Part shown: positions 1 through 64,000 of the stretch, in pieces | Numbering within the stretch: the first letter of the stretch is position 1 | Layout of the letters: each line of letters starts with the position of its first letter | Notes under the pieces: model-generated | Database searches by the model: none | What the model was told of the DNA's origin: nothing | Seen by the model: only the letters and a program-made list of their open reading frames with translations | From: Gallionellaceae bacterium | GTDB taxonomy: Bacteria > Pseudomonadota > Gammaproteobacteria > Burkholderiales > Thiobacillaceae | Direction of reading: 5' to 3' | Assembly (NCBI GenBank): GCA_028714875.1 | Contig: JAQTLN010000019.1 | Location: 1 to 64,000, forward strand | Length of the DNA stretch: 64,000 nucleotides | Program-made: the position numbers and the translations under genes

Positions 1-149
1 TCTACAACCACCACATCCAACAACGTGCCTTGAACCACCAGACACCCATCCAGGCGCTCAAGAAGTGGTACGACGAAAACCCCAAGTTATTCGTTAAACG
101 CGTTTATAAACAGACGGGACTGGACAGCTACCCACTACGAATCACATAG
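1..149 (+). CDS. Transposase C-terminal fragment (IS481/IS3-like), cut by window edge
   Basis: An open frame enters from the left edge (codons start at base 3) and stops with TAG at 147-149. The last residues include YNHHIQQRALNHQTPIQAL and a basic tail. The pattern 'YN..I.QRALN..TP' is typical of the C-terminus of integrase-core (DDE) transposases of the IS481 family. Only about 48 codons are visible, so the catalytic domain lies outside the window and neither family nor intactness can be settled. The short, less GC-rich stretch that follows could be the end of the same element. Confidence 0.6.
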   Translation, partial: YNHHIQQRALNHQTPIQALKKWYDENPKLFVKRVYKQTGLDSYPLRIT

Positions 150-507
150 AGCTGGAAAACGTTTCTAAGCCCTGCCAAAACGCTAAGATTTGCACAATAA
201 ACAATCAATTCCCACTTGTTTTCCCCGGAATTCCGTCTTTTCGTAGTGTGTATTTGCTCCTTGTGGGAGATTGTCATGATTTTCAGTACCCTGCTAAGGG
301 TCAAAAGGGGAGCGCTAATCAAAAGGGCCAAGATCGAATTAATTTGCATCCATAGCCGAAGTAATAAGGATGGGTCGGATTCAGTTAAGCCCACGCAATA
401 TCACCGATATAGCCCCATTATCAATCGCAAGAAGTAGTTCATGATTTATCGGCATCTGGTCAGCGTTGCAAATCTTCGCGGCGGGAATTGCCACTCAGGG
501 AGTTATC
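150..507. other. Gap without recognisable gene; AT-richer than surroundings
   Basis: This stretch is visibly lower in GC than the neighbouring genes and holds only short, mutually overlapping open frames that resemble no family I know. It lies between a transposase fragment and a signal-peptide gene, so it may be remnant mobile DNA plus the promoter of the deaminase-like gene. I could not place a convincing terminal inverted repeat in it. Confidence 0.4.
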
Positions 508-905
508 ATGCTGAATCGTTCCGGCTACGCATTCGTCCTCGCGGCACTGCTCGCTTTCACGGCGTGCGGCGCTGTTGCCCAACAACCCCCTTTCTGGGCG
601 TCGGGGGTGGGGGATGCCGCCGCGCGGTTCGAGTTGGCGAAGCGTTCCGAGCCGGAGTTGATTACCTTTTTGCGGCGCATGCCCAAGGGGGGTGATCTGC
701 ACAATCATTTGAGCGGGGCGACTTACAGCGATTACCTTCTGGATTCGGCGCGGGCCAATGGGCTCAATTACGATCTTGCCGGCAAGCAGTTCACGAAGGA
801 CGTGCTGGGCGACAAGGTGATTTCTGTCGATGCGTTGATCGCCAACAGCGCTTATCTCGCCGGCTTTCTCGATACCTACAGCATGCGTGGCTGGTATCCC
901 AACAC
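508..905 (+). pseudogene. Adenosine deaminase-like protein, 5' part (interrupted by IS4-family insertion)
   Basis: The ATG at 508 follows a plausible ribosome site (CAGGGAG) and opens a signal peptide (MLNRSGYAFVLAALLAF...), so the product would be exported; a cysteine after FTA or an AVA-QQ site are both possible cleavage points. The GGDLHNHLSG motif carries the first metal-binding histidines of the adenosine/AMP deaminase fold. Reading continues to WYPNT and then runs into the insertion at 906, where the frame ends at 970-972 after 17 foreign residues. Removing the IS and one copy of the 10-bp duplication restores a continuous frame (WYPNT-TNGHDHFF) with the 3' part at 2273-3471. Confidence 0.85.
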
Positions 906-2272
906 CAATCCTCTCAACTTAAGCGTCCCCCTCAAGTGGTTGATTTGTAGGCATGTTTACGATGCGGCTTAGGAAGGTCAGGTCTGGGCTTGGCGGCGCC
1001 GGCCACGAAGCGGATCAAGTTCCTTGCCAGCTCCGTGAACACGGCGAGAACCAGATCGGTAGGCGGCGGCGCAATGAGGAGCCAACGAGGGAGGCAGCGT
1101 TTCAGATGCGCGAAGGCATAGGTCCGGTTGAGCTTGTAGCTATCGGGAACCTTGCCGAGCGCCGTGGCCTCCAGCACCGCCAGGGCGTGCAGATTATCGG
1201 CCAGCACCTTGGCCCCGAAGTCCTGCTGCGCGGCCAGCCAGGACAAGCCCGAAGTGTTCTCCAGCGCCATGCGATGTTTGAGCCGCTTGAAGGCCTCCTC
1301 AATGCGCCAGCGGCTGTGGTACAGCGCGGCGAAGTCCTCAGCGGGATAGGCTGTGGCATCCAGCAACGAGGTGATCACCGCATGGACCCGCCCGTTGGGC
1401 GTCACCACGCGGACCAGACGTACCTGGGTCGGGATCGGCGCGCATTCATAATCGACACAGTCCCGCTCATCGGGCGCGCGCAACGTCACCACGGCTTCCG
1501 GCAAGCCGCAACGCAAGAAGCGCTTGACCGCCGCGAAGCCGGAATCGTCGGCGCGCACGCAGAAGGAGATGCGCTGTTGTGTCAGATAAGCCATCAACCA
1601 TCGAGCCGGATAACCGCGATCCAGGACCAGCAGATCGCCGGGAGCCAAGCATTCCAGATGCTCGAACAGCATCTGCCGTTCGCCTGTCGAAGGCGAGTAC
1701 AGCTTCGCCGCCAAGGTCATCTCCAGACCCGGCAGATACAGGGCGAAGGCGACGGCCTCGCGCACCTGGCGACCGGTGGCGTCCTGCAGGAACAACCGCA
1801 TCTTGGACGCATCGGCGGCCACTACGCGCAAGCCCTGCCAAAGCGGGACGGGCAAGCGTTGCTGGACGAGCGACAACAGCCGCGTGTTGAGCGTGGCGAA
1901 GGCCAGGTGGGAGAGGTTCTTCCGCGCCTTGGAAAAAGCCTGGGCGCTGGCCTGTCGAACCAGGTCCGCCTGGTTTGCCAGATGCGCAAAGAAGGCATTG
2001 AGCTCGTTCTGGACGCTGGCCTTGAATCCCGACAGCATCGCTACGACCAGAACGGGAAAGGTCAATACGCGTTGGCGAAGAAACCGGTTGGATTCAAGGC
2101 GAGACTGAGCGAGAAGTTCGTCAGAATGGAGGTAGTCGAAGAACTCGACAAGAATGCTCTGGTATTGAGGTCATCATGGTGAATTGCCTTCAATATCAAT
2201 GTATTACGAGCGTTATTCTACCACGGCACAGGCCGCCTTTGTGCAGGCGGAGAGCTTAAGTTGAGAGGATTG
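906..2272 (-). mobile_element. Complete IS4-family insertion sequence, 1367 bp
   Basis: The left end CAATCCTCTCAACTTAAGC (906-924) is a perfect 19-bp inverted match of the right end at 2254-2272. The element is flanked by a 10-bp direct repeat ATCCCAACAC at 896-905 and 2273-2282. A 10-13 bp duplication is characteristic of IS4-family transposition. One transposase gene on the minus strand fills nearly the whole element. Perfect ends and a perfect target duplication suggest recent insertion. It disrupts the adenosine-deaminase-like gene. Confidence 0.95.
932..2065 (-). CDS. IS4-family transposase (DDE)
   Basis: This is the transposase of the surrounding IS element. The C-terminal half contains the Y-(2)-R-(3)-E-(6)-K signature of IS4 transposases in YHSRWRIEEAFKRLKHRM, which includes the catalytic glutamate. 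DRGYPARWL earlier in the chain probably carries a catalytic aspartate. The first conventional start is TTG at 2065. The same frame stays open and protein-like upstream (EFFDYLHSDELLAQSRL) back to a TGA, without ATG, GTG or TTG. The true N-terminus may therefore begin at a rare codon such as ATT at 2153-2155, or the gene may have lost its start. Confidence 0.9.
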   Translation of the reverse strand: MTFPVLVVAMLSGFKASVQNELNAFFAHLANQADLVRQASAQAFSKARKNLSHLAFATLNTRLLSLVQQRLPVPLWQGLRVVAADASKMRLFLQDATGRQVREAVAFALYLPGLEMTLAAKLYSPSTGERQMLFEHLECLAPGDLLVLDRGYPARWLMAYLTQQRISFCVRADDSGFAAVKRFLRCGLPEAVVTLRAPDERDCVDYECAPIPTQVRLVRVVTPNGRVHAVITSLLDATAYPAEDFAALYHSRWRIEEAFKRLKHRMALENTSGLSWLAAQQDFGAKVLADNLHALAVLEATALGKVPDSYKLNRTYAFAHLKRCLPRWLLIAPPPTDLVLAVFTELARNLIRFVAGAAKPRPDLPKPHRKHAYKSTT

Positions 2273-3471
2273 ATCCCAACACCACGAATGGCCATGATCA
2301 TTTCTTTGCCACTTTCAATTACATGGCGAGTGCCGGCCGTTCCGGCGCGCGCAATCTGGCGGAGTTGATCCAGCGCAATCTGTATCAGAACGTCGGTTAC
2401 CTGGAGTTGATGACTTCCACCGCGCCACGGGAACTCGGCCAGGCGCTGGACCAGGCGTTGGCGCCTTTCGATGTGGCCGGGTTCGGCCCGGAACAGTTGG
2501 ATGCGGCCTTTGCCGCTACCGAGGCTGTGCGGCGCGACGCGCACTGGAACCAGGCCATTCCGGACTTCCTGGATACCTTCGAGCGGCAGGCTTTTGCGTT
2601 GCTCGATGAGGCGACGCGGCGGCGGGTTTCGGGCGAGGAGCGGGACCGGGAACTGGTGCTGCGTTACATCCCGCAGTTGTATCGCCAGGTGCCACTCAAG
2701 ACCTTCTTCCGTGATGCGATGGCGGCCATGATGTCGGTGGCGGCCGACCGGCGGGTGGTGGCGTTGAATCTGGTGCAGGCGGAGGACGATCCGCGCTCGC
2801 GCTGGCAGTTCGATGCGCAGATGAAAATCCTGGACTATCTCTGGGCCCGCATGGGCAAGCCGGACATCGCGCTGCATGCCGGTGAACTGGTGCTGGGCGG
2901 CTCGCCGGTGGAGCCGATGTGGAATCGCATGCGCGACTCGATCGAGATCGGCCATGCCCGGCGCATCGGCCATGGCGTGGCGGTTGCCTGGTCGCGCGAT
3001 GTGGTGGGGTTGCTGGAGGAGATGCGCCGGCGCCCGGTGTTGGTGGAAGTTTGCCTGAGCAGCAATGAGTCCATTCTGGGGGTGAGCGGCGCGGCGCATC
3101 CCTTTATGCTTTATCGGCGCGCGGGCGTGCCGGTCAGCCTCAACACGGACGATGAGGGCGTTTCGCGCGGGCTGTTGACCATGGAGTTCGTCAAGGCGGC
3201 GGAGCGTTACCCATTGTCTTATGCCGATCTGAAGGATTTGGCGCGCAACAGTCTTGAGTATGCCTTTCTGCCCGGTGACGGCTTGTACCTGGCGCGCGAC
3301 TATGGGCAATTGCGTCCGGAATTCTCCGAGGTGCGCGGGCCGATCTGGCGGGCGACGCCGGCGCAGGAGGCGTTGCTGGCGCAGGATGCGAAACTGGCCC
3401 GTGAGGTCAGGCTGGAGCGTGCTTTCGTGGCGTTCGAGCGCAGCCTGGAGACAGGTTTTCGCGAGCCCTGA
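2273..3471 (+). pseudogene. Adenosine deaminase-like protein, 3' part
   Basis: This is the downstream portion of the split gene, in frame from TNGHDHFFATFNYMASAG to the TGA at 3471. It carries the remaining family motifs: HAGE (substrate and proton-transfer region), IGHARRIGHGV (metal-binding histidine), EVCLSSNES and SLNTDDEGV (metal-binding aspartate). Together with the 5' part it makes a full-length exported member of the adenosine deaminase/growth-factor-like group. The body itself shows no decay, consistent with recent disruption. An internal ATG at 2323 could in principle start a truncated product, but it would lack the HxH metal site and the signal peptide. Confidence 0.88.
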
Positions 3472-3479
3472 ACGGCGGC

Positions 3480-5612
3480 TCAGTGCGGTTGCAGCAGCCC
3501 CGTGGCGTCGCGCGCGGCGACCGGGCGGCTGAACAGATAGCCCTGGTAGGAGTCGCAGCCGATCGATTCCAGGTATTCGAGCTGGGCGCTGGTTTCCACG
3601 CCTTCGGCCACCACGTTCAGGCGTAGTCCTTTGGCCATGGCGGTGATGCCCGCGACGATGGTGCCGCCATTGCTGGGGGCGGATAAATCGTGAATGAAGC
3701 TGCGGTCGATCTTGAGGGTGTGTACCGGCAATTTTCTCAGATAGGAGAGGGAGGAATAGCCGGTGCCGAAGTCGTCAATGGAGATTTCCACGCCTTGATC
3801 GGCGAGGCGGCGCAGCTTTTCGATGGCGCCTTCCATGTCGCGCATTAGCGTGCTTTCGGTGATTTCGATCTCGATGCCTTGCCCGTCGATGCCATTTTCT
3901 TTCAGGGAGTGGATGAATTTGTCGACGAAATGGGGGTGCTCGATCTGACGCGCGGAGAGATTCACGCCTAGGGAGATCGCGGGCATGTTCGCGGCACGCC
4001 AGGCTTTGGCCTGTTTGCAGGCGGTATCCAGCACCCATTCGCTGATCGGCGCGATGAGCCCGCATTCCTCGGCGATGGGAATGAAATCGTTGGGCGGCAC
4101 CATGCCGCGTTCCGGGTGATGCCAGCGTATCAAGGCTTCCATGCCGCGTATGCGTTGGCTCTGGATGTCCACCTGCGGCTGGTAATACATCTCGAATTCG
4201 CCGCGCGTGAGGGCATGGCGCATGTCGTTTTCCACCGCCAGGCGGCCGGTGAGCGAGTGCTGCAAGTCGTGGGTGAAAAAGCGGAAGTCGTTCCGGCCGT
4301 GGTCCTTGGCGTGGTACATGGCCAGGTCGGCATGTTTGATCAGGGTTTCCTGGTTGTCGCCGTCTTCGGGATAGACGGCGATGCCGATGCTCATGCCGGA
4401 ATAGATTTCATGGCCATCGACATGGAAGGGGTGCTTGAGCGAGGCGATGATCTTGTCGGCGATGAAGGCCGCGTTGTCGCGTGAGCGCACGTGCGGCAGC
4501 AACAGCATGAACTCGTCACCGCCGATGCGCGCCAGCGTGTCGCCTTCGCGCAGGCTGCCGCGCAGGCGTTGCGCCATGCCTTGCAGGAGGCCGTCTCCCA
4601 CCAGATGGCCGTGGGTGTCGTTCACTACCTTGAAACGGTCCATATCCAGGAACATAACGGCCAGCGCCTGCCCGTGGCGGCGTGCCTGGGCAATGGCCTG
4701 GCCGAGACGGTCGTTGAACAGGGCGCGATTGGGCAGGCCGGTGAGCAGGTCGTGATAGGCCTGGAAGGTGATGGTCGCTTCCGCCTGTTTGCGCGCGCTG
4801 ATGTCGCGCGCCACGCCGTAAGTGCCGAGGAATTCGCCGCTGCCGTCGGGGAGCGGGCGGTACATCCCGGCCGCCGAGACTTCCACCGCCACGGTGGCCT
4901 CGCCACTCCCGGTGAGCAGGTCTTCCTTGCGCTTGAGGAGCAGGTCCACATTGCGCGTGGAACGGTCGCCGGTACGGCGTTCGTTGAGGCGGTAGCGCGC
5001 GTTGTCCAGCTCTTCGTCCGGCACGATGGCTTCGTAGCTTTTGCCTACCAGTTCGTCCGGGTGATAGCCCAGCACGCGGCTGATACTCTCGTTCAAGAAG
5101 GTGAAGCGTCCTTCGCCATCCAGGGTGTAGATCACGTCCGGCGAGGTGTTGACCAGCAGACGATGCCACTGCTCGGACTGCTCGATCTGTTGCAGCATGC
5201 GCAGGTTGTCCCGTTCCAGCCGTACCTTGTGGGCGGCGTTGCGCACGGTCTTGATCAGCTCTTCCGGCTCGCAGGGTTTGCGCAGGTAATCGTAGGCGCC
5301 GAGTCGAATGCTATGAATTGCCGATTCGATATTGCTGTTGCCGCTCATGACGATGATGCGGGTGCCGGGATGCCGCTCGCGCAGGTGCGCCATCAGGTCG
5401 TGGCCACTGGTGTCGGGCAGGCGCAGGTCGAGCAGGACCAGATCGTAGCTATGCTGCGCCAGCCAGGCCAGGGCCTGCGCCCCGGTCATGGCGGCATCGA
5501 TTCGTTGGATAGAGGAGGTCAGCAGCAGGCGTGTGCTATCCAGGTAACGCGGCTCGTCTTCGACTATGAGCAGGCTGACAAAAGCGGAAGAAACTTCAGC
5601 ATCAGATGGCAT
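3480..5612 (-). CDS. Response regulator with PAS, GGDEF and EAL domains (cyclic-di-GMP turnover)
   Basis: The 710-residue protein has four modules. A receiver domain (about 12-130) has the phospho-acceptor aspartate in LVLLDLRLP. A PAS/PAC sensor spans about 150-275. A GGDEF domain spans about 285-445 with intact RIGGDEF and an inhibitory RxxD site (REGD) five residues before it. An EAL domain (about 455-705) has EALIRW, DFGTGYSS and EGVET. Both catalytic motifs look intact, so synthesis and breakdown of cyclic-di-GMP are both possible. It lies 45 bp downstream of an HDOD histidine kinase on the same strand, so the kinase is the likely phosphodonor for the receiver domain. Confidence 0.93.
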   Translation of the reverse strand: MPSDAEVSSAFVSLLIVEDEPRYLDSTRLLLTSSIQRIDAAMTGAQALAWLAQHSYDLVLLDLRLPDTSGHDLMAHLRERHPGTRIIVMSGNSNIESAIHSIRLGAYDYLRKPCEPEELIKTVRNAAHKVRLERDNLRMLQQIEQSEQWHRLLVNTSPDVIYTLDGEGRFTFLNESISRVLGYHPDELVGKSYEAIVPDEELDNARYRLNERRTGDRSTRNVDLLLKRKEDLLTGSGEATVAVEVSAAGMYRPLPDGSGEFLGTYGVARDISARKQAEATITFQAYHDLLTGLPNRALFNDRLGQAIAQARRHGQALAVMFLDMDRFKVVNDTHGHLVGDGLLQGMAQRLRGSLREGDTLARIGGDEFMLLLPHVRSRDNAAFIADKIIASLKHPFHVDGHEIYSGMSIGIAVYPEDGDNQETLIKHADLAMYHAKDHGRNDFRFFTHDLQHSLTGRLAVENDMRHALTRGEFEMYYQPQVDIQSQRIRGMEALIRWHHPERGMVPPNDFIPIAEECGLIAPISEWVLDTACKQAKAWRAANMPAISLGVNLSARQIEHPHFVDKFIHSLKENGIDGQGIEIEITESTLMRDMEGAIEKLRRLADQGVEISIDDFGTGYSSLSYLRKLPVHTLKIDRSFIHDLSAPSNGGTIVAGITAMAKGLRLNVVAEGVETSAQLEYLESIGCDSYQGYLFSRPVAARDATGLLQPH

Positions 5613-5657
5613 AGGCAGCCCGCAAAAGTGAAATGAGGATGCACGTATAACTTCTGG

Positions 5658-7529
5658 CTATCCCAGGGGGAATAGTAGTTGGAATGAGGTACCCGAGGAA
5701 CCGGTTTTGAAAGATATGGTAGCGCCCAGGTCTTCCATCAGCTTGTTGACGATGGCCAGTCCAAGCCCGGCATGGTCTTCGCCTTTCTCTGTTTCCAGGG
5801 GCGCGAACAACTTATCCGCCACTTCCGGGCTGATGCCGGGGCCGGAGTCGCTGATTTGCAGCTCGATAAAACGTTCTCGCTTCTGGTTGGTGATCCGCGC
5901 GGTTTCCAGACGTATTTCGCCCCCGTCAGGGGTGGCTTCCAGCGCGTTGAGCAGCAGGTTGAGCAGGACTTGCTTGAGCTTGTCGCGGTCGCAGTTGAGG
6001 CGCGGCAAGGCCGCGCCGGGCTTGTGTGTCACCTGGATGCCGCGCGCCTGCCAGGTGGGCGCGGTGACCTTGACCAGATCCTCCACCAGTTGGCCGATGT
6101 CGGTGTCTTCCGAGAGTTCGGCCAGGCTGTCATCGTCATTGGTCAGGGCGCGCACGATGCGCACGATGCGATCCAGCTCTTCGTGGATGATGCGCAACTC
6201 GTCGGCGATGGGAGCCGCGTCGCCCAGCTTGGCTTTGAGGATGGCCAGGTAGTTTTTGATGATGCCCAGGGGGTTGTTGATTTCATGAGCGGCACGGCGC
6301 ACGCGGCCACCCAGGTAAGCATCGCCCGCATCCGGCGGTGGCGCGGCGGCGGGGATTGCGCGCGCCGTCAGTTCGCCCATGCGGGTGTAGCGTTCCGCGT
6401 GCGCGGCGACGTCGGCCAACGCTTTGCGGTCGCCGCACACCAGCAAGACGCCGCGCGTGTCGCCTTCGCCCACCGGGATGGCGGCCACGCCGTCCGCGTC
6501 GGCCTGGCGCGCCAGTTGCATATCGAGCAGGGAAGCGTCACCGCCCGCGTCGGTGTAGACCACCACGAGCGCGCGCGTGAACAGGGCGCGCACGGCGGCG
6601 GAATTGCCGCCTTCCATTCGGATCGAGATGGGGGGGGCGTGAAATTCACCCAGGTCTTGCGATTCGAGCATGCTGGTGCGTTTGTCCAGGCGCAGATAGA
6701 GCGGGTCGTATAAGCCCTCCTGTTCCGCCAGCAGGCGGGCCGCCGCCAGCACGCCATCGCAGTTCCGCTCGTGCATCCCCGTCGTGGCGAGTTCCGCCCG
6801 GGTGAAACGCGCGACCGCGCCGCTCAGATCCTGTTGCGCGCGCGCCAGCGCGGAGAAGACTTCAACCGATTTGTCCATTTCCTGAAGGATTGCCCTAAGC
6901 GACGCATGGTCTGGAGAGGGCGGCAAGGATAGCGTATCGAGGTCCGCAGGGGTGCGCTTCTCCAGCAGCCGCCAAGCCATGGCGGCCAGGCGTGGCAAAG
7001 GCGTGGCGTCGCGCAGGCGGTTGGCCGGTTCGCGCAGAAAACGTGGCACATCGGCAAGAAAGCCGCGTATCGGCAACTCGGACAAGGCCGCCTGGCTGCC
7101 TGGCAGAGCACAGAACAAGCCGGCCAGCCAGGCTTCATCCAGGGCGGGATAGTCCGACTCTCGCGCCAGCGCGCGGCACAGGTAGGCGAGGGAAATCGCG
7201 CGCGACCAGTCGGCATCCTCGATCGCCGTGGCGGGGTTGGCCAGTTGCCGGATGGCGGCGTCGCTGGCCAGTCCTTTCAGGGTGGTGAGCGATACCCGCT
7301 CACAGAGTTCGGCGAAGTCGTATTGGCCGGGCGCCGCGCCGTGTTGCGCCGAGAGACGCAGCACTTCCAGCGCCAGGGCGGGATCGAGCAGCAGCCAGGT
7401 GCGCGCCTCTTCGCTCAAGCCGCCGGCGCCGGCAAGAGCGTCGAGCAGGTTGATCAGAACGCCGGGATGCGAGGCAAGCCCGGTGATCGGAATGGGAGCG
7501 GCGAGAGGAGGGGGAGCGCTGCGAGGCAC
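5658..7529 (-). CDS. HDOD-domain histidine kinase
   Basis: The N-terminal half (about 10-220) resembles an HDOD domain (LLDPALALEVLRLSAQHG, then helical segments). A less conserved middle region may be GAF-like. The C-terminus is a histidine kinase: the H-box is HEINNPLGIIKNYL, the N-box LLLNALEATPDGG, and the glycine-rich ATP lid has DSGPGIS and GLGLAIVNKL. No membrane segments are apparent, so it is predicted cytoplasmic. The start is GTG at 7529. It precedes the REC-PAS-GGDEF-EAL gene by 45 bp and the two probably form a kinase/regulator operon. The signal sensed is unknown. Confidence 0.88.
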   Translation of the reverse strand: MPRSAPPPLAAPIPITGLASHPGVLINLLDALAGAGGLSEEARTWLLLDPALALEVLRLSAQHGAAPGQYDFAELCERVSLTTLKGLASDAAIRQLANPATAIEDADWSRAISLAYLCRALARESDYPALDEAWLAGLFCALPGSQAALSELPIRGFLADVPRFLREPANRLRDATPLPRLAAMAWRLLEKRTPADLDTLSLPPSPDHASLRAILQEMDKSVEVFSALARAQQDLSGAVARFTRAELATTGMHERNCDGVLAAARLLAEQEGLYDPLYLRLDKRTSMLESQDLGEFHAPPISIRMEGGNSAAVRALFTRALVVVYTDAGGDASLLDMQLARQADADGVAAIPVGEGDTRGVLLVCGDRKALADVAAHAERYTRMGELTARAIPAAAPPPDAGDAYLGGRVRRAAHEINNPLGIIKNYLAILKAKLGDAAPIADELRIIHEELDRIVRIVRALTNDDDSLAELSEDTDIGQLVEDLVKVTAPTWQARGIQVTHKPGAALPRLNCDRDKLKQVLLNLLLNALEATPDGGEIRLETARITNQKRERFIELQISDSGPGISPEVADKLFAPLETEKGEDHAGLGLAIVNKLMEDLGATISFKTGSSGTSFQLLFPLG

Positions 7530-7742
7530 GGCGGTGGGAGGCGGTTACATGGAGCGGCCTGGAGTTGTAGCAAGCACCATGCCGTTCGCAACCCTTCAGG
7601 CGTGGCGCGCAATCGACTGTTTTTCGGATCGGAAATGTAAAAACAGCCGACAAATATGAAGAGGCTGTCGGGATGTCGGCGGGAGTGATGATCCAGGCAA
7701 CCCGCTCCCCGGCGGGCAGGCATGCTGAAGCGGCCGTGGTTC

Positions 7743-8002
7743 TGTAGCGCCGGCATCCTTGCCGGCGTCTTTTGAGGTGCTGCCCGCGGTGGCGGTTGAT
7801 CAAAGTGGGCGCGGGTTTCCCCCTTTTTTTCAAAGGGGGGCTAGGGGGGATTTCTGGGACGGCTGCCCAGGCAAACGTCGCTAAATCCCCCTCAATCCCC
7901 CTTTGGGAAAGGGGGAAGTCACTCCCTCACGCGCTTTCACATTCATCAACCGCCGCCGCGGGCAGCACCAAGAAAAACGCCGGCAAGGATGCCGGCGCTA
8001 CA
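7743..8002. repeat. Nested palindromic element: family A arms around a family B element
   Basis: The outer arms begin TGTAGCGCCGGC (7743) and end GCCGGCGCTACA (8002) and remain complementary for almost 60 nt each, with few mismatches (7743-7800 against 7945-8002). Inside lies a second palindrome (7816-7917): a C-run, TTTCAAA, a G-run and GGATTT on the left, mirrored by AAATCC, a C-run, TTTGGGAAA and a G-run on the right. The whole unit fills most of the gap between the HDOD kinase and darP and contains no credible gene. Confidence 0.85.
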
Positions 8003-8076
8003 TGGGCGCCAATATTCCGCGTTCGCTCGATGGGTTGAAGCGTGCTTTCTGCGCGTGCGAGACGCGGCGAAGCGCG

Positions 8077-8598
8077 CTACGGCGTGCTATCCCGCAGCAG
8101 CTTGAACAACAAGCGGCTGGATTTGGGCGGTCTGCCTTCGCTGGCTTCCTTGCGGGCGTTGCGTATCAATTGCCGCATTTGCTGGGCGTCGGCGTCGGGA
8201 TGCCGGGCCAGCCATTCGGTGAGGGCCGCGTCGTGTTCCAGCAGGCGTTCGCGCCACTGTTCCAGAGCGTGGAATTCGGCCTTGGCGGTGTTTGATTCGC
8301 CTCTGATGACAGCCAGGTGTTCGATGATGGGTTCGGCGTCCACATCGCGCATCAGCTTGCCGATGAACTGCATCTGGCGGCGGATGGCGCCGTTCGCCTT
8401 GAGGCGCTGCGCTTCCAGCAATTCCGTGAGCAGGCGTTCCGGCAAATCCATTTTTTCCAGGCGCTCGCGCGACAGCTTGACGAGCTCCACGCCGAGATCC
8501 TGCAGGGCGTTCATTTCGTTCTTGCGTCGGGTCTTGCTGATACGGGAATCCGCGAAATCATCGGCGTTCTCGTCGTGTTCTTCCGGATGGTGGTGCAT
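8077..8598 (-). CDS. darP: DarP (YjgA) ribosome-associated protein
   Basis: This small acidic/basic protein of 173 residues matches the YjgA/DarP family (formerly DUF615), which associates with the large ribosomal subunit and assists its late assembly. Typical family stretches are SRISKTRRKNEMNALQDLG near the N-terminus, LPERLLTELLEAQRLK, and a C-terminal SSRLLFKLLR. It is divergent from pmbA with a gap of about 65 bp, the arrangement seen in many beta- and gammaproteobacteria. The ATG at 8598 gives the usual family length. Confidence 0.92.
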   Translation of the reverse strand: MHHHPEEHDENADDFADSRISKTRRKNEMNALQDLGVELVKLSRERLEKMDLPERLLTELLEAQRLKANGAIRRQMQFIGKLMRDVDAEPIIEHLAVIRGESNTAKAEFHALEQWRERLLEHDAALTEWLARHPDADAQQMRQLIRNARKEASEGRPPKSSRLLFKLLRDSTP

Positions 8599-8663
8599 GG
8601 CATGCGGGCGGATAGCGAGGGGCGGGTATCATAGCGGCCTTTGTCAATAAGTCAGGTTCTACC

Positions 8664-10004
8664 GTGTCCGAGAGTCCATTCAGCTTCACCCGCGAGGCCT
8701 TGCAGGCACTCGCCGCTAAAACGCTTGATCTGGCCCGAGCCGGCGGCGCTTCCGCCGCCGAGTCCGAAGTTTCCGAAGGCAGTGGCTTGAATGTTTCCGT
8801 GCGCCATGGCGAGGTGGAAACCATAGAGCACAACCGCGACAAGGGTATCGGCGTCACGGTCTATTTGGGGCAGCGGCGCGGGCATGCCTCCACCTCCGAT
8901 TTTTCCCCGGCCGCGCTGGCGCGCACGGTGGAAAAGGCGCTGACCATCGCCCGCTATACCGCCGAGGACGATTGCGCCGGCCTGGCCGAGGAAAACCTGC
9001 TGGCGCGCCTGCTGCCGGATCTGGACATCTATCATCCCTGGGCGGTTGATGTGGCGCGCGGCACGGCCCTGGCACAGGAATGCGAGGCGGCGGCGCTGGG
9101 CGTGGATAAGCGCATCAACAATTCGGAAGGCGCTTCGCTGTCCACCCAAAGTTCGCAATTCATCTATGCCAACAGCCTGGGTTTTTCCGGCGGTTACCCG
9201 ACCACGCGGCAGAGTCTCTCGTGCGCGGTGATCGCCGAGGAAGACGGCGCCATGCAGCGCGATTACTGGTACACCACGGCGCGCGCCGCCGAGGATATGG
9301 ACAGCCCGGAGTCGGTGGGCCGGCGCGCCGGAGAGCGCACGGTGCGGCGCCTGAACGCGCGCAAGCTGTCCACGCGGCAGTGCCCGGTGCTGTTCGAGGC
9401 CCCCATCGCCACCGGCCTGATCGCCAGCTTCGTCTCGGCCATTTCCGGCGGTCACCTGTACCGCAAATCCTCTTTCCTGCTCGACAGCATGGGCAGCCAG
9501 GTTTTCCCGTCTTTCTTCCAGTTGCTTGAGAACCCTTTCCTGCCGCGTGGCCTGGCTTCGGCGCCGTTCGACTCGGAAGGGGTGGCGACACATGAGCGGG
9601 AGGTGGTGCGCGACGGCGTGATCCAGGGCTATTTCCTGGGCAGTTACAGCGCGCGCAAGCTGGGCATGAAGACTACCGGCAACGCCGGCGGCAACCACAA
9701 CCTGATCGTGCCTTCCACCGGCGAGGACTTGGCCGGCCTGCTCAAGAAGATGGGCAGCGGCTTGGTGGTGACCGAGTTGCTGGGCCAGGGGCTGAATATG
9801 GTGACCGGCGATTATTCGCGCGGGGCGGCGGGTTTCTGGGTGGAAAACGGCGTGATCGCCTATCCCGTGGAAGAAATCACCATCGCCGGCAACATGCGCG
9901 ACATGCTGGGCGGCATCGTCGCCATCGGCAAGGATGTGGAAACGCGCGGGTCGCGCCGAGTGGGGTCGATACTCATCGGGAATATGACGATAGCGGGCGA
10001 GTAA
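8664..10004 (+). CDS. pmbA: Metalloprotease PmbA/TldE
   Basis: The 446-residue protein has the TldD/PmbA modulator-of-gyrase fold. In partnership with TldD, PmbA degrades or matures small peptides in the cytoplasm. Recognisable regions are EVEVSEGSGLNVSVRHGEVE-type sequence near the N-terminus, SAISGGHLYRKSSF in the middle, and GNAGGNHNLIV and ENGVIAYPVEEITIAGN at the end. The start is GTG at 8664, shared with a short divergent promoter region facing darP. No tldD is adjacent in this window. Confidence 0.93.
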   Translation: MSESPFSFTREALQALAAKTLDLARAGGASAAESEVSEGSGLNVSVRHGEVETIEHNRDKGIGVTVYLGQRRGHASTSDFSPAALARTVEKALTIARYTAEDDCAGLAEENLLARLLPDLDIYHPWAVDVARGTALAQECEAAALGVDKRINNSEGASLSTQSSQFIYANSLGFSGGYPTTRQSLSCAVIAEEDGAMQRDYWYTTARAAEDMDSPESVGRRAGERTVRRLNARKLSTRQCPVLFEAPIATGLIASFVSAISGGHLYRKSSFLLDSMGSQVFPSFFQLLENPFLPRGLASAPFDSEGVATHEREVVRDGVIQGYFLGSYSARKLGMKTTGNAGGNHNLIVPSTGEDLAGLLKKMGSGLVVTELLGQGLNMVTGDYSRGAAGFWVENGVIAYPVEEITIAGNMRDMLGGIVAIGKDVETRGSRRVGSILIGNMTIAGE

Positions 10005-10005
10005 A

Positions 10006-10545
10006 GTGCGCGGCTTGCTGAATCTGGCGCGTGACATCGACGCGCTCAACGAGCGCGTCGGCCGCGCCGCCATGTGGCTGGTGCTCGCCGCCACACTGAT
10101 TTCCTCCGGCAACGCGGTCATGCGCTATGGCTTCGACCGTTCTTCCAACGCCTGGCTGGAAATCCAGTGGTATCTGTTCGCCCTGATCTTTCTCCTCGGC
10201 GCCGGCTACACCCTCAAGCACAACGGCCATGTCCGCATCGACATCCTTTATGGTCGTTTCTCGCCGCGCTTGCGCGCCTGGGTGGATTTATTCGGCGGCC
10301 TGTTGTTTCTGCTGCCGCTGTGCGGTCTGCTGGTCTGGATGGGTTGGGCTGGGTTTGCGGCGTCCTGGGCGGTGAGTGAAACTTCGCCGGATGCCGGCGG
10401 CTTGTTGCGCTGGCCGATCAAATTCGCGATTCCGCTCGGATTCGGCCTGCTCTGGTTGCAAGGCGTGGCGGAAGTCATCAAACGCGCCGCCTTCCTCAGC
10501 GGCCATGCCCCCCTGGTTCAGGAACACGCCGAGGAGATCGTGTGA
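10006..10545 (+). CDS. dctQ: TRAP transporter small permease (DctQ family)
   Basis: The 179-residue inner-membrane protein has four predicted hydrophobic helices (about residues 25-45, 57-72, 95-120 and 138-155), matching the DctQ subunit of tripartite ATP-independent periplasmic transporters. The motif NAWLEIQWYLF is typical of the family. It begins GTG two bases after the pmbA stop and overlaps the large permease gene at TGATG, so the two permease subunits are translationally coupled. The substrate cannot be inferred because the binding protein is not nearby. Confidence 0.88.
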   Translation: MRGLLNLARDIDALNERVGRAAMWLVLAATLISSGNAVMRYGFDRSSNAWLEIQWYLFALIFLLGAGYTLKHNGHVRIDILYGRFSPRLRAWVDLFGGLLFLLPLCGLLVWMGWAGFAASWAVSETSPDAGGLLRWPIKFAIPLGFGLLWLQGVAEVIKRAAFLSGHAPLVQEHAEEIV

Positions 10546-11930
10546 TGTTCGAGCTCATGGCGCCCCTGATGTTTCTCGGCTTGGTGGCGTTCCTGCTGCT
10601 CGGCTACCCGGTGGCTTTCTCGCTGGCGGCCAATGGCCTGTTGTTCGCCTTGGTCGGCACGCAACTGGGCTATTTCGGTTTCGAGCAGTTACAGGCGCTG
10701 CCGGAGCGGGTGTTCGGCATCATGTCCAACGCCACCTTGCTGGCGATCCCGTTCTTCACTTTCATGGGCTTGATCCTGGAAAAGAGCGGCATGGCGGAAG
10801 AGTTGCTCGACAGCCTCGGCCAGTTGTTCGGGCCGATCCGCGGCGGCCTCGCCTACGCGGTGGTGTTCGTCGGCGCGCTGCTCGCCGCCACCACCGGCGT
10901 GGTGGCCGCTTCGGTGATCGCGATGGGCTTGATCTCTCTGCCCATCATGCTGCGTTACGGCTACGACAAGCGTCTGGCCAGCGGTGTCATCGCCGCTTCC
11001 GGCACCCTGGCGCAGATCATTCCGCCTTCCCTGGTGCTGATCGTGCTGGCCGACCAGTTGGGTGTCTCGGTGGGCGACATGTATCGCGGCGCCTTGACCC
11101 CCGCCCTGGTGCTCACCGCGCTCTATGCCGGCTTCGTGTTGCTCGTCAGCCTGGTCTGGCCGAAGGCCATGCCGGCGCTGCCCGCCGAGGCGCGCAGCCT
11201 GCGCGGCGGCGCGCTGCTGGTGAAATCGCTCTCCGCCATGCTGCCGCCGCTGCTGCTGATCTTCCTGGTGCTGGGCACCATCTTCATGGGCATCGCCACG
11301 CCTACCGAGGGCGGCGCCATGGGCGCGACGGGCGCCCTGTTGCTGGCGCTGGCCAAGGGACGGCTGCGGCGCGAGGTGCTGACCCAGGCGATGGAGGCCA
11401 CCACTCGCCTCACCACCTTCGTCATCTTTATTCTCATCGGCTCCACCGTGTTTTCCCTGGTGTTCCGCCTGCTCGACGGCGACCTCTGGGTGGAAGCGCT
11501 GCTCACCGGCCTGCCCGGCGGCGAACTGGGCTTTTTGCTCGTCGTGAACCTGCTGGTTTTCCTGCTGGCTTTCTTCCTGGATTTCTTCGAGATCGCTTTC
11601 ATCATCGTGCCGCTATTGGCGCCCGTGGCGCACAAGCTGGGCATCGATCTGGTCTGGTTCGGTGTGCTGTTGGGCATCAACATGCAGACCTCATTCATGC
11701 ACCCGCCGTTCGGCTTCGCGCTGTTCTACCTCAAGAGCGTGGCGCCCAGAGAGGTGAAAACCACCGACATCTACTGGGGCGCGGTGCCTTTTCTGATCAT
11801 TCAGGTGCTCATGGTGGCCATGGTGGTGGCGTTTCCCGGCCTGGTGGGCATCGACCCGGCTCAGCTCGACGACACGCCAGTAAAAATCGAACTGGAAGAC
11901 GCCGGAAATATTTATTACCCGTCGCAGTAA
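10545..11930 (+). CDS. dctM: TRAP transporter large permease (DctM family)
   Basis: The highly hydrophobic protein (about 461 residues, a dozen helices) has DctM features: FLLLGYPVAFSLAANGLLF at the start, AIPFFTFMGLILEKSGMAEELLDS, AATTGVVAASVIAMG, the PTEGGAMGATGAL segment and MHPPFGFALFYL near the end. It forms the ion-coupled channel with DctQ for uptake of carboxylates or similar solutes. The ATG at 10545 overlaps the dctQ stop; a GTG three bases upstream is an alternative start. No DctP-type binding protein gene flanks the pair. Confidence 0.92.
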   Translation: MFELMAPLMFLGLVAFLLLGYPVAFSLAANGLLFALVGTQLGYFGFEQLQALPERVFGIMSNATLLAIPFFTFMGLILEKSGMAEELLDSLGQLFGPIRGGLAYAVVFVGALLAATTGVVAASVIAMGLISLPIMLRYGYDKRLASGVIAASGTLAQIIPPSLVLIVLADQLGVSVGDMYRGALTPALVLTALYAGFVLLVSLVWPKAMPALPAEARSLRGGALLVKSLSAMLPPLLLIFLVLGTIFMGIATPTEGGAMGATGALLLALAKGRLRREVLTQAMEATTRLTTFVIFILIGSTVFSLVFRLLDGDLWVEALLTGLPGGELGFLLVVNLLVFLLAFFLDFFEIAFIIVPLLAPVAHKLGIDLVWFGVLLGINMQTSFMHPPFGFALFYLKSVAPREVKTTDIYWGAVPFLIIQVLMVAMVVAFPGLVGIDPAQLDDTPVKIELEDAGNIYYPSQ

Positions 11931-11946
11931 AAACCCTGATTCGATA

Positions 11947-11975
11947 TTGGACGTTCCGCGCCGATAAGTTATCCT
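11947..11975 (+). promoter_or_regulatory. Predicted sigma-70 promoter for the OmpA-like lipoprotein gene
   Basis: TTGGAC (11947-11952) and TATCCT (11970-11975) are separated by 17 bp. They lie about 40 bp before the ATG at 12013, which has a GGAG ribosome site. This is a consensus match only. Confidence 0.5.
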
Positions 11976-12012
11976 GCAATCAACACGTTACTGAAAAATA
12001 ATGGAGCTTTAG

Positions 12013-12702
12013 ATGAACAACATTCCGAAGTTGCTTGTTATGGCGCTCATGCTTTCCGGCTGTGCCACCAAGGAATATGTGCATGAGTATGTTCAAGCCC
12101 AGCTCAAGCCGGTTAATACCCGTGTCGAAGCGCTGGAAAGCCGCGCTAACACCACGGATGCCGCGATCAAATCCGGCGCTGTCGGCCTGGACGCCACCAG
12201 CAAGCGACTCGACGATGCCGTCATCACGCTGCGGGTACATGGCGATCGTCTGACCAAGAACGAGACCGACATCGCCCAGATTTCCAAGACCGCCCAGGAG
12301 GCACTGGAACGCGCCGCCGCCGCCGGCAAGCTGGCCGAAGGCAAGATGGCTTACGAAGTGGTGCTGTCCGAGGACAAGGTCAAGTTCGGGCACAGCAAGG
12401 CGCTGTTGAGCAAGGAAGCGATGGACGCGCTCGACGAATTCGCCAGCAAGGTCAAGTCTGAAGCTCGCGGCGTCTTCGTCGAAGTGCAGGGCCATACCGA
12501 CAGCACCGGCAGCGAAGCAGTCAACCTGAAAGTAGGCCAGCAACGCGCGGATGCGGTGCGCCGCTACCTCTACGCCAAAGGCGGCATCCCGCTGCACCGC
12601 CTCTCCGCCATCTCCTACGGCGAGAGTGTGCCGGTGGCCAGCAACATGAACCGCGACGGCCGCGCGAAAAACCGCCGCGTTGTGTTGGTCGTGCTGTACT
12701 GA
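12013..12702 (+). CDS. OmpA-family lipoprotein
   Basis: The 229-residue protein begins with a lipoprotein signal peptide (MNNIPKLLVMALMLSGC, lipobox LSGC), so it should be anchored to a membrane by its cysteine at about position 17. A helical, probably coiled-coil linker (about 30-115) precedes a C-terminal OmpA/Pal peptidoglycan-binding domain (about 118-229) with GHTDSTGS and NLKVGQQRADAVRRYL. Such proteins tether the outer membrane to peptidoglycan. It has its own likely promoter and a strong terminator just downstream, so it appears monocistronic. Confidence 0.9.
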   Translation: MNNIPKLLVMALMLSGCATKEYVHEYVQAQLKPVNTRVEALESRANTTDAAIKSGAVGLDATSKRLDDAVITLRVHGDRLTKNETDIAQISKTAQEALERAAAAGKLAEGKMAYEVVLSEDKVKFGHSKALLSKEAMDALDEFASKVKSEARGVFVEVQGHTDSTGSEAVNLKVGQQRADAVRRYLYAKGGIPLHRLSAISYGESVPVASNMNRDGRAKNRRVVLVVLY

Positions 12703-12719
12703 ACTACGCCTCACAGCGG

Positions 12720-12749
12720 CCGGGTGTCCTGGACACCCGGCTTTTTTTT
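12720..12749 (+). terminator. Rho-independent terminator after the OmpA-like gene
   Basis: A GC-rich hairpin (CCGGGTGTCC at 12720-12729 and GGACACCCGG at 12731-12740) is followed by eight T residues, 18 bp after the stop codon. Confidence 0.9.
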
Positions 12750-12802
12750 GCTTTTCAAAAAAGTGGCTGAGCCGAGAATCGCGCCGAAGAAGCATGGCCC
12801 CT

Positions 12803-12879
12803 TGTAGCGCCGGCTTCCAGCTGGCGTCCTTTATTACGGCCGGCCAATCTAAAGATGCCGGCTGGAAGCCGGCGCTACA
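12803..12879. repeat. Family A palindromic repeat
   Basis: TGTAGCGCCGGCTTCCAGC begins the left arm and GCTGGAAGCCGGCGCTACA ends the right arm, a near-perfect inverted repeat with a central spacer of about 35 nt. The same ends recur at 7743, 16570, 20036 and 55910. Confidence 0.85.
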
Positions 12880-13028
12880 AGCGCGCGAACGCCTCCGTAA
12901 TTGAACCCGTGTGCTGTGCACGGTTCCCGCAGGGGGCGTCTTGTGCTCAAATCCGCCCCTTTCCCCGCACCAGTATGGCGCGCGGTTCCCGAGGCATGAC
13001 TTCGGCGCGCCGCGGCAAGCCAAACGAC

Positions 13029-14711
13029 ATGAAAATTTCCGTCAGTGAATTGATCGTCAGGTATCTGGAGCGTCTCGGCGTTGAACATATCTTTGGGATG
13101 CCGGGCGCCCACGTTTTGCCGATCTACGATCACCTGCATGGCTCGCGGGTTCAGAGTGTGCTGGTCAAGCATGAACAGGGCGCGGCCTTCATGGCCGGCG
13201 GCTATGCCCGGGTTTCCCACAAGATTTCGGCGTGCATCGCCACGGCCGGCCCCGGCGCCACCAACCTGGTGACCGGCATCGCCAACGCCTACGCTGAACG
13301 CCTGCCGGTGCTGGTGATTACCGGCGAAACCTCCACCTACATTTTCGGCAAGGGCGGCTTGCAGGAGAGTTCCGGCGAGGGCGGGGCGATCGACCAGGGC
13401 AGTCTGTTCAGCAGCATCACCCGCTATCACAAGCTCATTGAACGCACCGATTACCTCGGCCAGGTGCTCAACCAGGCCACCCGCGCCCTGTTCTCGCGCG
13501 ACCCCGGGCCGGTGCTGTTGTCGATTCCCTACAACGTGCAGAAGGAACTAATCGACGCGAGTGTGCTCGACCACCTCCACATTCCGCACCACGGCGAGCA
13601 GCGCCAAACCCAGTCCGGGCCGATAGAGGCATTGGAGCGGCTGCTCCAGGCGGCGAGCACGCCGGTCATCGTCGCCGGTTACGGCGCCATCAAGGCCGGC
13701 GCGCGCGGCGACGTGGCGCGCCTCAGCCAGGCGCTGGGCATTCCGGTGGCATCCAGTCTCAAGGCCAAGGGCGTGGTGAGCGAAGGCTCGCAACTCTCAC
13801 TCGGCTGCCTGGGCGTCACCTCGAACGGCGACGCCTACCGCTACATCGTCGAACATGCCGATCTGGTGATCTTCCTCGGCGCCGGCTTCAACGAGCGCAC
13901 CAGCTATCTGTGGGACAGCAAGTTGCTGGCCGGCAAGAAAGTGGCGCAGGTGGATCGCGATGCCGCGCAATTGAACAAGGTGTTCAAGGCGGACGTGGCG
14001 ATCCACGGCGACATCCGCGATGTGCTGACGGAACTGCTGGCATTGCTGGAATCGGACGCGGCCAGCCACGGGTTGGCCAGCCAACGGCTGGAAAAGTTGA
14101 GGGGCCACCGGCACGCGGCGGCACTGCCGGAAGACGCGGAGACGGCCGGGAAACGCGCGCAATTCCACCTCATGGAAGCGTTCTTTGCCGGCCTCGCCGC
14201 GCGTTTTCCCGAAGACGCGATGATCTTCGACGACAACATCGTGTTCGCGCAGAGTTTTTTCGACGTCTCCCACGCCAACCACTATTTCCCGAATTCCGGC
14301 ATCTCCTCGCTGGGGCACGCGATTCCAGCGGCGATCGGCGCCCAATTTTTCGCCAAGAACGGCCCGACCTTCGCCATCCTCGGCGATGGCGGTTTCCAGA
14401 TGTGCTGCATGGAAATCATGACGGCGGTGAACTACAAAATTCCGCTCAACGTGGCGGTCATCAACAACGCCAGCATGGGGCTGATCCGCAAAAACCAGTT
14501 CCAGTTGTACGGCGAGCGCTACATCGACTGCGATTTCGTCAATCCGGATTTCAAATTGCTGGCCCAGTCCTTCGGCATCAACCACCGCAAGATCGAAAGC
14601 GTGGCCGACCTCGACGACCTGTTCGCCCACGCGGACCTGGAGGGTTCGATCAACCTCATCGAAATCATGCTGGACAAGAATGCCTTCCCAACCTATCTGT
14701 CCGCCCGCTGA
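13029..14711 (+). CDS. Thiamine-diphosphate-dependent enzyme (acetolactate synthase-like)
   Basis: The 560-residue protein has the three-domain layout of the acetolactate synthase/pyruvate oxidase family. The N-terminal pyrimidine-binding domain has the catalytic glutamate in VKHEQGAAFMAGGYAR. A central domain spans about 190-330. The C-terminal pyrophosphate domain has GDGGFQMCCMEIMTA...NNASMG, the GDG-NN cofactor motif. No ilvH-like small subunit follows and the chain diverges from housekeeping IlvB, so a decarboxylase or carboligase of specialised metabolism is more likely. Its end overlaps the next gene by 32 bp, implying cotranscription with the glycosyltransferase-like gene. ATG at 13029 starts the conserved region MKISVSEL. 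Confidence 0.82.
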   Translation: MKISVSELIVRYLERLGVEHIFGMPGAHVLPIYDHLHGSRVQSVLVKHEQGAAFMAGGYARVSHKISACIATAGPGATNLVTGIANAYAERLPVLVITGETSTYIFGKGGLQESSGEGGAIDQGSLFSSITRYHKLIERTDYLGQVLNQATRALFSRDPGPVLLSIPYNVQKELIDASVLDHLHIPHHGEQRQTQSGPIEALERLLQAASTPVIVAGYGAIKAGARGDVARLSQALGIPVASSLKAKGVVSEGSQLSLGCLGVTSNGDAYRYIVEHADLVIFLGAGFNERTSYLWDSKLLAGKKVAQVDRDAAQLNKVFKADVAIHGDIRDVLTELLALLESDAASHGLASQRLEKLRGHRHAAALPEDAETAGKRAQFHLMEAFFAGLAARFPEDAMIFDDNIVFAQSFFDVSHANHYFPNSGISSLGHAIPAAIGAQFFAKNGPTFAILGDGGFQMCCMEIMTAVNYKIPLNVAVINNASMGLIRKNQFQLYGERYIDCDFVNPDFKLLAQSFGINHRKIESVADLDDLFAHADLEGSINLIEIMLDKNAFPTYLSAR

Positions 14712-16608
14712 CCTCGAAACCTGGATCGCGGATCAACGCGGCGCCATCACGGAACTGGAGAGCGCGCTCTGGGATGGCGGGCTGAATGAAGCGCTGCTGG
14801 CGCCCTACCAGGCGGCCTTCCGCGAGTTGGAAGCGCTCATCACCGCCAGGGGCGAAGACCGCCGCCACCATTTCGTCATCGCCATCCCGGTGGCGGACAG
14901 CCCGCTGCACCTGAAGGATTGCCTCAATAGCCTGCTTGAGTTGTGCCGGCTCTACGGCTACGGCGGCCAGGCCGATGGCCGCTGGCAAAAGGTTGCCGTG
15001 CTCCTGGCCGACGACTCCAGTGATGCCGCGTGCATCGCGAAACACCGGGAAATTGCTCGTGAATTCGATCAGGCGGGCCTCGCCACCCACTATTTCGGCC
15101 TCGAAGAACAACTCGCGCTGATGGATAGGCTGGAGAACCCCCCTTTCCAAAAGGGGGGTAGGGGGTACCGAAGGGTAGAAGCTTCATCAGATTTCTCCAA
15201 CGCTGACGCACCCGCAACCGTCGCTAAATCCCCCCCCGCCCCCCTTTGGGAAAGGGGGGAGAAAAAAAAACCGCTGGACCTCTCCACCATCGTCGGCATC
15301 CACCGCCGCGCGGACTACGGCCACAAGGGCCAGGCGATGATGCGCAACATCGCCTACCTGAAGCTGGCCGAGATGTTCGCGGATGACGAAGCCGTGCTGT
15401 TCTACACCATCGACGCCGATCAGGAATTCAAGGTGAAAGTCGCCACGGCGGCGGGCGGCAAGGAAGTCTGCGCGGTCAACTTTCTGCATCGTCTCGATGA
15501 AATCTTCAGCCGAACCGACGCGCAAATCCTGACCGGCAAGGTCGTCGGCGACCCGCCCGTCTCGCCGGCGGTGATGGCCGGCAATTTCATGGAAGACGTG
15601 ATCGGCTTCCTGCGCGAAATGGCCGCCGGCGAACCCGGCCAACGCTACCGCCAGCCCCGCGTCACCGGCGGCGGAGACGCCGCCTATCACGACATGGCCG
15701 ACCTATTCGGCTTCCAGCAGGCCGGCGACGCCTATCGCTATCGTTGTCCCTTGCCCGGCTCACCCAATAACGCGGCCTGTTTCGCCGAATTCGCGCGCCA
15801 CCTGAACGGCTTCTTCCACGGCGAACACCCCACCCGCATCACCTGGTTCGAGTACCAGGCCGCGCTCGCCAGCGTGCAGCCGGCGCGCACCATCTACACC
15901 GGCAACTACGTCTTCCGGCCGGCGGCGCTGGGCTGGTTTATCCCCTTCGCCCCGCTGCGCCTGCGCATGTCCGGCCCGACGATGGGCCGCCTGCTCAAGG
16001 CCGAGATGGGCGAGCGCTTCGTCTCCGCCAACCTGCCCATGCTGCACAAGCGCACGGTGGAGGGCACCGGGGCATCCGAATTCCGCCCCGGCATCGTCTC
16101 CGAACAGGCGCGGGTCGACCTTTGCGGCGAGTTCGAGCGGCAGTTTCACGGCGACGTCATGCTGTTTTCCATGCAGCGCCTCACCGCCCTGGGCTACCCG
16201 GCGCGCCCGCTTCCTGAAGGCGTGGTCGCGGAAACCCTGGAAAGTGTGCGTGGCGAAATGCGCGAGAAATACCGGGTAAAGCAGCAGACCATCCTGGAAC
16301 GGCTGGACCTGCTGATGTCGCTACTCGCGGCCCCCTCCAACTGGTGGAATCAGACTGAAGCCCACGCCGCCGCCGTCGCCGAATTCCGCGCCTTCGTCGG
16401 CAACATCGCCCACAACTTCGGCACCAGCTCGCCCTGTTACGCCCGCATCGACGCGCCCGGCAACTGGGAGAACTGGCGCGCCCGGCAGATCGCCGCGATC
16501 CAGGGATACCACCGTGACCGGCAAGCCTGGAGTGCGGCGCTGCATGTGCTCGCGGCGCGGCTGCTCCCCTGTAGCGCCGGCTTCCAGCCGGCTTGTTCGT
16601 CTAATTAG
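14680..16608 (+). CDS. Possible glycosyltransferase-like protein carrying in-frame repeat insertions
   Basis: The 642-residue protein has no family I can name firmly. HHFVIAIPVADSPLHL, VAVLLADDSSD and FYTIDADQEF look like the nucleotide-sugar and DxD regions of GT-A glycosyltransferases. Residues about 153-195 (NPPFQKGGRGY ... [13 protein letters not shown]) are encoded by a family B repeat inserted in frame between LMDRLE and PLDLSTIVGIHRR. The last codons (CSAGFQPACSSN) come from a family A repeat that supplies the stop. The gene overlaps the TPP-enzyme gene upstream. The function assignment is weak; the insertion is directly visible. Confidence 0.5.
   Translation: MPSQPICPPADLETWIADQRGAITELESALWDGGLNEALLAPYQAAFRELEALITARGEDRRHHFVIAIPVADSPLHLKDCLNSLLELCRLYGYGGQADGRWQKVAVLLADDSSDAACIAKHREIAREFDQAGLATHYFGLEEQLALMDRLENPPFQKGGRGYRRVEASSDFSNADAPATVAKSPPAPLWERGEKKKPLDLSTIVGIHRRADYGHKGQAMMRNIAYLKLAEMFADDEAVLFYTIDADQEFKVKVATAAGGKEVCAVNFLHRLDEIFSRTDAQILTGKVVGDPPVSPAVMAGNFMEDVIGFLREMAAGEPGQRYRQPRVTGGGDAAYHDMADLFGFQQAGDAYRYRCPLPGSPNNAACFAEFARHLNGFFHGEHPTRITWFEYQAALASVQPARTIYTGNYVFRPAALGWFIPFAPLRLRMSGPTMGRLLKAEMGERFVSANLPMLHKRTVEGTGASEFRPGIVSEQARVDLCGEFERQFHGDVMLFSMQRLTALGYPARPLPEGVVAETLESVRGEMREKYRVKQQTILERLDLLMSLLAAPSNWWNQTEAHAAAVAEFRAFVGNIAHNFGTSSPCYARIDAPGNWENWRARQIAAIQGYHRDRQAWSAALHVLAARLLPCSAGFQPACSSN
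15136..15263. repeat. Family B palindromic repeat inside a coding region
   Basis: The left arm (15136-15165) and right arm (15225-15263) have the C-run/TTTCC-AAA/G-run structure of family B. The element leaves the surrounding reading frame open through all of its length. Confidence 0.88.
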
Positions 16609-16640
16609 ATGTACGAAGCCGGCTGGAAGCCGGCGCTACA
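16570..16640. repeat. Family A palindromic repeat overlapping the 3' end of the glycosyltransferase-like gene
   Basis: The arms TGTAGCGCCGGCTTCCAGC and GCTGGAAGCCGGCGCTACA enclose about 33 nt containing the stop codon of the upstream gene (TAG at 16606-16608). Confidence 0.88.
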
Positions 16641-16756
16641 AGTGGGGCCGCCATCATCACGCACACCTCCGGCGGCGCACCACGCAAAGCCGATTGCGAG
16701 AAGCCATGGTGGGCTGCTAACCTGTCTTACCTTGATCTTACATTGTGGGGTATGAA

Positions 16757-17017
16757 ATGGAGACGACCCGCTTGTCCAGCAAGGGGCAGGTGATCCTGCC
16801 CAAATCCGTCCGCGCCGCCCACCATTGGGAGCCTGGCGTCGAATTCACGGTCGAGGATGCGGCCGACGGCATCCTGTTGCGCCCCATCAAATCCAACCCC
16901 GCCACCCGACTGGAAGATGTCATCGGCTGCATTGGCTACAGCGGCCCGGCGAAGACGGTAGAAGAGATGGACGCCGCCATCGCCGCCAGTATTCAGGCCC
17001 AACATGATCGCGGTTGA
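16757..17017 (+). CDS. vapB: VapB-type antitoxin (AbrB/SpoVT fold)
   Basis: The 86-residue protein opens METTRLSSKGQVILPKSVR, the hallmark of AbrB-type swapped-hairpin DNA-binding domains. It should neutralise the adjacent PIN toxin and autorepress the operon. ATG at 16757 is preferred because it begins at the conserved motif; a GTG at 16745 would add four residues. The 3' end overlaps vapC by 14 bp. Confidence 0.9.
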   Translation: METTRLSSKGQVILPKSVRAAHHWEPGVEFTVEDAADGILLRPIKSNPATRLEDVIGCIGYSGPAKTVEEMDAAIAASIQAQHDRG

Positions 17018-17387
17018 TACCAATGTGCTCGTGCGGTTGCTGACCGGGGATGACCCGGGCCAGACGAAACGCGCCGCCGAGTTGTTTCGCCGCGAGAACA
17101 TTCTGATACCCAAAACGGTGCTGCTGGAGACGGAATGGGTGCTGCGTTACAGCTACCAACTTTCGCCACCCGCCATCCTCGCCGCATTCCAAAAACTCCT
17201 GGGCCTGCCCCAGGTCACTCTGGAAGACGGCCCGGCCATCGCCGAGGCTTTGACCCGCTATGAGGCGGGCATGGACTTCGCCGACGCCCTACATCTGGCC
17301 TCGGGGCGCGCGGCGGAAACTTTCGCCACTTTCGACGCTCGCCTGAAAAAGCGCGCCGGCAGGCAGGCGAAGGTGAAGTTGCTGTGA
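17004..17387 (+). CDS. vapC: VapC-type PIN-domain ribonuclease toxin
   Basis: The 127-residue protein has a PIN domain. The acidic residues of the metal site appear in IAVDTNVLVRLL (Asp5), LLETEWVL (Glu), MDFADALHLA (Asp) and FATFDARLKK (Asp). VapC toxins cleave tRNA or rRNA. It is translationally coupled to vapB and ends five bases before the GTG of the PaaK-like gene, so the toxin-antitoxin module sits inside a run of co-directional genes. Confidence 0.93.
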   Translation: MIAVDTNVLVRLLTGDDPGQTKRAAELFRRENILIPKTVLLETEWVLRYSYQLSPPAILAAFQKLLGLPQVTLEDGPAIAEALTRYEAGMDFADALHLASGRAAETFATFDARLKKRAGRQAKVKLL

Positions 17388-17391
17388 AGTC

Positions 17392-18687
17392 GTGATCCCC
17401 GCGCTGCGCCACTGGCTGCACGCCCGCCGGCATCCGCTTCGCTACACCCAACTCGACCAACTCCTGCGCAACCAGGCCTTGAGCCGGGATGAGGTGCTGG
17501 AAAAGCAGCGGCGCGACCTCGCCGGCATCGTCGCCCACGCCGTCGCCAAGGTGCCTTACTACACGGCGCGGTTTGCCGGGCTGGAAGGCGCCGCGTTCCG
17601 GAATCTCCCCATCCTGAGCAAGGAAGACGTTTCCTCCCGCCTCGACGACCTCCTCGCGCGAGACGCCGACCGCGCCCAGGTGAAACTCGGCCACACCGGC
17701 GGCTCCACCGGCAAGCCGCTGGCCTTCTGGTACGACGAGGCCAAACACGAACTGATGCGCGCAGGCATGATGCGCGGCTTCATGATGTCCGGCTGGCGGC
17801 CGGGGCAGAAGGTCATGTACTTCTGGGGCGCGCGCCACGACACCGTGAAAGGCGGCGTGTTCGGCGGCGGCTGGGGTGCTCATTTGGGTGACCTCATCGC
17901 CGCCGAGAAGACCATCGCCGCCGTCGAATACAGCGAAGCGAAACTGCACGAATGGGCGCGCGCGATCCAGACCTGGCGGCCGACCCTGCTCTACGGCTAT
18001 GCCTCGGCCATGAGCGAACTCGCCCGCTACATCCTCGCCAGCCGCCTGCCCATGCCGGAAAGCCTGATCGGCGTCTACTCCACCGCCGAAATGCTCGCCG
18101 ACAGCCAGCGCGAATTGATGCAACAAGCCTACGCCTGCAAGGTGTTCAACCAGTACGGCTGCCGCGAGGTGCCGAACATCGCCTGGGAATGCCGCCACGG
18201 CCACATGCACGTCTTCGCCGACCTGGTGCATCTCGAATCCGTAGCCATCGAAGGTGAAGATCGTTTTCTGGTCACCTCGCTGAGCAACCGCCTCATGCCC
18301 TTCATCCGCTACGACATCGGCGACTCCGGCCGCCTGCTCGACGGCGAATGCGAATGCGGCTCCCCATTCCCACTCATGGAAATGGGGATGTGCCGCCAGA
18401 ACGATTTGATACGCACCCGCGCCGGCAAAACCCTCCACCCCTCCTGTTTCAACCGCCTGCTCTACGGCATGACCCAGATCAGGCAATACCAATGGGTACA
18501 GACCGAAATCGGCCGGCTCACACTGAACCTGGTCGCCGAAGCGCCGCTAAGCGCCGCAACCCTATCCAGCCTGCGCGACCGCCTGCGCCAAGAGGTGGAC
18601 GCCGAAATGCGCCTGGAAGTGAATTATTTGGATGACATCCCACGCACCGCCGCCGGCAAGCATCGGTTCGTGATTGGGTTGAAGTAA
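17392..18687 (+). CDS. PaaK/CapK-like adenylate-forming enzyme
   Basis: The 431-residue protein resembles the phenylacetate-CoA ligase/CapK branch of adenylate-forming enzymes. HTGGSTGKPLAFWYD is the phosphate-binding loop, IGVYSTAEMLADSQRE and NQYGCREVPNIAWEC resemble the substrate region, and FIRYDIGDSG is the hinge-proximal motif. The C-terminus HRFVIGLK matches family ends. Such proteins activate carboxylic acids or take part in polysaccharide and natural-product assembly. It starts GTG at 17392, right after vapC, and together with the TPP enzyme and glycosyltransferase-like gene may form one pathway. Confidence 0.8.
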   Translation: MIPALRHWLHARRHPLRYTQLDQLLRNQALSRDEVLEKQRRDLAGIVAHAVAKVPYYTARFAGLEGAAFRNLPILSKEDVSSRLDDLLARDADRAQVKLGHTGGSTGKPLAFWYDEAKHELMRAGMMRGFMMSGWRPGQKVMYFWGARHDTVKGGVFGGGWGAHLGDLIAAEKTIAAVEYSEAKLHEWARAIQTWRPTLLYGYASAMSELARYILASRLPMPESLIGVYSTAEMLADSQRELMQQAYACKVFNQYGCREVPNIAWECRHGHMHVFADLVHLESVAIEGEDRFLVTSLSNRLMPFIRYDIGDSGRLLDGECECGSPFPLMEMGMCRQNDLIRTRAGKTLHPSCFNRLLYGMTQIRQYQWVQTEIGRLTLNLVAEAPLSAATLSSLRDRLRQEVDAEMRLEVNYLDDIPRTAAGKHRFVIGLK

Positions 18688-18752
18688 CTGACGGGTTATT
18701 TGGCCGAACTTATTCTTGGCTCTGTGTGAATCGTAGTGGGTAACGCGTAGCC

Positions 18753-18781
18753 GTAGTGGCAGGTTTGAAACCCGCCCCTAC
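18753..18781. repeat. Short palindrome GTAG...CTAC
   Basis: GTAGTGGCAGGTTT is followed at once by AAACCCGCCCCTAC, an imperfect inverted repeat with GTAG/CTAC ends. It resembles the dispersed repeats elsewhere in the window and is the only structure seen in the 225-bp gap before the YkgJ gene. Confidence 0.55.
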
Positions 18782-18912
18782 CCGCGATGCAACGGTTAAT
18801 CCACCCGATTTGAAGCTGTTCTACAGCCGTCAAACGCCCCGGCCCGCCTGCCTTCCTGAACAGATCGGCTTCGCCCTGCTATCCTCGCGCCTCTTTATTT
18901 CGCATACCCCGC

Positions 18913-19521
18913 ATGTCCAGCAAACCCGCTCGCCTCCGTTTCCCCGATGACGAAAAACGCCTGCCCTGGTTGGCGTTGCTGCTTGAGATTCAGTTCATTA
19001 CCAATCAGGGGGTGGGCGTCGCGATCAAGGCCGATGGCCGCAAGCTGGCGTGCGCGCGGGGGTGCGCCAGTTGCTGCCGCAGCCATACGGACATCCCGGT
19101 GTATCCGCTGGAGTTGATGGGCATCACCTGGTTTGCCGTGGAGAAGCTGGCGGGGGAGACCCGCGAACGGGTGCGGCAACAATTGCTGCGGCACCGCGAC
19201 CTGGGTGCCTGCCCGTTCCTGGTCGACGAGGCTTGCGCCATCCATCCGCTGCGGCCGATGGCCTGCCGCCAGTTCAATGTATTCACCACGGTCTGCGAGC
19301 CGGGGGAGGACGCCTTTCACACGCGGCGCGGCGATGTGCTCAACCCGGACGCGAAGCGCAAGCACGAGGCCCTGCGCGAAATGCTGCGTCACCACGGGGT
19401 GAAGGAGGGGCTGGAGCGGCGTCGGCTGGTGGAAACCGGCGAGGTGCATCGGCTGGCGCAAAGCTTGCGGGAAATGCGTTGGGAGAGCTTGGCGGCGCGC
19501 ATGGGTAGCCATGAGTCCTGA
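18913..19521 (+). CDS. YkgJ-family cysteine-cluster protein
   Basis: The 202-residue protein has the UPF0153/YkgJ cysteine cluster. [16 protein letters not shown] is near residue 49, followed by [23 protein letters not shown], giving the spaced cysteines thought to bind a metal or Fe-S cluster. Its biochemical role is not established. The end overlaps the MOSC gene start by 11 bp, so the two are probably cotranscribed. Confidence 0.85.
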
Positions 19522-20065
19522 TAGCGGCAAGCCGGCGATGCGCGATCTCGCGTGTCATTTCCCGCGCGCGGGCCGCGTCGATCGGATTTTTCTGCGCCCC
19601 GGCCGGCGTGTGCCGGTGCTGGCCGCAGACGCCGCGCTGGCCATCGCCGGGCGCGGCCTGGAGGGCGACCGCGCCGCGTTGCGAGCGCCGGCGCGCGCGG
19701 AAGGCGGCGCCCGCCAGATCACGCTGATTCAGGCCGAACATCTGGCCGCCGTGGCCGCGTTCATGGGGCTGGCCGGCGTCGATCCCGCCTTGTTGCGGCG
19801 TAATCTGCTGGTGTCCGGCCTCAACCTGCTGGCCGCCCGCGCGTTGTTTCGCGATCAGCCGCTGCGCTTGCGGATCGGCGCCGAGGTGGTGCTGGAGGTG
19901 ACAGGCCATTGCGCGCCCTGTTCGCGCATGGAGGAAGTGCTCGGTTCGGGTGGCTATAACGCCATGCGTGGGCATGGCGGGGTGACCGCGCGGATATTGG
20001 TTGGTGGGCGGATCGAAGTGAACGATGCGGTGCTCTGTAGCGCGGGCGTCTCGCCTGCCTCGTAG
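19511..20065 (+). CDS. MOSC-domain protein
   Basis: The 184-residue protein contains a MOSC (molybdenum cofactor sulfurase C-terminal) fold: [41 protein letters not shown] and [12 protein letters not shown], the last with the conserved cysteines. MOSC proteins transfer sulfur or bind molybdenum cofactor. The final residues ([10 protein letters not shown]) are encoded by a family A repeat that also provides the stop codon, so the original C-terminus may have been slightly different. ATG at 19511 is used; ATG at 19538 is possible. Confidence 0.85.
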
Positions 20066-20107
20066 GGCTGATCAGAAGAACGAAGCAGGCGAGACGCCTG
20101 CGCTACA
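20036..20107. repeat. Family A palindromic repeat overlapping the MOSC gene end
   Basis: TGTAGCGCGGGCGTCTCGCC at the left mirrors GGCGAGACGCCTGCGCTACA at the right. The central part contains CTGATCAG, also found in the copy at 55910-55981. Confidence 0.85.
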
Positions 20108-20127
20108 TTTTCATTACTGGAAGCGAC

Positions 20128-20709
20128 ATGACTCAGGAAGCAGTGAACAAGGAAGAAGTGCTCGCCGCCACGCGGCTATGGCTGGAAAAGGCGGTGATCG
20201 GGCTGAATCTGTGCCCGTTCGCCAAATCGGTCTATGTGAAGAATCAGGTGCGTTTCGTGGTCAGTGAGGCCACCCACCTCGACGGTTTTCTCGAAGATCT
20301 GGATCGCGAACTGGATTTATTGGCGGCGACCGACCCGGCGAAAATCGACACCACCTTGTTGATCCACCCGACTTTGCTGGCGGATTTCGAGGATTTCAAC
20401 GACTTCACCATCATCGCGGAAGCGGCGGTGGATGAGCATGGGCTGGAAGGCGTCCTCCAGGTTGCCAGCTTCCACCCGGCGTTCCAGTTCGCCGACACCG
20501 AGCCGGATGACATCAGCAACTACACCAACCGCTCGCCGTTCCCGACCCTGCATTTGATCCGCGAGGACAGCATCGCGCGCGCCGTGGAGGCCTATCCCGA
20601 TGCCGAGGCGATCTACGGCCGCAATATCGAAACCCTGAAAAAACTGGGTATCGCCGGCTGGCGAGCCCTGGGTTTTGCGCCGTACGCGAAGAAAAACGAA
20701 ACACCTTGA
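20128..20709 (+). CDS. DUF1415 family protein
   Basis: The 193-residue soluble protein closely fits the DUF1415 family: VLAATRLWLEKAVIGLNLCPFAK at the N-terminus, a middle IDTTLLIHPTLLADFEDFNDF, and VASFHPAFQFADTEPDDISNYTNRSPFP. The conserved Cys/Phe/Ala/Lys segment and histidine suggest an active site, but no function is established. ATG at 20128 comes shortly after the repeat at 20036-20107. Confidence 0.88.
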   Translation: MTQEAVNKEEVLAATRLWLEKAVIGLNLCPFAKSVYVKNQVRFVVSEATHLDGFLEDLDRELDLLAATDPAKIDTTLLIHPTLLADFEDFNDFTIIAEAAVDEHGLEGVLQVASFHPAFQFADTEPDDISNYTNRSPFPTLHLIREDSIARAVEAYPDAEAIYGRNIETLKKLGIAGWRALGFAPYAKKNETP

Positions 20710-20745
20710 TCGGCCGTAACCGGCTTGGAATGGGATAATGCCGCC

Positions 20746-21111
20746 ATGAACGAACCACTACCTGTCTCCCCCCGCCGTCGCCTGCAAGAGCTTCTGGCCA
20801 TCTCCGACCGGCTGCGCACCGAGGCCGAATGGGATGAACTGCATGAGCTGGAAATCTCGTTGGCACCTGGTAACCGCGCGGATGGCGCGCCGCCGCAACC
20901 ACGATCGGATGGCGCGCCGCCGCGCTCGCGTCAGCGCGCGAACGCGCCTTCCGGCCACGGCAATCCCAGGCCCAACCCCCGGCCGAACCCAAACCCCCAT
21001 CCTCGGCCCAACCCTCCCGCTGAAGGCGGTGAGGGTGGTGAGCCGCGCGAGGGCCGGAAGTCGTTCCGCAATCGCCGCAAGAAGCCGCCCAAGCCACCCG
21101 AGGCGACCTGA
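20746..21111 (+). CDS. Small hypothetical protein with proline/arginine-rich tail
   Basis: The 121-residue protein opens MNEPLPVSPRRRLQELLAISDRLRTEAEWDELHELEI, a plausible helical domain. It then becomes a low-complexity region rich in Pro, Arg, Asn and Gly with repeated DGAPPxxR and PNPRPNP units, ending in a basic RKSFRNRRKKPPKPP tail. The tail could bind nucleic acid, but this is only composition. ATG at 20746 is chosen over an earlier in-frame ATG at 20725 because it begins the ordered part. I do not recognise a family. Confidence 0.55.
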   Translation: MNEPLPVSPRRRLQELLAISDRLRTEAEWDELHELEISLAPGNRADGAPPQPRSDGAPPRSRQRANAPSGHGNPRPNPRPNPNPHPRPNPPAEGGEGGEPREGRKSFRNRRKKPPKPPEAT

Positions 21112-21152
21112 CCGTCCATGGCTGATCAGCGGCCCCCGAACATGGGAACCCC

Positions 21153-21250
21153 GCGTAGGTCAGGTTGCGGTTTTATCGCTACCTGACGATCAACTTCACA
21201 ATTTGAGCGACGATCGCCAGGTAGTCGCTACGCGCCAACCTGGCCTACGC
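21153..21250. repeat. Nested inverted repeat between convergent genes
   Basis: GCGTAGGTCAGGTTG on the left mirrors CAACCTGGCCTACGC on the right with one mismatch. Inner complementary segments (TCGCTACCTGACGATC against GATCGCCAGGTAGTCG) make a second stem. A T-run follows on the plus side, so it may also act as a terminator for the gene ending at 21111. Confidence 0.7.
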
Positions 21251-21263
21251 CGTGCTTTTTCAA

Positions 21264-23033
21264 TCAAAACGGCCACACCAGCGGCGCGATCAGCACGGTC
21301 AATATTCCGGACAGGAAAGTCAGCGGCACGCCCATGCGCAGGTAGTCGCTGAAGGCGTAGCCGCCCGGCCCCATGACCATCAGATTGGTCTGGTAGCCGA
21401 TCGGGGTGGCGAAGCTGGCCGAGGCGGCTTTCATGATGACGATGGCGAACGGCAGCACGCTGACGTCCAGTCGAGCGGCGGCGGCCAGGGCGATGGGGAA
21501 CATCAGGGCGGCGGCGGCGTTGTTGGTGATCAGGTTGGTGAACAGCGACGTGGCCAGGAAGAACAAGGCCAGGGTGGCCCAGGGGTTGTCCCCGGCCAGG
21601 CCGATCAGGCCGCCGGCGAGCAGGGCGGCGGCGCCCGATTTCTCCAGGGCGATGCCGATGCCGAACGCGGCGGCGATCACCAGCAGCACCTGCCAGTCCA
21701 TCGAGCGGCGCGCGGCCGAGGCGGAGGTGCAGCTGCTCAACAGCATCAAGCCCGCCGCCAGCATGGAAGCCTGCAACATGCTCAGCCAGCCCAGCGTGGC
21801 GAACAGCACCATGCCGATCATGATCAGCACCGCGACCCAGGCGCGCTCATGGCGCGGCGGCGTGGAGTTGTCGAGGCGGCTGACCAGAAGAAAATCGCGG
21901 GTGTTGCGATAGCGTTCGAGAAAACTGGGGTGCGTCTCCATCAACAGCGTGTCGCCCGGTCGCGGCACGATGTCGCCGATCTTGCGGTCGATGCGCTCGC
22001 CATTGCGCGCCACGGCGATGATGGCGGCCTGGTAGAGGGTGCGGAAACGCCCCTCGCGGATGCTTTTTCCCAGCAGCGGAAAACTCTCGGAAATCACGGC
22101 CTCAACCAGGCAACGCTGGTGGCGTGGTGATCCCAGCTTGAACACCTGATCGGTGGCGGGTTTAAGGCCACGAATTTTTTGCAGGTCGAGCACCGAATCC
22201 ACCACCCCGGCGAACAGCAGCCGGTCGCCGCCGCGCAGGGTTTGTTGTGGCGACACGGCCGGCATCAGATGGCCATCGCGGTCCACTTCCACCAGATACA
22301 TGCCGGGCAACTGGCGCAGCCCCGCCTCCTCGATAGTCTTGCCTTCCAGTGGGCTGTGCGCTTCCACCAGCATCTCCACCGTGTATTCGCGCGCGTTCTC
22401 CAGTTGGCTGAGGATGGAATGCCGCTCCGGCAGCAGGCGCCGGCCGAATAGGGCGGTGAACGCGAGCGTCAGCAACAGGGTGGGCACGCCTACCCAGGCG
22501 ATCTCGAAAAAGCTCAGGCCGCGTTGCCCGCTCTGCCCGACCAGCAGGCCGTTGACCACCAGATTGGTGCTGGTGCCGATCAGGGTGCAGGTGCCGCCGG
22601 CGATGGCGGCGTAGCTCAACGGCAGCATCAGGTGGGACGCCGCGATGTTGTGGCGCTTGGCCCAGTCCTGCACCGCCGGAATGAACATCGCCACCACCGG
22701 GGTGTTGTTGAGAAAGGCGCTCAGGGCCGACACCGGCACCATCAAACGCATCTGCGCATGCGCCACCGAACGTGGTTTACCCAGCAAGGATTGCGATACC
22801 CAGGCCGTACCCCCGGTTTCCTGCAAGCCGGAAACCACCACATAGAGCACCGCCACCGTCACCATGCCCTCGTTGGACAACCCCGCCAGTGCTTCGGCGG
22901 GGGTCAGCACCCCGGTCAGCAGAAGCAGCGTCAGGCCGCCCAGCATCACCGTATCGGGCGGGTATCGGTTGCTCGCCAACAGGCCGATGCACAGCGCGAC
23001 AACAGCGAGCGTGAGCCAGGCTTCCCAAGGCAT
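21264..23033 (-). CDS. SLC13-family (DASS) sodium/anion symporter with two RCK-C domains
   Basis: The protein of about 589 residues has paired membrane halves around a soluble centre. The N-terminal half includes LSNEGMVTVAVLYVVVSGLQ and SAFLNNTPVVAMFIPAVQDWA, the SNNTP motif of the family. The middle (about 200-375) holds two TrkA-C-like modules (LEGKTIEEAGLRQLPGMYLVEVDRDG and LLGKSIREGRFRTLYQAAIIAVARNGE). The C-terminal half ends with the second motif (LITNNAAAALMFPIALAAAARL). Family members move sulfate, dicarboxylates or similar anions; the substrate is unknown. ATG at 23033 is preferred to a GTG at 23066. Confidence 0.88.
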   Translation of the reverse strand: MPWEAWLTLAVVALCIGLLASNRYPPDTVMLGGLTLLLLTGVLTPAEALAGLSNEGMVTVAVLYVVVSGLQETGGTAWVSQSLLGKPRSVAHAQMRLMVPVSALSAFLNNTPVVAMFIPAVQDWAKRHNIAASHLMLPLSYAAIAGGTCTLIGTSTNLVVNGLLVGQSGQRGLSFFEIAWVGVPTLLLTLAFTALFGRRLLPERHSILSQLENAREYTVEMLVEAHSPLEGKTIEEAGLRQLPGMYLVEVDRDGHLMPAVSPQQTLRGGDRLLFAGVVDSVLDLQKIRGLKPATDQVFKLGSPRHQRCLVEAVISESFPLLGKSIREGRFRTLYQAAIIAVARNGERIDRKIGDIVPRPGDTLLMETHPSFLERYRNTRDFLLVSRLDNSTPPRHERAWVAVLIMIGMVLFATLGWLSMLQASMLAAGLMLLSSCTSASAARRSMDWQVLLVIAAAFGIGIALEKSGAAALLAGGLIGLAGDNPWATLALFFLATSLFTNLITNNAAAALMFPIALAAAARLDVSVLPFAIVIMKAASASFATPIGYQTNLMVMGPGGYAFSDYLRMGVPLTFLSGILTVLIAPLVWPF

Positions 23034-23199
23034 GATGAATATTCCGGCGGTGGCGATGCCCGGCACTATAGAGACCGCCGGCGGATAGAGACAGCGCTAC
23101 AGGTCTACCTCGGCTAATGGGCAATCTGGCACCAATTCACCATTGCCCGCGTCCCCGCGTGGGCATACCTTCGCGGCTCTCGCCCAGCCGCCCGCCGCC

Positions 23200-24156
23200 A
23201 TGCCCCATCAAGCCCGAATACTCGAACTGCGCCAGGCGCTGGAAGGCGTCATCGTCGGCCAGTGCAAACTGCTCGACCGCCTGGTCATCGGCCTGCTCGC
23301 CGGCGGCCATGTGCTGGTGGAAGGGCTGCCCGGGTTGGCCAAAACCACGGCCGTGAAAACCCTGGCGGCGGGTGTCCAGGCCGGGTTTCGCCGCATCCAG
23401 TTCACCCCGGACCTGTTGCCGGGCGACCTCACCGGTAGCGACATCTACCGGCCCCAGGACGGCAGCTTCCAGTTTTCCGAAGGCCCGCTGTTCCACGAAA
23501 TCATCCTCGCCGACGAGATCAATCGCGCCCCGGCCAAGGTGCAGTCGGCATTGCTGGAAGCCATGCAGGAACGCCAGATCACCGTCGGCAACCACACCCG
23601 CAAGCTGCCCGACCTGTTCATGGTGATGGCCACCCAGAACCCGCTGGAACAGGCCGGCACCTACCCGCTGCCTGAGGCACAACTCGACCGTTTCCTGCTG
23701 CATGTGCCGCTGAATTACCCGAGTGCTGACGAGGAACTGGAGATCATGCGCCGCGACCGTGCCCGCGACTGGGGTGAGACCGCGCCAACGGCGGTGGTGG
23801 ACGTGGCCACCGTCCTGGCGGCGCGGGCGGAAGTGCGCCAGGTGCACATCGCGCCGGAAGTGGAGCGTTACCTCGTCAGCCTTGCCCGCGCCACCCGCGA
23901 CCCCGGCGCGTTCGTCCCCGCCTGGGCCGGCAGCGTCGCCGTCGGCGCCAGCCCGCGCGCCGCGCTGGCCCTGGCGCACGCGGCGGCGGCGCTGGCCTAT
24001 CTGCGTGGGCGCGACTACGTCAGCCCGGACGATGTGCGCGAAATCGCCCCCGATTGCTTGCGCCACCGCATCGTCCTCAGTCTGGAAGCGCGCCTGAAAA
24101 AGCTCGACCGCGACGCGCTCATCGCCGCATTGCTGGATGCGGTGCCGGCGCCGTGA
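23200..24156 (+). CDS. moxR: MoxR-family AAA+ ATPase
   Basis: The 318-residue AAA+ protein has Walker A in EGLPGLAKT (about residue 42), Walker B in ILADEINRAPAKVQ, sensor 1 in MATQNPLEQAGTYPLPEAQLDRF and the C-terminal winged region. MoxR ATPases act as chaperones, usually with von Willebrand A-domain proteins. It leads a seven-gene run MoxR-DUF58-DUF4381-BatA-BatB-BatC-BatD. It overlaps the DUF58 gene by four bases. ATG at 23200 begins the conserved helical lead-in. Confidence 0.92.
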   Translation: MPHQARILELRQALEGVIVGQCKLLDRLVIGLLAGGHVLVEGLPGLAKTTAVKTLAAGVQAGFRRIQFTPDLLPGDLTGSDIYRPQDGSFQFSEGPLFHEIILADEINRAPAKVQSALLEAMQERQITVGNHTRKLPDLFMVMATQNPLEQAGTYPLPEAQLDRFLLHVPLNYPSADEELEIMRRDRARDWGETAPTAVVDVATVLAARAEVRQVHIAPEVERYLVSLARATRDPGAFVPAWAGSVAVGASPRAALALAHAAAALAYLRGRDYVSPDDVREIAPDCLRHRIVLSLEARLKKLDRDALIAALLDAVPAP

Positions 24157-25091
24157 ATTTGCCATTTCGTCGCGGTGGTGCGGGGCGCGCCGCGCACCCC
24201 ACATCGCCACTATTGGCCGCCGACGAAATTGCCCAACTCGCCGCGCAAGCCGAGTTGCTGGGCGACCTGCACGGCCAGCGCGAAGTCCACGACCACCATG
24301 CCGGCGACTGGCCCTCGGCCTGGCTGGGGCGTGGCCTGGATTACGAGGAGTCGCGTCCTTATGCCGCCGGCGACGACATTCGCGACATGGACTGGCGCAC
24401 CACCGCGCGCGGCGGCCGCGCCTTCCTGAAAATCTACCGCGAGGAACGCCAGCCCATCCTGCATCTAGCGGTGGATCGCGGCGCCAGCCTGCGCTTCGGC
24501 ACCCGGCGCCGGCTCAAGGCCGCGCAGGCGGCGCGGGTCGCCATCCTGCTGGCTTTCGCCGCCGCGCAAGACAACACTGCTGTGGGCGCCACGCTGTGGG
24601 ATCGGCATGATCTCGAACTGCCGCCCCTGCATGGCCGCGCCGGCGCCCTGGCGCTGGCCGAAGCCATCGCCGCGCCGTGCCCGCCGCTGCCGCAAACCAC
24701 CCCCACTGAACCGCTGCGCGACCTCGACCGCCTGGCCTGGCTCGACGCCAATCTGCCACGCGGCGCGCGTCTCGTCCTGGTAAGCGATTTCGCCTGGCTG
24801 GAGACCTCACACGAAGCCCCGCTCGCGCGTCTGGCTGAGCGCCTGGACGTGCTCGCCGCGCGCATCAGCGACCCGGCGGAGCGGGCCTTGCCTGACCTCG
24901 GCCTGGCCTGCTTCCACGACTCTTCAAAGCAGGGCGTGAGCTGGCTCGATACCCGCCAGCCCGGCCACGCTGAACGCCTGCGGCAACAACTGAATCAGCG
25001 CGCCGAACGCCTCGCCCGCGCCGGCATCCGGCTGATCGACATCGCTTCCGAAGTGGACGACCTGTTGCCCCTGCTCGCCCACCATGCCTGA
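24153..25091 (+). CDS. DUF58-domain protein of the MoxR-Bat operon
   Basis: The 312-residue protein has the DUF58 signature RGLDYEESRPYAAGDDIRDMDWRTTARGGRAFLKIYREER (shortened here to its key residues: Y-GDD-R-DW-ARG) at about 65-105. This leads into a vWA-like fold (LHLAVDRGASLRFGT). It is almost always encoded next to moxR. It starts GTG at 24153, overlapping the moxR stop (GTGA), and overlaps the next gene by eight bases. No N-terminal membrane segments are obvious, unlike some family members. Confidence 0.88.
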   Translation: MNLPFRRGGAGRAAHPTSPLLAADEIAQLAAQAELLGDLHGQREVHDHHAGDWPSAWLGRGLDYEESRPYAAGDDIRDMDWRTTARGGRAFLKIYREERQPILHLAVDRGASLRFGTRRRLKAAQAARVAILLAFAAAQDNTAVGATLWDRHDLELPPLHGRAGALALAEAIAAPCPPLPQTTPTEPLRDLDRLAWLDANLPRGARLVLVSDFAWLETSHEAPLARLAERLDVLAARISDPAERALPDLGLACFHDSSKQGVSWLDTRQPGHAERLRQQLNQRAERLARAGIRLIDIASEVDDLLPLLAHHA

Positions 25092-25455
25092 CCCGCACAA
25101 GGATCTCGCCGAAATCATCGAACCGAGCGCGCCGCCCGTCGCCGCCGCGCGGGCCGATTACGCGCCGCTTTTTCTGCTGGCTGCGGTCGTTGTCTTGTTG
25201 GTTGTTATCGCCTGGTGGTTCTGGCGCCGCCGCGCACCGCTGCGCGCCCTGCGCCGGCTGGCGCGTTCACCGGATACCCAGGCCGGCGCGGCCGGGCTGG
25301 CGCGCCTGACGGAAGGCCGCGCCGTGCCCGAATCCTGGCGCATGGACCTGGAGCGCCTGCGCTTCGCCCGCCCAGCGCCCGATGCCGCGGCCACGCTAGC
25401 AAGGTTGTGCCGCGAGGCGGAAGGTTTGTTGCGAGCCAGGGGCGGGAGCAAATGA
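25084..25455 (+). CDS. DUF4381-family membrane protein
   Basis: The 123-residue protein has one strong transmembrane segment (LFLLAAVVVLLVVIAWWFW, about 29-47) followed by a basic stop-transfer (RRRAPLRALRRLAR) and a helical cytoplasmic domain. Size, position after DUF58 and before BatA, and topology fit DUF4381 proteins of bat operons. A cluster of family B repeats (25493-25690) separates it from batA. Confidence 0.78.
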   Translation: MPDPHKDLAEIIEPSAPPVAAARADYAPLFLLAAVVVLLVVIAWWFWRRRAPLRALRRLARSPDTQAGAAGLARLTEGRAVPESWRMDLERLRFARPAPDAAATLARLCREAEGLLRARGGSK

Positions 25456-25492
25456 ACTTGTCGCCCCCGATGACGAAGCCGGCGCGACTCAC

Positions 25493-25690
25493 ACCCCCCT
25501 TTGGGAAAGGGGGGAGCAAACCGGCGTTCCGCCAGACGCCTATTGTCGCGACCACGTCGGCGCGGCTCACACCCCCCTTTTTCAAAGGGGGGCAGGGGGG
25601 ATTCTTGCAAGCGTGGGTGGTCGGGCAGAGGTTGTTAAATCCCCCCCGGCCCCCCTTTGGGAAAGGGGGGAGCAAACCGGCGTTCCGCTG
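25493..25690. repeat. Family B repeats, one and a half copies, within the bat operon
   Basis: A half-element (C-run, TTTGGGAAA, G-run) lies at 25493-25516 and a full palindrome at 25570-25671. The sequence AGCAAACCGGCGTTCCGC follows both right arms, so a segment of nearly 40 bp is duplicated directly (25494-25532 and 25651-25689). The unit fills the 269-bp gap between the DUF4381 and batA genes. Confidence 0.88.
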
Positions 25691-25724
25691 CTTCCCGGTT
25701 TCAGGTTCGTTCTGGCGCGCGTGA

Positions 25725-26681
25725 ATGTTTGAACTTGCCCAACCCCTCTGGCTCCTGCCGCTGCCGGTCATCGTCTGGCTGGTCTGGCGGTGGGTTGATG
25801 CCGGGCCCGCCGCCGGCATGGTTTTGAACCATCCCGGCCTGGGCCTCGACGCGGCCACCGGGGAAACCGCCCCGTCCCGCTGGCCGCGCCTACTTGAGGC
25901 GCTGGCTTTGGCGCTGTTGCTGCTGGCTCTGGCGCAGCCACGCGAGGTGGGGGAGTGGATCGCGCCGCCACCGGAAGGGCGCGACATCGTTCTGGTCGTC
26001 GATACCTCACAGACCATGAGCATCGACGACTTCCGGCTCTCCGGAAAAAAAGCCGAACGCCTGGCCGTGCTCAAGGCGGTGCTGGGGCGCTTCGTGCGGG
26101 GCAGGGTGGGCGACCGTTTTGGCGTGCTGGCCTTCGGCTCCACGGCGGCGACGCTGACCCCGCCCACCTTCGACCACACCCACGTCATCGCCCAGATCGA
26201 ACGTCTGCAAATCGGCATGGCCGGCGACAACACCGCGTTGGGCGATGCGCTTGGCCTGGCGGTCAAACAGGTCAGGCAAACCGGGTTGCGGCCGGCAGTG
26301 ATCCTGGTCAGCGACGGCGCCGAATCGAATAGCGGCGACCTCACTCCCGGCGAAGCGGTGGCGGTGGCGCGGCAACTGGGGGTGGCGGTGCATACGCTCC
26401 AGATCGGCGGTGACCTGTTTGCCGCTGGCCGGCCGGCCAACGCGGCGGAAGCCGACCCGCAACCCGGCCTGGCCGACATCGCCCGACTAAGCGGCGGCCG
26501 GCACTGGATCGTGAAAAGCACGGACGACGCCGAACAGGTCATCAACGCCATCGGCCAACTGGAGCCGACCCTGGCGCGCCCGGCGCGGCAACGCCAGACC
26601 CATGAGTGGTACTGGCTGCCGCTGGCGCTGAGCGCGGCCTTGTTGAGCCTGGCGCAGTTCACGCGGTTGCGGACGGCATGA
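25725..26681 (+). CDS. batA: BatA-like vWA membrane protein
   Basis: The 318-residue protein has N-terminal membrane segments (about 5-22 and 50-68) and a von Willebrand A domain with an intact MIDAS motif (VVDTSQTMS, DxSxT), then a C-terminal membrane segment (WYWLPLALSAALLSLAQF). In the Bat operon it pairs with BatB; these proteins are linked to stress or oxygen tolerance in some bacteria, though the mechanism is not settled. It overlaps batB at ATGA (26678-26681), so the two are translationally coupled. Confidence 0.88.
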   Translation: MFELAQPLWLLPLPVIVWLVWRWVDAGPAAGMVLNHPGLGLDAATGETAPSRWPRLLEALALALLLLALAQPREVGEWIAPPPEGRDIVLVVDTSQTMSIDDFRLSGKKAERLAVLKAVLGRFVRGRVGDRFGVLAFGSTAATLTPPTFDHTHVIAQIERLQIGMAGDNTALGDALGLAVKQVRQTGLRPAVILVSDGAESNSGDLTPGEAVAVARQLGVAVHTLQIGGDLFAAGRPANAAEADPQPGLADIARLSGGRHWIVKSTDDAEQVINAIGQLEPTLARPARQRQTHEWYWLPLALSAALLSLAQFTRLRTA

Positions 26682-27883
26682 TCGACTTCCTTACCAACCT
26701 TGAATGGCGCGCGCCCTGGTGGGGACTGCTGGTTTTGCAGCCCCTGTTGTTCTGGGCGCTGGCGCGTCGCCGCCGGCAACGCCTGGCCGGCTATGCCGAC
26801 GCCCATCTTCTGCCCTGGGCGGTCACCGCCGCGCCCCGAGAACGCGGCGCGGCCTGGCGCGCGGCGGCCAACGGCCTGGCCTGGCTGCTGCTGGCCGCCG
26901 CCGCCGCCGGGCCGCGCCTGCCGCTGGAAACCGCCCCCGGCCAGGACGCCCCGGCCAGCCGCCACCACGCCATCAGCGTCATGGTTCTGCTCGACGTTTC
27001 CACGTCGATGGCCGCGACCGACATCGCGCCCACACGGCTCACCCGCGCGAAACTGGAGCTGAGCGACTGGTTGGGCCGGCTTTCCGGCGAGCGGGTCGGC
27101 CTCATCGTCTATTCCGGGGCGGCCGGCGTGCTGCTACCGCTCACGGATGACCCGGCCCTGTTCCGGCGCGCATTGGAACAGGCCGACGCCGGCCTGATCG
27201 AGCAAGCCGGCACCCACCTCGGCGCGGCGCTGGACCTGGCCGCCCGGCAACTCCAGGGCGCGCCGACGCGCGGCAAGGCGATCCTGCTGATCAGCGATGG
27301 CGAAGCCGACAGTCTGGCCAGGCCGGCCGGTGAAGCCGTCCGCGCCGCCGCCGCCAGGCTGGCAAAACAGGGCATCCCGTTGTTTGTTCTGGGCGTGGGC
27401 ACTCAAACCGGCGCCGCCATTCCCCTGCCCGAAGGCGGCTACGCGGAACGCGACGGCGCGCAGGTACAAAGCCGTCTGGATGCCGCCGCCTATGCCGATC
27501 TGGCTCGCCTGGCCGGTGGGCGTTACGCCACCGTCGCGGATGGTGACGCCGATTGGGTGGAGCTGCACGACCATGGTCTCGCCACCTTGCCCGGCGACCC
27601 GCCAGCGGCCGCCCAGGCGCGCGCCTGGCGCGAGTTGTACCCCTGGCTGCTGGCCCCGGCATGGGCGCTGTTGTTGAGCGGCTTCGCGGGGCGAACCGGC
27701 CGAGTGACCGCCAAGGACGAATCAGGCGGTCAGAACCCCCCTTTTCCAAAGGGGGGCAGGGGGGATTTAGCAACGCTCGCCGTCATGCAACCCTGGGATA
27801 AATCCCCCCCAACCCCCCTTTGGGAAAGGGGGGAGCAGGAGCGCCTACCTGATGGCTCCGCTCAGGGTGACGGCCATGCGTAG
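26678..27883 (+). CDS. batB: BatB-like vWA membrane protein with a repeat-encoded C-terminus
   Basis: The 401-residue protein has two N-terminal membrane segments, a vWA domain with MIDAS motif LLDVSTSMA (DxSxS) and a late membrane segment (LYPWLLAPAWALLLSGF). The last 50 or so residues ([15 protein letters not shown] ... PPTPLWERGEQ ...) are encoded by a family B repeat at 27735-27836 and differ from normal family ends, which stop soon after the last membrane helix. The stop TAG lies inside the first codons of batC. Function as for BatA. Confidence 0.88.
   Translation: MIDFLTNLEWRAPWWGLLVLQPLLFWALARRRRQRLAGYADAHLLPWAVTAAPRERGAAWRAAANGLAWLLLAAAAAGPRLPLETAPGQDAPASRHHAISVMVLLDVSTSMAATDIAPTRLTRAKLELSDWLGRLSGERVGLIVYSGAAGVLLPLTDDPALFRRALEQADAGLIEQAGTHLGAALDLAARQLQGAPTRGKAILLISDGEADSLARPAGEAVRAAAARLAKQGIPLFVLGVGTQTGAAIPLPEGGYAERDGAQVQSRLDAAAYADLARLAGGRYATVADGDADWVELHDHGLATLPGDPPAAAQARAWRELYPWLLAPAWALLLSGFAGRTGRVTAKDESGGQNPPFPKGGRGDLATLAVMQPWDKSPPTPLWERGEQERLPDGSAQGDGHA
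27735..27836. repeat. Family B palindromic repeat within the batB 3' end
   Basis: Left arm 27735-27770 and right arm 27800-27836. The internal segment ATTTAGCAACGCTCGC is the same as in the copy at 53717-53824, showing that the whole element, not only the arms, is conserved. Confidence 0.88.
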
Positions 27884-28595
27884 CGCGCTCCTGCTGGCAT
27901 GGCTGATCTCTACCGCCGCCTTCGCCGAAGGCGAGCCTACCGCCCACGCCCTCTACCAACGCGGCCACTACGCCCAGGCGCAGACCCGATTCGCCCATGA
28001 GGGCGGCTATGCCGGCCAGTTCGGCGCGGGGGCGGCGGCGTGGAAGCTGAACGACTACCGCGCCGCCGCCGCTCACTTCGGCGCCGCCCTGCTGCTGGCG
28101 CGGGATGCGCGGCAGCGTGACGACGCGCTCTACAACCTGGGCAACGCCCACTACGGCTTGGGCAACTGGCGCGCCGCCGTGGAAGCCTATACGGCGGTGT
28201 TGCTGGCACGCCCGCGGGATGCCAAGGCGCGCGCCAACCTCGAACAGGCCCGCATCCGCCTGGCGAAGCAGGGCGGCACGCCGTTCGATAGCGACCTGCG
28301 CGGCCGCCGTGGGCAACTGGCACAGGGCGAGGTGAACCTGGACTGGGAAAGCGAACGCGCCGTGCGCGAGCTGGACGCCTCCGAGGCCGGGGCGATGGTC
28401 GGCGGCGGCACGGCGGCGGGGGCGCGTCTGCGCGGCACGAGCGGCGGGAGTAACAAAGCGGAACTCAGCGCCGCCCATCTGCAATCCGGCTTGAAGAAAC
28501 TGGAACTGCTGGGCGACCGGCCACAGGCGATGCTCAAAGGCCTGTTGCGGCAGGATCGTGGTTCGCCCTCCGAGCCGGGGGGCGAGCCGTGGTAG
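27876..28595 (+). CDS. batC: BatC-like tetratricopeptide-repeat protein
   Basis: The 239-residue protein starts with a signal peptide (MRSALLLAWLISTAAFAEG). TPR-like helical pairs follow at about 25-135 (ALYQRGHYAQAQTRFAHEGGYAGQFG, ALYNLGNAHYGLGNWRAAVEAY, RPRDAKARANLEQARI). The C-terminal third is Gly/Ala/Ser-rich and less ordered. It is predicted periplasmic, probably a scaffold for BatA/B. It overlaps batB by eight bases and batD by seven. Confidence 0.85.
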   Translation: MRSALLLAWLISTAAFAEGEPTAHALYQRGHYAQAQTRFAHEGGYAGQFGAGAAAWKLNDYRAAAAHFGAALLLARDARQRDDALYNLGNAHYGLGNWRAAVEAYTAVLLARPRDAKARANLEQARIRLAKQGGTPFDSDLRGRRGQLAQGEVNLDWESERAVRELDASEAGAMVGGGTAAGARLRGTSGGSNKAELSAAHLQSGLKKLELLGDRPQAMLKGLLRQDRGSPSEPGGEPW

Positions 28596-30025
28596 TCCGC
28601 ATCCTGAGCTTGTTCTGTCTGTTGCTCATGGCCACGGCCGCGAGCGCCGCCGGTGTGAAAACCCGCCTCGACCACCCCACCCTGGCCCTGGGCGAGCCTC
28701 TGACCCTGACACTGACCGGAGCGGCACTGGAGCAGATCGACCTGGCGCCCCTGGCGGCGGATTTCGAGGTGCGGGGCCGCACGCTGTCGCGATCCGGCGA
28801 TGAGGAAACCCTGGTCCTGACCCTCTACCCGCTGCGTGAGGGCCGCCTCAACCTCCCCACTCTGCAAGCCGGCGCGGCGCGTACCCGGCCGGCCGGGGTG
28901 ACGGTGACGGCGGGTTCCGCTGACATGCCCCAGGTTCTGTTCCGGGTCGAAACCGATCCCGCCGCGCCGATCCAGCGGCAACCCACCCGCCTCACCCTGG
29001 AAGCCTGCGACGACGGCAGTCTCGACTGGAAGCGCCCGCCGCTGCCGCTCCACGCCGCCCTTTACCACCGGCCACTGGGCGAGGAACAGAGGGATGTGGA
29101 GCGCGACGGCGTCCGTTGCACCGCGCATCGTTGGCACTGGATGATCATTCCGACCCAGGCCGGGCCGCTGCAACTGCCTCTACCCATGCTGGAAGCCGGC
29201 AAGTTCGGCCGGCAACTGCGTTTCCCCGCGCCCGCCGCCGCCTTCACGGTCGCCGCCGTGCCGGCCTGGCTGCCGCTCAATGTCGCCATCGGCCAGCCGC
29301 GCCTGACGCTGGAAAAGCGACCCGCGACCTGGCCCGTGAACCGGCCCCTGGCCTGGCGCTTCGAAGTCGTCGGCGGCTATAGCGAGGAAGGCCTGAAAGC
29401 GCTGCTGGCGCTGCAACTGCTCAACCAGCCGGGGTTCAACACCTACGCGCCGACGCTGGAAGCCCTGCCCGGCGAGGATCGCAATTCGCCGTTGACCCTC
29501 CTGCGCGTGACGCTTTACGCCGACGTGCGCGAGACTGGCGCGCTGCGTCTGCCGACCCTGACCCTGCCCTGGTTCGATCCCGCCAACGGCCGCCTGGAAA
29601 GCCTGGCCGTGGCGGGCGGCCAGGTGCAAATCGTGAACCCCGCGCGGGAGTCTCTGACGCGCTGGCTGACGCGCCTCCTCGCCGTCGCCCTGCTCGCCGC
29701 CTTGTGCGCCTGGGCGGCTCGCCGACTCGCCTGGCGCTGGTGGAAACGGCGCGGCCTGATGGTGGTGGCCACCGCCGCGGATATGGAAACCCTGTCGCGC
29801 GCCGTGCGTGGTTTTTCATTGCGCCGCCATTCCCATCCCGCCGCAACCCTGGGCATTTGGCGCGAACGCCTGCTGACCGAAGCTCGCTGTGAAGGCCTGG
29901 ATGAATTGATCGAGGCGCTGGAACGCGTCCGCTATGGTGAGGCGCCCGGCGATTTCACGGTGTTGCGCGCGCGCGTGTTGCGCGTGCTGGGCGGCTGCCG
30001 GCGGGCGTTGAAATCCGGGGGCTAA
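28589..30025 (+). CDS. batD: BatD-like protein (oxygen tolerance family)
   Basis: The 478-residue protein has a signal peptide (ILSLFCLLLMATAASA), then beta-rich domains: TRLDHPTLALGEPLTLTLTG is the typical BatD opening and LTLYPLREGRLNLPTL another family region. A membrane segment (LLAVALLAALCAWAARRLAW, about 353-373) and a cytoplasmic helical tail follow. It closes the MoxR-Bat operon. The start is GTG at 28589, coupled to batC. Confidence 0.85.
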   Translation: MVVRILSLFCLLLMATAASAAGVKTRLDHPTLALGEPLTLTLTGAALEQIDLAPLAADFEVRGRTLSRSGDEETLVLTLYPLREGRLNLPTLQAGAARTRPAGVTVTAGSADMPQVLFRVETDPAAPIQRQPTRLTLEACDDGSLDWKRPPLPLHAALYHRPLGEEQRDVERDGVRCTAHRWHWMIIPTQAGPLQLPLPMLEAGKFGRQLRFPAPAAAFTVAAVPAWLPLNVAIGQPRLTLEKRPATWPVNRPLAWRFEVVGGYSEEGLKALLALQLLNQPGFNTYAPTLEALPGEDRNSPLTLLRVTLYADVRETGALRLPTLTLPWFDPANGRLESLAVAGGQVQIVNPARESLTRWLTRLLAVALLAALCAWAARRLAWRWWKRRGLMVVATAADMETLSRAVRGFSLRRHSHPAATLGIWRERLLTEARCEGLDELIEALERVRYGEAPGDFTVLRARVLRVLGGCRRALKSGG

Positions 30026-30651
30026 TTGCCTGCCAGGCCCCGCGCGATTTCGCCATTGCACAGGGCGCTCAGGCGCTGGTAGGACTCCGGATTGTCGATG
30101 CGCTGATGGCGCGGGAAAGAGCGCGCGTCATAGACATATTTGTATTGCTGGAAGAAGCGTTTGCGCGCGCGTTCCAGGTCCGGCACGGGAGTCCATCCCA
30201 GTTCATCCGCTGGGAAAACGAGTTGCGTGATCGAGCGTATTTCGTCGGGCATGGCGCGCAGTACTTCCAGATCGAACAACTGGTGCAACTGCTCATGGCC
30301 CAGGATGGTGCTGTAGGCACAGGAGCCCTCGGCATACTCCCTGGCGATATAGATGATCGGCGCGGTCTGGATGCGTGTGGTCATCGTCAGCCGCTGTTGT
30401 TTCGGGTCGGATTGCTCGATGCCGAGTTCCGTCTTCACGCGATTCTGGAACAGGCCCAGGCCATGTTTGGCGGGAAAGCCGCCCTTCGCCTGTGCCAGCG
30501 TAATCTCGCTCACCGATTTCGAGTGGTCGATGACCAGTGTTCCGTGTTCGATGACGACTCGGTTGCTGATTTCCCAGGCGGCGGCCCCCACCACGGCATG
30601 GAAAGCGAGCAACAGTGCCGCGAGAAGAGAGCACGGTAGTCGTCGGGGCAT
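30022..30651 (-). CDS. Secreted hypothetical protein with an HExxH motif (possible metalloprotease)
   Basis: The 209-residue protein has a clear signal peptide (MPRRLPCSLLAALLLAFHAVVGAAA). A possible zinc-protease motif HEQLH occurs near residue 119 in STILGHEQLHQLFDLEV. The architecture (short beta-rich N-terminus, then HExxH helix, then helical tail) recalls predicted secreted Zn-proteases such as DUF922, but I cannot confirm the family. It lies just upstream of an HtrA-type protease on the same strand order, 35 bp from that gene's stop, and converges with batD with a four-base overlap. Confidence 0.6.
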   Translation of the reverse strand: MPRRLPCSLLAALLLAFHAVVGAAAWEISNRVVIEHGTLVIDHSKSVSEITLAQAKGGFPAKHGLGLFQNRVKTELGIEQSDPKQQRLTMTTRIQTAPIIYIAREYAEGSCAYSTILGHEQLHQLFDLEVLRAMPDEIRSITQLVFPADELGWTPVPDLERARKRFFQQYKYVYDARSFPRHQRIDNPESYQRLSALCNGEIARGLAGN

Positions 30652-30685
30652 GATGAAACGTCCGCGTGTGGACGTTCTTGCCGAC

Positions 30686-32074
30686 TTACTTGCCCGCCAC
30701 GGGCTGGGTGGCGGGAAGCGTGAGCGGCACGAAGCTGAGGTTGTCCTGGCGTTTGACCAGAACCGGGAGGGTCAGGCCGTCGCCGAGGGCGGCGGTGAGT
30801 TCGAGTAGGTGGGCGCTGTTTTCCAGTGGCTGGCGGCCGAGTTTCAGCAGGATGTCTCCCGCTTGTATTCCGGCACTGGCGGCGGGGCCTGAAGCGACTT
30901 CCTCGACCAGCACGCCGCCGTGGATGCCGAGTACCTGTTTGGTCGCGTCATTCAGATCCGAGACCAGCATGCCGAGGCGCGCGACCTCTTGCCGGGGCGA
31001 GCCCGGTTTGTCGGCCGCGCCCAGTTCGCCGAACAGCACCTTGATCTGGCCTACCTGGCCTTCGCGCAGGACGGTCAGCAGATGCTCGCTGCCTGGCGCG
31101 CTGGCGCCGATCATTGGGGGCAGGTCGGCGCTGTCGACTATGGTCACGCCGTCGAGCGCCAGGACGATGTCACCGCTACGCAGGCCCGCCTTGTCCGCCG
31201 GTCCCCCCGGCCTGATTTCCGTCAATAGGGCGCCGTGTGGCAGTTCCAGGCCATAGGCGTGAGCCAGTTCCTGGCTGAGTTCCTGCGCGCTCACGCCCAG
31301 CCAGCCGTGTGTCGCATGGCCCTGGGCGAGGATCTGTTTGGCTACCGCGACGGCGGTATTGATCGGGATGGCGAAGGACAAACCCATGTAACCGCCGGTG
31401 TGGGTGACGATCTGGGAATTGATGCCCACCACGCGCCCGCGCAGGTCGAACAGCGGGCCGCCGGAATTGCCGGGGTTGATCGGTACATCGGTCTGGATGA
31501 ACGGCACATAGCTGTCGCTGGGCAGCGAGCGGCCGAGCGCGCTGATGATGCCCTGGGTCGCGGTGCGTTCCAGACCGAGCGGCGCGCCGATGGCCAATAC
31601 CCACTGGCCGACCTCAAGTTGCGCTGAATTTCCCAATGTGGCGGTGGCCAGATGGTCGGCTTCCACCTTGAGCACGGCGACGTCGGTCAGCGGGTCGACT
31701 CCGAGTACCCGCGCCGGTAGTTCACGTTTGTCGGCAAAGCGGACGCTGATCTTGTCGGCATCCAGGACGACGTGCCGGTTGGTCAGGATGATGCCGTTCG
31801 GCGCGACCACGAAACCCGATCCCACTCCCGATTCGCGCGGGACCGTCGCGGTCGCGCTGGCCTGTGGCTTGTCGGCGGGTACGGCGCGGAAGACGTGGAT
31901 ATTGACGACCACCGGCCCCTGATTGCGCACCAGGGCGGCGAAGTCCGGAAGCACCACGCCGAGGACCGGCGCAACGGTTTCCGCGCGTGGCGCCATGGGC
32001 GTTTCCGCCTGGGCTCCGGCGTTGCACAGCAGGGCAAGCGCGAGCAGGGCGTGGGCGGAGAGGCGTGGTTTCAT
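30686..32074 (-). CDS. degP: DegP/HtrA-family periplasmic serine endoprotease
   Basis: The 462-residue protein has a signal peptide (MKPRLSAHALLALALLCNAGAQA), a trypsin-like domain with catalytic His (LTNRHVVLDA), Asp (DPLTDVAVLKVE) and Ser (NPGNSGGPLFDLRG), and two PDZ domains (about 260-350, HGALLTEIRPGGPADKAGL; and 370-450, LVEEVASGPAASAGIQAGDILLKL). It should degrade or refold damaged envelope proteins. ATG at 32074 is chosen because it begins the signal peptide; an upstream in-frame start at 32119 would overlap the SDR gene. MucD is an equally good name. Confidence 0.92.
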   Translation of the reverse strand: MKPRLSAHALLALALLCNAGAQAETPMAPRAETVAPVLGVVLPDFAALVRNQGPVVVNIHVFRAVPADKPQASATATVPRESGVGSGFVVAPNGIILTNRHVVLDADKISVRFADKRELPARVLGVDPLTDVAVLKVEADHLATATLGNSAQLEVGQWVLAIGAPLGLERTATQGIISALGRSLPSDSYVPFIQTDVPINPGNSGGPLFDLRGRVVGINSQIVTHTGGYMGLSFAIPINTAVAVAKQILAQGHATHGWLGVSAQELSQELAHAYGLELPHGALLTEIRPGGPADKAGLRSGDIVLALDGVTIVDSADLPPMIGASAPGSEHLLTVLREGQVGQIKVLFGELGAADKPGSPRQEVARLGMLVSDLNDATKQVLGIHGGVLVEEVASGPAASAGIQAGDILLKLGRQPLENSAHLLELTAALGDGLTLPVLVKRQDNLSFVPLTLPATQPVAGK

Positions 32075-32087
32075 GGTGTGTGGTCGC

Positions 32088-32816
32088 TCAGGGGGTGATG
32101 AACTGCCCGCGCATGGCATGGCTATCCGGCCCGATCAGGTAGAGCAGATGCGCCGCCATATCCTCGCAGGTGGGCAGGTGGCTCTTCTCCTCGCCGGGGT
32201 GGGTTTTCATGCGTTGTGGCGAATGCACCGGGCCGGGGGTGAACAGGTTGATGCGCATGGGCGCTTCCGACCATTCGTCGGCCTGCACCTTGAAATAGGC
32301 TTCCAGCGCGGCTTTCGAGACGGCGAAGCCGCCCCAGTAGGCGGTCGGCGCATGGCCGTGGGTTTCGCCCACCAGAATCACCGAGGCTTCGGCGGCCACC
32401 AGGAGCGACGTGCAACTACGGTTGATGGCGGCGGGGGCGGCGGCATTGACCTTGAACATGTGCACCCAATCCGCCAGGCATTCCTGGTCCAGCGGCGTGA
32501 GATTCTCGAATTCCGTCGCGCAGTGCAGGATGCCGTCGAGACGACCGAGTTGATAGCCGATGGCCCCGGCGATGGCTTCGTAATCCGAGTCGGTGGCGGC
32601 GGACATGTCCACCGGGAAGATGGCCGGTTGCGCGCCGCCGGCCTGCGCGATCTCGTCGTACACCTTCTCCAACTTGGCTACCGTGCGACCCAGCAGGATC
32701 ACCGTGGCGCCATGCCGGGCAAAGGTCAGCGCCGCCGCGCGGCCGATGCCGCTCCCCGCGCCGGTGACGAGAATGACGCGGTCTTTTAGGAGGTCGGGAG
32801 CGGGGGAATAGGGCAT
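32088..32816 (-). CDS. Short-chain dehydrogenase/reductase (YciK-like)
   Basis: The 242-residue Rossmann protein has the cofactor motif TGAGSGIG (about residue 18). A glutamate occurs where the usual catalytic-serine region lies (VILVGETHG), and the YxxxK motif region reads YWGGFAVSK, with Tyr and Lys in slightly spaced form. DLLKDRVILVTGAG and VHMFKVNAAAPAAINR match the YciK oxidoreductase subgroup, whose substrate is unknown. It ends 14 bp before the degP start and begins seven bases from the hpnE stop. Confidence 0.85.
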   Translation of the reverse strand: MPYSPAPDLLKDRVILVTGAGSGIGRAAALTFARHGATVILLGRTVAKLEKVYDEIAQAGGAQPAIFPVDMSAATDSDYEAIAGAIGYQLGRLDGILHCATEFENLTPLDQECLADWVHMFKVNAAAPAAINRSCTSLLVAAEASVILVGETHGHAPTAYWGGFAVSKAALEAYFKVQADEWSEAPMRINLFTPGPVHSPQRMKTHPGEEKSHLPTCEDMAAHLLYLIGPDSHAMRGQFITP

Positions 32817-32823
32817 GGGAAAA

Positions 32824-34128
32824 TTAGGCGTGTTGTGGGTTGAAGGTTGAATTCGGCGTCGCGGCCAGGATCAGGTGGGCGCATTTTACGCCGCTCCGCA
32901 CCGCGCCTTCGAGGGTGGCGGGATAGGCGTCGGTTGTGTCCATGGTGGCGGTGTAATCGCCGGCCAGGTACAGGCCGGGCACGGGTGTGCGGTTGTCGGG
33001 GCGGGGCAGGGAGGGGGTACAACTCCAGGTGGCGCGCTTTTCCGTGATGATTTTCCAGTCCAGCAAGGCCGGTAGCACGCCGACTGCCCGCGCCAGCAAG
33101 TCCAGGTAGTCATCGCGCAAGCGTTCCGCCGGCAGCCGGATGTGCGGCCCGTCGGCGCTCATGACGATGGCGACCAGGCCCGGCGCCAGATCGTTGCGCT
33201 CGAAGGCCCAGGGCGCATGGCCATCGCCCAGGCCCAACATGGGGAAGGGAAACGCGGGCGGCGTGGCGAAACGCAGCCAGAGGGTGAGGATGGGTTGCCA
33301 GGTAAAGCCCGCCACGGCCTTGCCGATGTCGGCCATTTCCGGCAAGTCGGCGAGCAGCGTGGGCAGGCGACCGGGATGAACGGCGAGGACCACCTGTTTC
33401 ACAACTTGCTCCGGGCCGGCCAGATGAAAGCCGCTCGCGCTTCGCGCGATGCCCGTGACTTTCTCACCCAGTTTGATGCGCGGCCCGAGTTGGGCCAGCG
33501 CGGCATCGCCGACCAGGCTTCCAAGATCGGCGCGGTTCATCAACAGATCGCTATCCGCGCGGCTGCCGGCCAGGCTGTCGCGCAGCACGTTGCAGAACAC
33601 CTGCGCGGACGCGGTTTCGACCGGCGTGTTGAGGGCGGCGATGCAGATTGGCGCCCAGAGCTTGGCGATCAGCGCCGGGGGCTGCCGATGCCGCCGCAAC
33701 AGGGAGGAGGCGGGGAGGTCTTCCGGCAGGCGATAGTGGATAGCCTTCAGCGCTTGCATGAAACGCGCGGCGGTCCATTTTTCCGCCAGGCTGAGCCCGC
33801 GCGCCAGCAACAGGCCGCTCGCCAGGTGCAGCGGGGCGGGCAGCCTGGGCAAGGCCAGGCGGAAGCCGGGCACGCGCAATTGCAGCGGCCGCCGTTCCAG
33901 CAAGTGCGCCGTGCCCAGGCGGCGCAGCAGTCGCAGGGTGGCGCCATAGGCGCCGATCATCAGATGCTGGCCGTTGTCGATGCGGATGCCGTTCCAGTCG
34001 ACGCCACGGGCACGGCCGCCGAGTTGTTTCGCTGATTCGTAAAGCGTCACCGCGCGGCCGGCGTCGGCCAGTTCCACGGCACAGGCGATCCCCGCCCAGC
34101 CGCCGCCGATGATGGCGATGCTGCTCAT
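32824..34128 (-). CDS. hpnE: Hydroxysqualene dehydroxylase HpnE
   Basis: The 434-residue FAD-dependent amine-oxidase-fold protein has a dinucleotide-binding site IAIIGGGWAGIACAVELA at the N-terminus, GGRARGVDWNGIRIDNGQHL, and a C-terminal FAD segment PGLYLAGDYTATMDTTDAYPATLEGAVRSG. HpnE converts hydroxysqualene to squalene, the last step of the HpnCDE route. It lies downstream of hpnC and hpnD on the same strand. ATG at 34128 starts the conserved strand; GTG at 34143 would add five residues. Confidence 0.92.
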   Translation of the reverse strand: MSSIAIIGGGWAGIACAVELADAGRAVTLYESAKQLGGRARGVDWNGIRIDNGQHLMIGAYGATLRLLRRLGTAHLLERRPLQLRVPGFRLALPRLPAPLHLASGLLLARGLSLAEKWTAARFMQALKAIHYRLPEDLPASSLLRRHRQPPALIAKLWAPICIAALNTPVETASAQVFCNVLRDSLAGSRADSDLLMNRADLGSLVGDAALAQLGPRIKLGEKVTGIARSASGFHLAGPEQVVKQVVLAVHPGRLPTLLADLPEMADIGKAVAGFTWQPILTLWLRFATPPAFPFPMLGLGDGHAPWAFERNDLAPGLVAIVMSADGPHIRLPAERLRDDYLDLLARAVGVLPALLDWKIITEKRATWSCTPSLPRPDNRTPVPGLYLAGDYTATMDTTDAYPATLEGAVRSGVKCAHLILAATPNSTFNPQHA

Positions 34129-34150
34129 CTCCGCATCAGGCACCGTAGCA

Positions 34151-34235
34151 CCGTAGGATGCGGTGAGGTACGAACCGCATCATTGGGCGAGCCGCGCGGG
34201 TCGATGCGGTTCGCTGCGCTCACCACATCCTACGG
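34151..34235. repeat. Inverted repeat CCGTAGGATGCGGTGAG...CTCACCACATCCTACGG
   Basis: The arms CCGTAGGATGCGGTGAG (34151) and CTCACCACATCCTACGG (end 34235) pair almost perfectly, and the middle has GAACCGCATC and GATGCGGTTC as a second pair. It sits between hpnD and hpnE. Confidence 0.8.
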
Positions 34236-34238
34236 CCC

Positions 34239-35081
34239 TCATCCTTTCACCCACGTCTTCCATGCCAGCCAAAGTTTGCGCAGCGGGGTGAGCGAGGTGC
34301 GCCGATCGAGCACCTGGTAACCGTCCGCGCGGATTTCCTGGAGCAGGGCGCGGTAGATGGCGGCCATGATCAGGCCGGGGCGCTGCGCCTTGTGGTCGGC
34401 GGCGGGCAGCAGGGCCAGCGCTTCTTCGTAGGTCTGTTCCGCGCGCTGGTACTGAAACTCCATGAGGCGGCGGAAGTTGTCGCTCATTTTCGCGCGCGGC
34501 AAGTCCGCTTCACTGACGCCGAACTCGGCCAGTTCGTCCTGTGGCAGGTAGATGCGGCCGCGGCGGGCGTCTTCGCCGACATCGCGGATGATGTTGGTGA
34601 GCTGGAACGCCAGGCCCAGCCGGTTCGCGTACTTGAGCGTGGTGTGGTCACTGACGCCGAAGATCAGCGCCGCCACTTCGCCGACCACGCCGGCAACCCG
34701 GTGGCAGTAGAGGCGCAGCGCCTTGAAGTCGGGATAGCGTACGCGGCCGAGGTCCATTTCCATGCCGTCGATGATCTGCTCGAAGGCTTCCTGGGGCAGC
34801 TTGAAAGGTTCCACGGCTACACGCAGGGCGAGTGTGACCGGGTGCGAGGGCGCGCCGGCATACAGCCGCGCTACCTCGTCGCGCCACCAGGCCAGTTTGG
34901 CCGCCGCCACGGTCACGTCGTGGCATTCGTCGGCGATGTCGTCCACCTCGCGGCAGAAGGCATAGAAGGCGGTAATCGCGCGACGCCGTTCGAGGCTCAG
35001 GAAACGGAAGCTGTAATAGAAGCTGGAGCCGCTGGCCGCGGCTTTTTCCTGGCAATAGGCGTGGGGGTCGCTGGCGGGCAT
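34239..35081 (-). CDS. hpnD: Presqualene diphosphate synthase HpnD
   Basis: The 280-residue trans-prenyltransferase has the two aspartate-rich motifs of squalene/phytoene synthases: REVDDIADEC (about 42-51) and RDVGEDARRGRIYLPQDEL (about 167-185). SFYYSFRFLSLERRRAITAFYAFCREVDD is characteristic of HpnD. It condenses two farnesyl diphosphates to presqualene diphosphate. It sits between hpnC and hpnE; two family B repeats fill the 375-bp gap to hpnC. Confidence 0.93.
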   Translation of the reverse strand: MPASDPHAYCQEKAAASGSSFYYSFRFLSLERRRAITAFYAFCREVDDIADECHDVTVAAAKLAWWRDEVARLYAGAPSHPVTLALRVAVEPFKLPQEAFEQIIDGMEMDLGRVRYPDFKALRLYCHRVAGVVGEVAALIFGVSDHTTLKYANRLGLAFQLTNIIRDVGEDARRGRIYLPQDELAEFGVSEADLPRAKMSDNFRRLMEFQYQRAEQTYEEALALLPAADHKAQRPGLIMAAIYRALLQEIRADGYQVLDRRTSLTPLRKLWLAWKTWVKG

Positions 35082-35110
35082 CAGATTTCGTCATTCCCGC
35101 GTGGGCGGGG

Positions 35111-35210
35111 GTTTCTCCCCCCTTTTTCAAAGGGGGGCAGGGGGGATTTAGCGACGTTCATGGTTGCGCAATTCTTGTGGAAATCCCCCCCAGCCCCCCT
35201 TTGAAAAGGC
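35111..35210. repeat. Family B palindromic repeat between hpnC and hpnD (copy 1)
   Basis: Left arm about 35112-35150 with C-run, TTTTTCAAA, G-run and GGATTTAGCGACG; right arm about 35180-35210 with AAATCC and C-runs. Confidence 0.85.
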
Positions 35211-35259
35211 GCTTCTCGCGGATGCCTAGGATGGGAGTGGAAACGTCTGAGCAAGTGCC

Positions 35260-35361
35260 TTCCCCCTTTCCCAAAGGGGGACTGAGGGGGATTTCTCCGG
35301 GGGTTGCGCGGGTGCGGGCGTCGGCAAATCCCCCCTAGCCCCCCTTTGGGAAAGGGGGGAA
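35260..35361. repeat. Family B palindromic repeat between hpnC and hpnD (copy 2)
   Basis: TTCCCCCTTTCCCAAAGGGGG opens the element and a C-run, TTTGGGAAA and G-run close it. Together with copy 1 it occupies almost the whole intergenic gap, and the downstream arm GCAAAAGGGGGGC at 35402-35414 may be a further partial copy. Confidence 0.85.
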
Positions 35362-35455
35362 CCGCGCATGTCGGCATCGTCAGCATTCGCGAGAAGAACC
35401 TTTGCAAAAGGGGGGCGTCCGCGTGCTGAAATGTTCCGGGATGTTTCACGGCGGT

Positions 35456-36340
35456 TCAACGATGCGTCCCGCAAGTGCCGGAACTGCATCCGCCCGCCGC
35501 CTTGCGTTTACCCGGGAACGCGGCCTGCCAGAGCAGACCGGGCCAATCGCGCCAGGTCAGCACCGGGCGTTGCTGGAAGACGTCGCCCTGGGCATCGTGG
35601 AGTTTTTCCAGGATGCGCGAGCCGCCCAGGATGATCAGGCGCATCTCGAAGCCGATGCGGCCTTTCAATGCCCGACCCAGCGGCGCGCCGGCCTGCAACA
35701 TGCGGCGGGCGCGTTCGATCTGGGTTTTCATGAATATCTGCCAGAGGCCGTCGCTACGCCCCTCGGCGATTTGCCTTTCGGTAATGCCGTATTTCGCCAT
35801 CTCGTCCTGGGGCAGGTAGACGCGGCCTTTCGGCCAGTCCTGCGCTACGTCCTGGAGGAAATTGATCAGTTGCAACGCCGAGCAGATGCCGTCCGACCAA
35901 GCCTGGTGCTTCTCGTCACGATCGCCGTAGAGATGCAGCAGCAGGCGGCCGATGGGGTTGGCGGAACGCTTGCAATAATCCATCACCTCGCCGAAATGGG
36001 CGTAGCGGGTCTTCACCACATCCTGCTCGAAGGCCGAAAGCAGGTCGTGGAACAGGTTGAAGGGCAGGGCGTATGCGCGGATGTGGGGGGCGAGCGCCTG
36101 AAAGATCGGGTGATCGACCGGCTCGCCGCGCTCCAGCGCGTTTAGATTCGCGTGGTATTCGGCCAGGCGCGCCAGGCGCTCCTCGGCAGGCAGCACGCCC
36201 TCGTCGGCGAAGTCGTCCGCCGCGCGGGCAAAGGCGTAGATCGCCCGCACCGGCGCGCGCAGACGGCGCGGCATGATGATCGAGGCCACCGGGAAATTCT
36301 CATAGTGGCCGGCGTTCACCAGGTTGGGACTGGCGTTCAA
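35456..36340 (-). CDS. hpnC: Hydroxysqualene synthase HpnC
   Basis: The 294-residue squalene/phytoene-synthase-fold enzyme has ENFPVASIIMPRRLRAPVRAIYAFARAADDFADEG with the first aspartate motif (ADDFADEG, about residues 40-47) and the second region FLQDVAQDWPKGRVYLPQDEM. HpnC converts presqualene diphosphate to hydroxysqualene. The start is TTG at 36340, supported by AGAGGAG with a seven-base spacer. It is first in the hpnCDE order. No squalene-hopene cyclase gene lies in the window. Confidence 0.93.
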   Translation of the reverse strand: MNASPNLVNAGHYENFPVASIIMPRRLRAPVRAIYAFARAADDFADEGVLPAEERLARLAEYHANLNALERGEPVDHPIFQALAPHIRAYALPFNLFHDLLSAFEQDVVKTRYAHFGEVMDYCKRSANPIGRLLLHLYGDRDEKHQAWSDGICSALQLINFLQDVAQDWPKGRVYLPQDEMAKYGITERQIAEGRSDGLWQIFMKTQIERARRMLQAGAPLGRALKGRIGFEMRLIILGGSRILEKLHDAQGDVFQQRPVLTWRDWPGLLWQAAFPGKRKAAGGCSSGTCGTHR

Positions 36341-36352
36341 TGCTTGCTCCTC

Positions 36353-37120
36353 TTACAGATCGCCATTCGCCCCGGCCACCATGATTTCTTCCATCTTGTT
36401 GCGGACGTCGATGGCGCCACGGGACAGTTCCGGAGTGATGCCCATCTGGTTCTCGTAGCCACCCACCCAGTCCAGGTTCCAGTCCAGCATCATTACCCAG
36501 ATTTCCTTGTTGGAATCTTCCATGATGCCGATGCGGCAGGGCAGGAAGACCAGGAATTCCGGGCTGAGCTTGAGCAGGTCGCGACCCACGGCGATGTCGC
36601 AGAAGCTATGCACTTCGATGCGCGGCGCGGTCATGTCACCCAACACGGCCTGAAAATCCTTGTACATCAGGTTGTTGCCGACGTATTTGAAGTTGAGCTT
36701 GTTGGCGCGCAGCTTCATGGATTCCACCACCTCGTCGAAGGAGACCCCCTTCTTGACCTTGACCTTGTGCGCGAACCAACTCATCGCATCCGGCATCGAC
36801 ATGCGCATTACGTTGCTCATGATCGGCATCATCATCTGCATCATCTGCCGCTTGGTCTGCTGCGGAATGCCGGGGCGCATGGTGTAGGGCTTGGTCGGCG
36901 TCGCTTGCAGGGTGCCGACGAAGGGGATGGGCATGCCGGCCAGCGGCAGGTTGTTGGTCAAGGCGCTCAGGTCGGGCAGGGTCAGAACCGGCAGGGCGGG
37001 AAGCGGCAGGAATTGCAGGTAGGGATTCGGCGCGACAGGGGCGGCGACTTGGGCCTGGGCCGGCAGCATGAACAGACAGGCCAGGATGGAAAGCAGGCCG
37101 CGGAATAGGGTCTTGTGCAT
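36353..37120 (-). CDS. Secreted DUF302-domain protein
   Basis: The 255-residue protein has a signal peptide (MHKTLFRGLLSILACLFMLPAQAQ). A proline-rich linker follows, then a DUF302 fold: SFDEVVESMKLRANKLNFKYVG, HSFCDIAVGRDLLKLSPEFLVFLPCRIGI with two cysteines, and DWNLDWVGGYENQMGI. DUF302 proteins are widespread in bacteria and of unknown function. ATG at 37120 begins the signal peptide and is preceded by GGAGAAAC. It lies 13 bp upstream of hpnC on the same strand and may be in that operon. Confidence 0.85.
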   Translation of the reverse strand: MHKTLFRGLLSILACLFMLPAQAQVAAPVAPNPYLQFLPLPALPVLTLPDLSALTNNLPLAGMPIPFVGTLQATPTKPYTMRPGIPQQTKRQMMQMMMPIMSNVMRMSMPDAMSWFAHKVKVKKGVSFDEVVESMKLRANKLNFKYVGNNLMYKDFQAVLGDMTAPRIEVHSFCDIAVGRDLLKLSPEFLVFLPCRIGIMEDSNKEIWVMMLDWNLDWVGGYENQMGITPELSRGAIDVRNKMEEIMVAGANGDL

Positions 37121-37351
37121 GGGTTTCTCCTCCAAACGATGAAAACGTGTTGCGGAATAGCCCCCTTGCATCACGGTTCCGCATGCGGGGCGGCCGTAGG
37201 GTAACCGAACTCATGGCCCGGCTGTTGCAGGAAAGCACTGTCCATAGGGGCATACGGAGCAGTGGTGCTCAAGCAGTGGCGTTTGCCCCCTGTTTTTTTC
37301 CGCAGTGCAGCAAGCTAATATCCCGACCCTGAACAGCCCCGAGGAGACAGC

Positions 37352-38557
<1,206 letters not shown>

Positions 38558-38569
38558 TCAATCGCCGGG

Positions 38570-39823
38570 CTACACGAAGCGCGCGAGAAACGCGCCCTGG
38601 TAGCCCGGCGGCAGGGCCATCCTGATCTTGTGGCCATTGCCCGGCGCCACCGGCATGTCCTTGCCCGCCGGGTTGCTCATGTGTTCGATGACGATTTCCA
38701 GGTTGCCGCCGGGGTGGATGACTTCGATGCGGTCGCCGACCGAGAACTTGTTCTTCACCTCGATTTCCGCCAGGCCGTCTTCGCCATAGCCCAGCACATC
38801 GCCGACATAGAGACTGCGGCCGGATTCGGAATGGCCGGTCAGGTAGTTCTGGTATTCCCGATCCGGGTGGCGCTCGAAGAAGCCGCCGGTGTAGCCGCGA
38901 TTGGCCAGGCCGTCGAGTTCGCCGACCAGGCGCGGGTTGAGCGGGCGGCCGGCGACGGCGTCGTCGATCGCCTGGCGATAAGTCTGGCAGGTGCGGGCGA
39001 CGTAGTAGGGCGACTTGGTGCGGCCTTCGATCTTGAGCGAATCGACGCCCATTTCCACCAGTCGCTGCACGTGTTCGATGGCGCGCAGATCCTTGGAATT
39101 GAGAATGTAGGTGCCGTGTTCGTCTTCTTCGATGGGCATGTAGCTGCCCTGGCGTTTCTCGCGTTCCTCAATCAGGAACACGTCGCCGCCTGGGGCGACC
39201 TCGGCGTTGTGCACCTTGAAGTCCCAGCGGCAGGAATTGGTGCAGGTGCCCTGGTTGGGGTCGCGATGGTTGAAGTAGCCGGACAGCAGGCAGCGGCCCG
39301 AGTAAGCCACGCACAAGGCGCCATGCACGAACACTTCCAGTTCCGTGTCCGGGCATTCCAGGCGGATTTCCGCGACCTGATCGAGCGAAAGCTCGCGCGA
39401 CAGGATGATTCGGCTCAGCCCCAGCTTCTTCCAGAAGCGCACCGCCGCGTGATTGACGGTGTTGGCCTGCACCGAGAGGTGAACCGGCATTTCCGGCCAG
39501 GTCTCGCGGACCAGATCGATGAGGCCGGGATCGGCCATGATCAGGGCATCCGGCTTCAGCGCGATGACCGGCGCCATGTCGGCCAGATAGGTCTTTACCT
39601 TGGCGCTGTGCGGATAGATGTTGCTGACCACGTAGAACTGTTTGCCGCGCGCATGCGTGTATTCGATGCCGATACCCAGGGCGACCTCGTCGCGGAAACT
39701 GTTGTTGCGCGCGCGTAGGCTGTAGCGCGGCTGCCCCGCATAGACCGCGTCGGCGCCAAAGGCGAGGGCGGTTTCCAGCATGGTCTGCGAGCCGGCGGGG
39801 GCGAGGAGTTCGGGAGTATTCAA
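38570..39823 (-). CDS. trhP: TrhP (YegQ) tRNA U34 hydroxylation protein, peptidase U32 family
   Basis: The protein of about 417 residues closely matches YegQ/TrhP: ELLAPAGS, ADAVYAGQPRYSLRARNNSF, ALIMADPGLI, VHLSVQANTVN, EVFVHGALCVAYSGRCLLSGYFNHRDPNQGTCTNSCRW (cysteines of the U32 signature), NSKDLRAIEHV and KIEGRTKSPYY. TrhP is required for prephenate-dependent 5-hydroxylation of uridine 34 in certain tRNAs. The best start is TTG at 39823, directly before NTPELLAPAG. The frame stays open much further upstream only because it runs through a family B repeat and antisense to the Nudix gene. Confidence 0.88.
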   Translation of the reverse strand: MNTPELLAPAGSQTMLETALAFGADAVYAGQPRYSLRARNNSFRDEVALGIGIEYTHARGKQFYVVSNIYPHSAKVKTYLADMAPVIALKPDALIMADPGLIDLVRETWPEMPVHLSVQANTVNHAAVRFWKKLGLSRIILSRELSLDQVAEIRLECPDTELEVFVHGALCVAYSGRCLLSGYFNHRDPNQGTCTNSCRWDFKVHNAEVAPGGDVFLIEEREKRQGSYMPIEEDEHGTYILNSKDLRAIEHVQRLVEMGVDSLKIEGRTKSPYYVARTCQTYRQAIDDAVAGRPLNPRLVGELDGLANRGYTGGFFERHPDREYQNYLTGHSESGRSLYVGDVLGYGEDGLAEIEVKNKFSVGDRIEVIHPGGNLEIVIEHMSNPAGKDMPVAPGNGHKIRMALPPGYQGAFLARFV

Positions 39824-39864
39824 GGGAAGCGCTTCACGTTGGATGGAGACGGTTGCGGAAGAGA

Positions 39865-39964
39865 CTCCCCCCTTTCTCAAAGGGGGGCTGGGGGGGATTT
39901 CTGAGACCGATGCGTAGGCAAACGCCGCCAAATCCCCCTCACTCCCCCTTTGGAAAAGGGGGAA
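39865..39964. repeat. Family B palindromic repeat between trhP and the Nudix gene
   Basis: The left arm has a C-run, TTTCTCAAA and a G-run with GGATTT; the right arm has AAATCC and C-runs followed by TTTGGAAAA and a G-run. It sits immediately upstream of the trhP start. Confidence 0.85.
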
Positions 39965-40040
39965 GCCACGTTTCCATGTGCTTTTACATTGATCAACGAC
40001 TAACGCGGACAGCGCCTTTGCAAAGGAGGAACAGCCACGC

Positions 40041-40580
40041 TTACCTGGGCTTATGAAAAATCTGCCCCTCATGGAAGCCATAAACGCCCACCTTGCGGTC
40101 GCTGTAATAGCGTTCCAGGGTGTGCTGGATGGTGCGGAAGGCCATGTCTTCCCAGGGCATTTCGTCTTCGCTGAACAGCCGTGCTTCCAGGCTCTCCTCA
40201 CCATGAATGAAATCCAGGTGCAGCAACTTCGCGCGGAACACCAGGTAGACCTGATTGATGTCGGGCAGGCTGATCATGGAATACAGACCCAGCATTTCCA
40301 CCCGCGCGCCGGCTTCTTCCAGAGTCTCGCGGGCGGCGCCTTCCGCCGTGGTTTCGCCGTTTTCCATGAAGCCGGCGGGCAGGGTCCAGAGGCCGTATTT
40401 CGGTTCGATGGCGCGCCGGCACAAGAGAATCTTGTCTTCCCATTCCGGTATGCAGCCCACCACCATTTTCGGGTTCTGGTAGTGGATGGCGCCGCAACTC
40501 GGGCAGACATGACGCGGGCGGTTGTCGCCGGCGGGGATTTCGATGCGTAACGTGGTGGCGCACTGGGGGCAGAAGTTCAT
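40041..40580 (-). CDS. Nudix hydrolase with N-terminal zinc ribbon
   Basis: The 179-residue protein has two CxxC pairs (CPQCATTL and CPSCGAIHYQNPK) forming a zinc ribbon, then a Nudix box in GFMENGETTAEGAARETLEEAGARVE (pattern GX5EX7REUXEEXGU; key residues G, E, REXXEE). It resembles NudC-like or ADP-ribose/NAD-type pyrophosphatases, but the exact substrate is not predictable. ATG at 40580 is preferred over TTG at 40595. Adjacent nadC makes a link to NAD metabolism attractive but unproven. Confidence 0.88.
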   Translation of the reverse strand: MNFCPQCATTLRIEIPAGDNRPRHVCPSCGAIHYQNPKMVVGCIPEWEDKILLCRRAIEPKYGLWTLPAGFMENGETTAEGAARETLEEAGARVEMLGLYSMISLPDINQVYLVFRAKLLHLDFIHGEESLEARLFSEDEMPWEDMAFRTIQHTLERYYSDRKVGVYGFHEGQIFHKPR

Positions 40581-40604
40581 GGCTGGGTGGCTCAAGGTGG
40601 CGGC

Positions 40605-41528
40605 TCAGAGGAAACGCATGGACAGGTCCACCGCGCGCAGGTTTTTGGTCAGGCCGCCGATGGAAATGCGGTCCACCCCGGTTTCGGCGATGGCGCGCAC
40701 CCCTTCCAGGGTGATGCCGCCGGAGGCTTCCAGTTGCGCCCGCCCGGCACTGAGCTGAACGGCGGCGCGCATCCCGGCGAGGTCGAAGTTGTCGAGCAGG
40801 ATCAGCGTCGCGCCCGCCGCCAGGGCCGTGTTCAGTTGTTCCAGGGTTTCCACTTCGATCTGCACGCTGATTTTCTCCCCTCCCCCTGCGGGGGAGGGGC
40901 CGGGGGAGAGGGAACCCGCGCCACTAATTTGGCCAAGCCTGTTCGGAGTGGCGACACCCGCCAGCGCCTGGGCGGCGCTCAGCGCCGGCTCGATTCCTCC
41001 CGCCGCCGCGATGTGGTTTTCCTTGATGAGAATTCCGTCATACAGGCCGATGCGCTGGTTCTCGCCACCGCCGCATTTCACCGCGTATTTCAGCGCCAGA
41101 CGCAGGCCGGGCAGGGTTTTCCGCGTGTCGTAAATGCGCGCGCGGGTGTCGGCGATGGCGTCCACATAGCGCCTTGTCTCGCTCGCCACGCCGGACAGGG
41201 TTTGCAGAAAATTCAGGGCCGGCCGTTCGGCGCTGAGCAGCGCCCGCGCCGGGCCGCTGATTTCGCACAGGGTTTGCCCCGCCGTGACGCGCTCGCCATC
41301 GCGCGCCAGCCAGTCGATGCGGATGCCGGCATCGATCGCCATGAAGCAGGCATCGAACCACGCCGTGCCACACAGCACCGCATTTTCGCGCGTGATGACG
41401 CGCGCCCTGGCCTGGCTGTCGGCGGGAATGAGCCGGGCGGTGAGGTCGCCGGCGCCCACGTCTTCCTCAAGCGCGGCGCGGACGTTGGCGGTGATGGCGT
41501 CTTGCGGGGATGGATTCATGCTGGGCAT
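40605..41528 (-). CDS. nadC: Nicotinate-nucleotide pyrophosphorylase NadC with a repeat-encoded insertion
   Basis: The protein of about 307 residues is quinolinate phosphoribosyltransferase, which forms nicotinate mononucleotide from quinolinate and PRPP in NAD synthesis. Family segments are DVGAGDLTA, LNFLQTLSG, YDTRKTLPGLR, KYAVKCGGGENQRIGLYDGILIKENHI, LILLDNFDL and ASGGITLEGVRAIAETGVDRISIGGLT. Normal NadC proteins run from KENHI through one helix directly to the VEVE strand. Here about 28 extra residues, including SLSPGPSPAGGGEK, interrupt that helix-strand junction; they derive from a family C repeat arm. Confidence 0.93.
   Translation of the reverse strand: MPSMNPSPQDAITANVRAALEEDVGAGDLTARLIPADSQARARVITRENAVLCGTAWFDACFMAIDAGIRIDWLARDGERVTAGQTLCEISGPARALLSAERPALNFLQTLSGVASETRRYVDAIADTRARIYDTRKTLPGLRLALKYAVKCGGGENQRIGLYDGILIKENHIAAAGGIEPALSAAQALAGVATPNRLGQISGAGSLSPGPSPAGGGEKISVQIEVETLEQLNTALAAGATLILLDNFDLAGMRAAVQLSAGRAQLEASGGITLEGVRAIAETGVDRISIGGLTKNLRAVDLSMRFL
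40873..40921. repeat. Family C repeat arm inside nadC
   Basis: CTCCCCTCCCCC, then TGCGGGGGAGGGGCCGGGGGAG and AGGGAACCCG, matches one arm of the family C elements found in the nif operon. It is in frame and adds Ser-Pro-Gly-Pro-Ser-Pro-type residues to NadC. Confidence 0.85.
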
Positions 41529-41661
41529 CGTTGCTCGGCCGCCAGGGGCGGGGCGCCTATCTATATAGCGGGTCGGGCAGCATTGTAGGGGGGCTGATTA
41601 CGGCTGTCATAACTCCCTCCATCGGCGCCGCAAACACCAGAAAAGAAATCCTGGCGGCGGG

Positions 41662-41691
41662 TTGCTTCCCGCGTGGCTTCGCCACTAGAAT
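41662..41691 (+). promoter_or_regulatory. Predicted sigma-70 promoter for tRNA-Val
   Basis: TTGCTT (41662-41667) and TAGAAT (41686-41691) are separated by 18 bp, ending 13 bp before the mature tRNA. This is a consensus match only. Confidence 0.55.
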
Positions 41692-41704
41692 GCGCCCCGA
41701 CCTT

Positions 41705-41781
41705 AGGCGCGTAGCTCAGCTGGTTAGAGCACCACCTTGACATGGTGGGGGTCGTTGGTTCGAGTCCAATCGCGCCTACCA
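41705..41781 (+). tRNA. tRNA-Val (GAC)
   Basis: A 77-nt cloverleaf includes the encoded CCA. The acceptor AGGCGCG pairs with CGCGCCT; the D-arm is GCTC...GAGC; the anticodon stem CCACC/GGTGG encloses loop TTGACAT with anticodon GAC; the T-arm is GTTGG TTCGAGT CCAAT. It closely follows the common bacterial tRNA-Val(GAC) sequence. Confidence 0.97.
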
Positions 41782-41790
41782 ACACAGCAG

Positions 41791-41837
41791 AAGCCCTCTC
41801 CCGGGGCTTTGAAGAAAGCCCCTTCGAGGGCTTTTTT
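41791..41837 (+). terminator. Extended terminator hairpin between tRNA-Val and thrS
   Basis: AAGCCCTC (41791) pairs with GAGGGCTT (41826-41833) and GGGGCTTT (41803-41810) with AAAGCCCC (41815-41822), separated by a small internal loop and followed by a six-T run. It ends only 20 bp before the thrS start, so it could be a leader attenuator for thrS as well as the tRNA terminator. Confidence 0.85.
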
Positions 41838-41857
41838 CGTTTCCGAAGGTGGCTGAT

Positions 41858-43753
41858 ATGCCTGTGATTCGTCTTCCCGATGGTTCTGAACGTGTTTTCG
41901 AGGCGCCGGTGACGGTGGCCGAGGTGGCCGCCAGTATCGGCGCCGGCCTGGCCCGCGCGGCGCTGGCCGGCAAAGTGGACGGCCAGTTGGTTGACACCTC
42001 GTTCCGCATCGACCGTGACGCCAACCTCGCCATCGTCACCGACAAGGATGCCGACGGCGTCGACCTGATCCGCCATTCCACCGCCCATCTTCTGGCCTTC
42101 GCCGTGAAGCAACTGTTCCCGGACGCCCAGGTGACTATCGGCCCGGTGATCGAGGACGGCTTCTTTTACGACTTCTCCTATAAGCGCCCCTTTACCCTGG
42201 AAGACTTGGCGGCGATCGAGAAGCGCATGGGCGAGATCGCGAAGAAAGACATCCCGGTGTCGCGCGAGGAATGGGACCGCGACCAGGCGGTGGCTTTCTT
42301 CGAGTCCATCGGCGAGCACTACAAGGCCGAGATCATTTCTTCGATTCCCGCCGGCCAGACCATTTCCCTGTACCGCGAGGGCGATTTCGTCGACCTCTGC
42401 CGTGGCCCGCACGTGCCGTCCACCGGCAAGCTCAAGGTGTTCAAGCTGATGAAGCTGGCCGGCGCCTACTGGCGCGGCGACTCGAAGAACGAGATGTTGC
42501 AGCGTGTCTACGGTACCGCCTGGGGCAACAAGGACGACCTCGCCGCTTACCTGCATCGTCTGGAAGAGGCGGAGAAGCGCGATCACCGTCGCCTGGGCAA
42601 GCAGCTCAATCTGTTCCACTTGCAGGAAGAGTCGCCGGGCATGGTGTTCTGGCACCCACACGGCTGGGTGCTGTGGCAGGAAATCGAACAGTACATGCGC
42701 CGCAAGTTCATTGAGCACGGCTATCAGGAAGTGAAGACGCCGACGATCATGGACAAGTCGCTGTGGGAGAAATCCGGCCACTGGGAAAACTACCGGGAGC
42801 AGATGTTCACCACCGCGTCGGAAAACCGCGATTACGCGGTGAAGCCGATGAACTGCCCGGGCCATGTGCAGATTTTCAACCACGGCCTGCATTCCTATCG
42901 TGACCTGCCCATGCGCCTGGCGGAGTTCGGCTCCTGCCATCGCAACGAGCCTTCCGGCGCGCTGCACGGCCTGATGCGGGTGCGTGCCTTCACCCAGGAC
43001 GATGCCCACATCTTCTGTAGCGAGGCGCAGATCCAGCCCGAGGTGTCGGATTTCATCAAGATGCTGCAAGCGGTGTATGCCGATTTCGGCTTCAGCGATG
43101 TGCTGGTGAAACTGTCCACCCGTCCGGACAAGCGCGTCGGTTCCGACGAATCCTGGGACAAGGCGGAAGCCGGTCTGGCCGCCGCGCTGGAGCAGAACGG
43201 CCTGGCCTTCGACCTGCAACCGGGCGAGGGCGCCTTCTACGGCCCCAAGATCGAATTCACCCTGAAGGATTCGCTCGGCCGCCTCTGGCAGGTCGGCACC
43301 ATCCAGCTCGACTTCAATTTGCCGGTGCGCCTGGGCGCCGAGTTCGTCGATGAAGACAACACGCGCAAGCCGCCGGTGATGTTGCATCGCGCGATTCTCG
43401 GTTCGATGGAGCGCTTCATCGGCATCCTGATCGAGCATTACGCCGGCAACTTCCCGGTCTGGCTGTCTCCGGTGCAGGTGGTGGTCATGAACATCACCGA
43501 CAACCAGGCGGAATATGCCGCTGAAATCGTGCAAAACCTTAAAAAACAAGGTGTCCGCGCGGTTTCTGACTTGAGAAACGAGAAGATCACCTATAAAATC
43601 CGCGAGCACTCCATGCAGCGCGTCCCCTACCAGATCATCGTTGGCGATAAAGAACGCCAGGAAAACAAGGTTTCGGTACGCAAGCGCGGTGGCGAGGAAC
43701 TTGGTCAGATGGACCTGGAAACTTTCCTTGGCAAGCTGCTCGAGAGTGAGTGA
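41858..43753 (+). CDS. thrS: Threonyl-tRNA synthetase
   Basis: The 631-residue class II synthetase has an N-terminal TGS domain ([20 protein letters not shown]). The editing domain (about 65-225) has [19 protein letters not shown] and [17 protein letters not shown]. The catalytic core has motif 2 [24 protein letters not shown] and motif 3 [13 protein letters not shown], with zinc ligands including MNCPGH. The anticodon-binding domain follows. ATG at 41858 is preferred, with GAAGG upstream; GTG at 41849 is an alternative. It heads the classical thrS-infC-rpmI-rplT-pheS-pheT-ihfA order. Confidence 0.97.
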
Positions 43754-43760
43754 ATAACCT

Positions 43761-43798
43761 GAGGAGCCGATGCAACTGATCGGCTCCTCGCTTTTTTT
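43761..43798 (+). terminator. Perfect terminator hairpin between thrS and infC
   Basis: GAGGAGCCGAT (43761-43771) pairs perfectly with ATCGGCTCCTC (43779-43789), followed by GC and seven T residues. It lies seven bases after the thrS stop and ends 13 bp before the predicted infC start. Confidence 0.92.
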
Positions 43799-43811
43799 AA
43801 AGGGGCTTGAA

Positions 43812-44330
43812 ATAGCACAGGATAAAGAACCCCGGATCAACGGCGAAATTGATGTGTCGCCGATCCGATTGGTGGGTGTGGAGAGCGAGCAGCTGGGTAT
43901 CGTCAGTCTGCGTGAAGCGTTGGCAATGGCCGAAACGGCCGAGCTGGATCTGGTGGAGATCGCGCCGCAAGCGCAGCCTCCGGTTTGCCGAATCATGGAT
44001 TACGGCAAATTCAAGTACCAGGAAAGCAAGAAGCAGCACGAGGCCAAGCTCAAGCAGAAGCAGATCCAGATCAAGGAAGTGAAGTTTCGTCCGGCAACCG
44101 ACGACAACGACTATCAGGTCAAGCTACGCAACCTGATCCGTTTTCTCGGCGAGGGCGACAAAGCCAAGGTCACGCTGCGCTTCCGTGGCCGGGAAATGGC
44201 CCACCAGGAGTTCGGTCTTGATTTGCTCAAGCGCGTGGAAGCCGACCTGACCGAGCATGGCGTGGTCGAGCAGTTTCCCAAGATGGAAGGGCGCCAGATG
44301 ATCATGGTGCTGGCCCCCAAGAAGAAGTAA
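43812..44330 (+). CDS. infC: Translation initiation factor IF-3 with a predicted ATA start codon
   Basis: The 172-residue factor binds the 30S subunit and controls start-codon selection. Family segments include [47 protein letters not shown], and the C-terminal domain [18 protein letters not shown]. The conserved N-terminus starts at codon ATA (43812-43814, then [10 protein letters not shown]), preceded by AAAGGGG at a suitable distance. The only in-frame ATG upstream (43770) lies within the terminator stem and would add 14 non-conserved residues. IF-3 genes commonly use rare starts (ATT in E. coli) for autoregulation. Confidence 0.93.
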
Positions 44331-44452
44331 ACCGATTTTGTTGTGACGAGGCGGCACGGGTCTCGTAAATCCACCGTGCCGACAAGTGCTGTTCGGCTGT
44401 TCAAGTGCTCCCGGTGGGGGCCGCCAGATGGCATCGAATAAATGGAGCAATC

Positions 44453-44650
44453 ATGCCCAAGATGAAGTCCAAGAGCGGGGCCGCAAAGCGCTTCCGCGTG
44501 CGGGGCAACGGCACTCTCAAGCGCTCGTCCGCCTATATGCGCCACATCCTGACCAAGAAAACCACCAAGCGTAAGCGTCAATTGCGTGGTATGTCCGATG
44601 TCAACGCGTCGGATGTCGGTCACGTTCGCGCCATGTTGCCCTACGCATAA
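44453..44650 (+). CDS. rpmI: 50S ribosomal protein L35
   Basis: The 65-residue basic protein [20 protein letters not shown]... is L35 of the large ribosomal subunit. It has a GGAG ribosome site 122 bp after infC and is followed 12 bp later by rplT. The infC-rpmI gap contains GC-rich complementary segments (around GGCGGCACGG and CCGTGCCG) that could be the L20-responsive leader known in other bacteria. Confidence 0.97.
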
Positions 44651-44662
44651 AGGAGAAAAGAC

Positions 44663-45028
44663 ATGCCCCGAGTTAAACGTGGTGTAACCGCGCACGCCAG
44701 TCACAAGAAGGTCCTGGAAGCCGCCAAAGGCTACCGCGGCCGCCGCAAGAACGTATTCCGCGTCGCCAACGAAGCGGTGATGAAGGCCGGTCAGTATGCC
44801 TACCGTGACCGTCGTCAGAAAAAACGCCAATTCCGCGCCCTGTGGGTTGCCCGTATCAACGCCGCCGTGCGTAGCCTCGGCATGGACATGACGTACAGCG
44901 TGTTCATGCACGGCCTGAAGAAAGCCGGCATCGAGATCGACCGCAAGGTTCTCTCCGATATGGCTATCGTCGACCAGCCCGCGTTCGCCAAGATTGCCGA
45001 GCAGGCCAAGGCCAGCCTGGGGGCGTAA
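44663..45028 (+). CDS. rplT: 50S ribosomal protein L20
   Basis: The 121-residue protein [24 protein letters not shown] is L20, a primary 23S rRNA binder needed for early assembly; in several bacteria it also represses its own operon through the rpmI leader. A strong AGGAG site precedes the ATG. A terminator follows at 45051. Confidence 0.98.
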
Positions 45029-45049
45029 GTTATTTTGTCCCCAGCATGA

Positions 45050-46117
<1,068 letters not shown>

Positions 46118-46132
46118 ACCATGATTGCCCTT

Positions 46133-46184
46133 CGTAGGCGCGCCGCTTGCGGCGCGAACATCGGCCCGCAAGCGGGCCCCCTAC
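46133..46184. repeat. Inverted-repeat element between pheS and pheT
   Basis: GTAGGCGCGCCGCTTGCGGCGCG and GGCCCGCAAGCGGGCCCCCTAC form two adjacent GC-rich hairpins with GTAGG/CCTAC ends. The structure is similar in style, but not identical in sequence, to family A. Confidence 0.65.
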
Positions 46185-46204
46185 TTCTCTGAGAAGACAT
46201 CGTT

Positions 46205-48562
46205 ATGCAATTCTCCGAAGCCTGGCTGCGTAGCCTCGTCAATCCCGCCCTGAACACCCAGGAACTCGGCCATCTGCTGACCATGGCCGGCCTGGAAGTG
46301 GAAGCTCTCGAACCCGTCGCGCCCGCGTTCGAGCAAGTCGTGGTCGCGGAAATCCTCAGCGCCGAAAAACACCCCAACGCCGACCGCCTCCAGGTCTGTC
46401 AGGTGAATGTCGGTGAGGCGCAACCATTGACCATCGTCTGCGGTGCCCCCAATGCCCGCGCCGGGATGAAGACCGCCTGTGCTCTGGTCGGCGCGGTGCT
46501 CCCCGGTGATTTCCAGATCAAGCAGGCCAAGGTGCGTGACGTGGCTTCGTTCGGCATGCTCTGTTCCAGCAAGGAACTGGGCATCGCGGGTGATGCCGCC
46601 GGCATCATGGAACTGCCCGCCACCGCCACGGTCGGCCAGCCGCTGCGGCAATGGCTGAACCTGGACGACCACCTGATCACCCTCAAACTCACGCCCAACC
46701 GGGGTGATTGCCTGTCCCTGAACGGCATCGCCCGCGAAGTGGCGGCGCTGGCGGCTGTGCCTTTTACTCCGGTGGATAGCGCGCCGGTTGCCGCTGCCTG
46801 TGATGCCACTTTCCCGATCGGCATCGCCGCCGAGGCCGCCTGCCCGCGCTATTGCGGTCGCGTGATACGCGGCATCGATGCCGGCGCCGTGAGTCCCGCC
46901 TGGATGGTCGAGCGACTGGAACGCTCCGGCCTGCGCGCCATTCATCCGGTGGTGGACGTGACCAATTATGTGCTACTGGAACTAGGCCAACCCATGCACG
47001 GCTTCGACCTCGCCTTGCTGCGAGGCGGCATCCAGGTGCGCATGGCTCGGGTGGGGGAGCCGCTCGCGCTGCTCAACGAACAGAGCATCACGCTGTCGGA
47101 AGACACCCTGGCTATCGCCGACGATTCCGGCGCGCTGGCCCTGGCCGGCATCATGGGCGGCGCCGCCAGCGCGGTGTCCGCGTCCAGCACGGACATCTTC
47201 CTGGAAGCCGCGCATTTCGATCCCGACGCCATCGCCGGCCGCGCTCGCCGTTACGGCCTCTCCACCGACTCCTCGCACCGTTTCGAGCGCGGTGTCGATC
47301 CCGAACTGCCACGCCTGGCGATGGAGCGCGCCACCCGTCTGATTCTGGACATCTGCGGCGGCGAGTGCGGCCCGATCAGCGAGGTAGGTCACGGCGTGGC
47401 GGCGCGCGCGCCCATCGCCTTCCGTCCGGCGCGCGTGCGCCGTCTGCTTGGTTTTGACCTGGCCGATGCCACCATGCGCGACATCCTGCAACGCCTGGAT
47501 TTGCGTGTCGCGGGTGAAGGCGAGACCTGGACTGTCACGGCGCCCAGCCACCGTTTCGACATCACCGGCGAAGTCGATCTGATCGAGGAAATCGCCCGCG
47601 TCCACGGCTACGACGCGATTCCCGTGGTGGCGCCGCGTGGCCAGGCCAGCCTATTGCCGGCGGAGGAGGGCAAGCGTTCTCCGCTTGATCTAAAAAAACT
47701 CATGGTGGCCAGGGGTTACCAGGAAATCATCACCTACAGCTTCATTTCCCAAGAACTGGATCAGGATTTTCGCGCCACTGGCGCCGCGCTGCCCCTGCTC
47801 AACCCCATCGCCAGCCAGATGGGCGTGATGCGCGGTAGTCTCATGGGCGGCCTCATGCAGGCGCTCAAGCACAACCTCAACCACGGCCAGGAGCGTCTGC
47901 GCCTGTTCGAAATCGGTCGCGCCTTCCTCAGCGCCGAGGCCGACGCGCAGCCCCGCCACGCCGCTGGCCTGGCTTATGGCGCCGCGCGCGCCGAGCAATG
48001 GGGCGAGCCGACCCGTGGCGTCGACTTTTTCGACGTCAAGGCCGATGTCGAAGCCCTGGTGCATCCGCTGCCGGTGGCTTTCGCGCCGGCCGAGCATCCC
48101 GCCCTGCACCCCGGCCAGTGCGCGCGTATCAGCCTCGAAGGTGTGGCGGTCGGCTGGCTCGGCACACTGCATCCGCGTCTGGTACTGAGCCACGGCCTCG
48201 CCCGTGCGCCGATCCTGTTCGAACTGGATCTGTCCGCATTGCTCACGGGCGAGGCGCCGCGCTATCAAGGCGTGCCGCGCCTGCCGGCGGTGCGTCGCGA
48301 CATCGCCGTCGTGGTGGACGAAAAACAGCCGCTCGCGACCCTGTTGAGCACCGTGCGCGCCGCCATGCCGGCCCTTATTTCAGATTTTTCCTTGTTCGAC
48401 GTATACCAGGGTCAGGGCGTTGAGCAAGGTAAAAAGAGCCTTGCTTTCAAGATGTTGTTACAACATACTCAGAAAACGCTTACAGAATCCGAGATCGAAT
48501 CGGCCGTGCAGGAAGTCGTCGGCATCTTGAATGATCAATTCAATGCCAGCCTGCGCAGGTGA
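46205..48562 (+). CDS. pheT: Phenylalanyl-tRNA synthetase beta subunit
   Basis: The 785-residue subunit contains a tRNA-binding EMAP-like domain near residues 40-150 ([28 protein letters not shown]). B3/B4 editing domains ([19 protein letters not shown]), the B5 domain and the catalytic-like core ([31 protein letters not shown]) follow. It ends in a ferredoxin-fold anticodon-binding domain ([11 protein letters not shown]). It is separated from pheS by a small repeat and runs into ihfA with only 14 bp between. Confidence 0.97.
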
Positions 48563-48576
48563 TGGAGATAAACCGC

Positions 48577-48891
48577 ATGACCCTCACAAAAGCTGAACTC
48601 GCCAACCTGCTGTTCGAAAAGGTCGGCCTCAACAAACGCGAGGCCAAGGAGATGGTGGAAACCTTCTTCGAGGAAGTGCGTACCGCCCTGGAGAAGGGCG
48701 ACAGCGTCAAACTTTCCGGTTTCGGCAACTTCCAGTTGCGTGAAAAGCCGCAGCGCCCAGGGCGCAATCCCAAGACCGGCGAAGAAATGCCGATCACAGC
48801 CCGGCGTGTGGTGACCTTCCACGCCAGCCAGAAGCTGAAAGCGATGGTGGAGGAGGCGGCGGCCAATGTCGGAACATCTGCCCAGTTCTGA
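48577..48891 (+). CDS. ihfA: Integration host factor alpha subunit
   Basis: The 104-residue HU/IHF-fold DNA-bending protein [31 protein letters not shown] carries [26 protein letters not shown], whose proline arm bends DNA. IHF aids NifA-sigma-54 promoters by looping; two perfect IHF-consensus sites occur before nifH and lrv in this window. The start is ATG at 48577, downstream of GGAG. The 3' end overlaps the MerR gene by 26 bp. Confidence 0.95.
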
Positions 48892-49243
48892 ACTGCCGCC
48901 CATTCCGACGAAACGCTACTTCACCATCGGCGAGGTGAGCGAGCTGTGCGGCGTCAAGCCGCACGTGCTGCGTTACTGGGAGCAGGAATTTACCCAGCTG
49001 AAGCCGGTCAAGCGGCGCGGCAATCGGCGTTACTACCAGCATCACGAAGTCATGCTGATTCGCCACATCCGCGAATTGCTGTATGAGCAGGGCTTCACCA
49101 TCAGCGGGGCGCGCAACCGGCTCAGTAGCGAGGAAGAACCCGAGGTCATCGTGGTCGGCGACGCTCCGGAACCGGGCGAGCCCGTGGACCTGGGCGCCAT
49201 CAAGCGCGAGCTGGCCGAGATCATCGAACTGCTGCGCACTTGA
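48866..49243 (+). CDS. MerR-family transcriptional regulator
   Basis: The 125-residue protein has the MerR winged-helix DNA-binding domain: [26 protein letters not shown], then [36 protein letters not shown]. The tail is acidic and ends in a short helix ([15 protein letters not shown]). It lacks the cysteines of metal-sensing MerR proteins. The same small MerR gene after ihfA is common in beta- and gammaproteobacteria. Its target is unknown. Confidence 0.9.
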
Positions 49244-49274
49244 GATGCTCCTCGGCCTTTGACCGCCGCGCGCC

Positions 49275-50723
49275 ATGGGCCAGGAAATCGCACGCTCCCA
49301 CTTCAGCGAGGCCGATTTCCAGCGCTTTCATGGCCAACTCAGGGATGAAACCGACGCGCTGACGCGCGACTGTGCCGCCGGTCGCTTTTCCGATCCGCGT
49401 TTTGTCGTTGGTTTTGAGCTGGAAGCCTGGCTGATCGACCATGCCGGCTTCCCCAATCCGGTCAACACTGCCTTGCTGGAACGCCTGCACGACCCCCTGG
49501 TGGTGCCCGAGTTGTCCCGCTTCAATATCGAACTGAACGGCCCACCCGCGTCAATGCGCTCCGGCGTATTGAACGCGCTCGAACAAGGACTCACCGGCAC
49601 CTGGAACAAATGCCAGGCAACGGCGCACGGCATGGATGCCGCGCTGGTCATGATCGGCATCCTGCCCAATATCCGCGCCGACGACCTGACCCTGGCCAAC
49701 ATGTCGGCCATGAAGCGCTACCGCGTGCTCAACGAGCAGGTGCTCAAGCAGCGCCAGGGGGCCGCGCTGCACATCCACATCCAGGGCGAGGAAAGCCTGG
49801 AAAGTCATCTGCCGGACGTGATGCTGGAAGCGGCGACCACGTCGTTCCAGGTTCACCTGCAAGTGCCATTCGCGCGCGCCGCGCGCTATTACAACGCCGC
49901 GCTCATAGCCTGCGCGCCGCTCATGGCCGCAAGCGGCAATTCTCCCCTGCTCTTCGGCAAACGCCTCTGGCGCGAGACCCGCATCCCCTTGTTCGAGCAG
50001 TCCGTGGAACTGGGCGGCTATGGCGGCCTCGCCGATCCCGGCGTGCGCCGCGTCAGTTTCGGCCAAGGTTATGTCCTGGGCAGCCTGCTGGAATTGTTTC
50101 GCGAGAACCTGGATTTGTTTCCCGTCCTCCTGCCCATGCCTCTGGATGAACCGGCCGAACGCTATCCACATCTGCGCCAACACAACGGTTCCATTTGGCG
50201 CTGGGTGCGGCCGTTGGTTGGTTTCGACGAGACCGGCCAGGCGCATGTGCGTCTGGAACAGCGCATATTCCCGAGCGGGCCGACCCTGTTGGACATGGTT
50301 GCCAACTGCGCCTGTCACTTCGGCCTGAGCCGGGCGCTGGCCGAAGCCTCCGAGGTGCCGGAAACTCGTCTGCCGTTCGCCGCCGCCCGCGCCAACTTCT
50401 ATGCCGCCGCCCGCGACGGCCTGGCTGCCAAGCTGCTCTGGCTGGATGGCGAACACTATCCGGCCCGCGATTTCTGGCCGCGCATCGGCCTCCCTCTGGC
50501 GGAACAGGGACTGCGTGATTTCGGCCTGGAAAGCGTCGAGATCGAGCGTTACCTTGGTATCGTCGAAGCGCGTGTGCGGCGCGGCCAGACCGGCGCGGCG
50601 TGGCAACTGGCCCATCTGGACAAACAGGGAGGCAAAGCCCACGAAGCCGCCGTGGCCGCGATGCTCGCCGATTACCTGGAAAACCAGCGTTCCGGCGCGC
50701 CGGTACATGAATGGAGCGTGTGA
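49275..50723 (+). CDS. Glutamate-cysteine ligase family (GCS2-like) carboxylate-amine ligase
   Basis: The 482-residue protein resembles the GCS2/YbdK group of ATP-dependent carboxylate-amine ligases. FVVGFELEAWLID and FNIELNGPP carry acidic metal-binding residues, GAALHIHIQG a conserved histidine pair, and HNGSIWRWVRPLVG a later family region. It probably joins a glutamate-like acid to an amine, but the substrate is unknown. Its stop overlaps the ATG of an M14 hydrolase (TGATG), so a ligase and a possible opposing amidohydrolase are made together. Confidence 0.75.
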   Translation: MGQEIARSHFSEADFQRFHGQLRDETDALTRDCAAGRFSDPRFVVGFELEAWLIDHAGFPNPVNTALLERLHDPLVVPELSRFNIELNGPPASMRSGVLNALEQGLTGTWNKCQATAHGMDAALVMIGILPNIRADDLTLANMSAMKRYRVLNEQVLKQRQGAALHIHIQGEESLESHLPDVMLEAATTSFQVHLQVPFARAARYYNAALIACAPLMAASGNSPLLFGKRLWRETRIPLFEQSVELGGYGGLADPGVRRVSFGQGYVLGSLLELFRENLDLFPVLLPMPLDEPAERYPHLRQHNGSIWRWVRPLVGFDETGQAHVRLEQRIFPSGPTLLDMVANCACHFGLSRALAEASEVPETRLPFAAARANFYAAARDGLAAKLLWLDGEHYPARDFWPRIGLPLAEQGLRDFGLESVEIERYLGIVEARVRRGQTGAAWQLAHLDKQGGKAHEAAVAAMLADYLENQRSGAPVHEWSV

Positions 50724-51733
50724 TGTTGAAGGTGTATGAGCAAATTCCCGCCGGCCTGCTCGAACTCGCCGCCGAACGCCTGCATGAAATCCTGCCCGGC
50801 CCCACGTTGATTCACCTGCCCGGCCGCCGCCCGGCGCCCTTGTTCGCTTCCGTCCTGCTGCACGGCAACGAGGAAACCGGCTGGCTGGCGGCGCGGGAAG
50901 TGCTACGGAAATATGCCCGCTCCGACCTGCCGCGCGCGCTCTCCCTGTTCATCGGCAACATCGCCGCCGCGCGCCACGGCCTGCGGGTGCTCGACGGGCA
51001 ACCCGATTACAACCGCATCTGGCCGGGCGCCGCCGCCTCGGACAGGCCCGAATTCGCCATGGCCCGCCAGGTGGTCGAAGCGATGCGCGCGCGTGGTGTG
51101 TTCGCCAGCATCGACATCCACAACAACACCGGTCTCAATCCCCATTACGGCTGCGTCAATCGCCTGGAACCCGCCTGGCTGCATCTGGCCACGCTGTTTT
51201 CACGCACCGTCGTCTACTTCACCTATCCGCGCGGCGTGCAGTCCGCCGCCTTCGCCGAACTCTGCCCCGCCGTCACCCTGGAATGCGGCAAGCCCGGCAC
51301 CCCGCAAGGCGTGGAGCACGCCGCTTCCTACATGGATGCCTGCCTGCGCCTCTCGGAGTTTCCCGCGCATCCGGTCCAGCCGCGCGATATCGACCTGTTC
51401 CACACCATAGCCACGGTCAAGGTGCCGGAAGAAGCGCGTTTCGCCTTCTCCGACATGGACTGCGACATCGAATTCGCTCCCGATCTCGACCATCTGAACT
51501 TCCGCGAACTTCAGCCCGGCACCCACCTTGGCCGCATCCACGGGCGGCGCGGCTTCTGTCTCCAGGCGCTGGACGACGAAGGCAAGGAGATGGGCGACCA
51601 GGTGTTCGATTGCAGCGACGGAGAGATCCGTCTGCGCCGCCCACTGATGCCCGCCATGCTCACACGCGATGCCCGCGTCATCCGCCAGGACTGCCTGTGC
51701 TACCTCATGGAAAGACTGCCGTTGCCGGCGTGA
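50723..51733 (+). CDS. M14-family zinc hydrolase (succinylglutamate desuccinylase/aspartoacylase-like)
   Basis: The 336-residue protein has the AstE/AspA zinc site. [10 protein letters not shown] supplies His and Glu, DIHNNTGLN supplies the second His, and [10 protein letters not shown] contains the candidate catalytic Glu. Family members deacylate N-acyl amino acids. Coupling to a GCS2-like ligase suggests that both act on the same gamma-glutamyl or acyl compound. ATG at 50723 overlaps the upstream stop. Confidence 0.82.
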
Positions 51734-51798
51734 CGAACTTCATCGGGCCAACCCATGCCGCCTGGTTGAAAAAAAGCCGCGATAACAGGTGTTCCCTG

Positions 51799-51827
51799 TT
51801 TACCACCTCCACCGACACCCCTATAAT
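51799..51827 (+). promoter_or_regulatory. Predicted sigma-70 promoter for tRNA-Pro
   Basis: TTTACC (51799-51804) and a perfect TATAAT (51822-51827) are separated by 17 bp, ending 14 bp before the tRNA. Confidence 0.7.
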
Positions 51828-51841
51828 GCGCCGCTTGTCGT

Positions 51842-51918
51842 CGGGGCGTAGCGCAGCCTGGTAGCGCACCTGCATGGGGTGCAGGGGGTCGGAAGTTCGA
51901 GTCTTCTCGCCCCGACCA
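51842..51918 (+). tRNA. tRNA-Pro (GGG)
   Basis: A 77-nt cloverleaf with encoded CCA. The acceptor CGGGGCG pairs with CGCCCCG; the anticodon stem CCTGC/GCAGG encloses ATGGGGT, giving anticodon GGG; the T-loop is TTCGAGT. It aligns well with bacterial proL genes. Confidence 0.96.
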
Positions 51919-51953
51919 ATCAAACAAACGACTTACCAGAGTCGTAAAACATT

Positions 51954-51980
51954 AAAGCCAACTTGATAGTTGGCTTTTTT
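51954..51980 (+). terminator. Terminator after tRNA-Pro
   Basis: AAAGCCAAC (51954-51962) pairs with GTTGGCTTT (51969-51977), continuing into a six-T run. Confidence 0.9.
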
Positions 51981-52156
51981 GCTTTCTGTCGCCTAGGAGC
52001 GGCCACTTGTGTCGCTGAAATCACTTGTTGGGAGCGGTCCCGTCCGGGACCGCGCAGCCATATCAGGCTGAAGTTGTCCCCATTAGCCGAGGCTACGGAG
52101 TCAGGACTACATGCCTGCCTCGGGCAATGGCCTATCCGGCTGGAATAACAAAAGAC

Positions 52157-53563
52157 TTACCGCGGCATCGCCACGCCCGGTGTTTCATCCTTCTTCCACG
52201 GCGCCGGTTTTCGCACCGATTCCCATACCGGGCTTTGCAACGTCAGGGCCAGTTGCCGGGCGAGTTCGAGCATGCCGATGTAGCCCTCGTAGCCGAATTC
52301 GCGTTCCTGGTTGATGTCGAGGAAGGGGATGCGCGCCTTCAGCGCCGTGTACATGTTGCGGCCGCCGGCGATGAGGATGTCGGCCTGGTATTCCTTCACC
52401 ACACCGATCAGGGCTTTGGGGCTGCCGTCGGTGATCATCTTGGTCTTGTCGCCCATGATTTCGCGGATGCGCGCCTTGTCTTCCTCGGTGGATTTGTTGG
52501 TGCCGGTGGCGACCACGTCCATGCCGAGGTCTTGCAGGGCGGAGACGATGGACCAGGATTTGACGCCGCCGGTATAGAGCAGCACCCGCTTGCCGCGCAG
52601 GCGTGATCGCCAGGGCTCCAGAGCGGCGTGAATTTTTGCTTCCTCGCGCGCGATCATGGCTTCCGCGCGCTCGCTCAGTGACGGGTCGTCGATGACGCGG
52701 GCGAAGTCGCGGAAGGCATTCGAGGTGTCGGTGACGCCATAGAAGCTGCCCTCGAAGAACGGTACCTTGTGTTGGGTTTCCAGTTTGCGCGCGACGTTGA
52801 GCAGCGCCTTGGCGCACACCACCATGCTGACTTCGGCGCGGTGCATGGTCTGCACTTCATGGAAGCGGGCGTCGCCGGAGAGCGAACCGAGGATGCGTAG
52901 CCCCAATTCGTCGAACAGCGGCAGGACATGCCAGAACTCGCCGGCGATGTTGTATTCGCCGATCAGGTTGACGTCGTGCACGGTGATGCCGGGGCGCTGC
53001 GCTTCGGGTGGCACCGGGTCGGGCTCACGGGTGCCGATGACGTACTTGAACATCGATTCGCCGGCGATGCGGTTGCCCAGGTTCTTGGTGCCATAGAAGC
53101 CGGCGCAGTCCACCGGCACCACCGGCGTGCCCCAGCGTTCGGCGGCGGATTTACATACCGCTTCTACGTCGTCGCCGGTCAGGGCCGGCACGCAGGTGTT
53201 GTAGACGAACACGGCGGCGGGAGCGTGGCTGTCGATGGCCTGTTTGATGGCGTGGAACAGGCGTTTTTCGCCGCGGCCCATGATCACGTCCTGTTCCGTC
53301 AGGTCGGTGGTCATGCCGATCTTGTAGAGCGTCGGGCCGCTGGAGCGGGTGCCGCGGTTGTCCCAGGAGGAGCCGGCGCAGGCGATGGGGCCGTGCACGA
53401 TGTGTGCGACGTCGGCGATCGGCAGCAGCGCGATCTGGGCGCCGTCGAAGGCGCAGCCACCGGCGGTGGCGCCGGGTTTGGGGCGGGCGCAGCCGGATTT
53501 CGCCTTGGCGTTGTGGGTACAGGCCGGTTCGTTGAGCAGTTCGGCGATTTGTTTGGCTTGCAT
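52157..53563 (-). CDS. nifE: Nitrogenase iron-molybdenum cofactor assembly protein NifE
   Basis: The 468-residue NifD-like scaffold has [46 protein letters not shown] near the N-terminus (cysteines of the P-cluster-like site). [70 protein letters not shown] and [20 protein letters not shown] follow. NifE and NifN form the platform on which FeMo-cofactor matures. The start is ATG at 53563. A sigma-54 promoter lies 34 bp upstream. Unusually, nifN does not follow; the next downstream feature is a tRNA gene on the other strand. Confidence 0.95.
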
Positions 53564-53596
53564 GGCGCGGTTCCTGGCTGTGTTGTTGAACCCCTT

Positions 53597-53611
53597 GCAA
53601 GGGCTGTGCCA
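53597..53611 (-). promoter_or_regulatory. Sigma-54 (-24/-12) promoter of nifE
   Basis: Read on the minus strand the site is TGGCACAGCCCTTGC, an exact TGGCAC-N5-TTGC match, 34 bp upstream of the nifE ATG. Confidence 0.9.
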
Positions 53612-53650
53612 GCGACAAAGTATTGTTTCTATTGGTGTGAGTGGCTGGGT

Positions 53651-53666
53651 TGTAGCAAAGCCGACA
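53651..53666. promoter_or_regulatory. NifA upstream activating sequence of nifE
   Basis: TGTAGCAAAGCCGACA fits TGT-N10-ACA and lies 40 bp upstream of the -24 element, closer than usual. The core TGTAG...CGACA is shared with the sites at 55843 and 63280. Confidence 0.8.
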
Positions 53667-53716
53667 GGCGGGATGTCGTATCCGCCTTTGAAGCTCTCGT
53701 GTGGTGGAGGGCGGAT

Positions 53717-53824
53717 TTTCTCCCTCCTTTCCCAAAGGGGGGCCGGGGGGGATTTAGCAACGCTCGCGGTCACGCAACCCTTGTAGAAATCCCCCCTAAC
53801 CCTCCTTTGGGAAAGGGGGGGGGA
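53717..53824. repeat. Family B palindromic repeat upstream of nifE
   Basis: The left arm has TCC and a C-run, TTTCCCAAA, G-runs and GATTTAGCAACGCTCGC. The right arm has GAAATCC, C-runs, TTTGGGAAA and a G-run. It separates the nifE regulatory region from the stop of the upstream gene at 53863. Confidence 0.87.
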
Positions 53825-53862
53825 TGGGCTGGTCCAACTCTGGTGCCGTCAGCCGCGCGGCG

Positions 53863-54828
53863 CTACACCGAATACGGTTCGCGCAGCCAGCCTCTGAGCA
53901 ATTGCGTTTCGAGGTCGCCCAGGTAGCCGTAGCCGGATTCGATGTCCTGCATGGTGGCGAAAGCCAGGTCGCGCGGGGTGAGGCCGCCGGCGACCAGGTG
54001 GAAGTACCAGGCGCCGGTATAGCCCGCGGCGCGGTCGAAGGCGCGTATCTGGTTGGCCGCGTCGAGTCCGCGCAAGGCGTTGTCCCAGTGAAACGGCTTG
54101 AGCGCGCGCGCATGGCGGGAGATCGGGGTGGCGGAGAGCACCATGTTGTTGTAACGGTCGTGCTGCTCGCGCAGGGCGACGATCCAGTGTTCGCTGAAAT
54201 GCTTGCCCTGGCCGGAGTGGCTGCCGGCCCATTCCTGAACGAAGCGCAGGAAAGCCGGTGTGCCTCCCACCGGACCGCGCAGGCGGGAAGCCACCTGGCG
54301 TAGATCGGTCAGGCGGCGGAAGCGGTAATAGGACGCGCCCACCGGTTGCGCCGGCACGCTGGCGGGTTTGACGGGCTCGATCAGTTCCTCGGCGTCGAGC
54401 GGCGGCGCGGCGGCATTCCACAGGCGGCGGTCGAGCACTTCCTGCATCTCTTCCACTTCCAGTTGCAGAAAATCCGTCGGATTGGGGCCGTAGGGGGCGA
54501 CAAAGTAGTGGGTGCGGCCGTTATGGCGGGTGGCGTGCAGTTCGCTGTCGGCATGGCGATCCATGAATTCACCCAGGTCGTCGCCGCAATCGGCCAGTTC
54601 CTCGGTCACCCAGTCCTCCAGCTTGTCGGCCACGCGTTCGCCGTTGGCGTGGATGATCCCGCCGCTGCGATACCAGCCGCCGCGTGTCAAGGCGAAGCGG
54701 TATGGGTAATCCGGAATCAGGCGGGCGGTGGCGGCCAGCAGGCCGGCGTGGTGCGGACGGGGCGTGCTGGCCGCGATCTCGGCGATCAGGTGTTGCAGGG
54801 CGGACTCGTCGGGTACACGGTTACTCAT
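53863..54828 (-). CDS. Conserved-looking hypothetical protein of the nif locus
   Basis: The 321-residue, apparently soluble protein has no motif that I recognise. Notable features are a Cys-poor sequence, HATRHNGRTHYFVAPYGPNPTDFLQLEVEEMQEVLDRRLWN in the first half (several His), and an aromatic-rich second half (SYYRFRRLTDLRQ, WHIVALREQ-type and GAWYFHLVAGGLTPRDL). It overlaps lrv at ATGA and is cotranscribed with it from a NifA-type promoter. From memory, an unknown gene of similar size adjoins lrv in the Azotobacter vinelandii nif region; homology is not tested here. A nitrogenase-related role is inferred from context only. Confidence 0.7.
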   Translation of the reverse strand: MSNRVPDESALQHLIAEIAASTPRPHHAGLLAATARLIPDYPYRFALTRGGWYRSGGIIHANGERVADKLEDWVTEELADCGDDLGEFMDRHADSELHATRHNGRTHYFVAPYGPNPTDFLQLEVEEMQEVLDRRLWNAAAPPLDAEELIEPVKPASVPAQPVGASYYRFRRLTDLRQVASRLRGPVGGTPAFLRFVQEWAGSHSGQGKHFSEHWIVALREQHDRYNNMVLSATPISRHARALKPFHWDNALRGLDAANQIRAFDRAAGYTGAWYFHLVAGGLTPRDLAFATMQDIESGYGYLGDLETQLLRGWLREPYSV

Positions 54829-55676
54829 GGTGCTTCCTCCTGCTTCAGAAAGGTTTCCAGGCGGGCACGCACCAGTGCCCGCACATCCGGTTCCGGGTCA
54901 TCCACCAGGTCGGCGATGGCTTCCACCGGCGCGCGGCGGGCCGCTTCCAGGCGCACCAGCCAATCCGGGTCGGCCAGCAATAGGGCGGCATCGTTGGGAA
55001 ACAGGCGGGAGGCGACGATACGGCGCACTTCCGCTTCCGCGTCCGTCGCCATCCGTTTCAAGGCAAACGCCGGCAGGCGACGCGCCACCGCCTTGCGTAC
55101 CTCGCGGTCGGGGTCGTCGACCATGCGCGGCAGACGGCCATGGGGTAGTCGTTCCGCGACATGCTGGCGGACCAAATAGTCCGGGTCGCCCATCATTTTT
55201 TCGAGTTGCTCGACTGGGATACGCGCCGCCACGGTGATGCGCACTTCGCGGTCCGGGTCGTTGCGCAGCATGGCGAGGTCGTCGGCCGGCAGGCGGATGG
55301 CCACCGCGCGCCGCACCACTTCGTCAGTGTCGTGGACCAGCTCGACAATGCGCTCCAGCGGCGCATGGCGAACGGCGATCGCGCGCCGTTCCCAGAATGC
55401 ATCAGCGAGACAGGATTCGGCGTACTCGGGATTGCGCCGCAGGAAACGGTCGATCTGGCGCCCGCTGTGGGCAATCAGGCAGATGTCACCCGGCACGCAA
55501 CGCCCCGCCGCCAGCACCTGTTCGCGATACGGGCAGGTGCCGCAATCGGGCGGCGCGGCCGAAGCTTCGACCAGATGCAGCTTGCGACGGCGCCCTTGCT
55601 CAGGCATCGCGGCGACACCCCGCCGGATCTTGGCGGCTTGCCGGGCTGGCGCCTGATTGCCGCTTGGTCGTTCCAT
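54825..55676 (-). CDS. lrv: 4Fe-4S leucine-rich-repeat-variant (LRV) protein
   Basis: The protein has an N-terminal cysteine cluster (PDCGTCPYREQVLAAGRCVPGDICL) that should hold a 4Fe-4S centre. About eight 24-residue LRV repeats follow (pattern DPDREVRxxVAxRLPxxxLxxM; D-DxxVR at each start). The same type of protein is known from the Azotobacter nif region; its function is unresolved. The start is uncertain. ATG at 55676 fits the sigma-54 promoter at 55746, ATG at 55607 is possible, and ATG at 55739 would lie at the transcription start. It overlaps the following gene by four bases. Confidence 0.88.
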   Translation of the reverse strand: MERPSGNQAPARQAAKIRRGVAAMPEQGRRRKLHLVEASAAPPDCGTCPYREQVLAAGRCVPGDICLIAHSGRQIDRFLRRNPEYAESCLADAFWERRAIAVRHAPLERIVELVHDTDEVVRRAVAIRLPADDLAMLRNDPDREVRITVAARIPVEQLEKMMGDPDYLVRQHVAERLPHGRLPRMVDDPDREVRKAVARRLPAFALKRMATDAEAEVRRIVASRLFPNDAALLLADPDWLVRLEAARRAPVEAIADLVDDPEPDVRALVRARLETFLKQEEAP

Positions 55677-55745
55677 CAATGAGGGTATGCATGGCTCCTG
55701 CTCCGTGTGGCCGGGACATACCCGGCGCGAACATGGCATGTCTAT

Positions 55746-55760
55746 GCAACCACCATGCCA
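55746..55760 (-). promoter_or_regulatory. Sigma-54 promoter of lrv and the following gene
   Basis: Read on the minus strand the site is TGGCATGGTGGTTGC, a TGGCAY-N5-TTGC match with C replaced by T at the sixth position. Confidence 0.82.
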
Positions 55761-55774
55761 CCTATGGATTCAGG

Positions 55775-55787
55775 TAAGTGATTGATT
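55775..55787 (-). promoter_or_regulatory. IHF-consensus site before lrv
   Basis: On the minus strand AATCAATCACTTA matches WATCAANNNNTTR exactly. It lies between the sigma-54 promoter and the NifA site. Confidence 0.75.
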
Positions 55788-55842
55788 TGCCTTGGTGGTG
55801 GTGGGGCGTTGCCGAGAAAACCTACAAACCGGAGAGGGCGTT

Positions 55843-55858
55843 TGTAGCAATAGCGACA
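55843..55858. promoter_or_regulatory. NifA upstream activating sequence of lrv
   Basis: TGTAGCAATAGCGACA fits TGT-N10-ACA, 83 bp upstream of the promoter. Confidence 0.82.
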
Positions 55859-55909
55859 ATCTGGCGTGGGCATCGCCTGGGTGTGCCATTGCCAGATGTT
55901 GCGCGACCT

Positions 55910-55981
55910 TGTAGCGCCGGCGTCTCGCCGGCTTCGTTTTTCTGATCAGGCCCACAAAGCCGGCGAGACGCCGGCGCTACA
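55910..55981. repeat. Family A palindromic repeat between lrv and modA
   Basis: TGTAGCGCCGGCGTCTCGCC on the left mirrors GGCGAGACGCCGGCGCTACA on the right. The loop contains CTGATCAG as in the copy at 20036. Confidence 0.88.
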
Positions 55982-56042
55982 ACGCCGTGCAATTCGATTT
56001 TGGGCTATGGCTGCATGGCGGAGCACGCGATCCCCCGCCGGG

Positions 56043-57396
<1,354 letters not shown>

Positions 57397-57400
<4 letters not shown>

Positions 57401-58107
57401 GCTTCCAGTTCCTCCTCATCTTCCGCGAAACGGGCCAGGCTCTTGGCTTCCACACCCATGATCCGCGCCAGCCAGGGCGGCGGGGCGTCAAGCGTGGCTT
57501 GCAGGCGGGCCAGCGCCTCGCGCGCCGGGACGGGCGTCGGGAACTTGATCGGGTGGACGTTGGCGCGCACCACCTTGGCGGCGGCCGGGCCACCGATGGA
57601 TTGCACATACACGATCTGGCAATCATTGATCAGCTCGGAGCGGGCGACGTTCTTGTCCTCGGCGTCGTCGGCGACCAGGGTGGGACGCACGTCGATGAGC
57701 TTGATGGCATCGCGGCCGACCTGATAGACAAGAAAGCGCGGCGCCGAGCCGAAATGGCCGTCGAGGTTGTCGGCGCTGTTGGTGGCCACGGCCACGCGCA
57801 GGCTGCCGGGCATTTCACCTTCTACGTAGGTTTCCGGCTTCGGCACGGAAGCGTCGTTTCCGTTCTCGCCCCAGAGATAGCGCACCGCGAGCTTGATGCT
57901 GGCGGTATCGACATCGGGTTCCACGGTTTCTTCGCCACCGAGGATGATTTTGAGATCGGCCACGGTGATGGTGGCGAGTTTCTCTTCGGTCAGCGGCAGG
58001 CCCAGTTTCTGCGCCAGCTTGACGGTCAAGGCCGGCAGGCTCACCTCGGCCAGCGCCTTGGCGGCCAGAGCGATTCGTAGAGCTGCGGCTTTGGTGATGG
58101 TGGTCAT
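57397..58107 (-). CDS. nifY: NifY/NafY-type FeMo-cofactor-binding protein
   Basis: The 236-residue protein has an N-terminal helical domain (about 1-95) like that of NifY/NafY (ALRIALAAKALAEVSLPALTVKLAQKLGLPLTEEKL). The C-terminal dinitrogenase iron-molybdenum cofactor domain includes RVAVATNSADNLDGHFGSAPRFLVYQV; the histidine of DGHFG is the candidate cofactor ligand. It follows nifT and a ferredoxin gene, consistent with the nifHDKTY order. It probably binds FeMo-co or the apo-nitrogenase during maturation. The start is ATG at 58107. The stop overlaps the DUF6129-like gene. Confidence 0.88.
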
Positions 58108-58129
58108 GATGGGCTCCTGGTTTGCGCCA

Positions 58130-58239
58130 TCCCCCTCCGGTGGAGGGCCGGGGAGAGGGAGCGGCGGTCGATCTGGCATATGCGCCCAATCAAGCGTGGT
58201 CCCCTCTCCCCCGGCCCCTCCCCCGAGGGGGGAGGGGAG
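58130..58239. repeat. Family C palindromic repeat between the ferredoxin gene and nifY
   Basis: The left arm CCCCCTCCGGTGGAGGGCCGG continues into GAGAGGGAG; the right arm is CCCCTCTCCCCCGGCCCCTCC plus GAGGGGGGAGGGG. It begins one base after the ferredoxin stop codon as read on the minus strand. Confidence 0.87.
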
Positions 58240-58440
58240 TTATGCCGCCAGCGGCACGATGCAGTTGTCGATGGGGCAGAGTTCCACACACTTGGGCTTG
58301 GCGTAATCGCCATCGCATTCCGTGCAGGTATCGGGGTTGATGATGTAGACGCCTTTCTTCCTCCGGATCGAGGCGGTGGGGCAGTCCGGTTCGCAATCCG
58401 CGCAGGCGGTGCAGAGTTCGGCAATGATCTGAAGTGCCAT
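58240..58440 (-). CDS. 2[4Fe-4S] ferredoxin of the nif operon
   Basis: The 66-residue protein MALQIIAELCTACADCEPDCPT carries the first cluster motif CxxCxxxxCP-like. The second is in CTECDGDYAKPKCVELCP, with an insertion between the cysteines, as in FdxN/FdI-type nif ferredoxins. It is a likely electron donor or assembly factor for nitrogenase. It lies 16 bp after nifT. Confidence 0.92.
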   Translation of the reverse strand: MALQIIAELCTACADCEPDCPTASIRRKKGVYIINPDTCTECDGDYAKPKCVELCPIDNCIVPLAA

Positions 58441-58456
58441 GATGGTTTCCTTTCGC

Positions 58457-58681
58457 TTATTCCGCCGCGTCCAGACGCTTTGCGCGGACGGAGTAGGGGA
58501 GACGTTCGGGTGCGGCCTGCGGCTCGATGAAGTAGGCGCCGCCGTTGTTCAGCTTGATCTCGCCGCCCCACTTTTCCGGGGTGTCGAACTCCATCGAGAC
58601 GATGCTGTCCTCGAGATCACGCTTGGGCAGGTAGAACACATACTCACCTTTGCCGCCGCGCCGAATCATGATGTTGGCCAT
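58457..58681 (-). CDS. nifT: NifT/FixU protein
   Basis: The 74-residue protein MANIMIRRGGKGEYVFYLPKRDLEDSIVSME continues into WGGEIKLNNGGAYFIEP, the NifT/FixU family. It is conserved downstream of nifK in diazotrophs, but its role is not established. It is separated from nifK by a family C repeat. Confidence 0.95.
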   Translation of the reverse strand: MANIMIRRGGKGEYVFYLPKRDLEDSIVSMEFDTPEKWGGEIKLNNGGAYFIEPQAAPERLPYSVRAKRLDAAE

Positions 58682-58697
58682 GGGAGGCTCCTAGGGT

Positions 58698-58801
58698 TTG
58701 CTCCCTCTCCCACCGGGAGAGGGCCGGGGTGAGGGAACGACGGTTGCGTGATGCGAGCCGCGTTCCCTCACCCCCGGCCCCTCCCCCGAGGGGGGAGGGG
58801 A
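58698..58801. repeat. Family C palindromic repeat between nifK and nifT
   Basis: GCTCCCTCTCCCACCGGGAG plus AGGGCCGGGGTGAGGGAAC on the left mirrors GTTCCCTCACCCCCGGCCCC plus TCCCCCGAGGGGGGAGGGG on the right. It begins about six bases after the nifK stop as read on the minus strand. Confidence 0.88.
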
Positions 58802-58806
58802 GACGG

Positions 58807-60375
58807 TCAGCGGACCAGGTCGTAGTTGTAGTCCGTCGTGCCCATGCCGCGGGTCTCTTCGTCCAGACGCTCCAGCACCGCGTTCACCAAGGTGGTGAGC
58901 AGGTACATGGCGCCCTCGTAACCGAGGGTGGTCATGCGATGCAGGTGGTGGCGGTCGAAGATCGGGAAGCCGATGCGGATCAGTGGCACCTCGAACGCTT
59001 TGCCCAGATGCAGGGTGTCGCGCTGGATGAACTTGCCGTAGCTGTTGCCGATCAGGAAGTCCGGCTTCTCGGTGAAGCAGAGGCTGCGCATGTGCCACAG
59101 GTCGGCGCCGGGGTAGGTCTTGCAGTTGACGCCGTAGGGCGAGTCGGCCAGCACTTTCTTCATCGCCTTGTCCCACTTCTTGCTGCCGTTGTTGCACAGC
59201 ACGTGGGTCGGCTCGGCGCCCAGTTCCATCAGGAACTTGGCCATGCCCATGACGAAGTCCGGGTCGCCGTAGAGAGCGAACTTCTTGCCGTGCAGCCAGG
59301 TGTGGCTGTCGGTCATCATGTCCACCAGGCGGCCGCGTTCCTTGGCCAGGGAGGCGGGGATGGGCTTGCCGGTGACTTCGCTGACCTTCATCAGCCACTC
59401 GTCGGTCCACTCCAGGCCCATGGGGATGTTGACCTTGGGCACTTCGTGGGTCCAGGTGGTTTCGACCAACTTCTTGGTCTTTTCCAGTTGCATCGGCTGA
59501 ATCAGGAAGGTGGTAATGGCGTTGGGCGCGTCCTTCATCTCGGCTTGGGTGGTGCCGCCGGCGTACATGCGGAAGGTGCCGTCGGCGGGGGTGTCCAGCA
59601 CTTCGGTGGGGTCGGACAGCAGGGTGTGCTCGACGCCCATCTCATCCATCATGCGGTGCAGCACGCGGAAGTTGCCCAGGTAGGTTTCGAAGCCCGGCAC
59701 CAGGTTGATCTTGCCGTTGCTGCCGACTTTCTTGTCCGCCATGTGGTTCAGCGTGAAGTAGCGGGCGATGCCTTCGAACATGTTGTCCCAGCCGGTGACA
59801 TGGCTGCCCACGAAAGAGGGGGTGTGGGCGTAGGGAACCGGGTAATCCTTTTCGATATGGCCGGCCGCCTTGGTGTTGTTGATGAAGGCGTTGAGGTCGT
59901 CGCCGATCACTTCCGCCATGCAGGTGGTGGAGACGGCGATCATCTCCGGCTTGTACAGCGCCTTGGCGTTTTCCAAGCCGTCGAACATGTTTTTCTGGCC
60001 GCCGAACACCGCCGCGTCTTCCGTCATGGAGTCGGACACGCAGGCGATCGGCTCCTTGAAATGGCGGTTGAAGTAGGTGCGGAAGTAGGCCACGCAACCT
60101 TGCGAGCCATGCACGTAGGGCAGGGTTTTCTCGAAACCCAGGGCGGCGAGCACGGCGCCCAGCGGCTGGCAGGCCTTGGCCGGGTTGATGGTCAGCGCCT
60201 CGCGCTTGAAGTTGAGGTCCTGGTATTCCGTGGTGGTGGTCCACTGGAAGGTTTCCGCCAGTTTGGTTTCGTCGATGCGCTCCTCGAACAGTTGCTGCTT
60301 CTGATGGAGCATTTCCTTGTACATGTCATCACGGAACAAGGGGTAGGACGGCTTGATGTCTTCAACGACTTGCAT
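58807..60375 (-). CDS. nifK: Nitrogenase MoFe protein beta chain
   Basis: The 522-residue subunit has the P-cluster cysteines in PAKACQPLGA, HGSQGCVAYF and VSTTCMAEVIGDD, and family regions such as DSMTEDAAVFGGQKNMFDGLENA, PHTPSF-type and SYGKFIQRD. With NifD it forms the alpha2-beta2 dinitrogenase. Two ATGs are close together: 60381 abuts the AGGAGA ribosome site, while 60375 lies five to six bases from it, so 60375 is the likelier start. Family C repeats flank the gene on both sides. Confidence 0.97.
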   Translation of the reverse strand: MQVVEDIKPSYPLFRDDMYKEMLHQKQQLFEERIDETKLAETFQWTTTTEYQDLNFKREALTINPAKACQPLGAVLAALGFEKTLPYVHGSQGCVAYFRTYFNRHFKEPIACVSDSMTEDAAVFGGQKNMFDGLENAKALYKPEMIAVSTTCMAEVIGDDLNAFINNTKAAGHIEKDYPVPYAHTPSFVGSHVTGWDNMFEGIARYFTLNHMADKKVGSNGKINLVPGFETYLGNFRVLHRMMDEMGVEHTLLSDPTEVLDTPADGTFRMYAGGTTQAEMKDAPNAITTFLIQPMQLEKTKKLVETTWTHEVPKVNIPMGLEWTDEWLMKVSEVTGKPIPASLAKERGRLVDMMTDSHTWLHGKKFALYGDPDFVMGMAKFLMELGAEPTHVLCNNGSKKWDKAMKKVLADSPYGVNCKTYPGADLWHMRSLCFTEKPDFLIGNSYGKFIQRDTLHLGKAFEVPLIRIGFPIFDRHHLHRMTTLGYEGAMYLLTTLVNAVLERLDEETRGMGTTDYNYDLVR

Positions 60376-60432
60376 GTTCATCTCCTGGCCCGAGCCGCTA
60401 ATCCGCGGACACGGGCAAAAGGTTGATCGGTT

Positions 60433-60550
60433 TTCTCCCCTCTCCCACCGGGAGAGGGGCCGGGGGTGAGGGAACCCGGCTCGATCCGGCGGCAACGCAT
60501 GATTCACCGTTGCTCCCTCTCCCCAACCCCTCCCCCGGCGGGGAGGGGCG
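60433..60550. repeat. Family C palindromic repeat between nifD and nifK
   Basis: TCTCCCCTCTCCCACCGGGA with GAGGGGCCGGGGGTGAGGGA on the left; GCTCCCTCTCCCCAACCCCT with CCCCCGGCGGGGAGGGG on the right. The centre (GGCTCGATCCGGCGGCAACG, GATTCACCGTTG) is nearly the same as in the copy at 62096. Confidence 0.9.
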
Positions 60551-60557
60551 ATACACG

Positions 60558-62045
60558 TCACGCGGCTTTCGCCAACTCGACTTCGGCTTCCGGCTTCTTC
60601 AACCAGGGCGCTTCCAGCTTTTTCCAGCACGGGTTGTTGATGGTCATGTCCATATCGCGAGCGAAGATGGCGAAACCGTCGTAGCCGTGGTACGGGCCGG
60701 AGTAGTCCCAGGAGTGCATCTGGCGGAAGGGCACACCCATCTTCTGGAAGATGTACTTTTCCTTGATGCCGGAGCCGACCAGGTCGGGCTTCACCTTCTT
60801 CACGAATTCCTCGAATTCGAAGCCGGTGACATCGTCGTAGAGCAGGGTGGCGTTGCCCATTTCCTTGATGGTGCGGTCGTAGTCGTCGCCATGGCCGAAC
60901 TCGTAGCCGGTGCCGACCACTTCCATGCCCAGGTCTTCATAAGAGCCGATGACGTGGCGCGGGCGCAGACCACCGACGTAGAGCATCACGGTCTTGCCGG
61001 CCAGACGCGGCTGGTACTTGGCGACGATGGCGTCGACCATGGGCTGGTACTTGGCGATCACCGCTTCCGCGCCGGCCTTGATCTTGTCGTCGAAGTGAGC
61101 GGCGATGGCGCGCAGCGACTCGGCGATCTTGGTGGGGCCGAAGAAGTTGTATTCGATCCAGGGGATGTTGTACTTCTCTTCCATGTGCCGGGCGATGTAG
61201 TTCATCGAGCGGTAGCAGTGGATGAGGTTGAGCTTGACCTTGGGGGTCAGTTCGATTTCCGCCAGGGTGCCGTCACCGGACCACTGGGCCACGACGCGCA
61301 GACCCATTTCTTCCAGCAGGATGCGGGAAGACCAGGCGTCGCCGCCGATGTTGTAGTCGCCGATGATGGAGACGTCGTAGGGGGTGGGGACGAATTCCTG
61401 CTTCACGTCCTTGCCGTCGCGGCCGAACACCCAGTCACGGATCGCGTCGTTGGCGATGTGGTGGCCGAGGGACTGCGACACGCCGCGGAAGCCTTCGCAA
61501 CGCACCGGAACGACCGGCTTGTTGAGTTCCGCCGCGCCTTTCTTGGAAACCGCTTCGATGTCGTCGCCGATCAGGCCGATCGGGCACTCTGATTGCACCG
61601 AGATGCCCTTGTGCAGGGGGAACAGACCCTCGATCTCGTTGATGATCTTGGCCAGCTTCTTGTCGCCGCCAAAGACGATGTCCTTCTCCTGGAAGTCGGA
61701 GGTGAAGTTCATCGTGCCGAAGGTGTTCACGCCAGTGACGCCGACGTAGTAGTTGCGGCGTCCGGCGCGGGAATACTGGCCGCAGCCGACGGGGCCGTGG
61801 GAGATGTGGATCATGTCCTTGATCGGACCCCAGACCACCCCCTTGGAACCGGCGTAGGCGCAGCCGCGGATGGTCATCACGCCGGGCAGCGACTTGCGGT
61901 TGGAAGTGATGCACTTCTTGGATTGTTCGATGCTCTGGTCGTTGACCGCCAGATGTTTGGCCCGGTCTTTCTGGGCTTTTTCCGGATAAACCTCGAGCAC
62001 CTCGGCGATGAGGGCCTCGGTTTGCTCTTTCGTCAAAGCAGACAT
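60558..62045 (-). CDS. nifD: Nitrogenase MoFe protein alpha chain
   Basis: The 495-residue subunit has the P-cluster cysteines in [29 protein letters not shown] and [11 protein letters not shown]. FeMo-cofactor ligands are the cysteine in [12 protein letters not shown] and the histidine in [15 protein letters not shown]. Other hallmarks are [16 protein letters not shown] and [11 protein letters not shown]. It starts with ATG at 62045 after GGAG. It is the second gene of the operon driven by the sigma-54 promoter before nifH. Confidence 0.98.
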
Positions 62046-62095
62046 TTCATTCTCCTTTCACGCCGCCACCAATCTGTGGAAAGCGTGGTTGGTTT

Positions 62096-62210
62096 GCTCC
62101 CCTCTCCCACCGGGAGAGGGGCGGGGGGAGAGGGAACCCGGCTTGATCCGGCGACAACGTCTGATTCACCGTTGCTCCCTCTCCCCAGCCCTCCCCCGGA
62201 GGGGAGGGGA
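62096..62210. repeat. Family C palindromic repeat between nifH and nifD
   Basis: GCTCCCCTCTCCCACCGGGA and GAGGGGCGGGGGGAGAGGGA form the left part; GCTCCCTCTCCCCAGCCCTC and CCCCGGAGGGGAGGGG the right. It begins about nine bases after the nifH stop as read on the minus strand. Confidence 0.9.
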
Positions 62211-62218
62211 CCAAGACA

Positions 62219-63388
<1,170 letters not shown>

Positions 63389-63454
63389 TCACAGTGGCGG
63401 CACGAAACCGCGCATGCCTGAATGCTTCCCCCCTGAATAACATGGGACGAACTT

Positions 63455-64000
63455 ATGAAAACCCGCTGTACCTGGTGCGGCACAAACCCGCTCTACATGG
63501 CCTATCACGACCGGGAATGGGGCGTGCCGCTGCACGACGAGCGCGCGCTATTCGAATTCCTGATTCTGGAAGGCGCCCAGGCCGGGTTGTCCTGGCTGAC
63601 CATCCTGAACAAGCGCGAGGGCTACCGACGCGCCTTCGACCAGTTCGACGCGGAGCGCGTCGCTCGTTACGGAGAACAGGAGGTGACGCGGCTGCTGGCC
63701 GATCCGGGCATCGTGCGCAATCGTCTGAAGATCGCCGCCGCCATCGGCAACGCCCGCGCCACGCTGAAAATCCGCGAGGAATTCGGTGGGCTGGATGGTT
63801 ATTTCTGGCGCTTCGTGGAGGGCCGCCCCATCCAGAACGCCTGGCCGGACCACGCCCATCTCCCCTCTAGCACGCCGCTGTCCGACAAGATCAGCAAGGA
63901 TATGAAAGCGCGCGGTTTCAAGTTCGTCGGCTCCACCATCATCTATGCCCACATGCAGGCCACCGGCATGGTCAACGACCACACGGTGGATTGCTTTCGC
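63455..64000 (+). CDS. tag: DNA-3-methyladenine glycosylase I (partial, cut by window edge)
   Basis: The frame from ATG at 63455 stays open to the window end (182 codons). It reads MKTRCTWCGTNPLYMAYHDREWGVP, then FEFLILEGAQAGLSWLTILNKREGYRRAF, and near the edge STIIYAHMQATGMVNDHTVDCFR. These are the hallmarks of Tag, which excises 3-methyladenine from DNA; the N-terminal Cys and the late His/Cys form its zinc snap. It is divergent from nifH and is not obviously part of the nif regulon. Confidence 0.95.
   Translation, partial: MKTRCTWCGTNPLYMAYHDREWGVPLHDERALFEFLILEGAQAGLSWLTILNKREGYRRAFDQFDAERVARYGEQEVTRLLADPGIVRNRLKIAAAIGNARATLKIREEFGGLDGYFWRFVEGRPIQNAWPDHAHLPSSTPLSDKISKDMKARGFKFVGSTIIYAHMQATGMVNDHTVDCFR

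What the first reader, a model, noticed from the sequence alone, without database searches (positions are those of the whole stretch)
58130..62210. A family C palindrome sits in every long intergenic gap of the nifHDKT-fdx-nifY operon
Elements at 62096-62210 (nifH-nifD), 60433-60550 (nifD-nifK), 58698-58801 (nifK-nifT) and 58130-58239 (ferredoxin-nifY) each begin one to nine bases after the upstream stop codon. The only gap without one is the 16-bp nifT-ferredoxin junction. Post-stop GC-rich palindromes can protect upstream mRNA 3' ends or cause partial termination. They could set the high NifH:NifDK ratio and the lower expression of accessory genes. The regular placement suggests selection or a targeting preference for post-stop sites.
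Basis: partly seen in the sequence, partly recalled or inferred. Interest (0 to 1): 0.78.

Follow-up and report, generated by a model that had tools for sequence, protein, structure and literature searches.

The report
Interchangeable palindromes after nif stop codons
The four long gaps between these nitrogen-fixation genes each hold a copy of a known, widely scattered palindromic repeat, and related species fill the same gaps with different palindromes, which suggests that a hairpin there is useful whatever its sequence.

Summary
Observation confirmed: four elements start 0-8 nt after the nifH, nifD, nifK and ferredoxin stops. Each is an inverted pair of the known TM/PIT/BoxC triplex motif; its RNA folds at -76 to -93 kcal/mol, without a U tract. 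Interpretation partly supported. Against: palindromes follow many stops in this genome (121 of 386 co-directional gaps), their position within gaps fits random placement, and 18 of 46 TM loci lie inside reading frames (IleRS, MutS, NadC). For: in nine species of the genus the same nif slots fold strongly in 30 of 35 tested gaps, with different repeat families, against 34/185 and 89/246 own-genome controls; in 80 wider nif loci 150 of 212 gaps, against 9/65. The nifD-nifK slot is as structured as nifH-nifD, so a NifH-specific dosage role is not favoured. Most likely they are interchangeable post-stop hairpins that protect cistron 3' ends (inferred). Downstream, before the ribosome-binding sites of nifD and nifK, lies a conserved, covarying RNA hairpin with no Rfam 15 match; 16 of 18 class-level loci outside this genome are nifD/nifK.

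The parts
62096..62210 (-). TM pair in the nifH-nifD gap, 8 nt after the nifH stop
   Evidence: -83.7 kcal/mol, z -5.96
60433..60550 (-). TM pair in the nifD-nifK gap; 92% identical to the nifH-nifD copy
   Evidence: -92.6 kcal/mol, z -7.77
58698..58801 (-). TM pair in the nifK-nifT gap
   Evidence: -79.5 kcal/mol, z -6.20
58127..58239 (-). TM pair in the ferredoxin-nifY gap, 0-3 nt after the ferredoxin stop
   Evidence: -76.3 kcal/mol, z -4.35
62052..62092 (-). Module B before nifD: conserved covarying RNA hairpin just upstream of the ribosome-binding site
   Evidence: 40.8 bits
60381..60421 (-). Module B before nifK: the same RNA motif
   Evidence: 40.0 bits
58441..58456 (-). 16-nt nifT-ferredoxin junction, the only gap of the set without a palindrome in this genome
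   Evidence: three of nine congeneric operons have 65-111 nt here, two of the three with z<=-3
40878..40912 (+). Single TM motif read through in-frame inside nadC (ORF 40605-41597, - strand)

Best explanation
Each of the four gaps is a slot between a stop codon and the next gene's start signals. The slot is occupied by a palindromic repeat from the genome's resident pool; here the pool member is a TM/PIT/BoxC-type inverted pair. The palindrome is transcribed and folds into a very stable hairpin within a few nt of the stop. The most likely function is to protect the upstream cistron's 3' end against 3'-5' exonucleases after the polycistronic nif mRNA is cut, as REP hairpins do. Selection keeps some hairpin in each slot but not a particular sequence, so different repeat families replace one another over time. 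In the nifH-nifD and nifD-nifK gaps the free space is further bounded downstream by a conserved RNA hairpin (module B) and the ribosome-binding site, which would account for the elements sitting next to the stop. Shown: elements, folds, motif family, different palindromes in the same slot across species, excess over control gaps, covariation of module B. Inferred: transcription through, 3'-end protection, and that selection rather than tolerance keeps the slots filled.
For: Same slots filled by unrelated palindromes in nine congeneric operons. Tested slots with z<=-3 after removing module B and the start region: 8/9, 8/9, 7/8, 7/9, against 34/185 and 89/246 controls; with a mononucleotide shuffle on whole gaps, 35 of 36 slots against 17 of 72 other co-directional gaps of 50-225 nt in the relatives. 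In 80 nif loci z<=-3 in 42/71, 47/68 and 61/73 tested gaps, against 9/65 and 6/57 control gaps of the same loci. Main stems begin within 15 nt of the stop in 31 of 36 genus slots and 178 of 216 slots of the 80 loci, against 148/227 and 224/322 own-genome controls. Two slot palindromes tested in whole genomes are abundant at home: the G004 nifD-nifK slot has 24, 78 and 95 matches in G004, G002 and G012 and 0 here; the G026 one has 50, 29 and 4 in G026, G002 and here (both strands and the slot itself counted). No U tract at any of 36 genus slots. cbbL-cbbS shows the same with several families (9 of 16 tested sequences). In Bradyrhizobium an RNA that is probably a processing product overlaps the nifH 3' UTR (PMC5082802, passage), in another gene order.
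Against: This genus is rich in palindromes after stops, so part of the filling may be passive: 121 of 386 co-directional gaps hold one, and one randomly picked control gap was filled in 3 of 3 orthologs. In the genus 5 of 35 tested slots miss z<=-3 (three of them in G027). In the 80 loci 12 of 216 slot stems do have a U-rich tail. E. coli PIT elements showed no promoter or terminator activity and no effect in vivo in earlier work as reported in PMC4666352. Controls rest on my own gene callers and few gaps, and species are not independent. 13 of 36 slots have no match elsewhere in the sampled DNA, so not every slot palindrome is shown to be a dispersed repeat. No RNA data.
Confidence: 0.5

Rival explanations
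1. Passive safe harbour: palindromic repeats spread everywhere and persist only where they do no harm, that is between a stop and the next ribosome-binding site, or in-frame in loops of proteins. nif slots are filled because they tolerate it, not because it helps.
For: In-frame copies in conserved proteins (ten of the 18 in-ORF loci identified by Pfam); few palindromes in divergent gaps (6 of 94) against co-directional (121 of 386) and convergent (42 of 81); position in gaps as random; an IleRS site with a TM in this genome and two congeners, another palindrome in a third and no insert in three more.
Against: Does not explain why nif slots are structured in 30 of 35 against 18-36% of controls, nor 150 of 212 against 9 of 65 in the wider class, mostly with palindromes other than TM (TM arms in the three scanned nif gaps of only 8 of 80 loci).
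Confidence: 0.3
2. Brake on translation: a hairpin within about 15 nt of a stop stalls the terminating ribosome and lowers output of the upstream gene by trans-translation and mRNA decay, as reported for REPs.
For: Elements start 0-8 nt after the stop; nif stems begin within 15 nt somewhat more often than controls (31/36 against 148/227 and 224/322); the REP effect is stated in PMC5082802 (passage).
Against: It would tax NifH, NifD and NifK, which must be made in large amounts (general knowledge); most control stems are as close to a stop.
Confidence: 0.08
3. Partial terminators or attenuators that grade expression along the operon.
For: Very stable hairpins. In Anabaena the nifH transcript exceeds nifD and nifK (RPKM 1940, 108, 242; PMC3141674, passage), though its gaps were not examined here.
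Against: No U tract at any of 36 genus slots; all seven terminator-like sites of the scan lie on the other strand; E. coli PIT elements had no terminator activity; the equimolar nifD-nifK pair has as strong a slot as nifH-nifD.
Confidence: 0.07
4. DNA-level role of the triplex motif (replication or transcription roadblock, genome instability).
For: Seven of eight nif arms reach at least 7 of 9 third-strand triads by my count; Holder et al. link TMs to local instability.
Against: Other species fill the same slots with palindromes of other sequence types; in vivo footprinting did not support stable triplex in E. coli.
Confidence: 0.05

Closest known systems
TM / PIT / BoxC intrastrand-triplex repeats (Holder et al. 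2015, PMC4666352)
   Same: Same three-block motif, e.g. CCCTCTCCC-loop-GGGAGAGGG-loop-GGGGTGAGGG, and the same inverted-pair arrangement that five E. coli sites have
   Different: In E. coli always intergenic; here 18 of 46 loci lie in reading frames and four pairs fill one operon. A distant BLAST of one whole element in E. coli genomes found nothing, with the low-complexity filter on.
REP/BIME elements after stop codons
   Same: Works like them: stable post-stop hairpins in operon gaps, some copies inside ORFs (PMC3733652 and PMC5082802, passages)
   Different: No GTAG or CGTC tag at the foot of the nif palindromes; much longer; no RAYT link tested
Rickettsia palindromic elements (RPE)
   Same: Palindromes inserted in-frame in conserved genes (PMC10969869, section 13)
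   Different: RPE sequences were not compared; host is not a Rickettsia; here many copies sit after stops
MITEs
   Same: About 100-bp inverted-repeat, multicopy, without a gene of their own
   Different: No clear target-site duplication at the one empty site compared; no parent transposase looked for

Membership tests
TM/PIT/BoxC triplex motif | Pyrimidine block, complementary purine block and third purine block with short loops | tested here: met
   8 of 8 nif arms found with up to 2 mismatches per block; WC 7-9 of 9, triads 6-9 of 9
   At 9-nt blocks, 5 of 8 arms have at most one mismatch in pairs and in triads; 3 of 8 have more; other block sizes not scanned
TM/PIT/BoxC triplex motif | Always intergenic (stated for E. 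coli) | tested here: not met
   18 of 46 loci in-frame inside ORFs. I treat this as a description of E. coli rather than a definition
TM/PIT/BoxC triplex motif | Triplex forms in solution | not testable with these tools
   needs CD/NMR
REP/BIME | GTAG or CGTC tag at one end of the palindrome | tested here: not met
   read for the four nif elements
REP/BIME | Associated RAYT transposase | not tested
   -
RPE | In-frame insertion in unrelated conserved genes | tested here: met
RPE | Rickettsial RPE sequence families | not tested
MITE | Target-site duplication | tested here: inconclusive
   IleRS empty site: no clear duplication, flanks diverged
Intrinsic terminator | Hairpin followed by U tract | tested here: not met
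   0 of 36 genus slots

The most novel reading that the evidence does not exclude
nif operons have fixed post-stop sockets that must hold a strong palindrome, and each genome fills them from its own pool of selfish repeats, so mobile repeats act as interchangeable regulatory parts. Directly downstream, a new nitrogenase-specific RNA hairpin (module B) marks the starts of nifD and nifK and may tie together translation of the two equimolar subunits.
Probability: 0.4. Interest if true: 0.8.

Novelty: new variant of a known kind. Interest (0 to 1): 0.62.

Why it matters
It would turn repeats usually treated as genomic clutter into swappable parts of a central metabolic operon, and it offers a natural experiment: one slot, nine species, several palindromes. 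It also points to a conserved RNA element before nifD and nifK without a match in Rfam 15, relevant to anyone who refactors nif clusters and removes intergenic DNA.

Tried and rejected
Rfam gave only two tRNAs in the window at gathering score. Below it, 69 matches in the nif stretch, mostly eukaryotic microRNAs on the palindromes, all under their cut-offs.

Idea that TM arms are specially free of stop codons and so suited to genes: weak at best. 34 of 66 arms are stop-free in all six frames, against 26% of random stretches of the same length, but full pairs have 3-6 open frames, against a mean of 3.3 for random 108-mers.

Post-stop targeting was tested and rejected. Clustering of TM loci is strong with the nif operon (2 of 5000 random placements) and weak without it (166 of 5000).

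My first gene calls overran the elements. A second version that forbade this made false divergent genes. The dicodon flank test settled most contexts; in one of the 18 in-ORF loci (C9:20736) one flank codes only weakly, and two further loci (C2:37822, C2:93232) lie in what reads as the 3' tail of the upstream ORF. Notebook entries speak of 19 full pairs with 6 in genes; the right split is 18 pairs (13 in co-directional gaps, 5 in ORFs) and one triple motif in an ORF.

First control in the 80 loci used longest ORFs (7/87 and 3/74); a stricter gene caller gave 9/65 and 6/57. I quote the second. Its length-matched part is small: 4 of 22 controls of 70-180 nt. Of 65 candidate control gaps, shuffled, ten were printed; I ran the first, second and fourth and skipped the third, a chemoreceptor with many paralogs. 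The fourth had only short weak matches and no orthologs, the first only two besides this genome. So the orthologous control is thin: 3 of 3 filled for the first; for the second 1 of 7 testable among 22 sequences, where in most the next gene follows almost at once and at least three of the seven testable stretches (L271, L276, L277) read as misframed or mis-started coding sequence.

Literature on nif gap hairpins and on an RNA motif before nifD/nifK: the searches listed 4, 1, 0, 3 and 4 papers, none of which, by title, abstract or the passages I saw of three (PMC6606865, PMC3610870, PMC3141674), describes either. Only open-licence PMC papers are searchable, so this is weak evidence of absence. 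In-frame palindromes in genes.
Full report
WHAT IS THERE. The operon runs on the - strand. The four long gaps (nifH-nifD 173 nt, nifD-nifK 182, nifK-nifT 125, ferredoxin-nifY 132) each hold one element close behind the upstream stop; the 16-nt nifT-ferredoxin gap holds none. Each element is a pair of facing motifs of the form CCCTCTCCC-loop-GGGAGAGGG-loop-GGGGAGAGGG (up to 2 mismatches per block) around a core of some 30-45 nt. As RNA they fold at -83.7, -92.6, -79.5 and -76.3 kcal/mol, with z-scores of -5.96, -7.77, -6.20 and -4.35. The nifH-nifD and nifD-nifK copies are 92% identical; the ferredoxin-nifY copy matches at 80%, best in the other orientation.

WHAT FAMILY. The motif is that of Holder et al. 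2015 (PMC4666352; I read the abstract, sections 15 and 18, the first part of section 20, and passages). They call it TM, formerly BoxC or PIT; [quoted passage not shown] coli sites as an inverted pair. In a 1.26-Mb sample of this 4.08-Mb genome I found 66 motifs at 46 loci, against 0-1 in five shuffles: 18 full pairs, one triple and 27 single motifs. At 40 of the 46 loci the best arm has at most 3 mismatches; six are weaker and may not belong. A BLAST of one element finds 75 matches in the whole genome, counting both strands and itself. A distant BLAST of the element against E. coli genomes found nothing, with the low-complexity filter on, so kinship rests on motif architecture.

WHERE THE COPIES SIT. 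Of the 18 full pairs, 13 lie in co-directional gaps, 3-32 nt after the stop (11 of 13 within 14 nt), and 5 inside reading frames. Over all 46 loci, 18 lie within one open frame that codes on both sides, one of them weakly on one side; 16 of these 18 have an arm with at most 3 mismatches. I gave ten of the 18 to Pfam: MutS, IleRS, indole-3-glycerol phosphate synthase, alanine racemase, a siroheme-decarboxylase-like protein, two VWA proteins of the RuBisCO cluster, glycine cleavage P protein, NadC (in this window) and an ABC ATPase. At the IleRS site this genome and two congeners (G009, G012) carry a TM, a third (G008) has another palindrome, three (G011, G007, G005) have no insert and four (G004, G010, G002, G003) have short other inserts; the distance between conserved anchors is a multiple of three in all 11 genomes examined. 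In-frame palindromes are known from Rickettsia (PMC10969869, section 13) and, for REPs, from several species (PMC3733652, passages). This is a new family for a known behaviour.

IS THE POST-STOP PLACE SPECIAL? Palindromes of many families follow stop codons in this genome: 121 of 386 co-directional gaps of 40-400 nt, 42 of 81 convergent and 6 of 94 divergent gaps, against 3, 0 and 0 in shuffled gaps. That is 0.31 per gene end in co-directional gaps, 0.26 per gene end in convergent gaps and 0.06 per divergent gap. Among the 121 the fraction within 15 nt of the stop (0.405) equals that of random placement that spares the last 12 nt (0.400 +- 0.033).

ARE THE NIF SLOTS SPECIAL? Of 23 genomes of the genus searched, nine including this one have a full nifD and a tenth a fragment. 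I read all five gaps in each of the nine. The nifH-nifD, nifD-nifK, nifK-nifT and ferredoxin-nifY slots hold palindromes near the stop, but of several unrelated families (sorted by eye): TM pairs here (4 of 4), in G012 (3), G008, G026 and a variant in G010; CGTCATTCC..GGAATGACG in G026 and G002; GTGCGAATT..AATTCGCAC in G004, G002 and G012; GTYGGGTTACGGCGC types in G007, G012 and G008; and others. After removing module B and the start region, z<=-3 in 8/9, 8/9, 7/8 and 7/9 slots (30 of 35; one slot too short to test), against 34 of 185 or 89 of 246 own-genome control gaps, depending on the trimming. The five that miss are three slots of G027 (z -2.6 to -1.7), G008 ferredoxin-nifY (-0.9) and, narrowly, G007 ferredoxin-nifY (printed as -3.0). 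Two slot palindromes searched in whole genomes reflect the resident pool: that of G004 nifD-nifK has 24, 78 and 95 matches in G004, G002 and G012 but none here, and that of G026 has 50 matches at home, 29 in G002 and 4 here (both strands and the slot counted). In the sampled DNA, 23 of 36 slots have at least one match elsewhere and 13 have none. Beyond the genus, in the 80 NifD loci kept, tested gaps with z<=-3 are 42/71, 47/68 and 61/73, against 9/65 and 6/57 control gaps of the same loci (4 of 22 among controls of 70-180 nt). TM arms occur in the nif gaps of 8 of these 80 loci. Main stems start within 15 nt of the stop in 31 of 36 genus slots and 178 of 216 slots of the 80 loci, against 148 of 227 and 224 of 322 own-genome controls.

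Limits on this. The slots are not unique to nif: the cbbL-cbbS gap behaves alike (9 of 16 tested sequences, several families, two genomes giving two copies each), and one random gap was filled in 3 of 3 orthologs, while another was filled in 1 of 7 testable among 22, with at least three of the seven not true gaps. The controls rest on my own gene callers. And related species are not independent, though different sequences in the same slot argue for repeated replacement.

A SECOND ELEMENT, MODULE B. Between the palindrome and the ribosome-binding site of both nifD and nifK lies a small hairpin with loop NNAUNN and a stem that varies by compensatory changes. On 77 non-redundant sequences its six core pairs are 94% formed, with covariation score 0.714, against 0.230 in shuffles and at most 0.166 when the partner is slid. 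I chose the sequences with a rule that required the inner four pairs and the AU; the two outer pairs were not required and also covary. The rule found it in 147 of 159 nifH-nifD and nifD-nifK gaps, and in 9 of 74 nifK-nifT gaps, where no position was demanded. A model finds 19 hits at E<=0.003 in 23 genomes of the genus. By coordinates, 18 lie upstream of nifD or nifK in the nine species and one upstream of the partial nifD; the next hit is at 0.023. In 58 of the loci held, 112 of 114 hits at E<=1 are by coordinates upstream of nifD or nifK (the other two, in L061 and L080, are weak), but most of the model's own sequences are among them. An independent test is the class: of 369 genomes, 18 including this one have hits at E<=0.003. 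Of 18 loci fetched outside this genome, 16 are upstream of nifD or nifK and two (L242, L243) are not near either; three listed second hits were not fetched. It gives no match in Rfam 15 at gathering score, and below it none centred on it. Its function is unknown. In Stutzerimonas the sRNA NfiR pairs inside the nifD coding region, and NfiS targets nifK mRNA (PMC6606865, abstract and passages), so nifD and nifK are known targets of RNA-level control, but not at this element. A role in nifD/nifK translation or binding of a factor is my inference.

MECHANISM. REP-type hairpins are reported to stabilise upstream mRNA, to act in termination, or, within 15 nt of a stop, to stall ribosomes (PMC5082802, passage). 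No slot in the genus has a U tract (0 of 36; 12 of 216 in the 80 loci), and PIT elements had no terminator activity in E. coli. All four slots are alike in strength, and the equimolar nifD-nifK pair is not spared. I therefore favour 3'-end protection of each cistron over graded expression, at 0.5, with passive persistence at 0.3. Nothing at the RNA level was measured.

Noticed in passing
window 62052-62092 and 60381-60421 (-): Conserved covarying RNA hairpin just upstream of the nifD and nifK ribosome-binding sites across the class, without a match in Rfam 15.
   Followed up: yes
own genome C10:21465-31497 (L164): RuBisCO cluster: full TM pairs after cbbL, cbbS and a cbbQ, plus TMs in-frame inside two VWA genes (cbbO-like); a second operon crowded with TMs.
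   Followed up: partly
L179 (G012, IleRS): A TM inside IleRS has a second, unrelated palindrome nested in its core, still in frame.
   Followed up: no
own genome sample, e.g. C1:246326-246440, and L208-L212 nif slots: Several slot palindromes are built of about 7-nt direct repeats (TTTCGGA, GTGAAAG, GGGGATG types) and may form a common structural class.
   Followed up: no
own genome C1:241968-246440: Gaps around two chemoreceptor genes carry a run of different palindromes, including a TM pair at C1:244274-244373.
   Followed up: no
L242, L243: Module B model hits (E 0.0015 and 0.0023) not near nifD or nifK; chance or another gene context.
   Followed up: no
L225:2650-2690: Weak module B hit (20.7 bits) upstream of nifK on a Pantoea plasmid, hinting that the motif reaches Enterobacterales; none found in the Rhizobium locus L226.
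   Followed up: no
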